Origin: Nesterenkonia ebinurensis
Lineage (GTDB): Bacteria > Actinomycetota > Actinomycetes > Actinomycetales > Micrococcaceae
Length of the DNA: 64,000 nt
Direction of reading: 5' to 3'
Assembly (NCBI RefSeq): GCF_008711175.1
Contig: NZ_VWNF01000021.1
Coordinates: 186,001 to 250,000, forward strand
Shown here: positions 1-64,000 of the stretch, piece by piece
Layout of the letters: every line of letters starts with the position of its first letter
Position numbering within the stretch: position 1 is the first letter of the stretch
Notes under the pieces: model-generated
Databases searched by the model: none
What the model saw: only the letters and a program-made list of their open reading frames with translations
What the model was told of the DNA's origin: nothing
Translations under genes and position numbers: made by a program

Positions 1-225
1 ATGCTCTTCGAGCTGGTGGAACGCACCGGCGCGGCCCGGCTGGAGACCACCATCACCGCGGACAATGAGGCCTCGATCGCCCTGTTCACTGCTCTGGCGC
101 GGGAACACGGCACCGAGATCGTACGCCGTCCCTTGTTTACCGAGGACCTGTTCCCCACTGCTGAGGAGTCTGGTGAGGCGCACGCCGCCGAGGACCTCTA
201 CGTGGTGGAGCCGCTGAACCGCTGA
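1..225 (+). CDS. ectA: L-2,4-diaminobutyrate acetyltransferase, C-terminal part (EctA)
   Basis: This is the C-terminal 74 residues of a gene that begins before the window. EctA transfers an acetyl group from acetyl-CoA to L-2,4-diaminobutyrate, the second step of ectoine synthesis in the cytoplasm. The visible part fits the end of a GNAT-fold acetyltransferase (TADNEASIALFTALAREHG, an N-x-A-S segment typical of the GNAT acetyl-CoA-binding end), followed by a short acidic tail rich in Glu. The first in-frame ATG at base 1 is inside the family's normal length, so it is not taken as the true start. ectB follows 63 bp downstream on the same strand, which supports the assignment. Confidence 0.88.
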   Translation: MLFELVERTGAARLETTITADNEASIALFTALAREHGTEIVRRPLFTEDLFPTAEESGEAHAAEDLYVVEPLNR

Positions 226-288
226 TACCCATACCCATCTGCCCACCCCCATCCTGTTCACCCAAGCAATCCGAGGATAAGAAACCCC

Positions 289-1575
289 ATGGCTACTGAC
301 ATTTTTGAGATCCGCGAGTCCCAGGTACGCAGCTACTGCATGAACTGGCCGGCCGTGTTTGAGCGCGCCGAAGGCCCCTACCAGTACACCGAGGACGGCT
401 CCCGGTACCTGGACTTCTTCTCCGGGGCAGGTGCGCTGAACTACGGGCACAACCACCCCGAACTGCGCGACTTGGTGGTCGAATATGTGTCCAACTCCGG
501 GGTCACCCACTCCATGGACATGAAGACCCCGGCAAAGCGGCGGTTCCTGGAGACCTTTGAACGGGTCATCCTGGAACCGCGCAACCTGGACTACAAGGTG
601 ATGTTCCCCGGACCCACCGGCACCAACACTGTGGAGGCCGCACTGAAGCTGGCCCGTAAGGTCACCGGCCGCCAGCACATCCTGTCCTTTACCAACGCGT
701 TCCACGGCATGACCTTGGGTGCGCTCAGCGTCACCGGCAACTCCATGAAGCGCAAGGGTGCGGGCATTCCGCTGACCAACTCCTCCAAAATCCCCTACGA
801 CGACTACTTCGATGGCGACCTGCCTGACTTCATCTGGCTGGAGAAGGTCCTGGAGGACTCCGGCTCCGGTGTGGACAAGCCGGCTGCGGTAATCGTGGAG
901 ACCGTGCAGGGCGAGGGTGGACTCAACGCCGCGCGCATGGAATGGCTCAAAGAGCTGCACAATCTGTTGCGCCGGCACAAGATCCTGCTGATCGTCGACG
1001 ACGTCCAGGCAGGCTGCGGCCGCACCGGCACCTTCTTCAGCTTCGAACCTGCTGGGATCACTCCAGACATCGTCTGCGTGTCCAAGTCCATCTCCGGCTA
1101 CGGGCTGGCTATGGCACTGACCCTGTTCAAGCCCGAGCTGGACGTCTGGGAGCCCGGTGAGCACAACGGCACCTTCCGCGGCAACAACCTCGGCTTCGTC
1201 ACTGCAGCCCGGGCTCTAGAGCTGTTCTGGTCCGATGACAGCTTCCAGAAGGAGCTGGCCGGCAAGATCGAGGCCTTACACGTCGGTATGGAGAAGATCA
1301 CCGGTCACGTGAAGGGCTCCTACGTCAAGGGCCGCGGCTTCCTGGCCGGGATCGCCTTCCCTGAGCCGGACACCGCCGGCAAGGTGGCCGCCGAGGCGTA
1401 TAAGCGCAACCTGCTGGTGGAGACCTCCGGCCCACAGGACGAGGTCATCAAGCTCATGCCGCCGCTGAACATTCCGGATGAGGACCTGCAGAAGGGCCTG
1501 GCCATCCTGGAGGAGGCCGTGTTGGCGGCCACCGGACAGCTCGGCGAGCCCAGCCGCCTCCGCCCTCCGCACTAG
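289..1575 (+). CDS. ectB: Diaminobutyrate--2-oxoglutarate transaminase (EctB)
   Basis: EctB makes L-2,4-diaminobutyrate from aspartate semialdehyde and glutamate, the first committed step of ectoine synthesis. The 428 residues match the normal length of a class III PLP aminotransferase. Visible motifs are the [19 protein letters not shown] segment near residue 105, the cofactor Asp pair in [13 protein letters not shown] (about residues 235-247), and the Schiff-base lysine in VSKSISGYG at K266. The ATG at 289 has a GAGGAT ribosome site just upstream. It lies between ectA and ectC. The C-terminal ten residues (SRLRPPH end) are Pro/Arg-rich and look like a non-essential tail. Confidence 0.95.
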
Positions 1576-1600
1576 TCCCAGCCCAAAACCCTCCCGCGCC

Positions 1601-1666
1601 GAGTGCGTGATTTGTGCACTACTTTGGGCTGATTTGAGTCGGAACTGCTGCACAAATCATGCACTC
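1601..1666. repeat. Long inverted repeat between ectB and ectC
   Basis: GAGTGCGTGATTTGTGCA (1601-1618) pairs with TGCACAAATCATGCACTC (1649-1666) at 17 of 18 positions around a 30-base loop. It sits inside the ect operon and has no T-run, so it is not a classical terminator. It could be a repetitive extragenic palindrome, a small MITE remnant, an mRNA processing or stability hairpin, or an operator. No second copy was noticed in this window. Confidence 0.75.
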
Positions 1667-1750
1667 AGCAGATTGAGCAGTGCTCAACACGTAGGATTGT
1701 CAACAATGCGGATGTTGCGCAGAACCTCTGAACTCATGAAAGCGAGCCTC

Positions 1751-2143
1751 ATGTACACCCTGCACATTGATGACCTCAACGGCACTGAGCGCGACGTCAA
1801 AGACGGCCATTGGCGCTCCCGCCGGATGATCCTGGCCAAGGAGAAGGTGGGCTTCTCCCTGCATGAGACCACCCTCTACGCCGGGCAGACCTCCGAATTC
1901 TGGTACGCCAACCATGTGGAGGCCGTGTACTGCGTGGGCGGCAAGGGCACCCTGACCAACCTGGAGACCGGCGAGAAGCACCAGATCACCGACGGGTTCC
2001 TCTATCTGCTCGACGGCCACGAGAAGCACCGCCTGGAGATCGAGGAGGAGTGTCGGATGATCTGCGTGTTCAACCCCCCCGTCACCGGCCGTGAGGTTCA
2101 CGACGAAAACGGCGTCTACCCTGTGATCATCGAGGACGAGTAA
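1751..2143 (+). CDS. ectC: L-ectoine synthase (EctC)
   Basis: EctC closes N-gamma-acetyl-diaminobutyrate to the cyclic solute ectoine. The product from ATG 1751 is 130 residues, the standard family length, and starts [19 protein letters not shown], which aligns with known EctC N-termini. The cupin core is clear: [21 protein letters not shown], then [13 protein letters not shown] with the metal-binding Glu, and [11 protein letters not shown] with the conserved His residues. An alternative ATG at 1736 would add five residues (MKASL); 1751 is preferred because a purine-rich GAAAGCGAG lies upstream and the length fits. The 175-bp gap to ectB, containing a large palindrome, is wider than usual for ectABC. 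No ectD hydroxylase or aspartokinase gene follows. Confidence 0.93.
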
Positions 2144-2238
2144 GAGACGCCGTCGTGTAAGCGAGGGACCAGGGCCCGCAGCCACGCTGTGTGGGCGAGG
2201 CCTGAGCGGGCGTCTGTCCTGTGATCGTCGAGGACCGA
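2111..2238. repeat. Near-copy of the ectC 3' end downstream of the gene
   Basis: The last about 30 bases of the ectC coding sequence (2111-2140, GGCGTCTACCCTGTGATCAT and on) recur at 2209-2238 (GGCGTCTGTCCTGTGATCGT and on) with a few substitutions and one inserted base. The offset is 98 bp. The copy is non-coding in its new place. Confidence 0.7.
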
Positions 2239-2456
2239 GTGTCCCGGCGGCGCACCTCCCTGACGTGGCCCGCACAACCGCTGAGGCGTTTGCACAGGCC
2301 CCAATGTCGAGACCTTTGTTCACGCTCACCCTGACGTGGCCCGCACCGTTGCTCTGGCAATTGCGCTGGGCCCTGACGTCACGGTTCCCAACCACGTTGC
2401 CGCGGCTTTCACGCCTAAAGAGCGCCGAGCGCCGTCGGCACCGGTAGCATAGCCGC
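2144..2456. other. Intergenic region between ectC and trkH with short repeats
   Basis: This 313-bp stretch holds no convincing gene. It contains the degenerate copy of the ectC end (2209-2238) and a perfect 17-bp direct repeat, CCTGACGTGGCCCGCAC, at 2259-2275 and 2330-2346 (71 bp apart). A third partial CCCTGACGT occurs near 2371. A weak stem GCCCGC (2174-2179) / GCGGGC (2206-2211) might act in ectC termination. The promoter for the potassium-uptake genes should lie in the 3' half, but no clear -10/-35 pair was found. Confidence 0.6.
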
Positions 2457-3869
2457 GTGCCGCAACAAGGGGACGACGCCGCAGCCTCACCTCCTGCTTA
2501 CCAGCGCACCACGCTCTGGGGCTCTGTGAAGCGCGCCGTCAGCGCTACTGCTCAGTCCTCTCCGCCGCGGCTGGCGCTGATCATCTTCGCCGGGTTCATC
2601 AGCGTGGTCTCGGTGCTGCTGATGATGCCCTGGGCCTCCGCCTCGGGCCGCTCAGCCCAGGTGCACGACGCCGTATTCGTCGCCACCTCCGCAGTCTCGG
2701 TAACCGGCCTGACCCCGGTCAACACTGCTGAGCACTGGTCGCTGGGCGGGCAGATCGTGATTCTTGCCGCCATTCAGGTGGGCGGTCTCGGGATCCTTAC
2801 CCTGGCCTCCCTGGTGGCGATCTCGGTGACCCACCATCTGGGGCTGCGCACCCGGCTGGTGGCCCAGGAGGGGATGGCCTCCGGGCCGTTGGGCGAAGTA
2901 GGTTCGCTGATCAAGACTGTGGTGATCTGCAGCGTCGTCGTACAGGCTGCTCTGGCTGCCGTGCTGATCCCCCGGATGATGATGCTGGAGGACTCCCCTG
3001 CCGCCGGGGCCTGGCATGGGCTGTTCTACTCGATCAGCGCCTTCAACAATGCGGGCTTCGTGATCCACCCGGACGGGCTGGCCGGGGTGGAGAATGATCC
3101 CCTTGTGCTGTGGACCATCATGATCGGCGTGTTCCTGGGGTCCCTGGGCTTTCCGGTGCTTCTGCTGCTGTGGCGCTACCGCCTGGTCTTAAAACGCTGG
3201 AGCCTGCACACCAAGATCACCATGGAGTTCACTGTGGCGTTCATGGTGCTCGGAGCCATCGCCTACGCCCTGCTGGAGTGGAATCATGCCGATACCCTCG
3301 GGCCCATGGACACCTGGGAGAAGCTGCAGAACTCACTGTTCGCCTCAGTGATGATGCGCTCCGGAGGATTCTCGGTGGTGGACAACATCATGGAGCACTC
3401 CGAGACTATGTTGGTCACCAATGCCCTGATGTTTGTGGGCGGCGGTTCCGCCTCCACAGCTGGGGGTATCAAGGTCACCACCTTCGCGGTGATCCTGCTG
3501 GCGTTCATCGCCGAGGCCCGCGGCCACGAGGAGTCCTCCGCCCACGGGCGCACTATCCCGGCCCAGGCCGTGCGGGTGGCAATCTCGGTGGTGGCCATGG
3601 CGGCCACCTTCATCCTGATCTCCACCCTGACCCTGATCATCCTCACCGGTGAGGACCTGGAGCGCCCGCTGTTCGAGTCGATCTCAGCCTTCGCCACCGC
3701 GGGCCTGACCTCCGGGCTCACCGAAGAACTCCCCCCGGCAGGGCTCTATGTGCTCTCCGGGTTGATGTTCGCCGGCCGGGTGGGCATTATGACTTTCGCA
3801 GCCGCCCTGACCATCAGGCACAGCCGCACCCGCTACCGCTACCCAGAAGGAAGGCCGATCATTGGCTAA
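2457..3869 (+). CDS. TrkH/KtrB-family potassium uptake channel subunit
   Basis: This is the membrane-embedded ion-conducting subunit of a Ktr/Trk potassium uptake system. The 470 residues (GTG start at 2457) show the four pore-loop repeats of the superfamily: ATSAVSVTGLTPV, SISAFNNAGF, SVMMRSGGFSVVD and SISAFATAGLTSGL. Each carries the filter Gly and is flanked by hydrophobic helices. The length and single-polypeptide four-repeat layout fit actinobacterial KtrB better than proteobacterial TrkH. It overlaps the following RCK regulatory subunit by 8 bp, so the two are translationally coupled. Placement after ectoine genes makes sense because potassium uptake is the first response to osmotic upshift and ectoine the second. 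Confidence 0.93.
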   Translation: MPQQGDDAAASPPAYQRTTLWGSVKRAVSATAQSSPPRLALIIFAGFISVVSVLLMMPWASASGRSAQVHDAVFVATSAVSVTGLTPVNTAEHWSLGGQIVILAAIQVGGLGILTLASLVAISVTHHLGLRTRLVAQEGMASGPLGEVGSLIKTVVICSVVVQAALAAVLIPRMMMLEDSPAAGAWHGLFYSISAFNNAGFVIHPDGLAGVENDPLVLWTIMIGVFLGSLGFPVLLLLWRYRLVLKRWSLHTKITMEFTVAFMVLGAIAYALLEWNHADTLGPMDTWEKLQNSLFASVMMRSGGFSVVDNIMEHSETMLVTNALMFVGGGSASTAGGIKVTTFAVILLAFIAEARGHEESSAHGRTIPAQAVRVAISVVAMAATFILISTLTLIILTGEDLERPLFESISAFATAGLTSGLTEELPPAGLYVLSGLMFAGRVGIMTFAAALTIRHSRTRYRYPEGRPIIG

Positions 3870-4530
3870 GAACCAGAAGACCAATAAGCCGGTACTGGTG
3901 ATCGGGCTGGGCCGGTTCGGCATTGCTCTGGCCCAGCAGTTGATGGACCAGGACAAGGAGGTGCTGGCAGTGGACCGGCACCGCACCCTGGTGCAGAAGT
4001 ACGCCGACGCTTTCACCCACACTGTGGAGGCCGATGCCACTGACATCGAGGCACTGCGCCAGCTGGGGGCCGATGAGTTCGACTCCGCAGTGGTGGGGGT
4101 GGGCACCTCCATCGAGTCCAGTGTGCTGATCGCCGCCAACCTGGTGGACCTGGGAGTGGAGCAGGTCTGGGCCAAGGCCATCAACCCCACTCACGGCAAG
4201 ATCCTCACCCGTATCGGCTGCCACCACGTGATCTACCCTGAGCACGACGCCGGGGTGCGTGCGGCCCACCTGGTGAGCGGGCAGATGATGGACTTCATCA
4301 AGTTCGACGACGACTTCGCCATCGTGAAGATGCGCCCGCCCAAGGCTCTGCAGGGCAAGTCCATCGACCAGTCCCAACCGCGCAAACGCCATCAGGTCAA
4401 TGTGGTGGGGGTGAAGTCTCCGGGCAAGGACTTCGTCTACGCCCAGCCGGACACCGTGGTCAACCCCGGGGACACCATCGTGGTCTCAGGAGACGTGAGC
4501 CAACTCGAATGGTTCGCCGACCATGCCTAG
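3862..4530 (+). CDS. TrkA/KtrA-family potassium uptake regulatory subunit
   Basis: This is the cytoplasmic RCK subunit that gates the KtrB channel in response to nucleotide binding. The 222 residues begin at a TTG (3862) that overlaps the end of the channel gene by 8 bp. The N-terminal Rossmann fold is clear: VLVIGLGRFGIALAQQL around residues 11-27, with acidic residue AVDRHR at the end of beta-2 and VEADATD in the next loop. A C-terminal RCK_C domain (about 135-220) follows, ending VVSGDVSQLEWFADHA. The length matches KtrA with one RCK unit rather than the double-unit TrkA of enterobacteria. Confidence 0.93.
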   Translation: MAKNQKTNKPVLVIGLGRFGIALAQQLMDQDKEVLAVDRHRTLVQKYADAFTHTVEADATDIEALRQLGADEFDSAVVGVGTSIESSVLIAANLVDLGVEQVWAKAINPTHGKILTRIGCHHVIYPEHDAGVRAAHLVSGQMMDFIKFDDDFAIVKMRPPKALQGKSIDQSQPRKRHQVNVVGVKSPGKDFVYAQPDTVVNPGDTIVVSGDVSQLEWFADHA

Positions 4531-4630
4531 AGAGATTATCCACGCAGCTAAGAGAGTCCGCGGTTCAGGGTCCCCGGCCGACTACCGTCGGCTGGGGCCG
4601 CGGGCGAACAGGTTCGCCGACCACGCCTAA
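4511..4630. repeat. Near-copy of the ktrA 3' end downstream of the gene
   Basis: The last 20 bases of the KtrA gene, GGTTCGCCGACCATGCCTAG (4511-4530), recur as GGTTCGCCGACCACGCCTAA at 4611-4630. They match at 18 of 20 positions with an offset of exactly 100 bp. Both copies include the stop triplet. The arrangement parallels that seen downstream of ectC. Confidence 0.8.
4572..4597 (+). terminator. Probable terminator hairpin after ktrA
   Basis: CCCCGGCCGAC (4572-4582) and GTCGGCTGGGG (4587-4597) form an 11-bp stem with one mismatch around a TACC loop, 42 bp after the ktrA stop. There is no T-run, which is common for actinobacterial terminators. Confidence 0.55.
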
Positions 4631-4908
4631 TGGCAGTCCGCTCAGGCCCTCACAGCAGTCTAATCAGACAATGTGAGACGAATCGCCTAGTCATCAGATG
4701 AACAGCACTTCGCACTGAACTAATTTCCCATAAAATCGGGAAATTTTTGCACTTCAGAAGAGAAGTGATCAGACAACTCATCGTTCTCGTAACATGTTCG
4801 CAACATAATAGCCTTATTTCTGAAATATAACTGCGTGAAGATACTCCGGTACTCGCATCAACGAAGATCACTGTGTCGAAAAGGCAGCTGACTGAAGCAG
4901 GAGCTTAA
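4631..4908. promoter_or_regulatory. AT-rich regulatory region upstream of the mannoside/peptide-type ABC operon
   Basis: This stretch is much more AT-rich than its surroundings and carries no gene. Two palindromes stand out: AATTTCCC (4722-4729) with GGGAAATT (4738-4745), followed by T residues, and CACTTC (4750-4755) with GAAGTG (4762-4767). They are likely operators, possibly for the GntR regulator at 13.4-14.2 kb, though the first could also be a terminator. An AGGAG ribosome site near 4899 precedes the TTG start at 4909. Confidence 0.55.
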
Positions 4909-5826
4909 TTGGGGACCTACATTGCCGGCCGTCTGGCCCAGATGATTCCCACCCTGCTGCTGATCATCACCATCGTCTTTTTGCTGGTCTACATCGTGGG
5001 GGACCCGGTCTCGCTGATGCTCGGCGAGCACGCCACCCCAGAGCAGGTAGCCACCATGCGCGAAGCCATGGGCCTCAATGATCCCCTGCTGGTACAGTAC
5101 TTCAACTACTTAGGCTCCGTGCTGACCGGGGACTTCGGCGACTCCTACCGCTACAACCAGGCCGCACTCCCGCTGGTCCTGGACCGGATACCGGCCACTC
5201 TGACCCTGGCTATCGGCGCAATTCTGCTGGCGCTGGTAATCGCCATCCCGCTCGGGGTGTGGGCGGCCACCCGGCGGGGCGGCGTCGTCGATAGTGCTGT
5301 CTCCTCCCTCTCAGTACTGGCCAAGGCGATGCCGAACTTCTGGCTGGGCATCATGCTGATTCTGCTCTTTGCCGTGGTGCTGCAGTGGCTGCCCGTCTCC
5401 GGCAGCGGTTCTTGGGCCCACCTGGTGCTGCCTGTGGTGGCCTTGGGCACTGGCACCGCCGCGGAGATCACCCGGCTGGTGCGCTCATCCATGGTGGAGA
5501 TCCTCTCCCAGGACTACATCCGTACCGCCCGCGGCAAAGGGCTGCGGCAGCGAGTCGTCGTCTATAAGCATGCGCTGCTCAACGCGTTTGTTCCAGTCAC
5601 CAGCATCACCATCCTGCAGTTCTCCACACTGCTGGGTGGGGCGTTGATCACTGAGGTGGTCTTCTCCTGGCCGGGGCTGGGCCAGCTGCTGGTCAACGCG
5701 GTGAGCATGCGGGACATGGCCGTAGTGCAGGCCGCAGTGTTCGTCATCGCCGTAATGGTGCTGGCGCTGAGCCTGATCTCCGACTTACTGTTCAAGGCCG
5801 TGGACAGGAGGATCAGTCTTGGCTGA
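4909..5826 (+). CDS. Opp/Dpp-type ABC transporter permease (DppB-like)
   Basis: This is the first inner-membrane permease of a five-gene ABC importer. The 305 residues start at TTG 4909 with AGGAG upstream and show about six membrane helices. The first helix (IPTLLLIITIVFLLVYIVG) is followed by an external region (GLNDPLLVQYFNYLGSVLTG) that is diagnostic of the OppB/DppB family. The EAA loop that contacts the ATPases is LSQDYIRTARGKGLRQRVVV. It overlaps the next permease by 8 bp. The family also carries oligosaccharides and plant glycosides, and the neighbouring GH38 enzyme favours a mannose-containing glycan as cargo here; that is inference. Confidence 0.92.
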   Translation: MGTYIAGRLAQMIPTLLLIITIVFLLVYIVGDPVSLMLGEHATPEQVATMREAMGLNDPLLVQYFNYLGSVLTGDFGDSYRYNQAALPLVLDRIPATLTLAIGAILLALVIAIPLGVWAATRRGGVVDSAVSSLSVLAKAMPNFWLGIMLILLFAVVLQWLPVSGSGSWAHLVLPVVALGTGTAAEITRLVRSSMVEILSQDYIRTARGKGLRQRVVVYKHALLNAFVPVTSITILQFSTLLGGALITEVVFSWPGLGQLLVNAVSMRDMAVVQAAVFVIAVMVLALSLISDLLFKAVDRRISLG

Positions 5827-6748
5827 GTCCACCACAATGAGCGCTTCCGGCACCGGCTCTGTGGAGCCGGCACCGGCCAAAAGCTTCAGCCAGCGCAGCT
5901 GGCGCTCCAAACTCCGACGTGTTCCGCTCAGCGGCTGGATCGGCTTGGTCCTGGTGGGAGTCCCCGCCGTGGTGGCCATCTTCGCCCCGCTGCTGATGCC
6001 GCACTCTCCCACCGAGATCGACCCCACCCGGGCCCTACTGCCTCCGATTGGCATGGAGGGCTACCAGCCCGGCCACCTGCTGGGCACCGACAACCTGGGC
6101 CGCGATCTGCTCTCCCGGCTGATTGAGGGAGCCCGGATCTCTTTGCTGATTGGAGTGCTCTCCGTGGTCCTGGCCGGCTCCATCGGCCTGACTGTGGGAC
6201 TGGCGGCCGGCTACTATAGCAAGTGGATCGACGCGTTGCTGATGCGCTTCGTCGATGCGCTGCTCGCGATTCCCTCCATCCTGCTGATCCTGGTGATCCT
6301 GGGTGTGCTGGACCCGGGCATGTGGACCCTGATTTTTGTCCTGGGCATCACCAACTGGGTCATCTATGCCCGTCAGATCCGTGCTGAGGTGTTGGAGCTG
6401 CGGGAACGACAGTTCATCCGGGCCGCGCAGAACTTCGGGGTCAGCGGACCCACTATCCTGCTGCGACACCTGACCCCGAATGTGATGCCGAGCTTCATTG
6501 TGCTCTCCACGCTCAGCGTGGCCACCGTGATCGTCACCGAGTCCGGGCTCAGCTTCCTGGGATTAGGGGTTCAGCCGCCGGACATCTCCTGGGGCCTGAT
6601 GCTGACCACAGGGCGCGACTACCTGGCTACCGCCTGGTGGATCAGCACCCTGCCGGGACTGGCGATCACCTTCACTGTGCTGGGCATCCTGCTGCTGGGT
6701 GACTGGCTCCGCGATGCCCTCGACCCCAGATTGGCGGTGGGACGATGA
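5819..6748 (+). CDS. Opp/Dpp-type ABC transporter permease (DppC-like)
   Basis: This is the second permease, 309 residues from a TTG at 5819 overlapping dppB by 8 bp. A roughly 35-residue cytoplasmic N-terminus rich in Ser/Ala precedes helix 1, as is normal in OppC/DppC. The family signature HLLGTDNLGRDLLSRLIEGAR follows the first helix. The EAA loop is LRERQFIRAAQNFGVSG near residues 190-210. The end overlaps the ATG of the next ATPase gene by 4 bp, so dppB, dppC and the two ATPases form one translationally coupled unit. Confidence 0.93.
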   Translation: MAESTTMSASGTGSVEPAPAKSFSQRSWRSKLRRVPLSGWIGLVLVGVPAVVAIFAPLLMPHSPTEIDPTRALLPPIGMEGYQPGHLLGTDNLGRDLLSRLIEGARISLLIGVLSVVLAGSIGLTVGLAAGYYSKWIDALLMRFVDALLAIPSILLILVILGVLDPGMWTLIFVLGITNWVIYARQIRAEVLELRERQFIRAAQNFGVSGPTILLRHLTPNVMPSFIVLSTLSVATVIVTESGLSFLGLGVQPPDISWGLMLTTGRDYLATAWWISTLPGLAITFTVLGILLLGDWLRDALDPRLAVGR

Positions 6749-7722
6749 GCGAGCCGCTGCTGAAGATTCAGAACCTCCAAGTCTCAGCCACCCGGAGCAG
6801 CGCGAAGCTTCCAGTTGTCGATGGGGCAAGCCTGAGCATTGAACGTGGGGAGCGGGTCGCCCTGGTGGGCGAATCAGGCTCCGGAAAGTCGGTGACTTGT
6901 TTCTCCGCCATGGGCCTGCTGCCAGAGAGCCTGCAGGTCACTGACGGCAGCATCCGCTACCAGGGCAGCGAGCTCACCGCCCTAGGGGCCGAAAAGCTGC
7001 GCCGGCTGCGTGGCCCTGAGATCGCGATGATCTACCAGGAGCCGCTAACTTCCCTGAACCCCTTGTTGACCATTGGGGCGCAGCTGAAGGAGGCTGCCGG
7101 GCGGGCTAAAGCAGGCCGACGGGAGATCCTGGAGATGTTGGACCGCGTGGGCTTCGCCGATCCCCCGCGTATCTTGCGGCAACGCCCCCATGAGCTTTCC
7201 GGGGGAATGCGGCAGCGGGTGATGATCGCCATGGCCCTGGTGGGTCGTCCCAAGCTGCTGCTGGCCGATGAGCCCACCACAGCACTGGATGTGACCATCC
7301 AATCCCAGGTGCTCAAGCTCATGTACGACCTCTCCTATGATCTGGACACCGCAGTGCTGATCGTCTCCCACGACCTCTCGGTGGTGCGAAAACTGGCCGA
7401 CACTGTGCACGTGATGTACGCCGGACAGGTGGTGGAGTCGGGCCCGGTGAAAGAGGTCCTCGCCACCCCACGCCATCCCTACACCCAGGCGCTGCTGGAC
7501 TCAGCACCCCATATGGGTGACACCCGGGACCGACTGGAGTCCATCCCCGGCATTGTGCCCACCCCTGACCAGTGGGACCAAGGGTGTCGGTTCCGCTCCC
7601 GGTGCCCGCTGGCCACCGAACAGTGCGAGCAGCGCCCGCCGAAGGTGGAAGAGGATGACCGCGCCTCGATGTGCTGGCATATCGACCGGCTCGTAGCACG
7701 TCAGCAGGAGGCCGCCGTATGA
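6745..7722 (+). CDS. Opp/Dpp-type ABC transporter ATP-binding protein (DppD-like)
   Basis: This is the first ATPase of the importer, 325 residues, starting at an ATG that overlaps dppC by 4 bp. Walker A is GESGSGKS (residues 42-49), the signature is LSGGMRQRV, and Walker B is LLLADEPTTALD with the H-loop in VSHDLSVV. The C-terminal oligopeptide/dipeptide domain has the Cys pattern CRFRSRCPLATEQC, which in this family binds an Fe-S cluster. Pairing of two different ATPases is typical of Opp/Dpp systems. Confidence 0.94.
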   Translation: MSEPLLKIQNLQVSATRSSAKLPVVDGASLSIERGERVALVGESGSGKSVTCFSAMGLLPESLQVTDGSIRYQGSELTALGAEKLRRLRGPEIAMIYQEPLTSLNPLLTIGAQLKEAAGRAKAGRREILEMLDRVGFADPPRILRQRPHELSGGMRQRVMIAMALVGRPKLLLADEPTTALDVTIQSQVLKLMYDLSYDLDTAVLIVSHDLSVVRKLADTVHVMYAGQVVESGPVKEVLATPRHPYTQALLDSAPHMGDTRDRLESIPGIVPTPDQWDQGCRFRSRCPLATEQCEQRPPKVEEDDRASMCWHIDRLVARQQEAAV

Positions 7723-8675
7723 CTGAACTCCTGCAGATCCAAGATGTCCGCAAGACTTTCGGCATCCGCAGCTCCTTCCTAGGCAGGAAGAAGGATCTGG
7801 TGGCGGTGGAAGGCATCAGTCTCAGAATTCCCAAGGGACGTACCCTCGGCCTGGTGGGTGAGTCCGGATCGGGCAAATCGACTCTGGCCAATATGGTCAC
7901 CGGCATGCTGGCACCCACCTCTGGGCAGGTGCTCATTGACGGGCAGCCGGTCCACGATCAGAAGGGCAAGGTAGCCCTGCGCGGTGAGAGCGGCGCCCAG
8001 ATCGTCTTCCAGGACCCCTATTCCTCACTGAACCCGAGGATGCCGGTGGCGCAGCTGCTGGCCGAACCGCTGAAAGTTGCGCCAAAGGTTCTCATGCCGG
8101 AGCGGGAACAGCGCGTGAACGAACTCCTGGACCAGGTGGGCCTGCCGCGCAGCGCCCGCCAGAAGTACCCGCACGAGTTCTCCGGCGGTCAGCGCCAACG
8201 CATTGTGATCGCCCGCGCCCTGGCCCGCCGACCCCGGCTGCTGGTCTGCGATGAGCCGGTCTCCGCCCTGGATGTCTCCGTGCAGTCCCAAATCCTGAAC
8301 CTACTGAAGGATCTCCAGGACGAGCTGGGGCTGACCTACCTGTTCATCGGCCACGGCCTGGAGAGCGTGGGATTCATGAGCGATGAGATCGCCGTGATGT
8401 ACCTGGGCCGAATTGTGGAGCAGGGTCCGGCCCATCAGGTGCTGGCTGATCCGGTCCACCCCTACACCCAGGCGCTGATCAGTTCCAGTGAGGCGATCCC
8501 CTTCCACGCGGGCGGCACGGTGGAGCTCACCGGCGAGATCCCTAGCCCGCTCAACCCGCCTTCAGGGTGTGTTTTCCGAACCCGCTGCCCCCTGGTCACC
8601 GATATCTGCGCTGAGGCCGTACCGGCACTGACCCCGCGGTCAGAGTCCCGGATGGCAGCCTGCCACCGCCGCTGA
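7719..8675 (+). CDS. Opp/Dpp-type ABC transporter ATP-binding protein (DppF-like)
   Basis: This is the second ATPase, 318 residues. The ATG at 7719 is chosen because it overlaps the previous stop as ATGA and opens MTELLQIQDVRKTFG, the usual N-terminus; an upstream in-frame start at 7671 would only extend into the previous gene. Walker A is GESGSGKS (47-54), signature FSGGQRQRI, Walker B LLVCDEPVSALD. The switch His appears as FIGHGLESV where most homologues have SHDL, keeping the His but changing the next residues. The C-terminal Cys motif CVFRTRCPLVTDIC is present. Confidence 0.93.
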   Translation: MTELLQIQDVRKTFGIRSSFLGRKKDLVAVEGISLRIPKGRTLGLVGESGSGKSTLANMVTGMLAPTSGQVLIDGQPVHDQKGKVALRGESGAQIVFQDPYSSLNPRMPVAQLLAEPLKVAPKVLMPEREQRVNELLDQVGLPRSARQKYPHEFSGGQRQRIVIARALARRPRLLVCDEPVSALDVSVQSQILNLLKDLQDELGLTYLFIGHGLESVGFMSDEIAVMYLGRIVEQGPAHQVLADPVHPYTQALISSSEAIPFHAGGTVELTGEIPSPLNPPSGCVFRTRCPLVTDICAEAVPALTPRSESRMAACHRR

Positions 8676-8718
8676 TCCTCCGCACCGCATGAATCACTCC
8701 ACCAAGAAAGGAAACATC

Positions 8719-10269
8719 ATGAGAAATCGGTCAGCCACATTAGGAGCCGGCCTGCTCGCCCTCAGCCTGTCCGCCTGCGGAGGGGTGCCCGGCACCACCT
8801 CTGACAACGGATCCGAGAACGGCGGAGAGGAGGAAAGCCGCACCCTGGTCTTCGCCCAGAGCGCCGATCCGACCACCATGGATCCCCAGGATGCCCGTTC
8901 CACCTCCGCTGAGCGGGTCAACCGCAATATCTACAGCCGGCTCTTCCGCCGTGACGCGGAGATGGAGCTGGTGGAGGATCTGGTCATCGACTACGAGCAG
9001 GTGGATGAGCAAACCTGGCGCTTCACCATCACCGATGAGGCGGTCTTCCACAACGGGGACCCGCTGACCGCTGCTGATGTGGAGTTCAGCATCAACCGGG
9101 TGATCACTGACGACACTCTTCTCGAGTACGTGGAGTTCAATCAGATTACCAGCGTGGAAGCCATTGGCGACTACGAGATCGAACTCACTACTGACGGACC
9201 GATGCCCACTCTGATCAACGTGCTCTCCAAGGGCGGGGCTGACATCATGCCCTCCGAGTACATCGAAGAAAACGGGATAGAGGGGTTCATCGCCAGTCCC
9301 ATCGGCTCCGGCCCCTATGAGTTCGTCGAATGGCGGCAGGATGACCGGGTGGTCCTTACCGCCAACGAGGACTACTGGGGCGGAGAGCCTCAGTGGGACG
9401 AGGTGGAGCTGCGAGCCATCCCGGAGAACTCCACCCGGGTCTCTGAGCTGCTCACCGGCGGAGTGGACATAGCCGCCGATGTTCCGCCCAACGACTGGGA
9501 TCGGATCGATGATGAGGACGGCTCCCATATGGTGTTCGGCGACACCACCCGAGTGATGCTGCTGATTGTGCGCATGACCGACGGCTACATCACCGCCGAC
9601 CCAGAGATCCGCGAAGCCATCGACCTGGCCATCGACCAGGGCACTATCACCGAGACCCTGTTCGAGGGCAATGCCACCCCGGTGCGCTCCCGTGTCCCAG
9701 TGGGAAGCTTCGGCGCCAATGAGGAACTCTACGATGACTTCCTCTACGACCCGGAGCGTGCTGCTGAACTCGTGGCAGCAGCCGATGAGACCCCTGAAGT
9801 GACCCTGACCGCCTCCCGCGGCAACTATCCCTTCGACGGCGAGGTGGCCGAGATGATCGCCTCCTACCTGGAGGAGGTCGGCTTTGAGGTGAACCTGGAC
9901 ATCCGCGAGGGTGGCTCGTACAGCGATATGTACAGTGAGCGCAACAACGAGGAGCTATTCCTGATCGGCCTGGCCGATGGCATGCTGGACGCCTCCTCCC
10001 CGATGGTGCACTACACCCCAGAGACCGCAGAGGGGATGACCGATTACTTCAGCGAGGAAGTCATCGACCTGCTGAACCAGGCTGGCCGCACCCTGGACGA
10101 GGAGGAACGTGCTCAGCTCTACGCTGAGGCCCAGGAGATTGTTGCAGAGGACCGCCCACACATCCCGCTGTACGTACAGCCCGGTGCCTTCGGGGTCTCC
10201 GACGGCGTGGACTTCACTCCCCGGCTGGATGACAACCTCTACTTTGACGACATCCTTCCCAACGACTGA
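8719..10269 (+). CDS. Opp/Dpp-type ABC transporter substrate-binding lipoprotein
   Basis: This is the extracellular solute-binding protein of the importer, 516 residues. The start at 8719 has AGGAAA upstream and gives a clean lipoprotein signal: MRNRSATLGAGLL, then LSAC with lipidated Cys20. A Gly/Glu-rich linker follows, then SBP_bac_5 domain sequence (LVFAQSADPTTMDPQDARS, later FTITDEAVFHNGDPLTAADVEFS). An in-frame ATG at 8689 would add ten residues and spoil the signal peptide. The protein is strongly acidic, as secreted proteins of halotolerant bacteria often are. A strong hairpin follows it, before the alpha-mannosidase gene. Confidence 0.93.
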   Translation: MRNRSATLGAGLLALSLSACGGVPGTTSDNGSENGGEEESRTLVFAQSADPTTMDPQDARSTSAERVNRNIYSRLFRRDAEMELVEDLVIDYEQVDEQTWRFTITDEAVFHNGDPLTAADVEFSINRVITDDTLLEYVEFNQITSVEAIGDYEIELTTDGPMPTLINVLSKGGADIMPSEYIEENGIEGFIASPIGSGPYEFVEWRQDDRVVLTANEDYWGGEPQWDEVELRAIPENSTRVSELLTGGVDIAADVPPNDWDRIDDEDGSHMVFGDTTRVMLLIVRMTDGYITADPEIREAIDLAIDQGTITETLFEGNATPVRSRVPVGSFGANEELYDDFLYDPERAAELVAAADETPEVTLTASRGNYPFDGEVAEMIASYLEEVGFEVNLDIREGGSYSDMYSERNNEELFLIGLADGMLDASSPMVHYTPETAEGMTDYFSEEVIDLLNQAGRTLDEEERAQLYAEAQEIVAEDRPHIPLYVQPGAFGVSDGVDFTPRLDDNLYFDDILPND

Positions 10270-10282
10270 CCGCTGACCCAAC

Positions 10283-10321
10283 AGATGTGGAGCCGGGTTC
10301 GTTGAGCCCGGCTCCACATCT
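10283..10321 (+). terminator. Perfect 15-bp hairpin between binding-protein and mannosidase genes
   Basis: AGATGTGGAGCCGGG (10283-10297) pairs perfectly with CCCGGCTCCACATCT (10307-10321) around a 9-base loop, starting 14 bp after the binding-protein stop. There is no U-tail. It most likely trims or attenuates the operon transcript so that transporter mRNA is more abundant than the downstream enzyme mRNA. It ends 6 bases before the AGGAG ribosome site of the mannosidase gene. Confidence 0.8.
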
Positions 10322-10337
10322 GCCCCCAGGAGATTCC

Positions 10338-13300
10338 ATGCACAGCTACCCCCAGCTCACCCACGCCCGGGTGGACCGCGTATGCCGTCAGCGGCTGCTG
10401 CCGGCCCTGTACTCCACGCTGGCACCGGTGACCATACAGCGGTGGGAGGTCGACGGCGACGGGGAGCCCGTCCCAGCAGCCCATGCTCTCGGCATCCGTC
10501 CCCTACCCGGCCGTTCAACCCCGGCCTACGAGCCTTTCACCCTGGGGCAGCCCTGGGGCCCGGCCTGGTCCACCACCTGGTTCCGCATCACCGGCAGCGT
10601 GCCGGATGATGCGCGCACCGCTGAGCTGGTGCTGGATCCAGGCTGGTATGAAGGGATGGACGGCTTCCACGGAGAAGCGCTGGTCTACCGGCCGGACGGA
10701 ACCGTGGTCAAGGGCATCCACCCCAACCAGTCCTGGGTGCGGCTGAAGGGTGAGCGCACCCCATCCGGACTGCTCAACCAGGATGACAGCTTTGAGCTCT
10801 ATGTGGAGGCCGCCGCCAACCCGCTGGTCTACAAACCGCGCGTCTTCGCCCCCAATGACCTGGGCGAGAAGCACACAGCGGCGAGCTTCGAACCTTATCG
10901 GTTCCGAACTGCAGAGGTCGCCGAGTTCCACACCGAAATCTGGGAGCTGCTGCGCGATCTGGAGACTGCCGACGGGCTGGCCCGCCAGCTGCCAGACTCC
11001 GAACCGCGCTATTGGCGGTTGCTGGAGGCTGTGGAGCACGCCTTGGATGCCTTCGTGGAGTCCGATCCTGACTCTGCCGCAGAAGCCCGAAAGCGGCTGG
11101 CCGGTGTACTGAGCCTCCCTGCTCATGCCAGTGCACATATCATTTCAGCTATCGGGCATGCCCATATCGATTCGGCCTGGCTGTGGCCGGTGCGTGAGAC
11201 CCGCCGCAAGGTGGCCCGCACCGTGGGAAATGTGCTCTCCCTGATGGACCAGGATGACCAGTTCCGCTACGGCATGTCCTCCGCCCAGCAGTACGCCTGG
11301 CTTCAGCAGGACCACCCTGACCTCTTCGCCCGACTCAGCGAGCGGGTCCAGCAGGGCCGCTTCATACCACTGGGGGGCATGTGGGTGGAGACCGACTGCG
11401 TGATGCCGGCCGGGGAGTCCATGGTCCGGCAGGCTCTGAAGGGACAGCGCTACTTCATGAAGACCTTCGGCGTCGAATGCGAAGGCGCCTGGCTGCCCGA
11501 CTCATTCGGCTACGCCGGAGGGCTTCCGCAGATCGTGCGGCGTGCCGGATTCCAGTGGTTCCTCACCCAGAAGATTGCCTGGGGGGACACCAATGAGTTC
11601 CCGCACCACAGCTTTGACTGGGAGGGGGTGGACGGCTCTCGTATCTTCACCCACTTCCCTCCGGCCAACACCTATGAGGCCACTGTGGAGGCCGATGAGC
11701 TGCATCGGGCCCAATGGAACTTCCGGGACAAGACCCACTCCTCCCATTCACTGCTTCCCTTCGGCTACGGCGATGGCGGTGGCGGGCCCACCCGGGAGAT
11801 GCTGGCCCGGGCTCGCCGGTTCGCCGACCTGGAGGGAGCACCCCGGCTGCGGCAGGTGGCTCCGGCCCGGTTCTTCGCCGATGCGGAGGCCGAGTACCGG
11901 TCCGCGGGCAAAATCCCGGTGTGGCGGGGTGAGCTCTACCTGGAGCTGCACCGCGGCACCCTGACTTCCCAACTGGCCATGAAGCAGGGCAACAGACGGG
12001 CCGAGGCTTCTCTTCGCCTGGTGGAGCATCTGGCCGCTGCGGCCGCAGTCCGGGCCGGGGCGCAGTATCCGCACCAGGAGCTGGCTGAGATCTGGCAGCA
12101 GGTGCTGCTCCACCAGTTCCATGATGTGCTTCCCGGCTCATCCATCGCCTGGGTGCACCGGGAGGCCCGCCAGTCTTACGGGCAGCTGCAGGACCGTCTG
12201 CACTCCCTGGCCATTACCGCGTTGGAGGCCCTCGGTGCTCCCCACTCAGAGGACTGGCCTGCCTTGACTCCTGACTCTGCCGGCTCCTGGCAGGACACGG
12301 CGCACGACGCCGCCGACGTCACCGTGAAGCGCACCGAAACGGGGTGTCTGGTGTTGGCAAATAGCCGGCTCCGCGTCGTCGTCGGCTCGCACGGGCATGT
12401 CACCTCAATCGTTGATGCCGAAACTGGCCGGGAGCTGGTGCCCGATGGTGAGCCGATGGGAGCACTCTGGCTGTTCCGGGATGAGCCGATCCGGTGGGAC
12501 GCCTGGGATGTGGAGCGGCACACCCTGCGGCTAGGCCACCTGGTGGAGGGTGTTAGCTTGGTGGAGGTCTGTTCTCAGGACGGGGCAGCGGCAGTGACCG
12601 TGAGCCGGCAGGAGGGCCCCTCCTCCTTCACCATGACCTACCGGCTGCAGCCGGGCGCGGCGGAGCTGGATATGGAGCTGGAGGCGGACTGGCGGCATTC
12701 GGAGCATCTGCTCAAAGTAGCTCTGCCGCTGGATCTGCACACCTCTTCGGCGAAGTTCGAGACCCAGTACGGCTATGTGAAACGCGATATCAGCGATAAC
12801 ACTAGCTGGCAAGAGGTGCAGTTCGAGGTCAATCAGCACCGATGGATGCATCTGGGCGAGGGCGATTTCGGAGTGGGTATCACCAATGACTCCAGCTACG
12901 GCTGCGATGTCACTCAGCTGGACTCCGGAGGCACACTGGTGCGGCTTTCGCTGCTGCGAGCCGCCCAGTTCCCTGATCCTGGGGCGGATATCGGCCATCA
13001 CCGGATTCGCTGGTCGGTACTGCCGGGCGGAGTTCCCACAACGGTCGACGCCGCATACCGGCTCAACGCCCCGGAGACTGAGCCGGAGGTCTCCGGCCTG
13101 GTGGTGGATCCGCTGGTCAGTCTTCAGCTGGTAGCAGGTGCGGCCGCAGTGGACTGGGTCAAGGCTGCCGAGGACTGCTCCGGCGATCTCATCGTGCGGA
13201 TCGTGGAGGTCGCCGGCGGCCGGGCTGAGGCAGTGCTGCAGCTGGGTCCCGGACTGGAGGCTGCTGAGGTGGCTGAGACGGACCTACTGGAGCGCACCGC

Positions 13301-13442
13301 TGAGGCCGACGGGGCCTTCCCGGAGGATCTTCCCTATGCACTGGCCGACCGGGCTTGGCAGCCGGCCAAGGGGGTGGCTGTGTCGCTACGACCCTTCCAA
13401 CTCGCCACTCTGCGGCTGCGCCGGCCCGGAGTCGAGGGGTAA
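10338..13442 (+). CDS. GH38 family alpha-mannosidase
   Basis: This enzyme removes alpha-linked mannose from oligosaccharides or glycoconjugates. It is 1,034 residues with no signal peptide, so it acts in the cytoplasm on imported substrate. The zinc site opens with HAHIDSAWLWPVRE (H274, H276, D278) and the nucleophile is D388 in WLPDSFGYAGGLPQ. The remaining zinc-site His lies in LLHQFHDVLPGSS near residue 600, followed by the beta-rich C-terminal domains. Full length fits actinobacterial GH38. The ATG at 10338 follows AGGAG; an upstream GTG at 10287 lies inside the hairpin and is rejected. Its last 57 bp overlap the antisense GntR gene. Confidence 0.95.
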   Translation: MHSYPQLTHARVDRVCRQRLLPALYSTLAPVTIQRWEVDGDGEPVPAAHALGIRPLPGRSTPAYEPFTLGQPWGPAWSTTWFRITGSVPDDARTAELVLDPGWYEGMDGFHGEALVYRPDGTVVKGIHPNQSWVRLKGERTPSGLLNQDDSFELYVEAAANPLVYKPRVFAPNDLGEKHTAASFEPYRFRTAEVAEFHTEIWELLRDLETADGLARQLPDSEPRYWRLLEAVEHALDAFVESDPDSAAEARKRLAGVLSLPAHASAHIISAIGHAHIDSAWLWPVRETRRKVARTVGNVLSLMDQDDQFRYGMSSAQQYAWLQQDHPDLFARLSERVQQGRFIPLGGMWVETDCVMPAGESMVRQALKGQRYFMKTFGVECEGAWLPDSFGYAGGLPQIVRRAGFQWFLTQKIAWGDTNEFPHHSFDWEGVDGSRIFTHFPPANTYEATVEADELHRAQWNFRDKTHSSHSLLPFGYGDGGGGPTREMLARARRFADLEGAPRLRQVAPARFFADAEAEYRSAGKIPVWRGELYLELHRGTLTSQLAMKQGNRRAEASLRLVEHLAAAAAVRAGAQYPHQELAEIWQQVLLHQFHDVLPGSSIAWVHREARQSYGQLQDRLHSLAITALEALGAPHSEDWPALTPDSAGSWQDTAHDAADVTVKRTETGCLVLANSRLRVVVGSHGHVTSIVDAETGRELVPDGEPMGALWLFRDEPIRWDAWDVERHTLRLGHLVEGVSLVEVCSQDGAAAVTVSRQEGPSSFTMTYRLQPGAAELDMELEADWRHSEHLLKVALPLDLHTSSAKFETQYGYVKRDISDNTSWQEVQFEVNQHRWMHLGEGDFGVGITNDSSYGCDVTQLDSGGTLVRLSLLRAAQFPDPGADIGHHRIRWSVLPGGVPTTVDAAYRLNAPETEPEVSGLVVDPLVSLQLVAGAAAVDWVKAAEDCSGDLIVRIVEVAGGRAEAVLQLGPGLEAAEVAETDLLERTAEADGAFPEDLPYALADRAWQPAKGVAVSLRPFQLATLRLRRPGVEG

Positions 13443-14234
13443 CTGCTGGTCCAAGGGCTTGCGGTCCGGTGCCGGGGCGTAGTGCCGCAGCCAGATCTCA
13501 GTCTGGGCCACATGGCTGGCCATAGCCGCAGAAGCCATAGCCGGATCCCCAGCAATGATGGCCTCAGCGATCTGGCGGTGGCCATCCTCACTCATCCGCC
13601 GGATGGCATCGGTGCCCTGGCTGCCGTAGATCTGGTAGGCCCGGGACCGGTTCTTCATCACGGCCAGCAACGCGGTGATGGTGGCATTGCCCCCAGCCTC
13701 GGCCACCAGCTGGTGGAACTCGGCGTCCAGGACACTGGCCTCATTAGGGCTGGAGGCGTCGTCGAGCCTGATCAGCATGTCGCGCAGCTGGGCATGCACC
13801 AGGGGGGTGGCCTTGGCGGCGGCCTGGCCGGCGGCATAGGACTCCAGGACCCTACGCACCTCGTAGAGCTCCAGCACCCCGGAGAGCGGCAGCAATTCTA
13901 CGGTCAGGGCCAGGGAGCGCATGAACTCCTCAGGTTTGAGCGAAGAGACGTAGACCCCGGAGCCGTGGCGAGATTCCACCACCCCGAGAGCGGCGAGCAT
14001 CCGGACGGCTTCTCGCAGGGACCCCCGGGAGACCCCCAGGCGTTCGCAGAGTTCAGACTCGGAGGGCAGCCGCTGCTCGGCGGTGAGTTCCTGGGAGCTG
14101 ATCATGTGTCGGATTCCGTGGAATGCCCGCTCTACTGCCGACACTATGCGTCCCTTCTTCGAGTCATCTGAGCGGGCCCTGGGTGAAGTGAGGTTCCCTG
14201 CTACCTGTTCATAATACTGCCGAGAGGAGTCCAA
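13386..14234 (-). CDS. GntR/FadR-family transcriptional regulator of the mannoside cluster
   Basis: This is a DNA-binding repressor or activator with an N-terminal winged helix (LPSESELCERLGVSRGSLREAVRML) and a C-terminal FCD ligand domain (LELYEVRRVLESYAAGQAA, with metal-binding His in LDAEFHQLVAEAGG). The first start is a TTG at 14234 with a weak ribosome site; a GTG at 14144 with AAGGGA upstream is a good alternative and still precedes the helix-turn-helix. It is inserted on the opposite strand between the mannosidase and the sugar kinase. Its last 57 bp run antisense to the end of the mannosidase gene. It likely controls the cluster in response to a sugar or sugar phosphate (inference). 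Confidence 0.9.
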   Translation of the reverse strand: MDSSRQYYEQVAGNLTSPRARSDDSKKGRIVSAVERAFHGIRHMISSQELTAEQRLPSESELCERLGVSRGSLREAVRMLAALGVVESRHGSGVYVSSLKPEEFMRSLALTVELLPLSGVLELYEVRRVLESYAAGQAAAKATPLVHAQLRDMLIRLDDASSPNEASVLDAEFHQLVAEAGGNATITALLAVMKNRSRAYQIYGSQGTDAIRRMSEDGHRQIAEAIIAGDPAMASAAMASHVAQTEIWLRHYAPAPDRKPLDQQLPLDSGPAQPQSGELEGS

Positions 14235-14288
14235 GCTGTGCTGACCAGCCCGACTTCAGTTGTGCGCAATGAGATGATGGAGACAGCC

Positions 14289-15245
14289 ATGAATATGCAC
14301 CCTTCCCCCCGCACCACAGCTGTGTGGGCGGCTGTGGACGCTGGGCAGAGCAGCACCAAAGGAATGCTGTATCAGCCTGGCCGGCAGCCGCTGCCTCTGT
14401 TCCTGCCGCAGGTGCTCACCAGTCGGGCGTTATTGCCCCAGCTTGCTGCGTTTGCCCAGCAGACTGCTGCTGAGGCACAGGCCCCGCTGCAGGGGATGAC
14501 TTTCGGGACTTCCGGGCTGACTCGGGCAGAGACCGATGCGCAGCGGCTGCTGGAGATGATCGGGCAGCCCAGCCTCCACCGGATCAGACTTACTCATGAT
14601 TCGGTCACCAGCTACCTGGGTGCGGTGGGCCTGTGCCAGGGGGCAGTCATCGCCTCTGGCACAGGTGTGGTGACCCTGGCGGTGGGCGAGCAGCAGGTAG
14701 CCCGGGTGGACGGCTGGGGAAGTTTCATGGGGGATGCCGGAAGCGGATTCTCTATAGGGCGTGAGGCGCTTCAGGCCGTGATGCGCGCCTATGACGGACG
14801 AGGCCCGGCTACTGCGCTCACCAATGAGGTGCGGCGGCGCTGGCCGGACCTGCCGGGTGCCTATATCCAGCTGCAGAACGATTCCGAAGCGGTCAGCTTG
14901 GTGGCCTCCTTCGCCCGGGTGGTGGGGGAGCTGGCGGCTGAGGACCAGGTAGCGGCAGAAATCTGCCAGTATGCCGCAGCAGAGCTGGCCCATTCGGTGA
15001 TCACTGCACTGCGCCGGGTGAGGCAGGACCAACCACCGGCCAGCCCGCAGGTGGCGACCATCGGCGGGGTCTTCGGCTCGGTGGCCATCAGCAGTGAATT
15101 CTGGCGGCTGGTCCGGGCAGCCGTACCCCGGGTGCAGCCGTTGCAGCAGAGCGGCCATGGCGTGGACGGGTCCTCCGCACTGTTCACCGTTGAAGCAGAC
15201 CACCCCTTGAGGCTTTTGATCTCAGCAGCTGAGAGGCAGGCATGA
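14289..15245 (+). CDS. BadF/BadG/BcrA/BcrD-type ATPase, probable sugar (N-acetylglucosamine-like) kinase
   Basis: This is an ASKHA-fold kinase of 318 residues. The phosphate-1 loop is AAVDAGQSSTKGMLY near the N-terminus, phosphate-2 is VIASGTGVV, and WGSFMGDAGSGFSIGREAL is the hallmark segment of the N-acetylglucosamine kinase branch. The start at 14289 is set by GGAG seven bases upstream. Several earlier in-frame starts exist but lack a ribosome site and approach the divergent GntR gene. It overlaps manA by 4 bp, so the two are made together. In this context it probably phosphorylates the hexose released by the mannosidase (mannose or a linked amino sugar); the exact substrate is inferred. 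Confidence 0.85.
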   Translation: MNMHPSPRTTAVWAAVDAGQSSTKGMLYQPGRQPLPLFLPQVLTSRALLPQLAAFAQQTAAEAQAPLQGMTFGTSGLTRAETDAQRLLEMIGQPSLHRIRLTHDSVTSYLGAVGLCQGAVIASGTGVVTLAVGEQQVARVDGWGSFMGDAGSGFSIGREALQAVMRAYDGRGPATALTNEVRRRWPDLPGAYIQLQNDSEAVSLVASFARVVGELAAEDQVAAEICQYAAAELAHSVITALRRVRQDQPPASPQVATIGGVFGSVAISSEFWRLVRAAVPRVQPLQQSGHGVDGSSALFTVEADHPLRLLISAAERQA

Positions 15246-16414
15246 CACTGATCAGAATCGACAACACCCCCTTGTCCTATCCCTGGGGTGCTGCGGGCGG
15301 CATCTCTGCGCTGCTGGGTCGCGAGCCCAGCGGCGGGCCGGAGGCTGAGCTGTGGCTGGGTAGCCACCCCAAAGCCCCCAGCCGGGTACTTGAACCAGGT
15401 GCGGCATGGTCTGACCTGCATCAGTGGGAGACAGAGACCGGCCAGCAGCTGCCGTTTCTGCTGAAGATTCTCGACGCCGCCGCTCCCCTCTCCCTGCAGG
15501 CCCACCCCTCAGCGGAGCAGGCAGCACTGGGTTTTGACCGTGAGGAGCGGGCGGGGATTCCGGTTGATGCCCCGCACCGGAACTACCGCGACCCCCGGCC
15601 TAAACCTGAGATGATCGTGGCGCTGAGTGACAGGTTCGAAGCCCTGTGCGGATTCCGCGATCCCGCACATACCACGGACCTGCTGCAGGAGGGGGCTCGG
15701 GGCTCTGGCCCGGCTGGAGCTCTGCTGAGAACCTGGGCCTATATGCTCACCGAGCAGGGGATCGCGCGCACTGTGCGTTGGCTGCTCGGAGATGCTCCGG
15801 AGATTCCGCAGCTGATCGGTCAGCTTCAGGCCGCAGCCGAGCGTCACCCCGAGAAGCTGGGCCTGGTCTCTCGCCTGCTGGCCGAGTATCCCGGCGACCC
15901 GGGGGCGGCTGTGGCAGTGATGCTCAACCATGAGCTGCTCTCTGCCGGAGAGGCGCTGTGGCTGCCCGCCGGGAACATCCACGCCTATCTGCACGGCACC
16001 GGCATTGAGCTGATGGGACCCAGTGACAATGTGCTGCGCGGCGGGCTGACCGGAAAACACATTGATGTCCCCGAGCTGCTGCACGTCCTTGATATCAGTT
16101 TCGGTCCTCCTGCCCGCCTACGGCCCGCCGCCCGGCAGGTTGGTCTGCGCAGCTATCGGACGGCAGAGGGCCCGGAGAACCGCGGGGCTCCTTTCGAGCT
16201 GCTGGAGATTACCGGGGAGGCCGAGTTCCGCACTGAGACGCCCAGTGTGATCGCGGTGCTCAGCGGCAGCTTCACGGTGACTGCTGAAGATACAGGTACT
16301 GTGCAGGACGCCGCCCGCGGCCAGTTCCTGCTTCAGGCCACCCCGGGGCTGCTCTCTCTCCGCGGTACTGGGCGGGCCTTCCTCGCCACTGGACGGAGAG
16401 CAGTCAGCACCTGA
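15242..16414 (+). CDS. manA: Mannose-6-phosphate isomerase, class I (ManA)
   Basis: This enzyme interconverts mannose 6-phosphate and fructose 6-phosphate, feeding mannose into glycolysis. The 390 residues show the type I PMI fold. The zinc ligands are in PLSLQAHPSAEQA (Gln, His), KPEMIVAL (Glu), and the His of GNIHAYLHGTGIELMGPSDNVLRGGLT, which also has the conserved Arg. The ATGA overlap with the kinase gene shows they are cotranslated. It closes the mannoside pathway of this cluster: import, alpha-mannosidase, kinase, isomerase. Confidence 0.95.
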   Translation: MTLIRIDNTPLSYPWGAAGGISALLGREPSGGPEAELWLGSHPKAPSRVLEPGAAWSDLHQWETETGQQLPFLLKILDAAAPLSLQAHPSAEQAALGFDREERAGIPVDAPHRNYRDPRPKPEMIVALSDRFEALCGFRDPAHTTDLLQEGARGSGPAGALLRTWAYMLTEQGIARTVRWLLGDAPEIPQLIGQLQAAAERHPEKLGLVSRLLAEYPGDPGAAVAVMLNHELLSAGEALWLPAGNIHAYLHGTGIELMGPSDNVLRGGLTGKHIDVPELLHVLDISFGPPARLRPAARQVGLRSYRTAEGPENRGAPFELLEITGEAEFRTETPSVIAVLSGSFTVTAEDTGTVQDAARGQFLLQATPGLLSLRGTGRAFLATGRRAVST

Positions 16415-16439
16415 TCGCCTACAGCCCAACCCGGTAGGC

Positions 16440-17645
16440 TTGTCTGCTGTGACCCGTACTCCTCCCGCGCCGCCGACCGCTGTGGTCTGGGACCCCGCGC
16501 TGCTGGAGTACAGGTTCACCGCCACCCACCCGATGGACCCGATACGGCTGGAGCTCACCGAACGCCTGACCCGGGACCTGGCGGTCTTCGACTCACCGAA
16601 CCTCACTCAGGTCTCCCCGAAGATTGCCGACGACGACGCCCTGGCCACTGTGCACACCGAGGAGTACATCGCTGCCGTGCACGCCGCCTCGGATACCGGC
16701 GCTGCCTCTCCGAAGCACGGGCTGGGCTCTGAGGACACCCCGGTCTTCGAGGGGATCCATACCGGAGCGGCCCGGATCGCCGGCGGAACACTGCGCCTGG
16801 CTGAGGCCCTGGCTGCCGGAACCGCAGTCCGCGGGGTGAACTTCGCCGGCGGGATGCATCATGCCAGTCGCGCCAAAGCTGGCGGGTTCTGCGTGTACAA
16901 CGACACCGCTCTGGCCATCCAGCACCTACTGGACACCGGTACGCGCCGGGTGGTCTACATCGACGTCGATGCCCACCACGGTGACGGCACCCAGGAGATC
17001 TTCTACGCCGACCCTCGGGTGATGACAATCTCCATCCATCAGTCCGGCACCACCCTGTATCCGGGCACCGGGTTCCCCAATGAGATCGGAGAAGGCCAGG
17101 CGGATGGCACCTCCGTGAACATTGCGCTGCCTCCGGGCACCGGGGATGCGGGGTTCCTGCGAGCCTTCCACGCGATCATCCCGCAGCTGGTGCGGGCCTT
17201 CGAGCCGGAGGTGGTCCTCTCCCAGCACGGCTGCGACTCCCATGCCGATGACCCGTTGAGTGACCTGCGGCTGAGCATTGACGGGCAGCGTCAGCTGGCC
17301 CTGGACATCGGGCACTTGGCCGAGGAGTTCACTGGAAACCGGTGGATTGCCACCGGCGGCGGGGGCTACAGCATCCATCAGGTGGTCCCGCGTGCCTGGG
17401 CGCATCTGACTGCCATCGTCTCAGGTTCCCCCGTGCCACTGAACACCACCACCCCGGTCAGCTGGCGGGACTACGTGAGAAAGACCTATCAGGTGGAAGC
17501 CCCCGAGCACATGCACGACGACGCCGAGCTTTGGTGGAGGTCCTGGGAGCTGGGCTACGACCCCGAGGACGCGGTGGACCGCGCAGTCATCCAGACCCGC
17601 AAAGAGATCTTTCCCCTGCATGGCCTGGACCCCTGGTTTGACTGA
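16440..17645 (+). CDS. acuC: AcuC-family deacetylase (histone-deacetylase fold)
   Basis: AcuC proteins remove acetyl groups from lysines, classically to reactivate acetyl-CoA synthetase. The 401 residues show the arginase/HDAC fold: MHHASRAKAGGFCVYND with the catalytic His pair, YIDVDAHHGDGTQEIFY with zinc-binding Asp and His, and later LSQHGCDSHADDPLSDL and TGGGGYS. The TTG start at 16440 gives a short Pro-rich lead; a GTG at 16449 is equally possible. It stands apart from the mannoside operon by only 25 bp, but its function is unrelated. In Micrococcaceae acuC is commonly found near proC and the bS22 gene, which matches the flanks here. Confidence 0.9.
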   Translation: MSAVTRTPPAPPTAVVWDPALLEYRFTATHPMDPIRLELTERLTRDLAVFDSPNLTQVSPKIADDDALATVHTEEYIAAVHAASDTGAASPKHGLGSEDTPVFEGIHTGAARIAGGTLRLAEALAAGTAVRGVNFAGGMHHASRAKAGGFCVYNDTALAIQHLLDTGTRRVVYIDVDAHHGDGTQEIFYADPRVMTISIHQSGTTLYPGTGFPNEIGEGQADGTSVNIALPPGTGDAGFLRAFHAIIPQLVRAFEPEVVLSQHGCDSHADDPLSDLRLSIDGQRQLALDIGHLAEEFTGNRWIATGGGGYSIHQVVPRAWAHLTAIVSGSPVPLNTTTPVSWRDYVRKTYQVEAPEHMHDDAELWWRSWELGYDPEDAVDRAVIQTRKEIFPLHGLDPWFD

Positions 17646-17806
17646 GCTGGTCCCGGGGCCGGGCGCGCCTCCGCGGCCTTCACTCCTTAAAGTCATCGTC
17701 ACGCTTCGCTGGCAGCTCACCCATTGGTTAGCCCTTCCACAATAGAGTCGGTAGACTCTTCCAAGACCTTTTTGGCCTATCCCCTATAGACAAGGACTGT
17801 GACCCT

Positions 17807-17902
17807 ATGGGTTCTGTGATCAAGAAGCGCCGCAAGCGCATGGCGAAGAAGAAGCACCGCAAACGTCTGCGGAAGACCCGCCACCAGCGGCGCAATAAGT
17901 AA
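17807..17902 (+). CDS. bS22-type small ribosomal protein (AURKAIP1/COX24 domain), 31 aa
   Basis: This very short gene encodes a 31-residue Lys/Arg-rich peptide starting MGSVIKKRRKRMAKKKHRK and ending TRHQRRNK. It matches the actinobacterial bS22 protein bound to the mycobacterial 30S subunit and the AURKAIP1/COX24 domain. Spacing and strand agree with a separate transcript: a 161-bp leader after acuC and a strong terminator just after the stop. It is easily missed by gene finders because of its size. Confidence 0.9.
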   Translation: MGSVIKKRRKRMAKKKHRKRLRKTRHQRRNK

Positions 17903-17913
17903 ACACAGCGCCT

Positions 17914-17939
17914 AGCCCCGGCTGATCGGCCGGGGCTTT
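17914..17939 (+). terminator. Intrinsic terminator after the bS22 gene
   Basis: AGCCCCGGC (17914-17922) and GCCGGGGCT (17929-17937) form a perfect 9-bp GC-rich stem with a 6-base loop, followed by TT. It begins 11 bp after the bS22 stop. Confidence 0.85.
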
Positions 17940-17966
17940 CGCGTATCCGATCACCGAGAGGACGCC

Positions 17967-18221
17967 GTGTCTGAGACTGTTCATGTCGAAGTGCTCACCA
18001 AGCCCGGCTGCCACCTGTGCGCCGAGGCGCTGGCCACCACCGAGGCTGTCTGTGCAGAGTTCGGCCTGAGCTTCACCGAGACCACTATTGAGCACGACGC
18101 CGCCCTCGCCGCTCAGTTCGCCGAGGAGGTCCCGGTACTGCGCATCAACGGCACGATACGGGACTTCTGGAAGTTCGACCCCGCCCGCCTACGGCGTCTG
18201 CTGGCTGAGGCTACCGCCTAA
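17967..18221 (+). CDS. Glutaredoxin-family (thioredoxin-fold) protein
   Basis: This 84-residue protein starts with GTG at 17967, preceded by GAGAGGAC. It has a thioredoxin fold of the short DUF836/glutaredoxin-like type. The redox motif is CHLC (C15 and C18) in LTKPGCHLCAEAL, and the cis-Pro is in EEVPVLRING. Such proteins probably reduce mixed disulfides with low-molecular-weight thiols in the cytoplasm; the partner is not known. It marks the left edge of the accessory region. Confidence 0.85.
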   Translation: MSETVHVEVLTKPGCHLCAEALATTEAVCAEFGLSFTETTIEHDAALAAQFAEEVPVLRINGTIRDFWKFDPARLRRLLAEATA

Positions 18222-18449
18222 CTCCTCACCAGTTCAGGACCCACACTTTCTCGCCGGCGTAGAAGACGCGGATATCGTCAGCGGTGTCGTCCGCGAAAAG
18301 ATCCACGTCTCGGTCCGTCACATATCCAAGATGCGGAGTCAGTTACGGTTCGCGGCAGATCCCGCAGGCGCGAATCCTACGACAGGGGCTCCTCAAGAAA
18401 GACGTCCTGGCCGAAACCCCTAACCGATCTTCCTGAAGTGCCCTGACCA

Positions 18450-18670
18450 AGATGAGGCCGGTTTGGCGGAAGGAACGGGGGAAGGCAGAAGGCTGCAGTT
18501 TCCGGTGCCAGGGTTGGTTCACCAGTGCAGCACCGACTGCACTGCCTAGGAGCATTCCTGCGTGGATGTTGAAGAACTCGAAGAGTAGCACCTACGCTGA
18601 GTGCTCCGGCAAGCAGCTTCGCCGCTCCCAGGGCCTGGTGCCACGTTGGTCCATTCGATCGAACTGTCAC
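18450..18670 (-). pseudogene. Possible remnant of an AbrB-type membrane transporter
   Basis: Read on the minus strand, one frame gives ALGAAKLLAGALSVGATL, and the adjacent frame continues LLFEFFNIHAGMLLGSAVGAALVN. Joined, they look like the hydrophobic N-terminal repeat of AbrB-family membrane proteins (a helix, a short loop ending in a small residue plus Gly, and a second helix). The rest of such a protein is absent. This reading is tentative and rests on pattern only. Confidence 0.25.
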
Positions 18671-18756
18671 ACCACTCCTTCACACGCCGTTATGTACTGG
18701 CATCCTACTCCGTGATTCTTGACACTAAATACCCTGAATGGCATGCTTACCTTAGT

Positions 18757-18770
18757 TTTGGCATACCAAA
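18757..18770. promoter_or_regulatory. Palindromic operator next to the flavoprotein ribosome site
   Basis: TTTGG (18757-18761), CATA, CCAAA (18766-18770) forms a palindrome immediately before the GGAGG ribosome site (18771-18775) of the TcuA-like gene. A related half-site TGGCATGC lies 21 bp upstream (18739-18746). The GntR protein encoded at the end of this two-gene unit is the likely ligand (inference). Confidence 0.45.
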
Positions 18771-18779
18771 GGAGGTCAT

Positions 18780-20252
18780 ATGTCGACCATTATCACTGAT
18801 GTCTTAGTTATCGGCGCTGGAAACGCAGCAATGTGCGCCGCCCACGCAGCACGCGAATCTGGCAAGAAGATTCTGATGCTCGAGGCTGCACCCAAGGAGC
18901 AGGCTGGCGGAAACAGCTATTTCACTGCTGGCGCCACCCGCATGACCCACGAGGGACTACACAGCCTCAAGAACCTGGTCGAACCCGATCCGAGGCATGA
19001 CCGCACAGTGGTGCCGCCTTATACCAAGGAGGAATACGCGGCTGATCTGGCCAAAGTTACCAACGGCAACAACGACCCGCAGATGACCGAAACCCTGACA
19101 TCCAACATCGCCGAGGACATACGATGGCTGAAGTCCAAGGGCCTAAAGTACCGCCTCATGTATGAGCGTCAAGCCTATGAACGCCCCGACGGGAGCTACC
19201 TGTTCTGGGGCGGCCTGCACGTCGGCAACGTTGATGGCGGCGAGGGCTTGATCCGCGATCACTTTGCAGTGGCCGAAGCCAGCGGCATCGAAGTGCTCTA
19301 CAACGCTCGGGCCACCCGTCTCATTGAGAGCAGCGATAGCGTAACCGGCGTCGTTTTCGACCAGGACGGCGAGGAGCACGCCGTTCATGCCGATGCCACG
19401 GTGCTGGGCAGCGGCGGCTTCGAGGCCAGCAAGACGATGCGCGCTGAACACATGGGTTCCGAGTGGGAGTACGCAATCACCCGGGGTACGCCGTTCAATA
19501 CAGGCACCATGCTGGAAGAAGCGCTTCGCCTCGGCGCAGCCAAGGCCGGTGACTGGACCTCCTGCCACGCTACCCAGTGGGATGCCGAGTTTGAGAACAA
19601 TGAGTCCAATTTTGAGGTGACCAACCGACTAACACGGCAGAGCTACCCGCTAGGGCTGATCGTCAACCGCAACGGCCAACGCTTCGTTGATGAGGGGGCC
19701 GATTTCCGCAATCTCACCTACGCCAAGTACGGCAAGGAAGTATTGCTGCAGCCCGGGGCGATCGCCTGGCAGGTCTTTGATGCGCCACTACGGCCGATGC
19801 TCCGTCCGCAGGAGTATGAGGTGCCGGGCGTTGGCGAGCACATTGCTGGCTCCCTCGCGGAACTGGCGGAAGCAACCGGAATCGACAAGGATGGTCTCAT
19901 CAAAACGATCCAAGAGTTCAACGATTCCATCGACACCACCAAGGCGTTCGACCCCAACGTCAAGGACGGGCGAGTCGCTCACACCACCCCGCCTAAGTCG
20001 AACTGGGCGAACTCGATCTCTGAGCCCCCGTTCTACGCCTATCCGGTTACCTGCGGCATCACTTTCACCTTCGGTGGCCTCAAGGGAGACGAGCAGTCTC
20101 GCGTTCTCAAGGAGGACGGCACTCCAATTCCTGGACTGTTTGCCTGTGGCGAAGCCCTGGGCGGCCTCTTCAGCGGAAACTACCCCGGTGGTTCCGGGCT
20201 GGCAGCAGGCATCGTCTTCGGTCGAATCGCAGGGCGGTCCGCAGCCTCATGA
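18780..20252 (+). CDS. TcuA-like FAD-dependent dehydrogenase (tricarballylate dehydrogenase / fumarate reductase flavoprotein family)
   Basis: This is a 490-residue flavoprotein oxidoreductase. It opens with VLVIGAGNAAMCAAHAA, the dinucleotide-binding turn in the GAGNAA form typical of TcuA, and has LMLEAAPKEQAGGNSYFTAG next. The C-terminal FAD segment is GLFACGEALGGLFSGNYPGGSGLAAG. Family members dehydrogenate tricarballylate to cis-aconitate or reduce fumarate-like acids. No TcuB partner or TcuC transporter is present, so the substrate is uncertain. GGAGG precedes the ATG. It overlaps the GntR gene by 4 bp. Confidence 0.85.
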   Translation: MSTIITDVLVIGAGNAAMCAAHAARESGKKILMLEAAPKEQAGGNSYFTAGATRMTHEGLHSLKNLVEPDPRHDRTVVPPYTKEEYAADLAKVTNGNNDPQMTETLTSNIAEDIRWLKSKGLKYRLMYERQAYERPDGSYLFWGGLHVGNVDGGEGLIRDHFAVAEASGIEVLYNARATRLIESSDSVTGVVFDQDGEEHAVHADATVLGSGGFEASKTMRAEHMGSEWEYAITRGTPFNTGTMLEEALRLGAAKAGDWTSCHATQWDAEFENNESNFEVTNRLTRQSYPLGLIVNRNGQRFVDEGADFRNLTYAKYGKEVLLQPGAIAWQVFDAPLRPMLRPQEYEVPGVGEHIAGSLAELAEATGIDKDGLIKTIQEFNDSIDTTKAFDPNVKDGRVAHTTPPKSNWANSISEPPFYAYPVTCGITFTFGGLKGDEQSRVLKEDGTPIPGLFACGEALGGLFSGNYPGGSGLAAGIVFGRIAGRSAAS

Positions 20253-20866
20253 CCACCCGCCCTCAGGTCGACTCCGTCTACGAGCAGCTGCGGTCCCACA
20301 TCCTCGGCGGCTCGCTAGAACAAGGTGCTGACCTGAATGAGCGCTCCGTGGCTGACTTGGTCGGCACTTCCCGGACCCCGGTCAGGGAGGCTGTGGCCCG
20401 CCTTGTCGTTGAAGGGCTCGCTGAAAAGCGGGGCCGCAAGACCCAGGTCACCGTGTGGACCGATGAGAAGATCGGTCAGCTCTACGAGATGCGCGCTCTT
20501 CTGGAGTCGGACGCTGCTCGCCTGGCGGCGATGCGCAGAAGTGAGCACGCAGTGGCTCAGCTGGAAGCTTCTCTGACTGAGCAGAAGGAGGTGGAGGACA
20601 ACTCCCCTGCCGTCCGTCGGGAACTGAACTACCAGTTCCACCGACTCATCTGGCGAGCAAGTGCTAATCCGTTCTTACTTGAGGCGAACGAGAAGTACGG
20701 TGTGCAGTCCATGTCTATCGTGCCCACCACCCTGCGAGACGACAGCCGATGGGAAAAGTCATTGGAGGAGCACCACCAGTTGGTCGAATTCATCAGCACC
20801 CACCAGGCCGACGACGCCGCCCAACTGATGCGGCAGCACCTCGAATCAGCCTTCCGCCAGCGCTAG
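20249..20866 (+). CDS. GntR-family (FCD) transcriptional regulator
   Basis: This is a 205-residue regulator with N-terminal winged helix (VYEQLRSHILGGSLEQGADLNERSVADLVGTSRTPVREAVARL, residues about 8-50) and a C-terminal FCD domain (LYEMRALLESDAARLAA, then NYQFHRLIWRAS with a metal-binding His). It overlaps the flavoprotein stop as ATGA and so is coexpressed with the gene it probably controls. FCD regulators usually sense organic acids, which fits a tricarballylate- or dicarboxylate-type substrate. Confidence 0.9.
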   Translation: MTTRPQVDSVYEQLRSHILGGSLEQGADLNERSVADLVGTSRTPVREAVARLVVEGLAEKRGRKTQVTVWTDEKIGQLYEMRALLESDAARLAAMRRSEHAVAQLEASLTEQKEVEDNSPAVRRELNYQFHRLIWRASANPFLLEANEKYGVQSMSIVPTTLRDDSRWEKSLEEHHQLVEFISTHQADDAAQLMRQHLESAFRQR

Positions 20867-20929
20867 CAAAATTGGTCCGTGATTTCTGAGACTTGCGCTG
20901 TTGCCACCCCGGCCTCTCGCCTTGTTCGG

Positions 20930-21874
20930 TCAGCGACTGACGACATTGATGACAGGCTCGCCGGCGCCGAACCTGACAACCTGTTCAATTGCCAACTCTC
21001 GGCACCGCCTGATGCACTCGTACGTATTGCCCCCAAGGTGGGGGGAGAGCAGCAAGTTCGGCACGTCCCACAGGTCGCTGTCCTCGGGCAGGGGCTCTGG
21101 CTCAACAACATCCAGCGCCGCTCGCAGTCGGTGAGAGCGCAGTTCGGCAACTAAAGCTGAATGATCCACAATCGCACTACGACCCACGTTAACTAGAAGC
21201 GCACCGTCAGTCATTGCTTTGAGGAACTTCACATTGACGAGTCGATCTGTACTTTCATTGTGGGGGAGAGTGACGATGACGACATCTGCTGTACCCAGCA
21301 AGTCGTAAAGGGCCTCCGGGCCATTGATTCTACGGCCGTCCTTATGAAGCCTAGCCTTGCCAGCAATAACCTCGACCGAAGCCGGGGCAAATGACTCGAC
21401 TCTGCGGACCGTGGCCCTACCAACTCCACCGTAGCCCAGGACGAGAACTCGAGATCCAACTAAAGAAGACGTCCAGAAGTCCCGACTCCAGAATCGCTCC
21501 TGAGCCTGCGCATACACCCTTGTAAGATCTCGAAGAGCGGCAAGCGTCAACGTCAGGGCGAACTCAGCAGTCGTTGATTCGATGGCACCCTTGGAGTTGG
21601 AGACGCTAACATCTTTCGGGAGATATCCTCGAATCCAGTCGTATCCCAAAGACAGCAGGTGCACATGGCGCAGGCTTCTTACTAGCCCGATTCGCGAGTA
21701 GCCAGATTTGGCCTTGGGCCTTGCTGTCACGACGAAATCAGCTGAGGGTGGTTCTACACCGGAATCAATATCCCACACCCGGATCTGGGATTGCTTCCCT
21801 CGGTCTGGAAATTTCTCTTGGAGCCGTTCCCTGCAGGCACCTGCCAGCTCCTCGTCAGGCACAAGAATTCGCAC
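20930..21874 (-). CDS. D-isomer-specific 2-hydroxyacid dehydrogenase family protein
   Basis: This is an NAD(P)-dependent reductase/dehydrogenase for 2-hydroxy acids, 314 residues. The Rossmann turn is VLVLGYGGVGRATVRRVE. The catalytic region follows: LVNVGRSAIVDHSAL with the substrate Arg (R in NVGR), LDVVEPEPLPEDSDLW with the Glu, and LLSPHLGGNT with the catalytic His. The GTG at 21874 is preferred: it lies just after the stop of the preceding gene and has GAGG upstream. A longer version from 21937 would overlap that gene by 59 bp. It is the last gene of a seven-gene minus-strand operon. Confidence 0.88.
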   Translation of the reverse strand: MRILVPDEELAGACRERLQEKFPDRGKQSQIRVWDIDSGVEPPSADFVVTARPKAKSGYSRIGLVRSLRHVHLLSLGYDWIRGYLPKDVSVSNSKGAIESTTAEFALTLTLAALRDLTRVYAQAQERFWSRDFWTSSLVGSRVLVLGYGGVGRATVRRVESFAPASVEVIAGKARLHKDGRRINGPEALYDLLGTADVVIVTLPHNESTDRLVNVKFLKAMTDGALLVNVGRSAIVDHSALVAELRSHRLRAALDVVEPEPLPEDSDLWDVPNLLLSPHLGGNTYECIRRCRELAIEQVVRFGAGEPVINVVSR

Positions 21875-21878
21875 TGGC

Positions 21879-22739
21879 TTAACCTCGCTCAGGCCACAAC
21901 AAGCTGATTGATGCGTAGTCAAGGTCGCCAAGGCCATCAGAGACAGCTAGCTGATACACCTGGTGGGCTGCGCCTATTGAGAACAGCGGCACACCAACGG
22001 AAGTCGCAACCTCTATCGCGTGAAGGGAGTCTTTCAGCGCCATAGATACCGACATACCCCCATCGAAGTCGCGGTTCGCGACTCTCTCTTTCAACCGAAA
22101 TTCGTATGGGCGGTAGACACCACTGTCGGCATCATCCAGAACTCGGAATAGCTCGGCGTCTGTGATTCCGTGCGCAACTGCCATGGCGCGAGCTTCCAGG
22201 AGGACTGACATGTTCGCATGAGCAACCGCATTGTTGATTATCTTCGCTGCCATGCCTCCACCGAGTTCGTCGAACGTAGAAAAACTCTCAGAGAACCAGT
22301 TCAGCACCTCCCGGTCTGACTCCCTCAGTCTCGTCGCATTGCCTACCAGCAGCTTTGCCTTGCCTGCCTGCATAGCTTCTACACCGGCAAGGATTGCCGT
22401 ATCGAACAGTTCAATTCGATCCCCTAATCGGCCAGAAATAGTCCGTAAATACTCTGGGGGAACCGTACTTGTTTCAAAGATCCTGGCATTGTCTAAGTAA
22501 GATCCCAGTTCTTGGAGAACGCCTTCTGATGCTGCCACACTTGGCAAGCACAGAATCACATACTCGCAGGCACGGAAGTCTTCTAGCGAGAGAGCAATCT
22601 GTACATTTTCACTGGCTAAGGTCTGCGCTCGGGATAAATCAGAATCATAAGCAATGACATGTGTCTCCAGCTGAAGCCGTTCCAGCAGCGATGAACCCAT
22701 CCGCCCCAGACCAACTAGTCCCACCTTGTTAGATCCCAT
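21879..22739 (-). CDS. 3-hydroxyisobutyrate dehydrogenase-family (beta-hydroxyacid) dehydrogenase
   Basis: This 286-residue protein belongs to the 6-phosphogluconate/3-hydroxyisobutyrate dehydrogenase superfamily. The N-terminus is VGLVGLGRMGSSLLERL, the cofactor turn. The mid segment ETSTVPPEYLR replaces the usual DxSTxxP substrate loop, and the catalytic Lys is in GGGMAAKIINNAVAHANM. It overlaps the aldehyde dehydrogenase gene by 11 bp and is followed by another hydroxyacid dehydrogenase 4 bp later. Such enzymes oxidise beta-hydroxy acids to semialdehydes, which an aldehyde dehydrogenase could then process; the actual substrate is unknown. Confidence 0.88.
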   Translation of the reverse strand: MGSNKVGLVGLGRMGSSLLERLQLETHVIAYDSDLSRAQTLASENVQIALSLEDFRACEYVILCLPSVAASEGVLQELGSYLDNARIFETSTVPPEYLRTISGRLGDRIELFDTAILAGVEAMQAGKAKLLVGNATRLRESDREVLNWFSESFSTFDELGGGMAAKIINNAVAHANMSVLLEARAMAVAHGITDAELFRVLDDADSGVYRPYEFRLKERVANRDFDGGMSVSMALKDSLHAIEVATSVGVPLFSIGAAHQVYQLAVSDGLGDLDYASISLLWPERG

Positions 22740-24225
22740 ATGGATTGTCCACCTCGTCCTCTAAGTCGATCATGACATTCTTCGTCTGCAAGTAGCTGTC
22801 AATGGCTTCCAGTCCGCGTTCTCGCCCGAGACCGGATTTCTTATACCCGCCGAAAGGTGCTTGTACAGCTGCTTGCCTGTAGGTGTTTACCCACACAGTT
22901 CCAGCTTCAATGTTCCGGGCTACACGATGAGCTCGGCTTAGGTCTCGTGTCCACAGACCCGAGGCTAAGCCGAACGGAGTGGCGTTAGCTTTCTCAATAG
23001 CCTCACCCTCGCCGTCAAAATCATCCACCACGAGCACAGGACCGAAGACCTCGGTGTCACGCAATGATGTAGAACGACCTGATATATCGAGGACTTGAGG
23101 GTTGAGATAGTTCCCGCCGGTCTCAGACCGAAGCTGATTCTCGAGGGGCCGCGTCGTCGATCTATCTGAGAATGCCTCCTTCTCAATCTCCAGCACACCG
23201 GTGATCTGCTCGAACTGCATGTCTGTTCCGATCGGCCCCATCTGCGTGGACTCATCAAATGGATTACCGACTTGGATGCTGTCTGCACGACTCGCTAGGC
23301 GATGGAGAAACGCGTCCTTAATCTCCCTTGCGAGGAGCAGTCTGCTACCCGCAACGCAGGTCTGTCCTGCCGCTGAGAAGCCCGCAACTAAAGCTCCCGT
23401 CAAGGCCCTATCCAGATCTGCATCAGCGAACACGACGTTCGGGGACTTTCCTCCTAGCTCTAAAGTGACACTATTCATCTTCTCCATGGCTATGACGCCG
23501 ACGCTCCTACCTCCGCGATGCCCCCCCGTGAAACTGGAATGTTGCACGTCCTGATGGCTAACAAGATTCGTCCCGACGGAAGCATCTCCAGTCACCACGT
23601 TGACCAGCCCGGGCGGGACCTCATACTCACGGAGGAGTCCGATGAGGTGCAACGTCGATAGCGATGCGTGTTCTGAGGGTTTGATGACAGCAGCATTACC
23701 AGCGGCCAGAGCTGGCGCGAGTTTGTTGGCCAGCAGCTGGATCGGGGAGTTCCAGGCGGTAAGGATTGCAACAACGCCAAGTGGCTCCCTCAAGCTGTAA
23801 TTGAAGTATCTAGCGTCGTCCAACGGCATAGTAGTGCCATAGATTTTGTCTGCAATACCTGCGTAGAAGGCGAACATCCGAGAAGCGAAGAGGATCTGCT
23901 TTTGACTCTCTTTGTGCAGCTTCCCGGTGTCCAGAGTCTCTAGATGACTCAGTTGTTGCACGTTGTCTCGAAGGCATCTAGAGATCTCCCTCAAGATCTG
24001 AACACGACTGCGGAGATCTCGCATAACTCTCATAGAGCGAAAGGTCTTAGCAGCGACTCTTACTGCATCATCAACCTGCTCCTTGGACACATTCTGAATA
24101 GCGCCTAGTGGACCGTGCGCCTCATGAGGAAACCGCAGTTCTGTCGCCTCGTCTCCCGATGCCTCAACCCAACGCCCTCCGATCACACTGCTTGTTTGAA
24201 ATTGTTCTTGGAAAGTCTGAGTCAA
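22729..24225 (-). CDS. Aldehyde dehydrogenase family protein
   Basis: This NAD(P)-dependent aldehyde dehydrogenase has 498 residues from a TTG at 24225, five bases after the stop of the binding-protein gene and with GGGGTGA as ribosome site. A longer frame reaching 24354 lies inside the binding-protein gene and is rejected. Motifs: ILTAWNSPIQLLANKLAPALAAGNAAVIKPSEHA for cofactor binding, VTLELGGKSPNVVF with the general-base Glu, and GQTCVAGSRLLL with the catalytic Cys. The C-terminus is PFGGYKKSGLGRERG. It is downstream of an Fbp-type importer and upstream of two hydroxyacid dehydrogenases, so it probably oxidises an aldehyde produced from the imported compound. Confidence 0.92.
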   Translation of the reverse strand: MTQTFQEQFQTSSVIGGRWVEASGDEATELRFPHEAHGPLGAIQNVSKEQVDDAVRVAAKTFRSMRVMRDLRSRVQILREISRCLRDNVQQLSHLETLDTGKLHKESQKQILFASRMFAFYAGIADKIYGTTMPLDDARYFNYSLREPLGVVAILTAWNSPIQLLANKLAPALAAGNAAVIKPSEHASLSTLHLIGLLREYEVPPGLVNVVTGDASVGTNLVSHQDVQHSSFTGGHRGGRSVGVIAMEKMNSVTLELGGKSPNVVFADADLDRALTGALVAGFSAAGQTCVAGSRLLLAREIKDAFLHRLASRADSIQVGNPFDESTQMGPIGTDMQFEQITGVLEIEKEAFSDRSTTRPLENQLRSETGGNYLNPQVLDISGRSTSLRDTEVFGPVLVVDDFDGEGEAIEKANATPFGLASGLWTRDLSRAHRVARNIEAGTVWVNTYRQAAVQAPFGGYKKSGLGRERGLEAIDSYLQTKNVMIDLEDEVDNPYGI

Positions 24226-24229
24226 CTGG

Positions 24230-25333
24230 TCACCCCGTGTATCCGAAGAGCTCTTCCCAGAGCTCTGCGTTTTCTTCGAGTAGGTCTTGGTACTCCTCTG
24301 GGTCAACGACATAGATTCCCTCATCATCCAGAGGAGGCATATCCACGCCCTCACCCAAGTCAGGGGCTCCCAACTCCGGATTTATGGGGTAGTCCCCCAG
24401 CTCTAGTGCCGCCAACTGCCCGCTATCCGAGAGCGTCCAATTCAGGAAAACTTCGGCAGTGTTAGGCGAGTCCCCACCTTCCGAGAGCCCAACGATGTAC
24501 TCGTTGACTGGGAACCCCTCTTCCGGAGCAACCAAGGTAATCGGCGCACCATCTTCAATCGCCACCATGCCCACCGTTGAAGGCACCGGGCCCGCAACCA
24601 ACTCACCTCGAGCCATCGCATCGGTCAGCGGCGAGGCAGAGTCAAAGATCCTGGGGCTGGTATCTGCCAACTGAGACAACCACTCCTCCCCCAACACATC
24701 CAACTGGAAGTGGACCAAGTTCGCAGACGACCCAGCAGCTCGAACCTGAGTTAATCCAATATCGCCGGAAGAGATCCCGTCTTCGATCAGGTCCTCCCAT
24801 GAAGTGAGCTCCTCATCGGCCACCTCATGGTTGTAGGCAAACAGGTAAGGCCGGTTGTAGGTGGTGAAGTAGAGACCGTCCTCGTGAACAGCCTCATCAG
24901 GGATACTGATGTCACTGGGAATGTCTGAGTACGAGCGAAATACCTCAGCGTCAACCAGTTGATCGATCAGGTCCCACCCGTCGATCCGGATCACATCGGC
25001 ACCTAGCTGATTTGCCTGATGCTCAGAGATAATCCGCTCAGTCAACTGATTGGGAACCACACGAACGAGATCCCCATCAAGCCCTGTCTCCTCCTGGAAA
25101 CGCTCTATCAGCTGCCTCTCACCAGCTTCACCTGAACCCGTATAGAGTATTAGGCCATCCTCATCCTGGGCCGCTTCCATCAACTCAGCCGAAGCAACTT
25201 CCTGTCCATCGATAACCAGCGAACCGTCATCCTGAACACCTTCACCATCACCGCCAGCCCCACCACATGCCGTAGTCAACACCAGCGCAGTAAGGGAACC
25301 AAACGCTCCCACCCTGAACATTGAGTAACTCAT
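24230..25333 (-). CDS. Fbp/AfuA-type ABC transporter substrate-binding lipoprotein, copy 1
   Basis: This is an extracellular binding protein of 367 residues with a lipoprotein signal: MSYSMFRVGAFGSL, LTTAC, lipidated Cys23. The mature protein opens with GGAGGDGEG and then LILYTGSGEAGERQLIERFQ, the first strand and helix of the iron/2-aminoethylphosphonate/spermidine-type binding fold. It is identical over residues 8-365 to the neighbouring copy; only the N-terminal seven residues and the final codons differ. The ATG has AAGGAG upstream. The protein is very acidic. Cargo is unknown; the nearby enzymes point to an organic molecule rather than free iron (inference). Confidence 0.9.
   Translation of the reverse strand: MSYSMFRVGAFGSLTALVLTTACGGAGGDGEGVQDDGSLVIDGQEVASAELMEAAQDEDGLILYTGSGEAGERQLIERFQEETGLDGDLVRVVPNQLTERIISEHQANQLGADVIRIDGWDLIDQLVDAEVFRSYSDIPSDISIPDEAVHEDGLYFTTYNRPYLFAYNHEVADEELTSWEDLIEDGISSGDIGLTQVRAAGSSANLVHFQLDVLGEEWLSQLADTSPRIFDSASPLTDAMARGELVAGPVPSTVGMVAIEDGAPITLVAPEEGFPVNEYIVGLSEGGDSPNTAEVFLNWTLSDSGQLAALELGDYPINPELGAPDLGEGVDMPPLDDEGIYVVDPEEYQDLLEENAELWEELFGYTG
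24237..25315. repeat. Tandem duplication, unit 1 (1,079 bp)
   Basis: This block matches 25359-26437 with a constant 1,122-bp offset and no difference that could be seen in DNA or in any translated frame. It covers almost the whole binding-protein gene. The flanks diverge abruptly on both sides. Confidence 0.93.
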
Positions 25334-25351
25334 AACTTCGCTCCTTGCGAT

Positions 25352-26455
25352 CTAGCCTGTGTATCCGAAGAGCTCTTCCCAGAGCTCTGCGTTTTCTTCG
25401 AGTAGGTCTTGGTACTCCTCTGGGTCAACGACATAGATTCCCTCATCATCCAGAGGAGGCATATCCACGCCCTCACCCAAGTCAGGGGCTCCCAACTCCG
25501 GATTTATGGGGTAGTCCCCCAGCTCTAGTGCCGCCAACTGCCCGCTATCCGAGAGCGTCCAATTCAGGAAAACTTCGGCAGTGTTAGGCGAGTCCCCACC
25601 TTCCGAGAGCCCAACGATGTACTCGTTGACTGGGAACCCCTCTTCCGGAGCAACCAAGGTAATCGGCGCACCATCTTCAATCGCCACCATGCCCACCGTT
25701 GAAGGCACCGGGCCCGCAACCAACTCACCTCGAGCCATCGCATCGGTCAGCGGCGAGGCAGAGTCAAAGATCCTGGGGCTGGTATCTGCCAACTGAGACA
25801 ACCACTCCTCCCCCAACACATCCAACTGGAAGTGGACCAAGTTCGCAGACGACCCAGCAGCTCGAACCTGAGTTAATCCAATATCGCCGGAAGAGATCCC
25901 GTCTTCGATCAGGTCCTCCCATGAAGTGAGCTCCTCATCGGCCACCTCATGGTTGTAGGCAAACAGGTAAGGCCGGTTGTAGGTGGTGAAGTAGAGACCG
26001 TCCTCGTGAACAGCCTCATCAGGGATACTGATGTCACTGGGAATGTCTGAGTACGAGCGAAATACCTCAGCGTCAACCAGTTGATCGATCAGGTCCCACC
26101 CGTCGATCCGGATCACATCGGCACCTAGCTGATTTGCCTGATGCTCAGAGATAATCCGCTCAGTCAACTGATTGGGAACCACACGAACGAGATCCCCATC
26201 AAGCCCTGTCTCCTCCTGGAAACGCTCTATCAGCTGCCTCTCACCAGCTTCACCTGAACCCGTATAGAGTATTAGGCCATCCTCATCCTGGGCCGCTTCC
26301 ATCAACTCAGCCGAAGCAACTTCCTGTCCATCGATAACCAGCGAACCGTCATCCTGAACACCTTCACCATCACCGCCAGCCCCACCACATGCCGTAGTCA
26401 ACACCAGCGCAGTAAGGGAACCAAACGCTCCCACCCTCGAAACTTGAAACCTCAC
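25352..26455 (-). CDS. Fbp/AfuA-type ABC transporter substrate-binding lipoprotein, copy 2
   Basis: This is the second copy of the binding protein, also 367 residues, starting with GTG at 26455 and AGGAG eight bases upstream. The signal is MRFQVSRVGAFGSL then LTTAC. Because it directly follows the permease gene with its own natural start, it is more likely the ancestral copy, and the unit nearer the aldehyde dehydrogenase the added one. Both copies are intact and have ribosome sites, so binding protein dosage would be doubled. Confidence 0.9.
   Translation of the reverse strand: MRFQVSRVGAFGSLTALVLTTACGGAGGDGEGVQDDGSLVIDGQEVASAELMEAAQDEDGLILYTGSGEAGERQLIERFQEETGLDGDLVRVVPNQLTERIISEHQANQLGADVIRIDGWDLIDQLVDAEVFRSYSDIPSDISIPDEAVHEDGLYFTTYNRPYLFAYNHEVADEELTSWEDLIEDGISSGDIGLTQVRAAGSSANLVHFQLDVLGEEWLSQLADTSPRIFDSASPLTDAMARGELVAGPVPSTVGMVAIEDGAPITLVAPEEGFPVNEYIVGLSEGGDSPNTAEVFLNWTLSDSGQLAALELGDYPINPELGAPDLGEGVDMPPLDDEGIYVVDPEEYQDLLEENAELWEELFGYTG
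25359..26437. repeat. Tandem duplication, unit 2 (1,079 bp)
   Basis: This is the partner of 24237-25315. The 43-bp junction between the units (25316-25358) contains the start codon and AAGGAG site of copy 1 and the TAG stop of copy 2, so neither gene was broken by the duplication. Confidence 0.93.
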
Positions 26456-26466
26456 AACAATATCTC

Positions 26467-28161
26467 CTATCTGAGATTACTGAAGCCAAATCGCCGCGCG
26501 AGTAGTGCGAGTGCAGCGATTATTCCTACATAAATGACACTCAGCGCAGAAGCTGATCTAATTGCACCATTCTCATACTCGTCAAAGATCACAATGGACA
26601 GGATTCGAGTATCAGTTGTATAGAGAAATAGTGGAACAGTGAGCTCTCGCATGCTCAGCATGAGCATGAGAATAAAAACCGAAGCAATTCCCTCCTTCAT
26701 CAGGGGAATGGTTATCTTTCTGACAGACTTTACTCGTGTGGCGCCGTGCATCATGGCCGATTCCTCGAGTTCTGTGTTTTGCTGCAGAAGGGAAGAGGAC
26801 ATGCCCCTGTACCCTTGTGGCATCTGCACAGCGATGAACGCGATCACCATGATGGCCAGCGTCCCGTAAACCGGGAGCGGCATAATGAGCCACGTCCAGA
26901 GCAAGCCCATTCCAAGGACGATTGCTGGTATTGCTAACGGAGTCATGGCCATATACTCAATGAGCGGGCTGCCAGGCTGTCGCATACGCAGTACAAGATA
27001 TGCACTTATGAAGCAGAGCGCCGTTGCGAGGACTCCCACCCCTACGGAGACTATGACGCTATTAGTCGCAGCTTGTGTCACCTGAGGCCGCTCAAACGGA
27101 GCCCACAGTGCAGATATGTTGAAGTCTGCCTGTGAAAGGAGACCAGTTACCGATGGTATGAACGCAGACGGTGAAGTCGCCGTCAGGATTAGCGCACTCA
27201 TGGGGAGCACGATTGACACTACAAAGAACGCAATAACACCGGCGAACAGGGGCGTACGAGCGCGTCCAAGCCTGACTAGACTCGCCCGGGCGCCTTTGCC
27301 GCCCACGATCGTGTAATTTCTTCTTCTGAGAATTCTTTGTTGAATATACGTGAGCAGGAGTACTACGCCAATCAGTAGCAGAGCTACCGCGGCCGCCTCG
27401 TTCCCTCTCTGAGGAGAGGAATTCATAAACCTGTAGATGTACGTTGGCAACGTGTTTATCCCCGAGGGATTAGCCAGGAACTGAGCGACTGGAAAGTTCT
27501 CTAGCGACAGAATGAAGACCAGGAATCCAGAACCCAGTAGTGGTGGCGTCATGAGCCCCATGGTGACCCTACGAATGACGGTCCCTTGCTTCGCACCGTG
27601 AACTCGGCCGGCTTCCTCTAGCTCTGGATTCATGAGCAGGAGAGCTGAGGACGTGAACAGGAAGACGTAGGGGGCGTAGTACACGCCTAGAACGAAAATC
27701 AGTCCAGCGAAACTGTAGACGTTCAAAACCTCGGGCAACCCCAGGTCTCTAGCGAGGACGTTCAGAAGACCGCTTCTCGGGTTACCCAGTATCGACCAAG
27801 CCAATGCAGCGACGAACGCTGGAATGAACATCGGCGCCAGTCCGGCCAGGTATACGAAAGGCTTCCACTTAATGTCGGTACGCGCGAAGATAAAGGCCAG
27901 CGCTCCTCCCGTAAACATAGCGAAGAGAGCACTTCCGAAAGCTATGATCAAGCTATTCTGAGCCGCCCCTAGCGTTGCGCCGCTCAGAATCCCACCGATG
28001 GTCTCGAACGTGAGATTGGTCAAGCTGATATTGCCAGGCCTGGGGAGTACATCAGACAGGGCAGCAAAGATAATGAGAAGCACCGGAATGCATATGAGAA
28101 CAAACAGCACACCGAGAACCGTCACCTGTAGCGCTGTTGCTGCATTGAAGAACTTACGCAT
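26467..28161 (-). CDS. Fbp-type ABC transporter permease, fused double-domain
   Basis: This is a 564-residue inner-membrane permease with about 12 helices, formed from two fused BPD_transp_1 domains as in FbpB/SfuB/ThiP-like systems. Each half has an EAA loop: ELEEAGRVHGAKQGTVIRRV in the first and ELEESAMMHGATRVKSVRKI in the second. The start at 28161 (MRKFFNAATALQ) overlaps the ATPase stop by 8 bp; a longer frame to 28209 would run into the ATPase gene. Because one polypeptide supplies both permease halves, the transporter is complete with the ATPase and the binding protein. Confidence 0.93.
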   Translation of the reverse strand: MRKFFNAATALQVTVLGVLFVLICIPVLLIIFAALSDVLPRPGNISLTNLTFETIGGILSGATLGAAQNSLIIAFGSALFAMFTGGALAFIFARTDIKWKPFVYLAGLAPMFIPAFVAALAWSILGNPRSGLLNVLARDLGLPEVLNVYSFAGLIFVLGVYYAPYVFLFTSSALLLMNPELEEAGRVHGAKQGTVIRRVTMGLMTPPLLGSGFLVFILSLENFPVAQFLANPSGINTLPTYIYRFMNSSPQRGNEAAAVALLLIGVVLLLTYIQQRILRRRNYTIVGGKGARASLVRLGRARTPLFAGVIAFFVVSIVLPMSALILTATSPSAFIPSVTGLLSQADFNISALWAPFERPQVTQAATNSVIVSVGVGVLATALCFISAYLVLRMRQPGSPLIEYMAMTPLAIPAIVLGMGLLWTWLIMPLPVYGTLAIMVIAFIAVQMPQGYRGMSSSLLQQNTELEESAMMHGATRVKSVRKITIPLMKEGIASVFILMLMLSMRELTVPLFLYTTDTRILSIVIFDEYENGAIRSASALSVIYVGIIAALALLARRFGFSNLR

Positions 28162-29215
28162 CAGTTGACCCCAGTTTTTGTACTGGTAGCTGCCTAATAC
28201 TTCCCTCATCCACCGAGACCCTCACCTTGTCACCTCGTTGCAGAGTCAACGCAGCTTGGGGGATCTCACACTGAACTATGAGGCCGTTAGCCATCTCCAC
28301 AGTTGCGAGGAAATTGTCTCCCTGGTAACTCAAACTCGTTACTGACCCACTGTCCGCCGAATCATCGTTCGTGGCCTCAAGTTTCACATGTGAGGCTCGG
28401 AAACAAACGTGGTCTCCAGAGTCGCTGCGACCGTTAAGACCACGGGCACTAATCACACAAGCACTACTGTCATCCCGAGAGAAGATGTTCTGGTACCCCA
28501 TGAATGAGGCAGCTTCCACATCCACTGGGTTCTGGTAAAGGTCTTTTGGCGTACCGTACTGGACAACCCCGCCAGCACGCATCATGGCGATATTGTCTGC
28601 CAGCGCAAGGGCTTCACTTTGATCGTGAGTCACATAGATCGTCGTCAGTCCCTGTTCCTGCTGAATCCTCCGGAGTTCAGTACGAAGACGAACTCGGAGA
28701 AGAGCATCAAGGTTTGACAAAGGCTCATCCAGCAGCATCACAGCAGGATCCATAGCTAGGCTTCTCGAGAGCGCCACCCTCTGCATCTGCCCACCGGACA
28801 GCTCGCTAGCGCCGCGCTTTTCATACTGGCTCATCCCAGTGAGCTCAAGCACCTCTCCCACCTTGCGCGCCACATCACTACGGCTCAGCTTCTTCATCTG
28901 GAGAGGAAAGGCGACGTTCTCGTACACCGTCTTATGTGGCCATATTGCGTAAGACTGGAACACCATGCTCACGTTGCGCTTATTTGGCGGAACATTCGTC
29001 CTCTCTGCGAAATTGAAGACGTCGCGTTCCCCAACAGTAATTCTTCCTCCAGTTGGGGCCTCCAGCCCGGCAACGGACCTCATCGTGGTCGTCTTACCAC
29101 AGCCACTCGGCCCCAGAAGAACGAGTGACGTTCCATCAGGAACTTCTAGATCCAGGTCTTTTACGGCATGAAACTTTCCATAGTGAATCTGGAGGTCTTG
29201 AAGAGAAACTCTCAT
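28154..29215 (-). CDS. Fbp/Pot-type ABC transporter ATP-binding protein
   Basis: This is the ATPase of the importer, 353 residues from ATG 29215 (AAGGGG upstream). Walker A is GPSGCGKTT, the Q-loop lies in MVFQSYAIWPHKTVYENVAFP, the signature is LSGGQMQRV, and Walker B is VMLLDEPLSNLDALLR. A C-terminal OB-fold (TOBE) regulatory domain covers about residues 240-350 (LSYQGDNFLATVEM). It is the first gene of the operon: ATPase, permease, two binding proteins, aldehyde dehydrogenase and two hydroxyacid dehydrogenases, all on the minus strand with overlaps or very short gaps. Confidence 0.94.
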   Translation of the reverse strand: MRVSLQDLQIHYGKFHAVKDLDLEVPDGTSLVLLGPSGCGKTTTMRSVAGLEAPTGGRITVGERDVFNFAERTNVPPNKRNVSMVFQSYAIWPHKTVYENVAFPLQMKKLSRSDVARKVGEVLELTGMSQYEKRGASELSGGQMQRVALSRSLAMDPAVMLLDEPLSNLDALLRVRLRTELRRIQQEQGLTTIYVTHDQSEALALADNIAMMRAGGVVQYGTPKDLYQNPVDVEAASFMGYQNIFSRDDSSACVISARGLNGRSDSGDHVCFRASHVKLEATNDDSADSGSVTSLSYQGDNFLATVEMANGLIVQCEIPQAALTLQRGDKVRVSVDEGSIRQLPVQKLGSTDA

Positions 29216-29243
29216 ATGCGCCCCTTGCATTAGTACTATGCAT

Positions 29244-29266
29244 CACGTACATCATTAGCGTACGTG
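29244..29266. promoter_or_regulatory. Perfect palindromic operator upstream of the Fbp-type operon
   Basis: CACGTAC (29244-29250) and GTACGTG (29260-29266) form a perfect 7-bp inverted repeat with a 9-base spacer, 29 bp before the ATPase start. It lies in the 298-bp gap between this operon and the LysR gene (29216-29513), which has no other gene. The LysR protein is the obvious candidate ligand, though the symmetry would also suit a GntR. Confidence 0.5.
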
Positions 29267-29513
29267 AGACTTGGATCACTGTCAACGGCGTTTTGAGTTG
29301 CGCGTCACAGTAAGCTTGTGACGCTTCAAGATCCCTGCCTTCCTCGACTGAAGCGCAGAGCTACAAGCGCGCGGCGCGCTACCAGGCCGATGCCGTTCAT
29401 CAGCACTGACCCCGCAAAGTGGAGAAAGCACTGGTCGCCCATCCACTGGGACGGTTGCAAGAATCTTTCCGCTTCCCTACAACAGTGCTTGGACTCATAC
29501 CTCGACTCGAACC

Positions 29514-30419
29514 CTAGGTCCCGTTCATTGCTTGCACTTGCTCGGAGACTTCCAAGAACTTAGCCAGTGCGGGATTCTGGTCCTCCCTCTTCCAGACAAG
29601 TCTCACTTGAAGCTCGGTGTCTTCACGCTCAGCATCCAACTTTCGATAGATAACACCAGGTGAGTAGACATGTTCCTGCACGCTGGTCTGGGTCAGTGAT
29701 ACCCCATAGCCAGAAGCAACGAGAACCATGCATGTGGCAGAGTCTGGTGCAACGTGGCTGATTCGAGGTATAAACCCATCCCGACTAGCAAGAGTATGAA
29801 GTCTCTGCGGCATGGAGGCTCCGGGGCCGCTAGGAAGGACAACCCAATTGTCCTTCTCAAGGTCACGCAAGGAGATTGCGTCTTGGTCTCCAAGGGGATG
29901 GTCATTCGGGAGAGCCAGAACGAGCTCTTCATACCCGATGACGCGAGATTCGACGTCAGCTGGCAGGGCGTCCCACCGTCCCAGTGCAATATCCAGGTCT
30001 CCATTAAGGACTTGCTCAAGTCCGACATACGACATCAGGGAAGATGAGAGCTCCAGCTGAATCCCGGGCAGTCGGGCACGGACTTCCTTGGCTAGAAACC
30101 CGACCACATGGTTGGTCGAAGGCCCAGAAAAACCCAGTCGGACTCTCCCGGTAAGCCCTTCATTCGCTGCGGCCACTACATCCGGAGTCCTGTCGACCAA
30201 CTCCAACAACTTCCTGGCGTGAGGAAGTAGCGCCTCACCGGCTGAAGTGAGAGAAACAGACTTGGTGGTCCGGGCTACTAGAGAGCTATCCAACTTCTTC
30301 TCAAGTTGAGCCACTGAACGACTCAGTGTCGACTGCGTCAGTTGTAGCCGTGTTGCGGCACGGCCAAAGTGGAGCTCCTCCGCAACTGCCACGAAGGCTC
30401 GTGCCTGATGAAGTTCCAT
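29514..30419 (-). CDS. LysR-family transcriptional regulator
   Basis: This is a 301-residue LysR regulator. The helix-turn-helix covers residues 2-60 (ARAFVAVAEELHFGRAATRL, then QSTLSRSVAQLEKKL), followed by the two-lobed effector-binding domain (VRLGFSGPSTNHVVGFLA). It is upstream of, and on the same strand as, the ABC-transporter/dehydrogenase operon, separated by about 300 bp containing a palindrome. It most likely activates that operon with the imported compound or a breakdown product as coinducer (inference). The sequence returns to higher GC just beyond its start, so it marks the right edge of the accessory region. Confidence 0.92.
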   Translation of the reverse strand: MELHQARAFVAVAEELHFGRAATRLQLTQSTLSRSVAQLEKKLDSSLVARTTKSVSLTSAGEALLPHARKLLELVDRTPDVVAAANEGLTGRVRLGFSGPSTNHVVGFLAKEVRARLPGIQLELSSSLMSYVGLEQVLNGDLDIALGRWDALPADVESRVIGYEELVLALPNDHPLGDQDAISLRDLEKDNWVVLPSGPGASMPQRLHTLASRDGFIPRISHVAPDSATCMVLVASGYGVSLTQTSVQEHVYSPGVIYRKLDAEREDTELQVRLVWKREDQNPALAKFLEVSEQVQAMNGT

Positions 30420-30504
30420 GCAGTCATTGTAAGGTGATTCCTCTCACGGGACTCTGACGCGGAGTCAGTGCGAGCCGAAGTCTGGCGCCGCCTGCTGGCT
30501 GCAG

Positions 30505-31422
30505 CTACTCACTCTTCAGCTGATCGGTGATCTCAGCGGCCCGGGCTGCCGCAGCCTTAGTCCCGGCGCGAATGGTCTGTCCCATGCTGTCGGTGTCGAA
30601 GGTGGTGATGGCCTGCTCGGTGGTGCCGTTGGGGCTGGTGACGTTCCTACGCAGTTGGGCGGCGTCATTATCGCCCAGGTTCTCCACGAGCATTTTTCCC
30701 GCGCCGTAAAGGGTCTGCGCGGCAAGCTCGGCAGCCAGCCGGGGGTCCAGGCCCAGCTCTGCCCCGGCCGCAGCCATATGCTCGGCCAGGTAGAAGGCGT
30801 AGGCCGGCCCGGAGCCCGCGATGGCCGAAAGCGCATCGATCTGGTCCTCGTCCAGCACATGCACTGAACCTGAAGCGCCCAGCAGCTCGGCCACCTGTTC
30901 CACCTGCTGCTTGCTCACGTGAGTGCCAGCGCTAAGTCCGACCACGCCAGCCCCCACGGACAGGGGGATATTCGGCATAGTGCGGATCACCGGCTGACCG
31001 GGGACCAGGGCAGCCTCCATCATCTCGATGGTCACCGCCGCGGCCACTGAGACCACCACCGCCTCAGGTTTCAGCGCATCCCTGATCTCGGTGCACACGT
31101 CGGTGATCTGGTAGGGTTTCACGCCCAGAAAGACCACCTCCGCCTGTGCAGCTGCGGTGCGGTTGGCAGCATACGCAGCTTCGGCGCTTGAACCCTCAAT
31201 CGCCTCAGAAGACTCAGCGCCAGTGCCGGTCTTAGCCCGACTCAACCGGGCACCGTCTTCTGGGGATAAGACCTCAACTCCAAACTGCTGCGAGCGCCGG
31301 TGGGCTGATTCTGTGGAGCGGGAGGTTGCCAGCACATCATCAGGGGAAACTCCAGACTCCAGCAGTCCGGCGAGGATCGCCCCATTCATGGAACCCAAGC
31401 CCAGCATCGCAATTTTGGTCAT
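30505..31422 (-). CDS. proC: Pyrroline-5-carboxylate reductase (ProC) with in-frame peptide insertion
   Basis: ProC makes proline from pyrroline-5-carboxylate using NAD(P)H. The start at 31422 (GAGGGGAATC then ATG) gives 305 residues, some 30 more than usual. The cofactor turn is IAMLGLGSMNGAILAGLL and the C-terminal signature region is VTSPNGTTEQAITTF. The extra length comes from residues about 55-90, which include RLSRAKTGTGAESSEA (59-74) between the second and third strands of the Rossmann domain. The same peptide appears in the methyltransferase at 36.6-38.3 kb. The rest is normal, so the insertion is probably tolerated in a surface loop. Confidence 0.93.
   Translation of the reverse strand: MTKIAMLGLGSMNGAILAGLLESGVSPDDVLATSRSTESAHRRSQQFGVEVLSPEDGARLSRAKTGTGAESSEAIEGSSAEAAYAANRTAAAQAEVVFLGVKPYQITDVCTEIRDALKPEAVVVSVAAAVTIEMMEAALVPGQPVIRTMPNIPLSVGAGVVGLSAGTHVSKQQVEQVAELLGASGSVHVLDEDQIDALSAIAGSGPAYAFYLAEHMAAAGAELGLDPRLAAELAAQTLYGAGKMLVENLGDNDAAQLRRNVTSPNGTTEQAITTFDTDSMGQTIRAGTKAAAARAAEITDQLKSE
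31200..31248 (-). repeat. In-frame peptide-coding repeat, copy A (in proC)
   Basis: These 49 bases encode RLSRAKTGTGAESSEA plus the first base of the next codon. They align without gaps to 38058-38106, with 37 of 49 bases identical and 13 of 16 residues identical. Most base differences are silent. Confidence 0.75.
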
Positions 31423-31432
31423 GATTCCCCTC

Positions 31433-31840
31433 TCATTGGTCCCGGAGTTCCCTACGGGCCTGGCCGATGATGCGGTCCCGGCGGAATATCCGGTCCAGGT
31501 GCTGCATCTGGGCATCCACATCAGGCTGTCCGGAGGAAAAGGACTCCAGTGTTTCGCGGTAGCGCTCCTCAAAGAGCTGCCAGTCCCCAGCTTCCAGCTG
31601 CGGGGCAATCTCCCGCAGCTCCTCGATCGCACGCTGGGCCTCAGTGCCCTGGACGTGGGCTTCGGCTGTCACATCGGCCAAGAGCTGCAGGGTGCCTCCC
31701 TTGTCCAGGATCCCGGCAGTGTCCTTTTTGTCCTCGTCGAACCACCCCAACGCAGAAAGGCCAAAGAGGAGCACCAAAAGCGCCAGCACACACCCGATGA
31801 CCAGCAGGACGATCTCCCACCACTCGTTCACACCACTCAC
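31433..31840 (-). CDS. Single-pass membrane protein of unknown function
   Basis: This 135-residue protein starts with GTG at 31840 (AGGAGAAG upstream). One N-terminal membrane helix (WEIVLLVIGCVLALLVLLFGL, in part) is followed by a cytoplasmic or periplasmic helical domain rich in Glu and Gln (LQLLADVTAEAHVQGTEAQ). No enzyme motif is seen. It lies 10 bp upstream of proC on the same strand, so it is likely cotranscribed. I do not recognise the family. Confidence 0.75.
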   Translation of the reverse strand: MSGVNEWWEIVLLVIGCVLALLVLLFGLSALGWFDEDKKDTAGILDKGGTLQLLADVTAEAHVQGTEAQRAIEELREIAPQLEAGDWQLFEERYRETLESFSSGQPDVDAQMQHLDRIFRRDRIIGQARRELRDQ

Positions 31841-31884
31841 CTTCTCCTGATAATCCTCTGCTGAATGAGTCTAAGGGCTGAGGT

Positions 31885-32700
31885 TCACTGCTGGCCCAGA
31901 TGGGTGCGGGCGAAGGACAGGGACTCGGCGAGCATGCGTTCACGCTGTCCCACTTTGCGGGCTGTGCGGGTGGAGACCTCCACGGCCACCGCCCCATCGA
32001 ACCCGGAGCCGCCGAACTCGGGATCGGCGATCAGCTGCATGGCTTCCTCAACCCGCTGATTACCGTAGCCGGGCACTAAGTGATCATCCTTGAACCCGTT
32101 GGACCAGCCGTCGGTCAGGTGCACATGCCGCAGCCGGGAGCCCAGAGCCGATATATTCTCGTAGGAGTCGTCCTCCGCGGTGGCTGCGTGGGAAAAGTCC
32201 CAGGTCACGTGCCGGTACCCGAAGGGCACCGGGTTCCAGTGCGGTAAGTACATCTTGGCCTCGCGCCCGCCGGCTCGCCAGGGGTACATATTCTCCACCG
32301 CGACCACCACACCGGTATGCTCCTCAATCTGCCCCACCAGCTCAGCGAATGCTGAAGCATAGTTGCCCTGCCACCGGAAGGGGGGATGAGCCACCACGGT
32401 CCCGCATTCCACTCCACGTGCCAGCTCGGCTGACTTCCAGAGCTTGTCCTCTGCCGAGCCCCAGACCTGCTGAGTCAGCAACAGGGTGGGTGCGTGGATG
32501 GCCAGCACCGGCAGCCCGAACCGCCAGGAATGCTCATTGAGCACACTGGCCTGCTGAGTTTCAGCCCGATGAGTAACCATGATCTCCACCCCGTCATAGC
32601 CGAGGTCCTCAGCCATGGAGAAGGTCTCAGCAACCCCCAGCGGGTAGACCGATGACGAACTCAGCGCCACCGGAATCCGCGGAAGTTCACGCTCAGACAC
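31885..32700 (-). CDS. Sugar phosphate isomerase/epimerase-like TIM-barrel protein
   Basis: This 271-residue protein is in the xylose isomerase-like/AP endonuclease family 2 fold. Features are MAEDLGYDGVEIMVTHRAE near the N-terminus, VAVENMYPW with a metal-binding Glu, VTWDFSHAATAEDD with Asp and His, and LRHVHLTDGWSNG. The GTG at 32700 is preferred (GGAG seven bases upstream, GTGTCTGA overlap with the ppx stop); ATG 32706 is an alternative. In Actinobacteria this gene regularly sits between ppx and proC, but its substrate is not established. Confidence 0.87.
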   Translation of the reverse strand: MSERELPRIPVALSSSSVYPLGVAETFSMAEDLGYDGVEIMVTHRAETQQASVLNEHSWRFGLPVLAIHAPTLLLTQQVWGSAEDKLWKSAELARGVECGTVVAHPPFRWQGNYASAFAELVGQIEEHTGVVVAVENMYPWRAGGREAKMYLPHWNPVPFGYRHVTWDFSHAATAEDDSYENISALGSRLRHVHLTDGWSNGFKDDHLVPGYGNQRVEEAMQLIADPEFGGSGFDGAVAVEVSTRTARKVGQRERMLAESLSFARTHLGQQ

Positions 32701-33754
32701 GAGCATGCTCCACGTGGATCGCTTTGACATCCTTATGGGTAGGTCGGCGCAGCTCGCGGGCCAGGTCCACCTGTCCTACCGCCGGGGCATGGGCGATCTC
32801 CACCGAGCTGTCCCGGGCCAGGGTGTCCAGCCGGCGCAGGATCAGTCCCTCACGCAGCGCCCAGGGGCAGATGGTCAGCTCCTCGATGCCGAAGGTCTTC
32901 ATGGCGGTCTCGGCCACCAGGGCACCGGCGAACACCTGTGCCGAACGCATCTCGGAGACCCCCGGCAGCTTGGCCCGCTCCTTGGGTGAGAGCTCACCCA
33001 GCTGTTTGACCAGGGGTTTGAGCTCCTTGAGGCTCAGGGTCCGCCGCACATAAGGCCCTTCGGCGGAGGCTGCGGCACCGGTCAGCCGGGCCAGCGAGCG
33101 GAAAGTCTTGGAGGTGGCGGTGACCTCCAGCTGTTGTCTCAGCTGAGGGAACTCTCGTCGGGCGGCCTCGATCTCCTCGCGCACATAGCTCTTGAGCTCT
33201 TTGATCTCGGATTTGCCCGGCGCCACCCCCGCCTCCATGGTGCTGACTAGGAAGTCTCTGGTCAGCCGTCCTGCACCCAGCGGCACCGAGAGGGCCGTGG
33301 AAGGCAGCTCGTCCTGGCCGTAGGCCAGTTCCAGGGAGCCGCCGCCGATGTCGAAGTTCAGGATGTGCCCGGCCGACCAGCCCCTCCAGCGGCGCACCGC
33401 GAAGAAGGTCATGGCCGATTCCTGCGCCCCGGTGAGCTCGGTGAGCTCTACCTGGGTCTCGGCCTGGACTCGGGGAATCACCTCCGCACCATTGGCCGCC
33501 TCCCGGATGGCGGAGGTGCAGAAGCTGAGCATATCCTCGGCCCGGTGCCGGGCGGCGAACCGCACGGCCTCGGAGATGAACCCGATCAGCTCCTGCTGGC
33601 CGGCCTCAGTGATCGCGCCCTCAGAATCCAAGTACCTCACCAAGGACAGCGGGCGCTTATGTGAGGCGAAGGCCTCCGGCTTGGCCCCGATGTGTGCATC
33701 AACAAGCAGCAGGTGCACGGTGTTGGAACCGATGTCCAGAACGCCCAGTCGCAT
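32693..33754 (-). CDS. Ppx/GppA-family exopolyphosphatase
   Basis: This 353-residue protein of the ASKHA superfamily hydrolyses polyphosphate or pppGpp. The first phosphate loop is LGVLDIGSNTVHLLLVD at the N-terminus, and the second is NFDIGGGSLELAYG. The catalytic Glu is in the FCTSAIREAANG region. It lacks the C-terminal HD-like domain of long enterobacterial Ppx enzymes, as is normal for short actinobacterial forms. It follows topA by 18 bp and overlaps the TIM-barrel gene by 8 bp. Confidence 0.92.
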   Translation of the reverse strand: MRLGVLDIGSNTVHLLLVDAHIGAKPEAFASHKRPLSLVRYLDSEGAITEAGQQELIGFISEAVRFAARHRAEDMLSFCTSAIREAANGAEVIPRVQAETQVELTELTGAQESAMTFFAVRRWRGWSAGHILNFDIGGGSLELAYGQDELPSTALSVPLGAGRLTRDFLVSTMEAGVAPGKSEIKELKSYVREEIEAARREFPQLRQQLEVTATSKTFRSLARLTGAAASAEGPYVRRTLSLKELKPLVKQLGELSPKERAKLPGVSEMRSAQVFAGALVAETAMKTFGIEELTICPWALREGLILRRLDTLARDSSVEIAHAPAVGQVDLARELRRPTHKDVKAIHVEHARV

Positions 33755-33772
33755 GGGAGACCCCCTGTCCGG

Positions 33773-36559
33773 TTATGCCTTCGCCGCGGTACGACGCCGC
33801 CCGCCGGACTTCTTGGGAGCCGGACCCTTGGCCCGCTTCTCGGCCAGCAGTGAGAAGGCCTGTTCCTTGGTCAGCTGCTCCAGAGTCACGCTGCGCGGCA
33901 CGGTGACATTGGTCTGCCCGTCGGTGATGTAGGGGCCGAACCGGCCGTCCTTGACCACCACCGGCTTCTCGGTGATCGGGTCAGTGCCGAACTCGGCCAG
34001 CGGGGGTTTGGCCGCCCCCCGTCCGCGCTGCTTGGGCTGGGCGTAGATCTTTCGGGCCTCATCCTCGGTGATGGTGAACAGCTGCTCCTCATCCTGCAGC
34101 GGCCGGGTGTCAGCGCCCTTCTTCAGGTAGGGGCCAAACCGTCCGTTGAGTGCGAGGATCTCCTCGCCGTCCTCACCAGTGCCCACGGTGCGGGGCAGGG
34201 AAAGCAGCTTGAGGGCGTCGTCGAGAGTCACTGTCTCAAGTGACATGGACTTGAGCAGGCTGCCGGTGCGCGGTCTGGGCTTGGCCGGCTTCTTCTTAGG
34301 CTTGGGCTTGCCGTTCTTGTAGTACTCGGTGGGCTGGGCGTCCAGGTGGGCCTGGACCTCCTCCTCGGTGGGATCGGGGATCAGCTCGGTGACATAGGGG
34401 CCGTAACGACCGTCCTTGGCCACGATCTCCCGGCCGGTCTCCGGATCGGCGCCCAGCACCCGACCGGAAAGGGAGGCCTGTTCGAAGAGTTCCTCAGCCT
34501 TGGCGCGAGTCAGCTCATCTGGTGCCATCTCGGCAGGGAGATTGGCTCGGTCCAGCTTGATCTCCCCATTCTCATCAGCCTCACCGTCCGGATTCGGCCG
34601 CTCCAGATAGGGGCCGTAGCGGCCCACCCGGACCTCCACGCCTTCAGCCACCTCAATGGTGTTGACCGCTCGGGCGTCGATCTCCCCCAGGTTGTCCACC
34701 ACGTTCTTCAGGCCTTCCTCTGCGGTAGAGGCGCCGAAGTAGAAACCCTGCAGCCAGGCCTCGCGCTCGATCTCTCCGCGGGCAATCTGGTCCAGATCAT
34801 CCTCCAGGCGGGCGGTGAAGTCATAGTCTACGTATCGCCCGAAATGCTCCTCCAACAGGCGGATCACGCTGAACGCGGTCCATGAGGGCACCAGGGCCGA
34901 GCCTCGCTTGGTCACATAGCCGCGGTCCATGATCACTGAGATGGTGGGCGCATAAGTGGAGGGCCGGCCGATCTCCCGCTTCTCCAGCTCGGCGACGATG
35001 GTGGCCTCGGTATAGCGGGCCGGCGGGGTGGTCTCATGACCCTTAGCCTCAATGTCCTCACCTGTCAGTGAATCGCCCTCGGCCAACTTGGGCAGGCGCT
35101 TGTCTGCTGCCTTCTCCGGCTTGTCACTGGAGCCGGCGTCGTCGTTGTCCTTGATCTCCTCATAGGCGGCCAGGAACCCCGGGAAGGTGATCACTGTGCC
35201 AGAAGCCCCGAAAGTGGCCGATCGTCCGTCGGAGGCTTGGCCGGTCAGTCGCACACTGGCAGTGAAGCCCTTGGCATCGGCCATCTGAGAAGCCACGGTG
35301 CGCTTCCAGATCAGCTCGTAGAGCTTGAACTCGTCCGCGCTCAACTCCCCGCGCACCTGCTTGGGCGTGCGGAAGGAGTCCCCGGCCGGTCGGATCGCCT
35401 CATGGGCCTCCTGGGCGGTCTCATTGCGCTTGGCGTAGGTACGCGGCTTTTCCGGCACTGACTGGGCACCATAGAGTTCGCTGGCCTGGCGGCGCGCAGC
35501 GTTCAGCGCCTGGGAGCTCAGCGTGGTGGAGTCGGTACGCATATAGGTGATGTAGCCGTTTTCGTACAGCCGCTGGGCCACCTGCATGGTGGTGCGGGAG
35601 GAGAACCGCAGTCGGCGGGCGGCATCCTGCTGCAGGGTGGAGGTGATGAACGGCGGCTGAGGTCGGCGCGAGTACGGCTTGTCCTCCACCGAGTCCACAG
35701 TGAACGCGGCACCGGTGAGCCCTTCAGCCAGAGATTCTGCGTCCGTCTTATTGAGAACCACGACGCCGCGGCGAGAGTCTTTCAGTTCACCTTTGTCGGT
35801 GAAGTCGGAACCGGCGGCGATGCGTTCGCCGTTGACCGCGTGCAGCTTGGCGGTGAACGTTCGCTCGCCTTCCGAAACCTGCTGCGGAGCTTCCGGGGCA
35901 CTGCTCGCTCTCTTAGAAACTACCGTGGAGAACTCGCCCGTCAAATCCCAGTAGCCGGCAGAGATGAAGGCCATACGTTCGCGCTCACGGTCCACCACCA
36001 TCCGCGTGGCCACTGACTGCACACGGCCGGCGGAGAGCCCTTTGCCGACTTTGCGCCAGAGCACCGGGGAGATCTCATAGCCGTAGAGCCGGTCGAGGAT
36101 GCGTCGGGTCTCCTGGGCGTCCACCAGGTCAGAATCGATCTCCCGGGGGTTCTCCATAGCCCGGGTGATGGCCTCTTTGGTGATCTCGGTGAAGCTGAGC
36201 CGGTAGGTGGGGATCTTGGGCTTGAGCACCTCATAGAGGTGCCAGGCGATGGCTTCACCTTCTCGGTCGGCGTCGGTGGCGAGGTAGAGCTCGTCGGCCT
36301 CTTTGAGCTGTTTCTTCAGCTCACGGACCTTGGACTTCTTGGACTCAGAGACCACATAGTAGGGTTCAAACCCGTTCTCCGGGTCCACAGCGAATTTGCC
36401 GAAGGGGCCCTTCTTCATGTCAGCGGGCAGGTCCGAGGGCTGCGGGAGGTCACGGATATGCCCGGCGGAGGCGTCCACGATGAAGTCATCGCCCAGGTAT
36501 TTGGCGATGGAACGGGACTTGGCCGGGGACTCAACAATGACCAACTTTTTGCCTGACAC
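33773..36559 (-). CDS. topA: DNA topoisomerase I (TopA)
   Basis: TopA relaxes negative supercoils by cutting one DNA strand through a tyrosine. The 928-residue protein starts at GTG 36559 (AAGGAG upstream). The Toprim domain opens with KKLVIVESPAKSRSIAKYLG and contains YLATDADREGEAIAWHL. The active-site Tyr is in NGYITYMRTDSTTLS. Four C-terminal repeat units follow (VRVGRYGPYLE, KDGRYGPYVTEL, NGRFGPYLKKG, KDGRFGPYITDG) instead of zinc fingers, then a Lys/Arg-rich tail (KKSGGRRRTAAKA). All of this is typical for Actinobacteria, where the basic tail supports processive relaxation. Confidence 0.97.
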   Translation of the reverse strand: MSGKKLVIVESPAKSRSIAKYLGDDFIVDASAGHIRDLPQPSDLPADMKKGPFGKFAVDPENGFEPYYVVSESKKSKVRELKKQLKEADELYLATDADREGEAIAWHLYEVLKPKIPTYRLSFTEITKEAITRAMENPREIDSDLVDAQETRRILDRLYGYEISPVLWRKVGKGLSAGRVQSVATRMVVDRERERMAFISAGYWDLTGEFSTVVSKRASSAPEAPQQVSEGERTFTAKLHAVNGERIAAGSDFTDKGELKDSRRGVVVLNKTDAESLAEGLTGAAFTVDSVEDKPYSRRPQPPFITSTLQQDAARRLRFSSRTTMQVAQRLYENGYITYMRTDSTTLSSQALNAARRQASELYGAQSVPEKPRTYAKRNETAQEAHEAIRPAGDSFRTPKQVRGELSADEFKLYELIWKRTVASQMADAKGFTASVRLTGQASDGRSATFGASGTVITFPGFLAAYEEIKDNDDAGSSDKPEKAADKRLPKLAEGDSLTGEDIEAKGHETTPPARYTEATIVAELEKREIGRPSTYAPTISVIMDRGYVTKRGSALVPSWTAFSVIRLLEEHFGRYVDYDFTARLEDDLDQIARGEIEREAWLQGFYFGASTAEEGLKNVVDNLGEIDARAVNTIEVAEGVEVRVGRYGPYLERPNPDGEADENGEIKLDRANLPAEMAPDELTRAKAEELFEQASLSGRVLGADPETGREIVAKDGRYGPYVTELIPDPTEEEVQAHLDAQPTEYYKNGKPKPKKKPAKPRPRTGSLLKSMSLETVTLDDALKLLSLPRTVGTGEDGEEILALNGRFGPYLKKGADTRPLQDEEQLFTITEDEARKIYAQPKQRGRGAAKPPLAEFGTDPITEKPVVVKDGRFGPYITDGQTNVTVPRSVTLEQLTKEQAFSLLAEKRAKGPAPKKSGGRRRTAAKA

Positions 36560-36603
36560 GAAACTCCTTGGGCTCTGCAGTGCGGTGCGGTGCTCACTAT
36601 AAC

Positions 36604-38322
36604 TCAATCGGCACCATCTGCTTTCTGCGTTGTTGCTGCCTCCGTTTCCTGGTCCTCCAGGAAACCCTCGGTGTAGAGGTCGAGGACTTCATGGGTGAGG
36701 GCATCCTCATCTGCCTCGGTCAGGGAGCAGACCGCGGTGATCAGCTGGGCGGCGGTGAACTCGCCGTCGGCCGCCGCCATGAAGCCCGCAGCTGCCGAGC
36801 TGACCGGTCGGCAGCGGCGCAGCCCGGCACCCTGACGGGCGATGATCACCTCGGGATGCTCGGCACCGAAGCGCTGGTAACGCTCTTCGGTGACAGCCTC
36901 TGGCACGATGAGAACCTGTTGGAGGACGGCGTCAGCGTCATGTTCAGCGGCGAGCGCCCGTTGGACGGTCTCTCCGATGACTGGACCCAAAGGCTGCTGG
37001 ACCTCTCCGGTGAGCTCTTCATAACAGGTCCAGGGGCTGGTGGGGAAGTGGGCGGCGTTATCTGCGGGTTTCTGCAGCCAGATCAGGCCGAAGCCGATCT
37101 GGGTCACTTGCCGGGAGGCGAAGTCCGCGATGTACTCGGCGTACCGGCGCCGGTAGTCGACAAGGCTGCGCTCCTCGGAGGCGTCGCGCAACCAGGTTTC
37201 GGCGTACTGGGCCGGGGTCTGCACATCGCGCTGGATGAACCAGGCGTTCAACCCAGCAGACTCCACCCAGGCTCGTGGCCGGGTGTGCCAAGCGTCATCA
37301 TTCTGATAAGACTCCCAATTCCCTAACATCTGCGCCGTGCCGCCGGGACTGAGCACCGCAGGCAGCCCGGTGATCAGCTCCTGCATCAGGGCATCACCCT
37401 CACGCCCGCCGTCGCGGTAGGTGTAACGCTCAGCCTCGGACTCTCCTGGGGTGCGCGGGGTGATCACGAACGGCGGGTTGGAGACCACCAGGTCGAACCG
37501 CCGAGCGCCCACCGGTTCCAGCAGGGAGCCCTGAACCAGCTGCACCCGGTCTTCCAGATGCACTGGATCCAGTCCCAGGGCCGGGGCATTGAGCAGCAGA
37601 TTGAACCGGGCGAAGACCAGAGCGCGCTCCGAGAGATCAGTGCCGGTGACATGCTCAGCATGGTCCAGCAGGTGCAGCAGCTGGATGCCGCAGCCGGTGC
37701 CGATGTCCAGTGCGGTCTTCACAGCCCGGCGGTGGGTGATCCCGGCCAACGTCAAGCTGGCCTGGCCTACCCCCAGCACGTGGTCATGCGGCAGGGCGCC
37801 GGTGACCTGATGAGCGGAGAGATCAGAGGTGACCCACAGGTCCTTGCTGCCTGCCTTAGTTTCCGCCAGGTAGGGCCGCAGGTCGCAGGCAGGCCAGACC
37901 CCGGTGTGCCCGGGCTGGGCCAGGCCGAGCTGGCGAAGGCCTTCCACCCCGGTGCGCGGTAGGGCGGCGGTCACCTGCTCGTAGGAGACTTCCACTGCCA
38001 CCAGCCACAGCGCGGTGAGCACCGCGCATGGGCGGTACCAGGACGGGTGGGAGACGTTCGCCTCGGGGGACTCGGCACCTGCGCCGGTCTCCGCTCGGCT
38101 CAATCGGTCGACGTCACTTGGGATACTCTCCAGCAGTTTCTGGACACGTAGCTGCCCGGGCACAATCTGCTCCCGGTCCAGGGCGGCCACCGCTTCGAGA
38201 CCGAGCAGCTCGGCCACCCCGTCATTGGTGAAGCCTGCCTCAGCCAAATCTTCACGCAATGAAGCGATCAGCCCCAAGTTCTGCGAATTGGGCGGGCCGG
38301 GTGCAGGCGGGAAGGCAGTCAT
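36604..38322 (-). CDS. SAM-dependent methyltransferase (HemK/RsmC-like NPPF type) with N-terminal extra domain
   Basis: This 572-residue protein has a long N-terminal domain (1-200) and a class I methyltransferase core: TALDIGTGCGIQLLHLL binds SAM, and DLVVSNPPFVI is the NPPF motif of N-methylating enzymes acting on bases or glutamine. A C-terminal region (about 430-560) of unknown role follows. The whole architecture recurs in Actinobacteria upstream of topA. Residues 73-88, RLSRAETGAGAESPEA, are an apparent insertion shared with ProC. The target of methylation is not known. It is divergent from the CrtI-like gene with a 43-bp gap. Confidence 0.85.
   Translation of the reverse strand: MTAFPPAPGPPNSQNLGLIASLREDLAEAGFTNDGVAELLGLEAVAALDREQIVPGQLRVQKLLESIPSDVDRLSRAETGAGAESPEANVSHPSWYRPCAVLTALWLVAVEVSYEQVTAALPRTGVEGLRQLGLAQPGHTGVWPACDLRPYLAETKAGSKDLWVTSDLSAHQVTGALPHDHVLGVGQASLTLAGITHRRAVKTALDIGTGCGIQLLHLLDHAEHVTGTDLSERALVFARFNLLLNAPALGLDPVHLEDRVQLVQGSLLEPVGARRFDLVVSNPPFVITPRTPGESEAERYTYRDGGREGDALMQELITGLPAVLSPGGTAQMLGNWESYQNDDAWHTRPRAWVESAGLNAWFIQRDVQTPAQYAETWLRDASEERSLVDYRRRYAEYIADFASRQVTQIGFGLIWLQKPADNAAHFPTSPWTCYEELTGEVQQPLGPVIGETVQRALAAEHDADAVLQQVLIVPEAVTEERYQRFGAEHPEVIIARQGAGLRRCRPVSSAAAGFMAAADGEFTAAQLITAVCSLTEADEDALTHEVLDLYTEGFLEDQETEAATTQKADGAD
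38058..38106 (-). repeat. In-frame peptide-coding repeat, copy B (in methyltransferase)
   Basis: These 49 bases encode RLSRAETGAGAESPEA plus one base. They are the counterpart of 31200-31248 in proC. Both lie on the minus strand and in the reading frame of their host gene. Confidence 0.75.
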
Positions 38323-38365
38323 AGACCCAGCCTATGCCGGCCCGGCGCCCCCTAGACTGAGTGCC

Positions 38366-39940
38366 ATGGCATGGCATGCGGCAGTGGTGGGCTCTGGGCC
38401 CAATGGGCTAACCGCTGCTTACCAGCTGGCACGGGCCGGGTGGCAGGTCACCGTCTATGAGGCGGCCGGTGCTCCCGGCGGGGCGGCCCGCTCTGCTGAG
38501 CTGTTCGGGCCTCAGCTGATCAGCGATCTCGGTTCCAGTGTGCACCCGCTCACCGCGGCCTCCCCGGCTTATGCGGAGCTGGGGTTGGAGTTCGTGCACC
38601 CGCCGATTGCTGCCGCGCACCCTTTGGACAGCACTGAGCACGACGACGCCGGGCCAGTTCTGCTCCACCGCAGTCTGGCCGATACTGCCGCCGGGTTGGG
38701 TGCCGATGCGGACCTCTGGGATTGGATCGTCGGGCCTCTGGTCAATAACTGGAACGCGGTACGTCAGGCGATATTCACCCCGCCCTCCACTCCTTTTTCC
38801 GGAGCCGGTCCGGGGCTGTGGAACCTGGTGGGACGCGCTGTCGCCTTCGCCCAGTTCGGAGCAGCCGGAGCCATGCCGGCTGCGAACCTGATGCGCAGCT
38901 TCAAGACCCAGGAGGGCCGGGTGCTGTTCGCCGGACTGGCTGCTCACTCCACCGGTCCGCTGAGTGCCCCGTTGAGCTCTGCCTTTGGTGTGCTCTTAGG
39001 GGCTGCGGCCCACACTGTGGGCTGGCCGGTGCTCCGCGGCGGGTCCCAACAGCTGGTCAATGCTTTAGTTGCTGAGCTGGAAGCCCATGGTGTGCGGATT
39101 TTCACCGGATTCGCAGTGGAGGGCATCACAGAGGTTCCGCTGCCCGGGCTGCGACAGGGTGTCCGACCCGACCTGAAGCGCCGTGGTTACCGGATCGACG
39201 GGGTTCGGTACGGCAGCCGGGGGCACCGGCGCCGCTCCGGTGACCAGGTCGCCGACGTCGTCGTACTGGATCTGACCCCTGCACAGGTGCTCAGGCTTGC
39301 CGGGCTGCGGCTCACTGAGCGGGTGCAGCGCCGGATGGGCCGCTGGAACTATGGCCCTGGGGTGGTGAAGATCGACTACCTGATGGACGGGCCGCTCCCC
39401 TGGGCGCGCTCGGAGCTGGCCGCAGCCGGCACGGTGCACCTGGGCGGCAGTGCCGAGCAGATCGCCGCCAGTGAGGCGGCCGCAAATAAAGGGGTGCTGC
39501 CTGGGCGGCCCTATGTGTTGGTTGCCCAGCCCAGTGCCGCCGATGACTCCCGCACTCCTGATCATCGGACGGTCTGCTGGGCCTACGCGCATGTTCCGCG
39601 CGGGCTTGGCGCCGCGGGGACTGCCCGGGCGGCCAAGCTGATCGAGGAGGAGATCACCAGGTTCGCCCCGGACTTCCGTGACGCTGTGCTGAATCGGAAA
39701 GTCTGGGGCCCGGCCGAGCTGGAGGCCTGGAATGCCAACCTGGTGGGCGGAAGCGTGAGTGCGGGGCTGGCCACTCTGGGTCAGACCTTCGCCGGCCCGG
39801 CGCGGGTGCGCCGACCCTACTCGTTGGGCCAGGAGGGCATCTATATGTGCTCAGCGGCCACCCCGCCCGGCGGCGGTGCCCACGGTATGGCCGGCTTCAA
39901 CGCCGCTGCCGCAGTCCTCCGTGACACCCAAGCCCGCTGA
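38366..39940 (+). CDS. CrtI/phytoene desaturase-like FAD-dependent oxidoreductase
   Basis: This 524-residue flavoprotein starts at ATG 38366. The N-terminal FAD site is AAVVGSGPNGLTAAYQLARAGW, followed by VYEAAGAPGGAARSAEL, both typical of the phytoene dehydrogenase-related NAD(P)/FAD family. The C-terminal FAD region is YMCSAATPPGGGAHGMAGF. Members near this branch are often annotated as phytoene dehydrogenases although no other carotenoid gene is present here. A role in carotenoid or lipid oxidation cannot be decided. It stands alone, convergent with the atoE gene. Confidence 0.85.
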   Translation: MAWHAAVVGSGPNGLTAAYQLARAGWQVTVYEAAGAPGGAARSAELFGPQLISDLGSSVHPLTAASPAYAELGLEFVHPPIAAAHPLDSTEHDDAGPVLLHRSLADTAAGLGADADLWDWIVGPLVNNWNAVRQAIFTPPSTPFSGAGPGLWNLVGRAVAFAQFGAAGAMPAANLMRSFKTQEGRVLFAGLAAHSTGPLSAPLSSAFGVLLGAAAHTVGWPVLRGGSQQLVNALVAELEAHGVRIFTGFAVEGITEVPLPGLRQGVRPDLKRRGYRIDGVRYGSRGHRRRSGDQVADVVVLDLTPAQVLRLAGLRLTERVQRRMGRWNYGPGVVKIDYLMDGPLPWARSELAAAGTVHLGGSAEQIAASEAAANKGVLPGRPYVLVAQPSAADDSRTPDHRTVCWAYAHVPRGLGAAGTARAAKLIEEEITRFAPDFRDAVLNRKVWGPAELEAWNANLVGGSVSAGLATLGQTFAGPARVRRPYSLGQEGIYMCSAATPPGGGAHGMAGFNAAAAVLRDTQAR

Positions 39941-39967
39941 CCAGTCCCAGGCTCATGCTCAGCCGGC

Positions 39968-41299
39968 CTAGGAGGTCATGAAGCCGAGTATCAGCATAGC
40001 GACACCCATCACCACCGCCGCGTAGAAGAGCACCATGATGACGTACCCCATCACATCCTGAAGCTTGAGCTTGGAGATAGCCAGCACCGGTAGAAGGAAC
40101 ATGGGGGTGAGCATGTTCGTCCATCCGTCGCCGATCGAGGCAGCCACAGCGGTTGCCGCGCCGCTGGCGCCCACGGCGTTGGCCGCTTCGATCATCACCG
40201 GCCCCTGGATCGCCCACTGGCCACCACCCGAAGGGATCAGCACATTGATGAGACCCGCGGAGAGGAACGTCCACAGTGGCAGCGTGTTCTCGTCGGAGAC
40301 CTGGACGAACAGGTCCGAGAACATCACCACCAGCCCGGAGCCGGTCATGATCCCCATGATGCCTGCATAGAACGGGTACTGCACGATCACCCCGCCCACG
40401 GTCTTGACGCCTTCGGCCATGGCAGCCAGAAAACGCGAGGGCCGGGCGAAGAGCAGGAACGCCAACATCAGGAAGATGAAATTGACCGAATTGAGATTGA
40501 GCTGGCCCCCGTCGAAGAAATAGATCACCGAGTAGATCAGGCCCAGGGTGCCTGTGACGACGCCGCCGAACCAGTGCCTGTTCAGACGCTGCCCGAGCCC
40601 CATGGATTCGGGATCCACCGGCGGCTCTTCGGGCGGGCGGACCGTCTCTGGGTCGATCGGGATCACTTTGGCGGGATCCTTTGGATGCAGCATCGCCATG
40701 AAGAACGGCAGAGTCACGATGGTGAAGATGGACAGTGCCAGCACCACCGGGTGGAAGATGGTCTCAGAGAGTGTCTCGATGCCCATCTGCTCCTCCAGGA
40801 AATGCCCCGGGGTAGCCACGGTCAGCGGGATGGTGGCCGACATCCCGGCGCCGTAGATCACGAATCCCCCGTAGGCGCCGGCGATGACCAGCGGATAGTG
40901 CGCATCGCGGACGTTGACGGCGATCTTCTGAGCGATCAGGGTTCCGACGATCAGTCCGAATCCCCACTGGAACCAGCTGGCCACCCCGGTGACGAACACC
41001 GCCATGGCCACTGCGGTCTTCGGGGAGGTCGGAATGCTGGCGAGCCGGTCCAGTATGCGGTCAGCCGCCGGGGTGCTGGCCAGCAGGTAGCCGGTCAGGA
41101 TGATAAGCACAACCTGCATACCGAACTCCAGCAGGCCCCAGAAACCTTCACCCCAGTAGGTGATGACGTCCAGGGGGCTGCTGCGTCCGAAGATCAGTGC
41201 CAGCACGATGCTGGCGACGGTGAGCAGAATGGCAATCACCAGCGGGTCGGGCAGATAGCGGCGGGCCAGTCTGCTGAAGAACTCTGCTAGGGCAACCAT
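39968..41299 (-). CDS. AtoE-type short-chain fatty acid transporter
   Basis: This 443-residue integral membrane protein has about ten or more helices. The sequence ARRYLPDPLVIAILLTVAS and TGVASWFQWGFGLIVG are characteristic of the AtoE/SCFA transporter family, as is LINVLIPSGGGQWAIQGPVM. Such carriers import acetoacetate, butyrate and related short-chain acids. It lies 57 bp downstream of the E2 gene on the same strand, so the operon reads E1, E2, transporter. The substrate should be a small acid converted to a 2-oxoacid or ketone acted on by the E1/E2 complex (inference). Confidence 0.9.
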   Translation of the reverse strand: MVALAEFFSRLARRYLPDPLVIAILLTVASIVLALIFGRSSPLDVITYWGEGFWGLLEFGMQVVLIILTGYLLASTPAADRILDRLASIPTSPKTAVAMAVFVTGVASWFQWGFGLIVGTLIAQKIAVNVRDAHYPLVIAGAYGGFVIYGAGMSATIPLTVATPGHFLEEQMGIETLSETIFHPVVLALSIFTIVTLPFFMAMLHPKDPAKVIPIDPETVRPPEEPPVDPESMGLGQRLNRHWFGGVVTGTLGLIYSVIYFFDGGQLNLNSVNFIFLMLAFLLFARPSRFLAAMAEGVKTVGGVIVQYPFYAGIMGIMTGSGLVVMFSDLFVQVSDENTLPLWTFLSAGLINVLIPSGGGQWAIQGPVMIEAANAVGASGAATAVAASIGDGWTNMLTPMFLLPVLAISKLKLQDVMGYVIMVLFYAAVVMGVAMLILGFMTS

Positions 41300-41355
41300 G
41301 AGGTGTTCCTTTTCTTTCGTGGTCGGCGGCTATGCGGACCGGTTCGGGTGTGAGG

Positions 41356-42612
41356 TCAGATCAGCATGCTCAGAGGATGTTCGACGCAGCGTTGGACGGT
41401 GTTCAGCAGCCGCGCCGCGACGGCCCCGTCGATGATTCGGTGATCGGCTGAGAGCGTCACGGTCATCACCGACCGGGAGCTGACTTCTCCGGTGTCGGTG
41501 ATGACCGGTACGCGCCGGGTGGAGCCTGCGGCGAGGATTCCGGAGTGAGGCGGGTTGACGATGGCGTAGAACTCCCTGATGCCGTACATGCCCAGATTGG
41601 TCAGGCTGAACGACCCGCCCTCGAGTTCGTCCCCGGTGATGCGCCCCTGCTCGGCACGGGACTTCAGCTCCTGCGTCCGGGCAGCCAGGGCGCCCAGCGA
41701 AAGGGTCTCTACGCCCTTCACCACCGGAGTGAGCAGGCCTCCGCCGGAGGTGGCGACCGCTATGGCCACATCAGCATGGTCGAAACGGGTGATGGCGTCC
41801 CCGTTCCAGATAGTATTAGCCTCGGGAACCTCGCGCAGCGCATGCCCCAGGGCTTTGAGCAGCAGGTCATTGACAGTGATCCGAGCACCACCGAGAGTCT
41901 CCTGACTGGTGTTCAGCTCACTGCGCAGCCGCAGAAGCTCGTCGACCTGCAGATCAGTCGCCAGATAGAAGTGCGGGATAGTGGACTTCGAAGTGGTGAC
42001 CCGGTTCGCGATCGCCCGCCGCATCGGGGTCAGGGGCTCCCGGCGGCCGGAGGGGCCTGTCTCCGGGAGCGTGCCGTGGTCCGGCGCCTCTGCGGCCTGG
42101 AGCTCGTGTACGGGATCTGCGGCGCGTTCGACGTCGGCTCGCACGATGCGCCCGCCGGGACCGCTGCCGGCGATGGACTCCGGCGCCAGACCGAGTTCCT
42201 TGGCGCGCCGGCGGGCCAAGGGAGAGATAAAGGTCCTTGCGGGTGTGCCCTCGGTCTCGCTACGCGATTCCGGCACGTCACCGGGCTCCGGATGCGAGGC
42301 GCTCACCGGCTCTTTGCCCCGAGATGTCTGGGCCGAGACGTCAAGGGCCGCATCGAGATCGGCCTCGGTCTCGCCCGCCTCCAGGACCACGGCCACAGGT
42401 TCCCCCACGGGTACGCTTGCACCGGCCTCCGCCAAGAGTCGGGCCACCGTCCCGGCGGCCGGAGAGGTGAGCTCGATGACTGCTTTCTCCGTCTCGATCT
42501 CCCCGAGCGGCGCACCGGCGCTGACCTGGTCCCCCGGTGCCACGTGCCATACGTGCAGGGTGGCTTCCGAGGAATCTGCGACTACTGAGGGCATGGTGAC
42601 GATCTGCGGCAT
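41356..42612 (-). CDS. Dihydrolipoamide acyltransferase (E2) of a 2-oxoacid or acetoin dehydrogenase complex
   Basis: This is the E2 core of a lipoyl-dependent dehydrogenase complex, 418 residues. One N-terminal lipoyl domain has the modified lysine K43 in GEIETEKAVIEL. A linker and peripheral subunit-binding domain follow (ISPLARRRAKELGLA, then GSGPGGRIVRADVE). The catalytic domain (190-418) ends with LSADHRIIDGAVAARLL, containing the catalytic His and Asp. It starts at an ATG overlapping the E1 stop (TGATG). No E3 gene is nearby, so the complex must borrow a central dihydrolipoamide dehydrogenase. Confidence 0.93.
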   Translation of the reverse strand: MPQIVTMPSVVADSSEATLHVWHVAPGDQVSAGAPLGEIETEKAVIELTSPAAGTVARLLAEAGASVPVGEPVAVVLEAGETEADLDAALDVSAQTSRGKEPVSASHPEPGDVPESRSETEGTPARTFISPLARRRAKELGLAPESIAGSGPGGRIVRADVERAADPVHELQAAEAPDHGTLPETGPSGRREPLTPMRRAIANRVTTSKSTIPHFYLATDLQVDELLRLRSELNTSQETLGGARITVNDLLLKALGHALREVPEANTIWNGDAITRFDHADVAIAVATSGGGLLTPVVKGVETLSLGALAARTQELKSRAEQGRITGDELEGGSFSLTNLGMYGIREFYAIVNPPHSGILAAGSTRRVPVITDTGEVSSRSVMTVTLSADHRIIDGAVAARLLNTVQRCVEHPLSMLI

Positions 42613-44837
42613 CACTGACCTTCCGTTCTGCGACCTAGGCCGCGAGAGATTTCGTCGAGTCCTGCGGTGATCTCCTCAAGCCCTGCATTGGCTGCCTCTT
42701 CGAGCACCTTGGAGATCGAGGGACTGGCTTCCCCTCCGGTGACCCGCTGTACGGGCTGATCCAGATAGTCGAAGTATCTGCGCTGGATCTCATCGGCCAA
42801 CCATCCTCCGTAGGAGGTACCGCGTGTGCCCTGCTCGACGATGAGCACACTGTTGCACCGTCTAATGGAGCCTCCGATCGTCTCCCAGTCCAGGCTTGCC
42901 CGATCCAGCCAGCGCAGGTCGATGACCTCGGGGTCCAGATCCTCGCGCCGGTCTGCTGCTGTGACACATCGCTGGACGAGGTTGAGGTAGCTCAGTACCG
43001 TGACGTCGGACCCGGGACGGCGAACTGCTGCCTTCCCCAGGGGAAGGCGGAACGAGCGGTCCCCTTCGGGGACATGGTGGTTCTGGGGGTAGAGGTCGAC
43101 GTGTTCCAGGACCAGCACAGGATCATCGAGGTCCAGGGCGGTGTTCATCAGTCCGATGTAGTCACTGGCGGTGGAGGGTGCGACAATTCGCCACCCCGCG
43201 CTGGTGGCGAAGATTCCCGCCGGGTCCATAGAGTGCTGGGAGCCATACCCAGTTCCCATGGCGACCTTGGACCGCAGAACAACGGGCATTGCGGTCTGAC
43301 CGCCGTACATATGACGGGCTTTGGCTATCTGATTGAAGACCTGGTCGGCGGCCACCCAGAGGAAGTCGGAGTACATGAACTCCACCACCGGCTTGTACCG
43401 GCCGGTCATGGAGAGTCCCCCGGCGAGTCCGGTGAAGGCGTTCTCGCTGATCGGGGTCCCGAGAGTTCTCTCGGGGAACCGCTCGGTCAGGTCCTTCGTC
43501 GCACCGTTGGTGCCTCCTTTGAGTCTGTGCACGTCCTCCCCGAGGACGATCACACCGGGGTCCTGCTCCATGCGTTCGGCCAGGACCGCAGCGATGGCAT
43601 CCGAGAATTTCACCTCCTCCTCGGCTGGCGGAGAATCCGGAAGCAGATGTCCCTGAAGGATGCTCCCGGCAGCGGCGTCGGATCTGATGTAGGCGTCGAC
43701 ACTGTCGGTGTCCGGGAGCAGCTCCGCGCGGATGCGCCGACCACCGCTGGAGGAGGTTTCCTCCAGGAGCTCGTCGACGACGGAGGCCACTTGGGCCTCG
43801 ACACTGGCTCTGAGTTCCTCGTCCTGCTCCTGGGTGAGGATATCCAGCGAGGTCATCCTCTCCACCAGGGCGGTGATGGGATCTCTCTGTTTCCACTGCT
43901 GCTCCTCCTCCTTGCTCCGGTAGCCAAACGCGGAGCCGGGGAAAGGGCCGTTTTGGTGGAAGAACCGGTAGGTCAGCGCCTCGATCAGGGTCGGACCGCG
44001 TCCGGCCCGCATGTGAGCGATGGCCTCGCGTTGGGCGAGATAGACGGCCAGCGGGTCCATACCGTCGACCTGCCAGGAGCGGATGCCGAAACCGGGGCCG
44101 CGTGCGACCAACGGTTCCTCACCGGTGACTTCGGAGATATGGGTGGAGACCGCGTACTGGTTGTTCTCCACGAAGAATCCCATCGGCAGCCGCCAGGCCG
44201 CGGCAAGGTTGAGTGTTTCCAGGGTGGAACCGATATTCGCTGCTCCGTCACCGAAGTAGGTCACGGTGACCGACAGGCTGGTGTCCCCGGATGCAGCTTC
44301 TGTACCGTCGTACTTCTGGGCCAGGGCGTTCCCCGCGGCGAGTGGAACCCCTCCGCCGACAATGGCATTAGTGCCCAGAGCGCCCGCTTCGTGCCACTGC
44401 AGGTGCATGGATCCGCCGCGACCTCCGCTAAAGCCGATCCGCAGCCCGAGAATCTCCCCCAGTGTACGGTGCAGCAGCTCCCGGTGCTCATCGCGTTTGA
44501 GCGCGTCTGATACCGGGATCCCCTCAGGGCTCAGATACTGCAGCGCCTTGCTGAGGAACTGGTGATGCCCGCGGTGTGTGCCGTTGACGCCATCGCCGTT
44601 GCGCAGTGCCAGAACGGAGCCGACGGCGGCGGCCTCCTGCCCGATGCTGGAATGCGCTGGTCCGTGAACGAGCCCCTCCTGCGCCAAGCGGAGAATGGCT
44701 TCCTCGAAGGAGCGGATCGCCCGCATGTGAACCAGCATCGTCTCCAGCAGCCCCCGGTCGGCGTGGATCCAATCGTCCTCGGCAGCTTCCAGGTGCAGGC
44801 ACTCTACCCGGGGTGAAAGTGGTCTGTGGCGTGGCAC
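42612..44837 (-). CDS. Fused alpha-beta E1 component of a thiamine-dependent 2-oxoacid/acetoin dehydrogenase
   Basis: This 741-residue protein fuses the alpha and beta E1 subunits. The alpha half holds the thiamine diphosphate motif GDGAANIGSTLETLNL ending NNQYAVST. The beta half begins near residue 395 with FSDAIAAVLAERM and continues with GEDVHRLKGGTNGATKDL and the C-terminal transketolase domain. GTG 44837 with TTTGGAG upstream is the preferred start; the frame is open to 44906 but that would run across the operator. The substrate could be acetoin, a branched-chain or another 2-oxoacid. Two-gene E1/E2 without E3 plus an AtoE carrier is an unusual combination. Confidence 0.9.
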   Translation of the reverse strand: MPRHRPLSPRVECLHLEAAEDDWIHADRGLLETMLVHMRAIRSFEEAILRLAQEGLVHGPAHSSIGQEAAAVGSVLALRNGDGVNGTHRGHHQFLSKALQYLSPEGIPVSDALKRDEHRELLHRTLGEILGLRIGFSGGRGGSMHLQWHEAGALGTNAIVGGGVPLAAGNALAQKYDGTEAASGDTSLSVTVTYFGDGAANIGSTLETLNLAAAWRLPMGFFVENNQYAVSTHISEVTGEEPLVARGPGFGIRSWQVDGMDPLAVYLAQREAIAHMRAGRGPTLIEALTYRFFHQNGPFPGSAFGYRSKEEEQQWKQRDPITALVERMTSLDILTQEQDEELRASVEAQVASVVDELLEETSSSGGRRIRAELLPDTDSVDAYIRSDAAAGSILQGHLLPDSPPAEEEVKFSDAIAAVLAERMEQDPGVIVLGEDVHRLKGGTNGATKDLTERFPERTLGTPISENAFTGLAGGLSMTGRYKPVVEFMYSDFLWVAADQVFNQIAKARHMYGGQTAMPVVLRSKVAMGTGYGSQHSMDPAGIFATSAGWRIVAPSTASDYIGLMNTALDLDDPVLVLEHVDLYPQNHHVPEGDRSFRLPLGKAAVRRPGSDVTVLSYLNLVQRCVTAADRREDLDPEVIDLRWLDRASLDWETIGGSIRRCNSVLIVEQGTRGTSYGGWLADEIQRRYFDYLDQPVQRVTGGEASPSISKVLEEAANAGLEEITAGLDEISRGLGRRTEGQ

Positions 44838-45026
44838 GGGCGCTCCAAAAGAGATGGACAGTAATGTGATATGACCCACAGTAAAGGTAGATTGGATCCA
44901 ATGCAAGTCTTTAGCTCGCTAAATCACCAAATAGCACCTATTATTGGATCCATGACGAGTGTGACGAGTCTCTCATTTCATAAGACTCTATCGAGGTCTC
45001 CTAGCATGGAGGGGCGAAAGGAGACC
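44838..45026. promoter_or_regulatory. Divergent promoter region with two copies of a palindromic operator
   Basis: The gap between the E1 and GntR genes is AT-rich. ATTGGATCCAAT (44891-44902) is a perfect palindrome and ATTGGATCCAT recurs at 44943-44953. The two centres are 52 bp apart, close to five helical turns, so two GntR dimers could bind on the same face and loop the DNA. Autoregulation and control of the E1/E2/atoE operon are both plausible. An AAAGGAG ribosome site ends the region. Confidence 0.7.
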
Positions 45027-45677
45027 ATGGCCCGCACACCATCAATGTCTGCCCGGATCGCCGAGACCCTCGAGGAGCGGATACTCGTCGGTGATCTGCT
45101 GCCAGCGGCCCGGATCAGACAAGAGTCCATCGCCGAGGAGTTTGGCGTCAGTCGCCTGCCGATCCGTGAAGCGCTCAGGATTCTCGAGTCGAGGGGGCTA
45201 GTTCGCCTCGTGGCCTCCACCGGGGCCTGGGTCTCCTCACTGGACCTGGCGGAGTGCCGAGAGATCTACTTTCTCCGTGAGCGGCTCGAGCCCTTCCTCC
45301 TCGGCGAGGCGGTGGAGGCCCATTCCGAAGAGTCGCTGAACGAATTGGAGTGGCTCGCCGTACGGATGAGAGAGGTCGTGACCGTCAGCGAGTTCGTGAA
45401 CCTCGACCGCCAGTTCCATCTGACCTCCTTCCAGCCGGCAGCCATGCCCAGGCTGCTGACTATGGCCGAGCAGCAGTGGAACACCACCCAGCACTATCGG
45501 CGTGCCTTCGTTCAGCTGATCGGCCTGGAGAACCTGGAGGAGACCCACCAGGAGCATCTGCTGATCACTTCGGCCCTGCGTCGCAGGGATCGGCGTTCGG
45601 CGGAGGATCTTTTTGCACTGCACATCAGGAAGACTCGGATGTCGCTGGAGCGGCATCCCGAGATCTTCCATACGTGA
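45027..45677 (+). CDS. GntR-family transcriptional regulator of the E1/E2/atoE unit
   Basis: This 216-residue regulator begins at ATG 45027, which has AAAGGAG upstream; the frame is open to 44871, but that would cover the operators. The winged helix (RIAETLEERILVGDLLPAARI, then QESIAEEFGVSRLPIREALRI) is followed by an FCD domain (YFLRERLEPFLLGEAVEA, and NLDRQFHLTSFQP carrying a metal-binding His). It is divergent from the dehydrogenase operon, and the gene next to it in the same direction encodes a VOC-fold enzyme. Confidence 0.92.
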   Translation: MARTPSMSARIAETLEERILVGDLLPAARIRQESIAEEFGVSRLPIREALRILESRGLVRLVASTGAWVSSLDLAECREIYFLRERLEPFLLGEAVEAHSEESLNELEWLAVRMREVVTVSEFVNLDRQFHLTSFQPAAMPRLLTMAEQQWNTTQHYRRAFVQLIGLENLEETHQEHLLITSALRRRDRRSAEDLFALHIRKTRMSLERHPEIFHT

Positions 45678-45696
45678 TCCTGTGATGGAGCTGGTA

Positions 45697-46239
45697 ATGG
45701 AGCGAAGAGTCCGCCCCGGGATTCCGGGGATACGAGGCACAGATCATATCGGTTTCACCGTGCCGGACATGGAGGAGGCCCATACCTTCCTCACCGAGAT
45801 CATCGGATGCGAGCATGTCTACTCGCTGGGGCCTTTCCCCGCGGATCCGAAGTTCATGGCTGAGAAGCTGAATGTGCACCCAGAGACGGTGATGCAGCAG
45901 ATCCGCTTTTATCGCTGCCACACAGGCGCGAACTTCGAAGTCTTCCACTACTCGGCCCCCGACCAGCGGGTCATCATGCCCAAGAACAGTGATATCGGCG
46001 GGCACCACATCGGACTGTATGTAGAGGATCTCGATGCCGCTGTGGGCTTCCTGCGGAAGCGCGGTGTGCGGGTCCTCGGCGAACCCACTGCCAGTTCCGG
46101 TCCAAGTGAGGGCCAGCGGTGGGTCTACTTCCTTGCTCCCTGGGGACTTCAATTCGAGCTCGTTTCCTTCCCTTCAGGGAAAGCGTACGAAAGCTCGGCC
46201 AAGACCAAGCTTTGGGATGCTCGCTGCCCCAGTTCATAG
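45697..46239 (+). CDS. VOC-family (glyoxalase/dioxygenase fold) protein
   Basis: This 180-residue protein has one or two vicinal-oxygen-chelate beta-alpha-beta-beta-beta modules. It starts GTDHIGFTVPDMEEAHTFL with the first metal His, and the second module is GHHIGLYVEDLDAAVGFLRK. The last motif WVYFLAPWGLQFELVSFP contains the metal-binding Glu. ATG 45697 is preferred for the GGAG six bases upstream; ATG 45685 is also possible. It follows the GntR gene by 19 bp, so they form a transcript. It may act on an intermediate of the pathway served by the E1/E2 operon, for example as an isomerase, lyase or dioxygenase. Confidence 0.85.
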   Translation: MERRVRPGIPGIRGTDHIGFTVPDMEEAHTFLTEIIGCEHVYSLGPFPADPKFMAEKLNVHPETVMQQIRFYRCHTGANFEVFHYSAPDQRVIMPKNSDIGGHHIGLYVEDLDAAVGFLRKRGVRVLGEPTASSGPSEGQRWVYFLAPWGLQFELVSFPSGKAYESSAKTKLWDARCPSS

Positions 46240-46349
46240 CGCCGCAGAAATCAGTGCAAACAAGCTGTGGTCTGGGCTTGGCTGGCAGGGTGCTTACTGG
46301 TTGGCAGCGTGCAGGAGTCTCCGGCCTATGCTCCCGAAGGTATCTCAGA

Positions 46350-46790
46350 TCAGTCTTCTAGGGCGCCGATCTCAAACTCTTCCAGCTGCGCCTCGGGGCC
46401 TTCGTCTCCGCCGTGCTGCTGGGTGAACTGCTCGGTGGCGTCAGTCCCGCAGAGCTGTTCGATGCGTTCTGCACCTCCAGGGTGCTGGTCGATCCACTCA
46501 GTCAGGTCGTAGACAGTTTGGTCGACGACAGCCCAACACGAATCGGTGGAGTCGTTCTCCTGCACCTCTGTGAACGCGATCTCCTGATCTGAGAGGTCCT
46601 GCCCGGCTGCCTCGTCCTCGGCCCCGTTCTCCTCCGCGGTGGCGGTGTCTGCCTCCACGGGATCGGTATCAGGGCTGGTCTCGTCGTCGGCGCAACCTGC
46701 TGCCAGCAGGAGTGCGCCTCCCAGGAGCGGGACGGTGAGCATTCGGCACAGGCTCAGGTGATGCTGAAGGACTCTCATGCGGTTCTCCAT
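46350..46790 (-). CDS. Cytochrome b5-like heme-binding lipoprotein
   Basis: This 146-residue lipoprotein has a signal ending LLAAGC (modified Cys), a long acidic Asp/Glu/Ala/Thr linker, and a C-terminal domain of the cytochrome b5 type. The domain shows CWAVVDQTVYDLTEWIDQHPGG, whose HPGG holds the first heme-ligand His, then CGTDATEQFTQQHGG with the second His. Two Cys residues flanking the domain could form a disulfide outside the cell. It probably carries electrons on the outer face of the membrane. It lies 24 bp after the membrane protein below. Confidence 0.85.
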   Translation of the reverse strand: MENRMRVLQHHLSLCRMLTVPLLGGALLLAAGCADDETSPDTDPVEADTATAEENGAEDEAAGQDLSDQEIAFTEVQENDSTDSCWAVVDQTVYDLTEWIDQHPGGAERIEQLCGTDATEQFTQQHGGDEGPEAQLEEFEIGALED

Positions 46791-46814
46791 GTTCTTAGTC
46801 GATGGGCTGGTTTT

Positions 46815-47225
46815 TCAGGTCGGTGACTCTCGGGTTCTCGCAGTGAGGGGCACTGCCGTCTTCTGCGCTGTGAAGATCCAGAAGGCGACCCATGCGGCGA
46901 GGACTGTGACCACCAAAGCGCCGACTACGTGCAGTGCCAGTGTCATATAGCTCCCCAGTGCTGCTTGTGCGAAGGTCAGCCCGAACAGGGCGAAGGCAGC
47001 CACCGCCGTTGGGATTCCGGACCGGGTGACCCAAGCATGCACGCCGAGAGCCGATGCAAGCACCCCGGAGAAGACGTGGATCGCCAGAGCTCCGGCACCG
47101 TGAAAGTCCAGTCCGCGGGCATCTTGAACGAGCAGACCCGCCGATGCGAACAGGACGGCCAGAGAGACCAGGGTGAGCACAGCGGCGATTCGGGCGCACA
47201 GCAGGGTCATGGATGCGAGTCTCAT
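46815..47225 (-). CDS. Four-helix membrane protein, possible heme-binding (COX15/CtaA-half-like)
   Basis: This protein of about 136 residues has four predicted helices. Histidines sit in or at the membrane ends: DFHGAGALAIHVFSG, ALGVHAWV, and QAALGSYMTLALHVVGALVV. The last resembles the final helix of half a CtaA/COX15 bundle (Gln, Gly, then His-Gly-Ala), so a b-type heme is plausible. ATG 47225 is the suggested start; an earlier in-frame start at 47321 overlaps the anti-sigma gene, and ribosome sites are poor for both. It is followed by the cytochrome b5-like lipoprotein, which could be its electron partner (inference). Confidence 0.65.
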   Translation of the reverse strand: MRLASMTLLCARIAAVLTLVSLAVLFASAGLLVQDARGLDFHGAGALAIHVFSGVLASALGVHAWVTRSGIPTAVAAFALFGLTFAQAALGSYMTLALHVVGALVVTVLAAWVAFWIFTAQKTAVPLTARTRESPT

Positions 47226-47280
47226 GGGAGGTAGTACGGAGGCCAGCCTGGTATGGATTGCCTCTGCGTAATAAGATTCT

Positions 47281-47961
47281 TCACCATTCCGCTTGTGCCC
47301 AGACACGTCCGGAGTCATCAACCAGCTCGAGTGCTCTCAACGGTTCGTCGGAGTCTTCGAGCACCCAGATATTCGCCTGATCGTCGTATATCGTCCATTC
47401 GGCAAGGACCTCTGTGCTGTGATCTTCGAATACTCCGCGACAGGTGTAGGTGGCTCCGGCTGAAGCCTCTTCCACGGTGAGGACCAGCACGGGACCTTCG
47501 GCGTCGTATCCGGTGGCGGCCCAGCCGACGGCTTCGCCGTCAGCGGTGACCAGCTCCGCAGAATATTCACCCGAGGCGGCTGAAGGTTCAGTTTCATCGG
47601 AGAAGCTCCGCTCATGGCTGTATACGCCGGCCCCGCCTATTACGATGCCTAGTGCGCAGGCGGCTGCGGCAGTCAGCATGGTGCGGGAACGATGACGCCC
47701 CGGCCGGGTCCAGGCTGCTGCGGAGGAAGTCTCCGAGGGATGCAGACGCGCAAGCACCCTGGAGTCGAAACCTACGGGGACCGTTGCTTCCGGAGCGGCA
47801 GGAAGGACGCTCTCAAGGGCGCTGTGCAGCTCGTCATATGTTGTCCGGCATGGCCCGCATTCACTGAGGTGGCGGGCAACCTGGCCATTGGCATCGGCCG
47901 GGGCATGCCCGAGGACGACATCCAGGAGCAGATCGTTGCTGGGGTGCTGGGTCTCAGTCAT
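47281..47961 (-). CDS. Anti-sigma factor (zinc-binding, single-pass membrane)
   Basis: This 226-residue protein starts at ATG 47961, overlapping the sigma-factor stop by 8 bp. The cytoplasmic domain has the ZAS motif HLSECGPC (His, Cys, Cys) near residue 30. A single membrane helix (MLTAAAACALGIVIGGAGVY) lies around residue 100. The extracytoplasmic C-terminal domain (125-226) ends WVLEDSDEPLRALELVDDSG; it is Glu/Asp-rich and presumably senses an external signal. It should hold the adjacent ECF sigma factor inactive until that signal arrives. Confidence 0.9.
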   Translation of the reverse strand: MTETQHPSNDLLLDVVLGHAPADANGQVARHLSECGPCRTTYDELHSALESVLPAAPEATVPVGFDSRVLARLHPSETSSAAAWTRPGRHRSRTMLTAAAACALGIVIGGAGVYSHERSFSDETEPSAASGEYSAELVTADGEAVGWAATGYDAEGPVLVLTVEEASAGATYTCRGVFEDHSTEVLAEWTIYDDQANIWVLEDSDEPLRALELVDDSGRVWAQAEW

Positions 47962-48532
47962 GTGCTGTCTCCAAATGCTGCCGTATGCGGCGCAGTCCAT
48001 CCCGGATTCGAGTCTTCGCAGTACCCAGAGGGATTTCCTCACGGCGGCTGATCTCAGCTGCGGTGCACCCGCCCAGTGTGGCAAGGACCACCGCGCGCGC
48101 CTGTTCACGAGAAATTCTCTGCAGGTACCGCAGGGCTGACTGGACTTCAACCCGTTGAACGGCAAGATTCTCCGTGCTTGGGGCGGCATCAAGGGTTGCG
48201 TGAAGCAAATGGTCCAGGACCTCGTCCTCTGCAGGGATGCTGCGCCGGGCTCTCATCACATCGATGGCGGCATTGCGGGTGATCGTCAGCAGCCAGGTGA
48301 GCACCGTGCCGCGCCGGGGGTCATAGCTCTGTGCTGCTCGCCAGGCACGGACGAACACCTCCTGGCTGATGTCCTCAGCGATCGCGCGGTCACGGATGAT
48401 GGACAGGGAAAGACCGTAGACCTGCCCCTGGAACCGCCGCACGAACGCCGCAGACACGGATTCATCACCCAAAGCGAACGCGGCTAAGAGAGCGGCATCA
48501 TCTGCTGCACCAGCCCTTGAGAAAGCCATCAC
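47954..48532 (-). CDS. ECF RNA polymerase sigma factor
   Basis: This 192-residue protein has region 2 (VRRFQGQVYGLSLSIIRD, DISQEVFVRAWRAAQSYD, TWLLTITRNAAIDVMRARR) and region 4 (LQRISREQARAVVLATLGG, then CTAAEISRREEIPLGTAKTR). The close coupling with a ZAS anti-sigma factor is the standard SigK/SigL-like arrangement. It is the first gene of a four-gene unit that also contains two putative heme proteins, which are therefore likely targets. The start is an ATG or the in-frame Met after it. Confidence 0.93.
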   Translation of the reverse strand: MMAFSRAGAADDAALLAAFALGDESVSAAFVRRFQGQVYGLSLSIIRDRAIAEDISQEVFVRAWRAAQSYDPRRGTVLTWLLTITRNAAIDVMRARRSIPAEDEVLDHLLHATLDAAPSTENLAVQRVEVQSALRYLQRISREQARAVVLATLGGCTAAEISRREEIPLGTAKTRIRDGLRRIRQHLETAHD

Positions 48533-48602
48533 AATCTACATTACGGGCGAAAAACCGAAACGGATTGCACGTGCTTGAGCAGGCCGGCTTCAATACAGCC
48601 GC

Positions 48603-49379
48603 TCAGAAGCCGGTGAAGGCTAGGAGGCCGGCTACCACCAGCATGGTCACCCCGACGGTGGCGTCGATGATCTGCCAGGTGCGCGGCTTGTTCAGCACCT
48701 TAGCCAGTATTGCTGAACCGCCGGCCAGGGCGTTGAGCCAGATGGCCGAAGCCAGGATGGCTCCGGCGGCGAACCACCATTTCTCCGACCCGAAAGCATT
48801 GGCCATGGTGCCCAGCACCACCAGCGAATCGACCCAGGCATGCGGGTTGAGGATACTGAGCATCAGCCCGGTGCCGGCCACAGTGGAGATCTTGGAGACA
48901 TTGGTGACCTTGACCTGCTGCCGGGTCTTCACCGCAGCAGTCTCCTGCTCCGCGGTCACCACGGGCAGTTCGGAGGTCATTGCCACGTGCAGGGTCTCGG
49001 AGGTCTTCGATTCGGGGAGCACCTCACCGCCGCCGCCGGGGAAGTGCGGTCCCGCGACGTCGTCGTTGTCCCCATCTGCGAGCACCGCGGTGTTCTGCGG
49101 GCGTAGGGCAGAACGGAAAGACTTCACGGCGAACCAGGTCAGGTAGACCACACCGAGCCAACGGATCACATCCAGCAGCCAGGGAGCGTAGTCCAGGATG
49201 GCTCCCACTCCGGCCACCCCTGCGGTGATCAGCACAATGTCACCGATCAGGCAGCAGAAGGCGGCTACTGCCACCCGGTCACGTCGCAGCCCCTGGCGCA
49301 GCAGGAAGGCACTCTGCGGGCCGATGGCTACGATCAGCGCCATGGTGGTCAGCAGTCCGGTAAGCAGCACAGAGAACAT
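48603..49379 (-). CDS. LysE/ArgO-family amino acid exporter
   Basis: This inner-membrane protein exports basic amino acids. It opens with LLTGLLTTMALIVAIGPQSAFLLRQGLRRD, in which the GPQSAFLLRQGL stretch is diagnostic of LysE/ArgO. It has about six helices and ends VDATVGVTMLVVAGLLAFTG. At 258 residues it is longer than usual (200-236); a hydrophilic loop of about 70 residues (ADGDNDDVAGPHFPGGGG and on) separates helices 3 and 4. It is divergent from the LysR gene that very likely regulates it. Confidence 0.93.
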   Translation of the reverse strand: MFSVLLTGLLTTMALIVAIGPQSAFLLRQGLRRDRVAVAAFCCLIGDIVLITAGVAGVGAILDYAPWLLDVIRWLGVVYLTWFAVKSFRSALRPQNTAVLADGDNDDVAGPHFPGGGGEVLPESKTSETLHVAMTSELPVVTAEQETAAVKTRQQVKVTNVSKISTVAGTGLMLSILNPHAWVDSLVVLGTMANAFGSEKWWFAAGAILASAIWLNALAGGSAILAKVLNKPRTWQIIDATVGVTMLVVAGLLAFTGF

Positions 49380-49425
49380 GTACTCAATTGTGTGGTGGAG
49401 ACAGGCATCCGCACCAGCTCATCAT

Positions 49426-49442
49426 TCTTCACTGAATGAAGA
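49426..49442. promoter_or_regulatory. LysR-type operator between lysE and its regulator
   Basis: TCTTCA (49426-49431), CTGAA, TGAAGA (49437-49442) is a perfect inverted repeat with the T-N11-A pattern of LysR-family sites. It lies in the 131-bp divergent gap between the exporter and regulator genes. Confidence 0.55.
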
Positions 49443-49510
49443 TATGCTTCAGATAGAGAGCACGACGACGCCCACTCCAGTGGGACAGGACAGGGAGGAA
49501 ATGTTGCCAG

Positions 49511-50419
49511 ATGAACACGGATCATCTCAGGGCGTTCGTACTGGCGGTGGATGAGGGCACCTTTGAGGCAGCCGCCGCCCTGCTGCGGATCTCCGGCTCT
49601 GCATTCTCGCAACGGATCAAAGCATTGGAGAAAGAAGTGGGGCAGGTGCTGCTGACTCGCACCATCCCGGTGCAGCCCACCGAATCCGGAGAGCAGCTGC
49701 TGCGGATCGCCCGGCAGACGGTGCTGCTGGAGGATGAGGCCCGGCGCAGCCTGGGCTTCCGCGGCTCCTCAGTGAATTTCCGGCCCACGATCACCCTGGT
49801 GGTGGCGATCAACGCCGATTCGCTGGCCAGCTGGTTCATCCGAGTGCTGCAGGAGGCCGCCACCTGGGACGATGTGGAGATTCGCGTCCATGCCGAGGAC
49901 CAGCAGCACACTGACGAACTGCTGCGCAACGGCACAGTGGCCGCCGCGGTGACCGAGAACCCAGCTCCGGTCACCGGCTGCCGGTCCGAACCTCTGGGAG
50001 TGATCCGGTACTGGCCGGTGGCGAGCTCCGAGCTGTTGGACCGCCACCGGGATGACAACGGGGCGGTGGTCTGGCAGCAGGTGCCCCAGATCGACTACAG
50101 CATCCGTGACTCCACCCAGCGCACGGCTCTCTCCCGGCTTGGCGTGTCCACCCCCACGGTCACCCATCTGCTGCCCTCGGTGCAGGCTTACAACGCTGCG
50201 GTCGGCTACGGGGTGGGCTGGGGCATGATCCCAGAGCAGATGCTCCCATCAGGTGTGCTCAGCGGGGAGCACCCGGACTTGGTGGTGATCCCCGAGATCG
50301 GAGCGGAGGACATCCAGCTGCACTGGCAGCATTGGTCCACCACCACAGGCGCGCTGGACCGGCTCACCGCCGCCGTGCACCGCGCCGCGGCCCGCGAACT
50401 GTCCCCTCTCACTCCCTAG
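49511..50419 (+). CDS. ArgP/LysG-like LysR-family regulator of the exporter
   Basis: This 302-residue regulator has a winged helix of the ArgP type: HLRAFVLAVDEGTFEAAAALL, SGSAFSQRIKALEKEVGQVL, then LTRTIPVQPTESGEQLLRIA. The effector domain (90-300) binds basic amino acids in this subfamily. Divergent arrangement with a LysE exporter is exactly the LysG/LysE pair of Corynebacterium. It should activate the exporter when lysine, arginine or histidine accumulates. Confidence 0.93.
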   Translation: MNTDHLRAFVLAVDEGTFEAAAALLRISGSAFSQRIKALEKEVGQVLLTRTIPVQPTESGEQLLRIARQTVLLEDEARRSLGFRGSSVNFRPTITLVVAINADSLASWFIRVLQEAATWDDVEIRVHAEDQQHTDELLRNGTVAAAVTENPAPVTGCRSEPLGVIRYWPVASSELLDRHRDDNGAVVWQQVPQIDYSIRDSTQRTALSRLGVSTPTVTHLLPSVQAYNAAVGYGVGWGMIPEQMLPSGVLSGEHPDLVVIPEIGAEDIQLHWQHWSTTTGALDRLTAAVHRAAARELSPLTP

Positions 50420-50429
50420 AACCACACGG

Positions 50430-51689
50430 CTATCCGGCCTCCAGCTGCTTGACCCGTTCCACCAGGGCGGCGATATTGCGGATGAACACCACCAGCCAGG
50501 CGAACAGGATGGCCGCACCGATCAGCTCCAGCGAGGTGAGGTTCCAGTAGCCGATCGGCCGCCAGAGCAGAAAGCTGAACACTAAGCCGCAGGCGGCCAC
50601 AAAGCTCAGTAGGTAGAACGAACGCGGGAACCCGGGCAACAGATAGGGCACAGCCAGCAGGATAAACAGGAAGCTGAGCCCGAACATTGCAGTGACCAGG
50701 GTGTGCAGATCGTGGTGCAAGCTGATCGGGATCAGTCCTACTGCTGCCAGAGAGAGTCCCATGACGATCATCGCCACTCGCACCACCATGATCCGCGGGG
50801 TGCGGAAGTGCCCGGAGAACGCATTGGCCATCCGGATCCGTAACGGGACCCGGCCGCTGGACTTGCGCCGCGTCTCGGCACGTTCGGCCAGTCGCTGAGC
50901 CACCCGGTGGCGTTCGAACTCACCCCAGATCTCCAGGTCTCGGGCGATGAACGCGGTGAGTGTGGTGATGATGACCCCAGAGACCACCAGGGTGGTGTTG
51001 AAGGTCCAGAAGCTGGTCAGCCCAGCCTGGCCGGTGCCCAGCTCGGAGAACATCACATGCCACCAGAAAGGGTTCTCGGCGAAGATCATCGAGACCAGCA
51101 CACCTGAGGCCATAAAGATCGCCAGCAGGGTGGAGAGGCTGAAGGCGGTGATCCTGGCCCCGGAGTTGAAGCTGAAATAGGCCGCTACTCCACCCACAAT
51201 GGCCACCAGCACCGAGCTTGCCACATGGTCCACGGTCAGCCCGATGAACGCCTCCTGGAAGACCCGGAAGATGCCCAAAGTGCCCATCACCGCGATGGAG
51301 GAGTGCACCACCAGCAGGGCCAGGGTATCGATGAGCTGGCGCAGCCTTGGTCGCTGTCCCAGCCAGATGTTCGCCATCCGGGCGTTGAGCGAATAGCCCA
51401 ACAGGAATGCCACCCCGGCGGTGATCCCCCCGATGATGGACCCATAGAACTGAATGGAGTCATCCCCTGCCAATGAGGGGCGCTGCTGGTAGAACACCAC
51501 TAGGCCGATGACCAGCCCCAGCAGTCCCCCGCCCAGGGCGGACCAGATGGCCCGGGACTCCACCATTACCTGCAGGCGGGCCTGGCTCTGCACCTGCTGC
51601 TGTGTGGTGCTGCTCGGGTGGGCGGCCTCCTCCTGGGCCACGGTGGCGGCAAGCCTCCGTGCGCGGCCTGGTCTCCGGATGCTGCTCAC
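50430..51689 (-). CDS. Multi-pass membrane protein of unknown function
   Basis: This 419-residue protein has a Gln/Ser-rich N-terminal tail of about 45 residues, then roughly nine membrane helices (ALGGGLLGLVIGLVVFYQQR, SIIGGITAGVAFLLGYSL, and others). A basic cytoplasmic loop (HRVAQRLAERAETRRKSSG) separates two groups of helices. The last residues NIAALVERVKQLEAG could form a short coiled coil. It has no recognised signature. It is convergent with the LysR gene 10 bp away. The GTG at 51689 is the upstream limit; the true start may lie inside. Confidence 0.7.
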   Translation of the reverse strand: MSSIRRPGRARRLAATVAQEEAAHPSSTTQQQVQSQARLQVMVESRAIWSALGGGLLGLVIGLVVFYQQRPSLAGDDSIQFYGSIIGGITAGVAFLLGYSLNARMANIWLGQRPRLRQLIDTLALLVVHSSIAVMGTLGIFRVFQEAFIGLTVDHVASSVLVAIVGGVAAYFSFNSGARITAFSLSTLLAIFMASGVLVSMIFAENPFWWHVMFSELGTGQAGLTSFWTFNTTLVVSGVIITTLTAFIARDLEIWGEFERHRVAQRLAERAETRRKSSGRVPLRIRMANAFSGHFRTPRIMVVRVAMIVMGLSLAAVGLIPISLHHDLHTLVTAMFGLSFLFILLAVPYLLPGFPRSFYLLSFVAACGLVFSFLLWRPIGYWNLTSLELIGAAILFAWLVVFIRNIAALVERVKQLEAG

Positions 51690-51960
51690 ACTCCAGACTT
51701 ATCAGATGGACAGCTGAGTTTTAAGCCCATCCTTCAGCTGCTGGGTCACATCTGAGCTGACCCGCATGAGGGCCGTTTACCCTGCTCAGACCGCTTCTGT
51801 CCAGGTCAGCGCTGTTTAGGGCTACACTGGGATTGCTGAGCCACCGACACTGTTGTCGAACCAGACGACGGTGTTGAGTGCCGCTCAACGTTGCACCCAC
51901 TACGCCTTCAGCTGCCGTTCCAGCATGAAGGCACGCACCATATCTGGCAGGAGAAACTGC

Positions 51961-52737
51961 ATGTTCAACGCTGAAGTCAATCGTGCTCTTACAGCGGCCG
52001 CTGATCTGATCAACACGGCCGCCGGGCTCAAGAGCGCAAAAACCACCCCAGACACTCTGGACTCGGTGGAGGGGCTGAAGTCCTACCTGGCTGACCGTGA
52101 GCCGGAGTTAGAGTGGCCTACCAGCAAGGCTAACCGCAAACAGCTGGAGAAGGTGCGGCAGCTGCGCGAGCAGCTGCACACAGTCTGGAAGTCGGCTCCG
52201 ATCACCGAGCCGGCCCAGTTGGCCCTGGCCAACTCACTGTTGGAGGGTGTGGGCACCCGGCTGGTGGCTGTGGAGGAGGGGGAGACGGCCTTCCGCGAGC
52301 GCCCGATCCCCGTCTCGGACCAGGTCAATGATGTCATGACCGCAACTGTTGCTGCCGCCCTGGCTCATCTGGTGACCCATGAGGAGACCGGCCGGCTGCG
52401 AATCTGCCGCGGGGATGACTGCGAGGCCGCAATTGTGGACCTGACCCGGAACCGCTCCAAGCTGTTCTGCGATTTCGGCAACTGTGCCAACCGGGCCCAT
52501 GTGCGGGCTTACCGAGCCCGCCAGGCTGCCAAGAAGAGCAGCAGGGAAGACTACGACGCCGCCGGCTCACCCGGGAAGTCCGCACGCCGGCTGACCAAGC
52601 CCTCAGCTGCGGAGAAGGCTGACCAGCTGAACCGGCCCACCTCCGCCTCGGCGATCGCCGCCAAGGAGTTCCGGGATCGGATGCGCGCTGAGTTGATGGG
52701 CAAGCGCCAGAAGAAGAAGTCTAAGGAGAAGAGTTAG
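51961..52737 (+). CDS. CGNR zinc-finger (ABATE-type) protein
   Basis: This 258-residue protein starts at ATG 51961 with AGGAG upstream. An N-terminal helical ABATE domain is followed by a CGNR zinc finger: RICRGDDCEAAIVDLTRNRS, then FCDFGNCANRAHVRAYRARQ, with the four Cys of the knuckle (the signature here reads CANR). A long Lys/Ser-rich tail follows. These proteins are putative transcriptional regulators common in Actinobacteria. Promoter space of about 270 bp lies upstream. Its end overlaps the convergent gene by 4 bp. Confidence 0.88.
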   Translation: MFNAEVNRALTAAADLINTAAGLKSAKTTPDTLDSVEGLKSYLADREPELEWPTSKANRKQLEKVRQLREQLHTVWKSAPITEPAQLALANSLLEGVGTRLVAVEEGETAFRERPIPVSDQVNDVMTATVAAALAHLVTHEETGRLRICRGDDCEAAIVDLTRNRSKLFCDFGNCANRAHVRAYRARQAAKKSSREDYDAAGSPGKSARRLTKPSAAEKADQLNRPTSASAIAAKEFRDRMRAELMGKRQKKKSKEKS

Positions 52738-53165
52738 CCGGCTCGCTGGCCGTAAGGAGGCTCGTCAGGATCATCCTGGCGGGCCTCCGGCTCTGTGCGT
52801 TCCTGCTCGGCCCTTTCGCGGCGGGCCTTCTCGCGGCGCTGGGCAACCTGCTGACGGTAGAGCTCCTCGGAGTTCCGGTTTACGCCTGAGCCCTGAGAGA
52901 GCTCTTCAGGGTTATCCCGGGAGGCCAGCTGCAGCATCGAGACGATCAGCAGGCTGGCGATGAACGCGATGCCGAAGGCCAGCAGGGCTAAGTTGATCGG
53001 GTTGTTCAACTCAGCGGAATCATGGTCCACCCGGGGATTGTCTGATCCTCCGGAGGAGACAATCAGGGTGACAAACCCGGCCACAAAGGCTAGGGCGAAG
53101 GAGAAGATCAGCGGTGCCTTCACCGTCTCCAGCACAGAGCGGCGCTGCTGCGGGTCCTTGGGCAC
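52734..53165 (-). CDS. Two-helix membrane protein of unknown function
   Basis: This protein of about 143 residues from GTG 53165 (AGGAAA upstream) has two membrane helices (IFSFALAFVAGFVTLIVSS and NLALLAFGIAFIASLLIVSM) joined by a short external loop. A charged C-terminal tail follows with an Arg/Glu-rich helix (QQVAQRREKARRERAEQER). The frame is open to 53261 but no ribosome site supports that start. No family recognised. Confidence 0.7.
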   Translation of the reverse strand: MPKDPQQRRSVLETVKAPLIFSFALAFVAGFVTLIVSSGGSDNPRVDHDSAELNNPINLALLAFGIAFIASLLIVSMLQLASRDNPEELSQGSGVNRNSEELYRQQVAQRREKARRERAEQERTEPEARQDDPDEPPYGQRAG

Positions 53166-53238
53166 GTGGGTGAGTTTCCTTTGAAAGTTCTGATGTGGCG
53201 TCGTCGTTATTCTACGCCCTGTAGAAGTTACTTCGTAT

Positions 53239-53790
53239 CTAGTTGGTCCTGCGGGAGTCATGGGTGAGGCCGGCTGCGCTGATACCCAGCAGCACTGCCA
53301 TGATGATCACTCCGGTTCCGGAGATGCCCAGTATGCCGTGCGGGTCCAACCCGGCGCCCAGGAACAACCCAATGCCGGTGAGAATGCCCACCACACCGAG
53401 AATCACATGGTCTCGAGAGGGCACAAACTCGGTGCGGACCTTCAGTGCCCCGTAGAGCTCACAGGCGCCCATGAGGGCGAACCCGATACCGGCGATGATG
53501 GCCAGGACCGCGGTAGAGGTGGCGAAGATCGCAGCGATTCCGGCGAAGACCCAGGTGGCTGAGCCCAGGGCCATAGCCCCGGTCATCGCCGGGGGGACCT
53601 CCTCGGTCTTCACATAGTCCCAGACTGCGGTGGCGGCCAGGATGAAGAAGGCTGCCAGGGCTATTCGGGCCACTGTCATGGTGTCGTCGGTCCAGAAGAT
53701 GGTGAAGGCGGCGAAGACGGCGGTGACACCGGTGCGCACCCAGGCGGGGCGGACCAGGGCTGCGGCGGTCTGAGGTTGAATGCGGGTCAC
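53239..53790 (-). CDS. Multi-pass membrane protein, possibly HdeD/DUF308-like
   Basis: This protein of about 183 residues starts at GTG 53790 and consists of six short helices arranged as repeats (VARIALAAFFILAATAVWDY, VFAGIAAIFATSTAVLAIIA, and GIGFALMGACELYGALK). The Gly-rich repeats resemble HdeD/DUF308 membrane proteins, whose function in acid or stress resistance is only partly known. Longer in-frame starts lie antisense to the MATE gene region and are not favoured. It overlaps nothing and lies 16 bp after the MATE gene. Confidence 0.65.
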   Translation of the reverse strand: MTRIQPQTAAALVRPAWVRTGVTAVFAAFTIFWTDDTMTVARIALAAFFILAATAVWDYVKTEEVPPAMTGAMALGSATWVFAGIAAIFATSTAVLAIIAGIGFALMGACELYGALKVRTEFVPSRDHVILGVVGILTGIGLFLGAGLDPHGILGISGTGVIIMAVLLGISAAGLTHDSRRTN

Positions 53791-53806
53791 TGGCACAGAG
53801 CTGAGT

Positions 53807-55165
53807 TTATCGGGTTTCGCCCAGCACCATCCACCGCTTGCTGCCGTGGGTGCGCAGACCCAAGGTGAGGGCGCGGGCGGCCATGAACAGTAGGGCGAAG
53901 GCCAGCCAGAGCCACAGGATGGATTCGGTGCCGCTGGTTCCGGTGCTGATGATCCAGAGCAGGGCTGGAAGGTAGATGGCCAGGTTGACCACACCGGCCA
54001 GGGCCAGATACCGGACGTCGCCGGCTCCCATGAGCACCCCGTCGAGCACGAACACGTATCCGGCCAGGGGCTGGGCTGCGGCCAGGACGAACAGTGCCAC
54101 AGTGATCATCTGCGCCACCTGCGGGTCCGGGGTGAACAGATGCGGGGCCCAGGGAGCAGCAATCGCGGTGAGGGCGCCGACCACTGCGCCGAAGCCGATC
54201 CCCCACCACACCATAGTGCGGGTCATCTGGCGGGCCTGGGCCTCCCGGGAGGCCCCCAGTTCCCGGCCGATCAGGGCCTGGGCTGCGATGGCCAGAGCAT
54301 CGAGCACAAACGCCAGGGTGGAGAAGAAGGCGAAGGCCACCTGATGCGCAGCCAAGGTCTCGGGTCCCAGATCAGTAGCGACGATGACGGTGGCCACCAG
54401 AGCCGCACGCAGTGTGACGGTGCGCAGGAACATCCAGCCGCCCACCCGCGCCGTATTGCGCAGGGCCAGCGGGTCCGGGCCGAGCTGCACTGACGCTCTG
54501 CGCATCCGGGGGATCAGGATTGCCAAATAGGTGATGGCCATACCCCACTGCGCCGCTGAGGTGCCGATGGCCGCCCCAGCCACCCCGAGCCCGAATGGAT
54601 GGACCAGGATGAGGTTGAGCAGCGCATTGCCGCCGAAGCCGACTGCAGCCACTATCAGCGGGGTCTTGGTGTCCTGGAAGCCGCGCAGGGCACCGACGGC
54701 GGCAAAGACCAGCAGCATGGCCGGCAGTCCGGGCAGCGACCAGAGCAGATAGTCCAGAGCATGCGGGTGAATCTCCCCGGCGCTGCCGATTGCCTGCAGC
54801 ATACGTTCTCCGCCGGCCAGCCCGGCCAGGGCCAGTACTATGCCCAGGCCTAGGGCCAGCCAGATGCCGTCACGGCCGGCGGCCAGCGCTTTGGCGATCT
54901 TCCCCGCCCCCACATACCGTGCCACTGCCGGGGTGGTGGAGTAGGCCAGGAAGATCATCAGACCCACCACGGTGTGCATCACCGTCACGCCCAGGGCGGC
55001 TCCGGCCAGCTCGGAGGTGCCCAGCCAGCCGATGATGGCGGTATCAGCCATCAGGAACAGCGGCTCAGCCACCAGGGCGCCCAGGGCGGGCACTGCCAGC
55101 GTCAGTATTTGCCGTGGCAGCGGGCGAGGATCCTGGCTGGGAGGCAGCCCGGCGGCTTTCTTCAC
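53807..55165 (-). CDS. MATE-family multidrug/metabolite exporter (DinF-like)
   Basis: This 452-residue protein has 12 predicted helices in two six-helix halves. It opens with QILTLAVPALGALVAEPLFLMADTAIIGWLG, where the Pro-Ala-Glu-Pro pattern is typical of DinF-type MATE carriers; the second half begins FLRTVTLRAALVATVIVATD. It uses a sodium or proton gradient to export cationic or other small molecules. The GTG at 55165 overlaps the CPBP protease stop by 4 bp (GTGA), so the two are coexpressed. Confidence 0.93.
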   Translation of the reverse strand: MKKAAGLPPSQDPRPLPRQILTLAVPALGALVAEPLFLMADTAIIGWLGTSELAGAALGVTVMHTVVGLMIFLAYSTTPAVARYVGAGKIAKALAAGRDGIWLALGLGIVLALAGLAGGERMLQAIGSAGEIHPHALDYLLWSLPGLPAMLLVFAAVGALRGFQDTKTPLIVAAVGFGGNALLNLILVHPFGLGVAGAAIGTSAAQWGMAITYLAILIPRMRRASVQLGPDPLALRNTARVGGWMFLRTVTLRAALVATVIVATDLGPETLAAHQVAFAFFSTLAFVLDALAIAAQALIGRELGASREAQARQMTRTMVWWGIGFGAVVGALTAIAAPWAPHLFTPDPQVAQMITVALFVLAAAQPLAGYVFVLDGVLMGAGDVRYLALAGVVNLAIYLPALLWIISTGTSGTESILWLWLAFALLFMAARALTLGLRTHGSKRWMVLGETR

Positions 55166-56145
55166 CCGATCATGCTAGTCAGCCAGAAGAGCCCCTGGTA
55201 CTGCTGCTCGAAATCTTCAGCCCAAGGCAGTACAAAGTAGCTGACTAACAGGGACATGAAGTTGTTGAAGAAATGCAGCACCCAGGCGTAGAACAGGTTC
55301 CGGCCGGTGACGATATAGCCCACAGTGATCAGGATGCCCATGGTGAGGTAGGGCACCACGGCCACCAGAGTGAGGTCATCAGCCAGTCCGAAGAGGGCGG
55401 GGATGAAGTGCAGCAGCGGGAAGGCGATCACTGAGACGGCACCGCAGATCCACACATTGATATAGCGGGAGAGCTTGCCGATGAGCAGGTGCCGGAAGAA
55501 GTACTCCTCCACATAGGGGCCCAGTACTGCGATGACCGCTACAGCAGCCATGAACGGCACGGCCTGCAGCATGGCGTCGATGGCCACCTGGTTCTCGGAG
55601 GTCTGCGGGTCGGCTCCCAGCATCACGACGATCAGCACAAAGTTCAGCAGCAGGGTGGCGAACCAGGCGAAGGGCACCAGCAGCAGTTTGAGCCACCACA
55701 GGTAGGCGAAGGCCTTGATGGAGCGCCATAGGGCCGCTGCGGACAGGACCAAGGTGATAGCACCCAGCACCCCGTAGCTAATCGCGTTGATGGCGAACAT
55801 GCCCTGCTGCTGCTGGACCTCGTTCCCTGTCATAAGGGTGTTGATGGGCGGCAGCAGCACCAGGAAGCTGATCAGCCCGGTGAGGAAGCCCACCACATAG
55901 AACAGTGTGGCGCCGAGGTCCCACCAGGTGAACTTTCCCGGGTCAGAGTCCTGCTGCCGCTTGCGCGGACTCCGGCCCCTCCCCGGAGGCGGGCCGGAGT
56001 ATGCCTGCGTTACTGGCCGCTGCTCTCCGAAGAGGGGGTCACCCGGTTTCCAGCCCGGTGGTGGGCCGCTCAGTGGCGGACGGGCTGGCCTTTCACCGGG
56101 GACGGGGCCATAGGGATTCGGCACAGGGGGTGGTTGCTGACTCAT
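55162..56145 (-). CDS. CPBP-family intramembrane metalloprotease
   Basis: This 327-residue protein has a Pro/Gly-rich cytoplasmic N-terminus (about 85 residues) followed by eight or so helices. The CPBP (Abi/Rce1) motifs are visible: GPYVEEYFFRHLLIGKL with the EExxxR glutamates, a histidine in FPLLHFIPALFG, and YAWVLHFFNNF. Related enzymes process prenylated or bacteriocin-like peptides or act in self-immunity; targets here are unknown. It is the first gene of a two-gene unit with the MATE exporter. Confidence 0.88.
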   Translation of the reverse strand: MSQQPPPVPNPYGPVPGERPARPPLSGPPPGWKPGDPLFGEQRPVTQAYSGPPPGRGRSPRKRQQDSDPGKFTWWDLGATLFYVVGFLTGLISFLVLLPPINTLMTGNEVQQQQGMFAINAISYGVLGAITLVLSAAALWRSIKAFAYLWWLKLLLVPFAWFATLLLNFVLIVVMLGADPQTSENQVAIDAMLQAVPFMAAVAVIAVLGPYVEEYFFRHLLIGKLSRYINVWICGAVSVIAFPLLHFIPALFGLADDLTLVAVVPYLTMGILITVGYIVTGRNLFYAWVLHFFNNFMSLLVSYFVLPWAEDFEQQYQGLFWLTSMIG

Positions 56146-56225
56146 TGAGCCCCAGCCTAATGAATCTGCACCTCACCAGGCATCCACCCTGAGGATGAGC
56201 CAGGCTGCCAGGGCTCAGCTGAGTC

Positions 56226-57500
56226 TTACTGGTAGGACTCGGGGCCCTGCTGCTGCTGGCCGGGCTTGCCCTGCGGGCCAGGCTGTCCGGGCTGCTGATT
56301 CTGACCCGGTGCCCACTGCTGCGGCTGCTGGGGCTGGTCACCGTCCTGAGCAGACTCGGCAGAAGGTGCCTGCTGGAAGGACTCCGCAGAGGGCGCTGAG
56401 GGCGGCTGCTGGTACGACTCAGCCGAAGGCTGCTGATAATAAGACTGCTGCTGCCCCGGTGCACCCGGTTCGGGCGAGGACAGATGAGGTGCCCCTGCTC
56501 CGTACTGCGGGGCAGGCGGCGTCGTGCTCTGCTGGTAGCCCTGCGGACCGTACTGGCCATACTGGTAGCCCTGGTACTGAGGCTGCTGGCCGCCGGAGCC
56601 GTTCTGTCGGGCTTTCTTGGCCTTCTTGCGGCGGGAAACACCCATGATGATGCCGATGATCAGCAGCACCAGGCCTACGAAGGCCAGGAATCCGCCCACC
56701 AGGAAGGCGCCGATGGTGCCCATGATGTTGCCGATGAATCCGCCGACTTCGCCGCCCTCGGCCAGGATCACGGTGATCTCACCGGTGGCCGGCGGAGTCT
56801 CGATGGTGTATTCGCCGGACTCCTCAGGGCTGAAGGTCCAGACGGATTCTGCTGTGGTTCCGCCCTGCTCCACCCAGGCGTCCACCTGGGCCCAGTTGGC
56901 GATCTCCTGCTCCCCGGAGGGGGCGGTGATGTTGGGGCCGCCCTCAAAGCTTCCCCCACCGCCACTGGGGTAGGCGCCGAAGAAGGTGTAGCTGCTGCTG
57001 GAGTCCAGGTCGGCGGTGAAGGATTGCCCGGCCTCGGCGTAGCCGATGGCATCCGGACCGGGATTTCCGCTGCTGTCGAGCACATCGGTGGGCAGTGCTC
57101 GCCAGAACAGCAGTCCACCCACAATCAGCAGCACGATGCCAACCACCAGGCTGAGCGCACCGATTACGGTGAGCACGGTGGGGGCTTTGCCCTTCTTGGG
57201 CTTAGCCGGTGCTCCCCCGCCCTGACTGCCCTGGGGCTGATAGCTGGGCTGCTGGTAGGGCTGGGCGCCCTGCTGCCCCGGGTAGGGCTGTTGCTGGCCG
57301 GGGTATCCGCCCTGCGGCGGGTAGGTCTGCTGGTAGGGCTGGCCGGGGCCCCATCCCTGGCCAGCGGACTCAGCATGCGGTGCGTCCTGCGGGTACTGCC
57401 ACTGGGGTGCGCCCTGCGGGGAATCGCTCGGGACAGGCTGGTTGGGCGGTGGGTTGTAAGAATTTCCGTTCGGGTCCTGCTGTCCTGGCTGATCGCTCAT
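56226..57500 (-). CDS. Pro/Gln/Gly-rich membrane protein of unknown function
   Basis: This 424-residue protein has three parts: an N-terminal low-complexity tract (about 1-100) rich in Pro, Gln, Gly and Tyr (PPQGGYPGQQQPYPGQQG), a middle with two membrane helices (VLTVIGALSLVVGIVLLIVG and FLVGGFLAFVGLVLLIIGII) around an external beta-rich domain of about 130 residues, and a C-terminal low-complexity tract (about 300-424) again rich in Gln and Pro. Such tracts on both sides of a membrane anchor are common in actinobacterial envelope proteins. ATG 57500 gives MSDQPGQQDPNGN. Confidence 0.75.
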   Translation of the reverse strand: MSDQPGQQDPNGNSYNPPPNQPVPSDSPQGAPQWQYPQDAPHAESAGQGWGPGQPYQQTYPPQGGYPGQQQPYPGQQGAQPYQQPSYQPQGSQGGGAPAKPKKGKAPTVLTVIGALSLVVGIVLLIVGGLLFWRALPTDVLDSSGNPGPDAIGYAEAGQSFTADLDSSSSYTFFGAYPSGGGGSFEGGPNITAPSGEQEIANWAQVDAWVEQGGTTAESVWTFSPEESGEYTIETPPATGEITVILAEGGEVGGFIGNIMGTIGAFLVGGFLAFVGLVLLIIGIIMGVSRRKKAKKARQNGSGGQQPQYQGYQYGQYGPQGYQQSTTPPAPQYGAGAPHLSSPEPGAPGQQQSYYQQPSAESYQQPPSAPSAESFQQAPSAESAQDGDQPQQPQQWAPGQNQQPGQPGPQGKPGQQQQGPESYQ

Positions 57501-57518
57501 AGGCACTAAACTACCTGA

Positions 57519-58499
57519 CTACTTGCCGACTGTCTCCATGTCCACCACACCTTCATGAGGCCCGGTGTAGGGCGAGGGGGTCAGCAGGGTGGCGTTGCGC
57601 AGGTCCCGGATACGGCGTGCTTTCTCGGCCACTTCGTGGTCCTCTTCGCTGATCGGCTCCCAGCGCACAATTCGCCGGGCGGCCCCGGTGCCGTCGGGGG
57701 AGACCATCACCGGCAGCCCGTAGGCCACCACCTCGGGGTGGCGCTCCCAGCGCTCCCCGGCACGCACCCTGACCAGCACGTGCATGGATTTGGAGCCGGT
57801 GAGCACCAGCCGAGCGTCTACCTCCACCAGGTCACCGATGGTGATGGGCCGGTAGAACCGCACCCCTCCAGAGAGCACAGTGAGCACGTCATAGCCGCAG
57901 TAGCGTTCCGCGCAGATTTCGGCGGCCTGGTCGATCCATTTCATCACCGCGCCACCACGGATTCGGCCATCCGGGTAGCGCTCATCGGTCTGGACCAGGA
58001 AACGCAGGGTCAACGCCTCGGATGAGCCGAAGGATTCCGGCAACGACTGGATGGTCTCCTCTACCTGTTTGCGATAGTCCATACGCCGGGCGGCGTCTAC
58101 ATCCCGGCGGGCCTGCAGTTCGGTCTTGGGCTCAAACGGCGGCACTTCCATAGGTTCGCCGTCGGGCCCGATGGCCACATAGATCATGAAGCACTCAGTG
58201 CATGTCTGCCAACCCCCGTCCTCCTTCTTGATGAGCACCCGGGTCTGCACGTGGATGCTGGTGCGCCCGGTGTGCACCACTCGGGCCTGCACGGTCACCG
58301 GGGTGTCGCGCGGCACCGGCACGGTGAAGTGCATGTTCCCCACATAAGCGGTCACGCACTGTGCCCTACTCCAGCTGGCAGCGCAGGCATAGGCGGTCTT
58401 ATCGATCCAGTCCACGATGACGCCGGCGGCCACCGTGGTTTCCCGCGAGGTGCCGGTGACCTCGCGGAAGGTCAGTTCAACACTGGAGCGGCGCGGCAT
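57519..58499 (-). CDS. Acyl-CoA thioesterase with two hotdog domains
   Basis: This 326-residue protein carries two hotdog folds in tandem, roughly 1-130 and 165-295. In each half an Asp in a helix start is present: GVIVDWIDKTAYACAAS in the first and GAVMKWIDQAAEICAERY in the second. Each is followed by a VNxF-like sheet. Such proteins hydrolyse acyl-CoA thioesters in the cytoplasm. It is followed by 18 bp and the Gln-rich gene on the same strand. A 327-bp gene-free region (58500-58826) separates it from the divergent fusion gene. Confidence 0.88.
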   Translation of the reverse strand: MPRRSSVELTFREVTGTSRETTVAAGVIVDWIDKTAYACAASWSRAQCVTAYVGNMHFTVPVPRDTPVTVQARVVHTGRTSIHVQTRVLIKKEDGGWQTCTECFMIYVAIGPDGEPMEVPPFEPKTELQARRDVDAARRMDYRKQVEETIQSLPESFGSSEALTLRFLVQTDERYPDGRIRGGAVMKWIDQAAEICAERYCGYDVLTVLSGGVRFYRPITIGDLVEVDARLVLTGSKSMHVLVRVRAGERWERHPEVVAYGLPVMVSPDGTGAARRIVRWEPISEEDHEVAEKARRIRDLRNATLLTPSPYTGPHEGVVDMETVGK

Positions 58500-58826
58500 G
58501 TGCTCAACGTTACAACGCCCTAACTGATTCTGAGGCGCGAGCGCAGTGGCGCGCCGACTTTAAGGCCCGAAGGCCGGCATCGCCTTGTCGGCCGAGAGCG
58601 GCGGCGACAGGGGCTCTGACGTTGGGCCCCGTGCAGACACGGAGCGGCTATACGGGCTACGTCAGGGAGGCGCCACCAGCGGGACAAGCACTGACACATC
58701 GCCGAAATGCAGAGTTCTTTATGGTGATGACATACACACGGCCTAATATGGGGTGCGCGTGCACAGCGAAGTGCTCCAGCTGAACCCCCTGAAAGTCCTC
58801 GACCCAGCGAAGACCGTGAGGTAGCG
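58500..58826. other. Divergent intergenic region upstream of the HAD-GH65 gene
   Basis: This 327-bp stretch contains no supported gene. It must hold promoters for the thioesterase operon on one strand and the HAD-GH65 gene on the other. The part nearest the latter (58700-58760) is AT-richer. Several GC-rich short inverted repeats are present near 58570-58620 but none forms a clean terminator. Confidence 0.5.
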
Positions 58827-61800
58827 ATGCACCCGTTCGAGAACCCCTTCCGCCACAGCGCCGAGGCCAAGCGGCACGCACTGCGCCACTTCCGTGCCGT
58901 GCTCTTCGATATGGACGGGGTGGTCACCGATACCGCAAGCGTGCACTCCACCGCCTGGAAGGAACTGTTCGACGCCGCCCTGGCTGAGATTGCCGGTGCC
59001 TCTCAGCCGGAGTTCACCGAGGAGGACTACCTCAACTATGTGGATGGCCGGCCACGGGAGGAGGGTGTGCGCTCCATGCTGCGCGCCCGCGGACTGCATA
59101 TACCGGAAGGTCAGCTGGGCGACGGCCCTGAGCAGCTGACCGTCTGCGGTCTGGCCGCCCGCAAACAGGGCTATTTCGAGTCTGTGCTGAACCGGGACGG
59201 CGTCGAAGTTTTTCACACCACCGTGGAGCTGATGGAGCAGCTGCGCACCGATGGGATCCTCACCGCTCTGGTGACCTCCTCCCGCAATGGCCGGGAGGTG
59301 CTGCGCCGGGCGGATCTGCTGGAGGCCTTCGACATCATTGTCGACGGCACTGATGCCCTGCAGCTGAACCTGCCGGGCAAACCGAACCCGGATATGTTCT
59401 TGCACGCCTCCACCCAGCTGGGCGTGGAGCCACAGGATGCGATCGTCATTGAAGATGCGGTCTCCGGGGTGCAGGCCGGGCGGGCCGGGGACTTCGGCAT
59501 GGTGGTGGGCCTGAATCGTGGCGATGATCCGCGCCGGCTCAAGGAGGGAGGGGCCGATATAGTGGTCACCGACCTCTCGGTGGCCCGACTGCACACCCGC
59601 ACTACCCGCCCTTATGACCCCAACTGGGTGCTCAGCTACGACTCCTTCGAGCCGCTCCAGGAGCCCACTCGTGAGGTGCTCTGCCATATGGCCAACGGCT
59701 ACTGGGGCACCCGGGCCAACTATCCGGGCACCTCTGCGGATGCCACCCACTACCCGGGCAACTACATTGCCGGGGTGTTCAACCGGCTGAACACCGACAT
59801 CATGGGCAAGACGGTGGAGACCGAGCATATGGTCAACATTCCGGACTGGACCTATGTGCAGATCACCCCGGAGGCCGGCAACCCGCTGCTGCCCGGCTCC
59901 CCGGAGCTGCTCGACTACTACCAGGAGCTGGATATGCGCCGCGGACTGGTCACCCGGGTGGCCCGCTACCAGGACCTGCACGGGCGGCGCACCAAGGTCA
60001 CCTTCCGCCAGTTCCAGACCCTGGCCGGGGTGCACCTGGCGGCCATGGAGATCAAGATTGAGGCGGAGAACTGGTCGGGCAACATCAACGTCCGCTCGAT
60101 GATCGAAGGCCGAGTGGCCAACCGGAATGTGGCCGCCGACCGTGAGCTGGCCGGCAACCACTTAGAGGCGTTGGACTCCCGGGAGGTGGACGGCGAGACC
60201 GTGCTGCTGGAGACCCAGACCAACCAGTCCAAGGTGCAGATCGCAGTGGCCACTCGCACCCGGGTGCTGACCAAGACCGCCCCGATGCGCCGTCCGGTGA
60301 TGGAATCGGACCTGGTGGCCGGCCACGATATCTCACTGCACCTGGCAAAGGGGGAGCCGGTGCGCATCGAGAAGATCGCCGCGGCGTCGAACTCTCATGA
60401 CCATGCCATCTCTACGGTGTGGCACAACGCGGTAAAGCGGGTGCAGCGGGCCACCGGGTTTCGGCAGATGCTCACCTACCACGAGGAGATGTGGGGCGCG
60501 CTCTGGCACCGGTTCGCCGTCTCTATCGGCTCCGGGCACTCCCGCCAGCAGCTGGCTCTGAACCTGCACACTTTCCACGTGCTGCAGACTGCCTTCGGCG
60601 CCCGGCGGGATCTGGACGCCTCGCTGCCGGCCCGCGGGCTCTCTGGGGAGGGCTACCGTGGGCACCTGTTCTGGGATGAGCTGTTCATGTACCCCATGCT
60701 GACCCTGCGCCGCCCGGAACTGACCCGCGGGATCCTGATGTACCGGTTCCGCCGACTGGGCGAGGCGCGGGCTACGGCGCGCACTGAGGGCTATGCCGGG
60801 GCCATGTTCCCCTGGCAGGCCGGTTCCGACGGGCGGGAGGAGACCCCCAGCGAGCTGTGGAACCCGCGCAGCCAGATGTGGATGCCGGATCATTCGCACC
60901 GGCAGCGGCACGTCTCCTTAGCGATCGCGTACTCGGTGCTGCAGTACTTTGAGGCCACCCAGGACTACACCTTCCTGTCTGACTACGGCGCGGAGATACT
61001 GGTAGAGATCAGCCGGTTCTTCGTGTCGATGACCCAGTACGACGCCGCGGCGGACAGATACCACATCGAGGGGGTGATGGGCCCGGATGAGTACCACGAC
61101 GGCTACCCGGAGGCCCCTGGTTCTGGACTGAAGAACAATGCATACACCAATGTGCTGACCTCCTGGATGCTGCGGCACACCGCCCGGCTGGTGCGGGAGC
61201 TGGATTCCCGGGATGATCCGCTGAGCGAGTGGCTGGACATTTTCGAAGATGAGCTGGACCACTGGGAGCATATTTCGGCCCGGCTGCAGGTGCCTTTCCA
61301 CGAAGACGGGATCATCAGCCAGTTCGAGGGCTACGAGGATCTGCTGGAGTTCGACTGGGAGGGCTATAAGACCAAGTACGGCAATATCGGCCGCCTGGAT
61401 TTGATCCTGCAGGCCGAGGGCGATGCCACCAACCGATACAAGCTCTCCAAGCAGGCCGATGTGCTCATGCTCTGCTACCTGTTCAGCTCCGAGGAGCTGA
61501 TCCAGACCCTGGCGCATATGGGCTATGAGCTCACTGATGAGGACTTCAGCCGCACCATCGAGTACTACCTGGCGCGGTCATCGCACGGGTCCACCCTCTC
61601 CCGGGTGGTGCACGGCTGGGTGGCGGCTCGCTATGACCGGGCGGGATCCTGGAACCTGTTCAAGGAGGCCCTGGAGGCTGATCTTTCGGACACCCAGGGC
61701 GGGACTACCCGTGAGGGCATCCACCTGGGCGCGATGGCTGGGACAGTGGACATGGTGCTGCGCTGCTACGGCGGGGTGGAGACCCGCGCGGATGCGCTGT

Positions 61801-62117
61801 GGCTGCACCCGCTGCTGCCCGATGAGGTGCCGGAGGTGACCTTCCGGATGCGCTACCGCAACCAGCCGATCCTGGTGCGGATCAACCACAACCACGTGAC
61901 CCTGAACCTCTCGGAGGGTTCCGCGGAGCCGATCGATGTCAATGTGGAGGGCAAGCACAAGCTCATGGAGCCCGGCGAGGTGTGGACGGTGAGGCTGGAG
62001 CACCACGCCCGCGCCCACGAACGCCCCAAGGCTGCCAGTGCCGCCCGGCAGAACGTGGAAGCAGCCAACGACGACGCCCAGCCCCAGCTGGAGCCGAACA
62101 CCACCCCCTCATCCTGA
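58827..62117 (+). CDS. HAD-family phosphomutase fused to GH65 glycoside phosphorylase
   Basis: This 1,096-residue protein is a fusion. Residues 1-260 are a HAD hydrolase/beta-phosphoglucomutase-like domain, opening RAVLFDMDGVVTDTASVH with catalytic D28 and D30, and containing VIEDAVSGVQAG. Residues from about 275 to 1,050 are GH65, with GVMGPDEYHDGYP carrying the catalytic Glu and QGGTTREGIHLGAMAGTVDM, both family hallmarks. GH65 enzymes split maltose, trehalose or kojibiose with phosphate to release beta-glucose 1-phosphate, which the HAD domain would convert to glucose 6-phosphate. In Mycobacterium the two activities are separate adjacent genes. The last 9 bp overlap the convergent pcaJ. 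Confidence 0.93.
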   Translation: MHPFENPFRHSAEAKRHALRHFRAVLFDMDGVVTDTASVHSTAWKELFDAALAEIAGASQPEFTEEDYLNYVDGRPREEGVRSMLRARGLHIPEGQLGDGPEQLTVCGLAARKQGYFESVLNRDGVEVFHTTVELMEQLRTDGILTALVTSSRNGREVLRRADLLEAFDIIVDGTDALQLNLPGKPNPDMFLHASTQLGVEPQDAIVIEDAVSGVQAGRAGDFGMVVGLNRGDDPRRLKEGGADIVVTDLSVARLHTRTTRPYDPNWVLSYDSFEPLQEPTREVLCHMANGYWGTRANYPGTSADATHYPGNYIAGVFNRLNTDIMGKTVETEHMVNIPDWTYVQITPEAGNPLLPGSPELLDYYQELDMRRGLVTRVARYQDLHGRRTKVTFRQFQTLAGVHLAAMEIKIEAENWSGNINVRSMIEGRVANRNVAADRELAGNHLEALDSREVDGETVLLETQTNQSKVQIAVATRTRVLTKTAPMRRPVMESDLVAGHDISLHLAKGEPVRIEKIAAASNSHDHAISTVWHNAVKRVQRATGFRQMLTYHEEMWGALWHRFAVSIGSGHSRQQLALNLHTFHVLQTAFGARRDLDASLPARGLSGEGYRGHLFWDELFMYPMLTLRRPELTRGILMYRFRRLGEARATARTEGYAGAMFPWQAGSDGREETPSELWNPRSQMWMPDHSHRQRHVSLAIAYSVLQYFEATQDYTFLSDYGAEILVEISRFFVSMTQYDAAADRYHIEGVMGPDEYHDGYPEAPGSGLKNNAYTNVLTSWMLRHTARLVRELDSRDDPLSEWLDIFEDELDHWEHISARLQVPFHEDGIISQFEGYEDLLEFDWEGYKTKYGNIGRLDLILQAEGDATNRYKLSKQADVLMLCYLFSSEELIQTLAHMGYELTDEDFSRTIEYYLARSSHGSTLSRVVHGWVAARYDRAGSWNLFKEALEADLSDTQGGTTREGIHLGAMAGTVDMVLRCYGGVETRADALWLHPLLPDEVPEVTFRMRYRNQPILVRINHNHVTLNLSEGSAEPIDVNVEGKHKLMEPGEVWTVRLEHHARAHERPKAASAARQNVEAANDDAQPQLEPNTTPSS

Positions 62118-62782
62118 GGACCCCCAGGAGGAGGTCATCAGCCCTACGTCGAGGCGGGTGCAGAGGGCTTCTCGGGTCAGGCCGTGGGGTTGCTGGAGAC
62201 GCAGGCCGTCGCTGGTGAGGTGAAAGGCACCGTGGTCGGTGTAGATGCGGGTGACGCACGCCAGGCCGGTGACCGGGTAGGTGAGCTCAGGGACGATCTT
62301 CGGGGTGCCGTCTTTGGCGAAGAGGCTCATCATCACCCAGGTCTCCTTGGCACCGATCGCTAAGTCCATCGCACCGCCCACGGCAGGGATCGCGTCAGGA
62401 GCGCTAGTGGACCAGTTCGCCAGATCCCCGGCAGCAGACACTTGGAAAGCTCCGAGAACGCAGACGTCCAGGTGCCCGCCACGCATCATCGCAAAAGAGT
62501 CCGCGTGGTGGAAGTAGCTGGCACCAGGAGTCTCGGTCACGGGATCTTGCCAGCGTTGATCAGATCCTCGTCGATCTCATCCACGGCAGCTGCCCGGCCC
62601 GTGCCGAGCATCCCGTTTTCGGTATGGATTGTGACGTCCTGCTCGGGAGTCAGATAGTCGGCGACCATGGTGGGCTGGCCGATGCCGAGGTTCACGTATG
62701 ATCCCGGGGCAATATCCGCTGCGACCTTGGCAGCCAAGTCCTGCCGAGTCAGCTTCTCTACAGTCTGCGTAGTAATATTCAT
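62109..62782 (-). pseudogene. pcaJ: 3-oxoadipate CoA-transferase subunit B with a frameshift (pcaJ)
   Basis: PcaJ and PcaI transfer CoA from succinyl-CoA to 3-oxoadipate in the beta-ketoadipate pathway. The sequence is clearly PcaJ but in two frames. The first (62782 to 62537) runs from MNITTQTVEKLTRQDLA through GSYVNLGIGQPTMVADYL to LINAGKIP and stops. The second (62540 to 62109) continues TETPGASYFHHADSFAMMRG, GDLANWSTSAPDAIPAVGG. Homologues read GKIPVTE without a break, so one G is missing in CCG(G)TGACC near 62540. It overlaps pcaI by 4 bp. Either the gene is broken or the assembly lost a base. Confidence 0.88.
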
Positions 62783-63455
62783 TGTCCGTTCCTTCCGGCA
62801 GGCACGACTGTGATTGTGTCTACATAGATTCCTGGTGTTACCACGGTCTCGGGGTCGATTTCGCCGGTCTCGACCAACTCATCCACCTGCACCACAGTGT
62901 GGTCGGCCGCCGCAGCCATGATCGGACCGAAGTTCCGTGACGTCTTCCGATAGACCAAATTCCCTGCGCGGTCTGCGCGCAAAGCCTTGATCAGCGCAAC
63001 ATCACCGTGCAGCGGATGCTCCAGTACGTAATTTCGGCCATTGATCTCCCAAGTTTTTTCCCTTCCGCTAGCTCGGTGCCGTAGCCGGTCGGAGTGAAGA
63101 ACGCGCTGATGCCTGCACCAGCAGCCCGCAGCCGCTCCCCTAGATTGCCCTGGGGTACCAGCTCGAGTTCAATCTCTCCTGCACGATAAGCGGCGTCGAA
63201 GTGCCAGGAGTCAGACTGCCGAGGGAAGGAGCAGATGATCTTGGTCACCCGACGCTCCTTGATGAGCAACGCTAGACCGGCGTCCTGCTGGCCGGCGTTG
63301 TTGTTCACCACGGTCAGATCCGTAGCTCCAAAGTCCAGCAGCGCGTCGATGAGTTCCATCGGCTGACCGGCGTTGCCGAAGCCCCCCATCAAGACAGTCG
63401 CGCCGTCACTCACGGCCGCCACCGCGTCCTGTGGAGTCTCAACGGTCTCTGACAT
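62779..63455 (-). pseudogene. pcaI: 3-oxoadipate CoA-transferase subunit A with a frameshift (pcaI)
   Basis: The gene begins at ATG 63455 with GAGAGGAG upstream. The first frame, to 62991, contains DGATVLMGGFGNAGQPMELI, VNNNAGQQDAGLALLIKE, ICSFPRQSDSWHFDAAYR and FFTPTGYGTELAEGKK, then leaves the family sequence. The second frame, entering about 63050 and ending at 62779, resumes with RNYVLEHPLHGDVALIKALRA and RADRAGNLVYRKTSRNFG. The switch falls at a run of six A (T on the + strand, 63054-63059); seven would restore one frame reading KKTWEINGR. The remaining sequence is well conserved, so decay is recent or the run was miscalled. Confidence 0.88.
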
Positions 63456-63468
63456 GGGGCAGCTCCTC

Positions 63469-64000
63469 TCAGTTGGTGTTCTCCAGCACGACGGCCAGGC
63501 CCTGGCCTACTCCGATGCAGAGGGTGCCACCCCCCATTGCACACCCGAGACCTCCATGCGGCGAGCAAGAGTTGCCAGCACTCGCGTTCCAGTCGCACCC
63601 AGGGGATGGCCGATGGCAATCGCGCCACCCCAGGCATTAACAATGCTCGGGTCGTGCTCAGTGCCAAATCCCCATGCGTCTAGGCAGACCAATGCCTGTG
63701 CTGCAAAAGCTTCATTGAGCTCTACGGCCCCCACATCGTGCCAGTTGATGCCTGCTCTAGACAATGCTCGAGTGGCAGCCTCAACAGGTGCGTAACCGAA
63801 GTATTGAGGTTCGTTGGCTGCGGCAGCCCACCCTGCAACTCGTGCTTGCGGATTGGTCCCCAGCACTTCAGATGCTCTTCCCGAGCCAATCCAGGCCGCA
63901 GAAGCTCCATCATTCAAAGGAGAAGCATTCCCGGCCGTCACCGTTGTACCGTCCTTACGCAAGGCCGTTCGCAGTTCTGCCAGCGTCTCGATTGTAGTAT
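63469..64000 (-). pseudogene. pcaF: 3-oxoadipyl-CoA thiolase, C-terminal part with frameshift (pcaF)
   Basis: This is the C-terminal part of a thiolase; the N-terminus lies beyond the window. It includes TVTAGNASPLNDGASAAW, ELNEAFAAQALVCLDAWG with an active-site His/Glu context, and NAWGGAIAIGHPLGATGTRV with the catalytic His. The open frame ends at 63507 after GVAPSASE, but the normal end (TLCIGVGQGLAVVLENTN) continues in the next frame to a stop at 63469. The break is beside a run of six G; seven would read WGGGTLCIG. With pcaI and pcaJ it converts 3-oxoadipate to succinyl-CoA and acetyl-CoA. Confidence 0.85.

Follow-up and report, generated by a model that had tools for sequence, protein, structure and literature searches.

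The window, that is, the whole 64,000-nucleotide stretch of DNA that was analysed, belongs to a Nesterenkonia genome (G000) of 3.74 Mb in 50 contigs with an estimated completeness of 98.65%. Genes were called with our own simple codon-usage finder, trained on the window, whose calls cover 90% of it and may miss short or atypical genes. Two of these genes, proC and a methyltransferase gene, carry copies of the same short element. The relevant features are the following:

30505-31422, minus strand: proC, host gene, encoding pyrroline-5-carboxylate reductase of 305 aa (TIGR00112, 221.8 bits, above cut-off).
31171-31248, minus strand: segment of proC without counterpart in relatives, 78 nt / 26 aa, RLSRAKTGTGAESSEAIEGSSAEAAY (edges ± a few residues).
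31192-31259 (G000:C12:217192-217259), minus strand: element core in proC (68-position covariance model R1, E = 1.1e-16).
31242-31247, minus strand: first GATTGA box (here GGTTGA), 5′ side of a symmetric internal loop (model columns 13-18).
31202-31241, minus strand: hairpin 1 with inner GA/GA loop (model columns 19-58, placed by hand; covariation).
31196-31201, minus strand: second GATTGA box, 3′ side of the symmetric internal loop (model columns 59-64).
31171-31191, minus strand: degenerate second hairpin of the element, AAGCGCCGAAGCTGCG-like, identified by eye (compare GAGCGCCGAAGGCGCGAAC in other copies).
36604-38322, minus strand: methyltransferase gene, second host in the window (matches to PF05175 MTS and PF23186 DUF7059).
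38054-38117 (G000:C12:224054-224117), minus strand: second window copy, truncated at its 3′ side and without the second GATTGAG box (R1, E = 1.7e-11).

The window also contains a perfect 300-base direct repeat (24234-24533 and 25356-25655), with the two units 1122 bases apart.

Both peptides of the original prediction were found where it had placed them, ProC residues 59-74 being encoded at 31201-31248 and the methyltransferase copy at 38059-38106. They agree at 13 of 16 residues and 36 of 48 bases (the earlier count, 37 of 49, took in one base more). The extra segment of ProC had been thought to comprise 16 residues; alignment with relatives gave instead 26 residues, or 78 nt (approximately 31171-31248). 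Further copies were present in the genome: blastn with the 86-base ProC segment as query yielded 25 matches at E < 0.01, the query counted, and 41 in all at E ≤ 10, and the covariance model R1 identified 118 places at E ≤ 0.01, corresponding to 112 elements once overlaps were merged. The figure of 118 is probably a lower bound, since 150 of the 3224 first-look candidates were scored. The likeness between the ProC and methyltransferase peptides is far beyond chance, and the two are one pair from a large dispersed repeat family. Chance likeness was rejected on the number of places in the genome; taken together with common ancestry of the host genes, it is also at odds with the unrelated hosts and with the empty sites in orthologues described below, and we give such an explanation practically no credence.

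The repeat was given the working name NPE (Nesterenkonia palindromic element). Its short form consists of two hairpins. From the outside inwards, the core is made of an outer CC/GG pairing, the GATTGA/GATTGA symmetric internal loop that surrounds hairpin 1, a GCC/GGC pairing, the GA/GA loop and finally a long hairpin interrupted by a bulged base; downstream of the core, the second hairpin carries a GAA loop, as seen by eye. The core hairpin, flanked by GATTGAG boxes, shows many compensatory changes, and five of the six columns of the second GATTGA box were invariant among 23 copies. These 23 copies, with 68 gapless positions, constituted the structure alignment, derived from a 27-row alignment (A1; 27 of the first 30 loci, L025, L027 and L029 having been removed beforehand) by dropping L015, L016, L028 and L030. 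RNAalifold returned an empty consensus fold on the 27 copies of A1. Folds of single copies gave a common shape in several of ten copies (e.g. L002, L003, L007 and L020), with energies mildly better than those of shuffled sequences (z from -0.4 to -2.1 in the ten copies). In the 23-copy alignment, 88.2% of cells were compatible with pairing vs 79.2% after shuffling, and cells with double changes numbered 37 vs 14.8 (reached in 0 of 500 shuffles). The covariation score was.298 vs.142 in shuffled alignments and.021-.129 in slid controls, over which the consensus structure has an advantage, having been hand-written from the fold of one copy after the four rows were dropped. Counted by pairs, 7 showed at least one double change, an unremarkable value (5.3 in shuffles; 80 of 500). 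Covariation held separately in each class of copies, namely 31 sense in-gene, 17 antisense in-gene, 16 intergenic and 6 other copies (0 of 300 shuffles in every class); these tests, like the codon-variability tests presented below, took copies with exactly 68 positions within the E cut-off. The same hairpin is kept, then, in coding and non-coding copies. A search of eight loci against Rfam gave three weak matches, none of them on an element, and a known RNA family was rejected on this result.

A long form with four hairpins, two beyond those of the short form, was present at 14 loci. In six in-gene sense matches it encodes a CGACGAMSEATEGCPQCGQ-like Cys-x2-Cys-x9-Cys-x2-Cys stretch, with all four cysteines in five of the six, and by eye this stretch looks like a zinc knuckle. 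Conservation of the palindrome alone may explain why the cysteines are kept, since their TGC codons are situated at the base of hairpins 2 and 3, and three of six intergenic copies likewise retain the full set of four. Some intergenic copies bear further hairpins, again by eye; among them, L015, L024, L028, L123 and L124 have in common additional hairpins in their flanks and a GGAGCACCGTAGGTGCGAC-like tail, and may form a subtype of their own. In another genome of the genus, G151, an mrpD-like gene contains the relic DDDARLGRTATGASSA (L198), apparently an element whose hairpin has been partly deleted.

Regarding gene context, the 112 elements comprised 40 lying in genes in the sense orientation, all in one frame, 23 in genes in antisense orientation and in frame, 38 intergenic elements and 11 others (10 overlapping a gene end and one other). 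The sense consensus has a single open frame, because the two GATTGAG boxes each close one of the remaining frames with a TGA. The share of sense copies among those in genes, 40 of 63, strongly exceeded 1/4, the value for equal use of the four open frames (p = 1.3e-10), and slightly exceeded 1/2 (p = 0.043). The 23 antisense copies were distributed over the three codon phases as 12, 6 and 5. When a coding score of at least 8 was required on both flanks, 47 elements were left, 30 of them sense, 16 antisense and one other. Context was examined for 29 of the 64 copies of seven other carrier genomes; the 24 copies from G160 (14 of 37) and G151 (10 of 19) included nine in genes in the same sense frame, six antisense in genes, seven intergenic and two other. 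Two elements at the 3′ end of their hosts (G000:C1:502227, L084, and C1:385564, L089) apparently supply the TGA stop of the host gene from a GATTGAG box.

Intergenic copies are in excess, 38 of 112 elements as compared with approximately 10% of non-coding DNA in the window. This excess would be expected if NPE were an intergenic regulatory hairpin, such as a REP-like terminator or mRNA stabiliser, that lands in genes secondarily, and GATTGAG-hairpin arrays of two more distant genomes (G189 and G352, see below) look intergenic too. The 47 elements inside genes with a good coding score on both sides argue against such an origin, which we hold to be rather unlikely.

Since the requirement for an open frame makes the description of an element as being in frame partly circular, the existence of empty sites in relatives was used as an independent test. 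At 22 of 34 host sites, a close relative was found to lack the insert while its flanks aligned, as judged by eye. Hosts with such empty sites include IleRS, a biotin carboxylase protein, a carboxyltransferase, a PepO-type peptidase, GuaB, RsmB, citryl-CoA lyase, ProC, TrmD, GcvP, 5-FTHF cyclo-ligase, a DUF2017 protein, an ABC ATPase, GlnE, an aminotransferase and DapF, as well as an acetyltransferase (591962) with an insert of approximately 50 aa, the sole long-form host with a clean comparison. The count of 22 takes in site 26668, where approximately 16 further residues are missing in the relatives, and sites 124189, 83828 and 28908, which lie in loops of varying length. Five other sites were ambiguous or variable (224054, 45661, 60217, 263670 and 305883). 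The first of these is the methyltransferase copy of the window, which is located in a linker that differs from relative to relative and, owing to this variation and to the 3′ truncation of the copy, provides no clean empty site. At three sites a relative had an insert and no empty site was clear (119926, in G160; 29121, in G151; and 366284, in G160, decayed), and four were unalignable or without a relative (476229, 15538, 152379 and 99590). The empty sites in relatives show that the segments were gained by insertion; the less simple alternative would be a large number of precise losses. Since relatives bear inserts at the same place at four of the 34 sites (GcvP, 2108; 119926; 366284; and 29121), a few insertions appear to predate the split of the species, or the same site was struck twice. 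In gcvP, an antisense insert is common to G000 and G160 (L202) and the site is empty in G151 (L170), a pattern that could correspond to precise loss or to a repeated strike.

The ProC insert was missing from all ten relatives that could be aligned, as anticipated by the original prediction. Eleven orthologues had been fetched; the one from Nesterenkonia pannonica (L163) is out of frame in this region and was left out of the alignment (A4), and the L161 and G160 sequences, identical over the stretch compared, may represent one genome. The frame of the N. pannonica gene apparently breaks just past the insertion point, possibly as a result of a sequencing error. The net length difference was 78 nt in comparison with both G151 and G160. 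On the protein, the insertion point falls between the residues aligned to 51 and 56 of PDB 3tri, and an AlphaFold model, built with 11 sequences, places the insert between a strand (50-52) and a helix (79-92). In this model the segment, which had been suggested to sit in a surface loop, is a predicted loop of low confidence, with pLDDT < 50 at residues 68-77; mean pLDDT was 74, with block means of 80-93 over the first 60 residues, and parts of the C-terminal domain are of low confidence as well.

Across 11 sites and 20 comparisons, every net difference in DNA length was a multiple of three. With respect to the nearest clean relative, the added length was 75-99 nt at ten sites (75 nt at five of them, 78 in ProC and TrmD, and 81, 87 and 99), so that host enzymes carry approximately 25-30 extra amino acids. 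These lengths, and the fact that the host frame stays open through the insert, bear on whether the protein ever contains the peptide. Removal or skipping of the insert after transcription, by self-splicing RNA or by ribosome bypassing of the kind reported for Magnusiomyces mitochondria (PMC6649704), would fit a structured hairpin within coding sequence. It would also account for the tolerance of an insert by IleRS, an essential enzyme; in this genome IleRS has one match above the curated cut-off, which bears the insert, and the same was observed for ProC (TIGR00112). Against such a process count the open host frame and the lengths in multiples of three; moreover, the short form adds just 75-99 nt and the Rfam search of eight loci gave no match on an element. 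We consider it very unlikely that the proteins are freed of the insert in this way.

The original prediction had noted that most base differences between the two window copies are silent, and had considered a selected tag or binding segment as one explanation. The observation is correct for the window pair, with nine of the 12 differences at third codon positions and three at first positions, and does not extend to the family: in 30 sense in-gene copies, variability at codon positions 1, 2 and 3 was.333,.317 and.329, without any third-position excess, and the codon-position contrast between sense and other copies was not significant (121 of 1000 permutations). Stops in the sense frame were found in none of the 30 sense copies, a class chosen for openness, in three of 13 intergenic copies and in six of 16 antisense copies. 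A peptide tag or binding motif spreading through a benefit to host proteins would agree with the presence of the same peptide in the same frame in 40 in-gene elements, and with the third-position share of the window pair. Against it count the lack of third-position excess in the family, the 23 in-gene antisense copies, which encode other peptides, the intergenic excess, the retention of the same hairpin whether or not it is coding, and the orthologues without insert at 22 of 34 sites. In addition, the 30 of 64 host proteins that were identified through a Pfam/NCBIfam scan, largely enzymes with one insertion each, have no evident pathway in common. A selected tag is, on this evidence, highly improbable. 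The peptide does not look selected; given the absence of third-position excess and the existence of antisense and intergenic copies, the comparison points to tolerance of the insert instead of a selected tag.

Candidate mobilising functions were sought in the genomes that carry the element. The Y1_Tnp domain (PF01797) was found in none of the eight carriers of the genus, in drafts that could miss a gene and with a control search that was positive in five of 14 named genomes; RAYT or IS200-type mobilisation was rejected on this basis. Reverse transcriptase (RVT_1, PF00078) was found in three of the eight carriers (G151, G160 and G165) and in three of 22 non-carriers. It was not found in G000, the genome richest in copies, and was also rejected as the mobiliser. 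Carriage by sequenced phages or plasmids was rejected as well, as one 114-base copy had no match in either collection. The flanks of 87 copies were searched for target duplications, and the observed match was reached by 73, 47, 92 and 195 of 500 shuffles for lengths of 6, 8, 9 and 12, respectively (mean 9-mer match, 5.94 vs 5.86 in shuffles). The target word GACGACGCC corresponds to Asp-Asp-Ala in the sense frame. Allowing up to one mismatch, 33 of its 56 occurrences in genes of the window were in the sense codon phase and 16 were codon-aligned antisense. A preference for GACGACGCC-like targets could yield the observed sense share, but the antisense phases do not fit it, because six of the 23 antisense insertions are in the codon-aligned phase.

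The distribution of NPE is patchy. Eight of the 30 Nesterenkonia genomes surveyed carried the element, with 118 (G000), 37 (G160), 19 (G151), 3, 2, 1, 1 and 1 copies, five of the carriers thus holding just one to three; the other 22 genomes showed no element, in a survey in which four of the 30 genomes were less than 90% complete. The searches beyond the genus were insensitive, and their lack of matches is not proof of absence. The family sample comprised 149 genomes, for each of which 34 candidates were scored under stricter filters; four genomes besides G000 had single borderline matches (E = 0.003-0.005), which by eye lack the element architecture. In an order sample of 396 genomes with 12 candidates scored per genome, four other genomes matched at E ≤ 1e-4. 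Two of them, G189 (with two units in tandem) and G352, present the same GATTGAG-hairpin-GATTGAG design; G302 has a related hairpin array with degenerate boxes, and the match in G433 looks weak. A strict pattern gave some match in 12 of the 396 genomes, with a hairpin visible just in G000, G189 and G352; a reversed control pattern also matched in two genomes. The GATTGAG-like boxes of L215 (G189), L220 (G352) and L217 (G302), in unrelated Micrococcales, could belong to a possible wider clan.

A literature search in openly licensed papers revealed no description of such elements in Nesterenkonia or Actinobacteria, in agreement with the original prediction. The comparison that it made with Rickettsia palindromic elements (RPEs) is apt as an analogy. 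RPEs, first reported by Ogata et al. (2000, 2002) as cited in later papers, are described as small dispersed palindromic repeats, located between genes and also in frame within unrelated conserved genes (PMC2229807, PMC10969869, PMC3767692), and NPE resembles them in each of these respects. It differs in its host, an actinobacterial genus and not Rickettsiales, in a modular design of two or four hairpins with conserved unpaired GATTGA boxes, and in the length added by the short form (75-99 nt, against the 105-146 bp given for RPEs). Wolbachia palindromic elements and the in-frame palindromic insertions of Methanocaldococcus jannaschii are likewise described as protein-coding palindromic insertions (PMC2229807, PMC2996958), but belong to another phylum or domain. 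NPE combines a hairpin, in-frame insertion with empty relatives and intergenic copies, the traits of protein-coding palindromic repeats, and the elements of Rickettsia, Wolbachia and Methanocaldococcus are the closest kind; by analogy, NPE works like them.

Other families of small repeats are less similar. GTAG REPs are described as small dispersed palindromes, some within genes, that are mobilised by RAYT transposases (PMC3733652); no GTAG tag was seen in the NPE consensus, and the carriers lack detectable Y1_Tnp as stated above. CGTC REPs, which include RPE-4 and RPE-6, are palindromic and in some cases located inside ORFs, apparently without a dedicated transposase; according to the same source, their stems nearly always begin with A-T pairs and mostly have a CCA tail, and the five phyla from which it reports them do not include Actinobacteria (PMC3733652). 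By inspection, the NPE consensus has neither the CGTC tag nor the A-T stem start nor the CCA tail described there. Bacterial MITEs such as ERIC, Correia and YPAL are presented as non-autonomous elements of 100-200 bp with known in-frame fusions (PMC2229807), and NPE is likewise non-autonomous and forms in-frame fusions. Unlike MITEs, NPE carries GACGNCGCC-like words at its ends as direct, not inverted, repeats (by inspection). The 87 copies gave no clear target duplication signal. PARCEL repeats are described as palindromic, coding and horizontally mobile, forming tandem domains largely in membrane or surface proteins (PMC2996958), whereas NPE hosts are largely enzymes with one insertion each.

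Altogether, we consider with a probability of approximately 85% that the ProC segment represents a copy of a palindromic mobile element, small, dispersed and non-autonomous, which resembles RPEs and resides in another phylum. The original proposal that a peptide-coding mobile repeat is spreading in this lineage finds good support in the dispersed copies, the empty sites and the mostly unshared insertion positions. The hairpin, as single-stranded DNA or RNA, would be the feature that a mobilising enzyme recognises; insertions that preserve the host frame and land in loops would be tolerated and the rest lost, and the extra peptide would be translated and would mostly act as neutral ballast. A more elaborate interpretation, which seems to us doubtful, is that NPE became adapted to life within genes through its frame-closing boxes, its hydrophilic loop-like peptide and its zinc-knuckle-like long form. 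According to this interpretation, the enzyme would move a structured nucleic acid, either RNA or single-stranded DNA, and would favour the sense strand of genes. If true, the element would be a natural domain-insertion system that gives ordinary enzymes new, partly metal-binding modules.

Rickettsia and Wolbachia are the best-known sources of protein-coding palindromic elements. The occurrence of more than 100 copies in an actinobacterium shows that neither an intracellular lifestyle nor an AT-rich genome is a prerequisite for them. The family also provides dozens of natural insertion experiments in enzymes, IleRS, biotin carboxylase and IMP dehydrogenase among them, for which the relatives with empty sites can act as controls, and the contrast within one genus between eight carriers and 22 genomes that show no copy may help to find the mobiliser of such elements.
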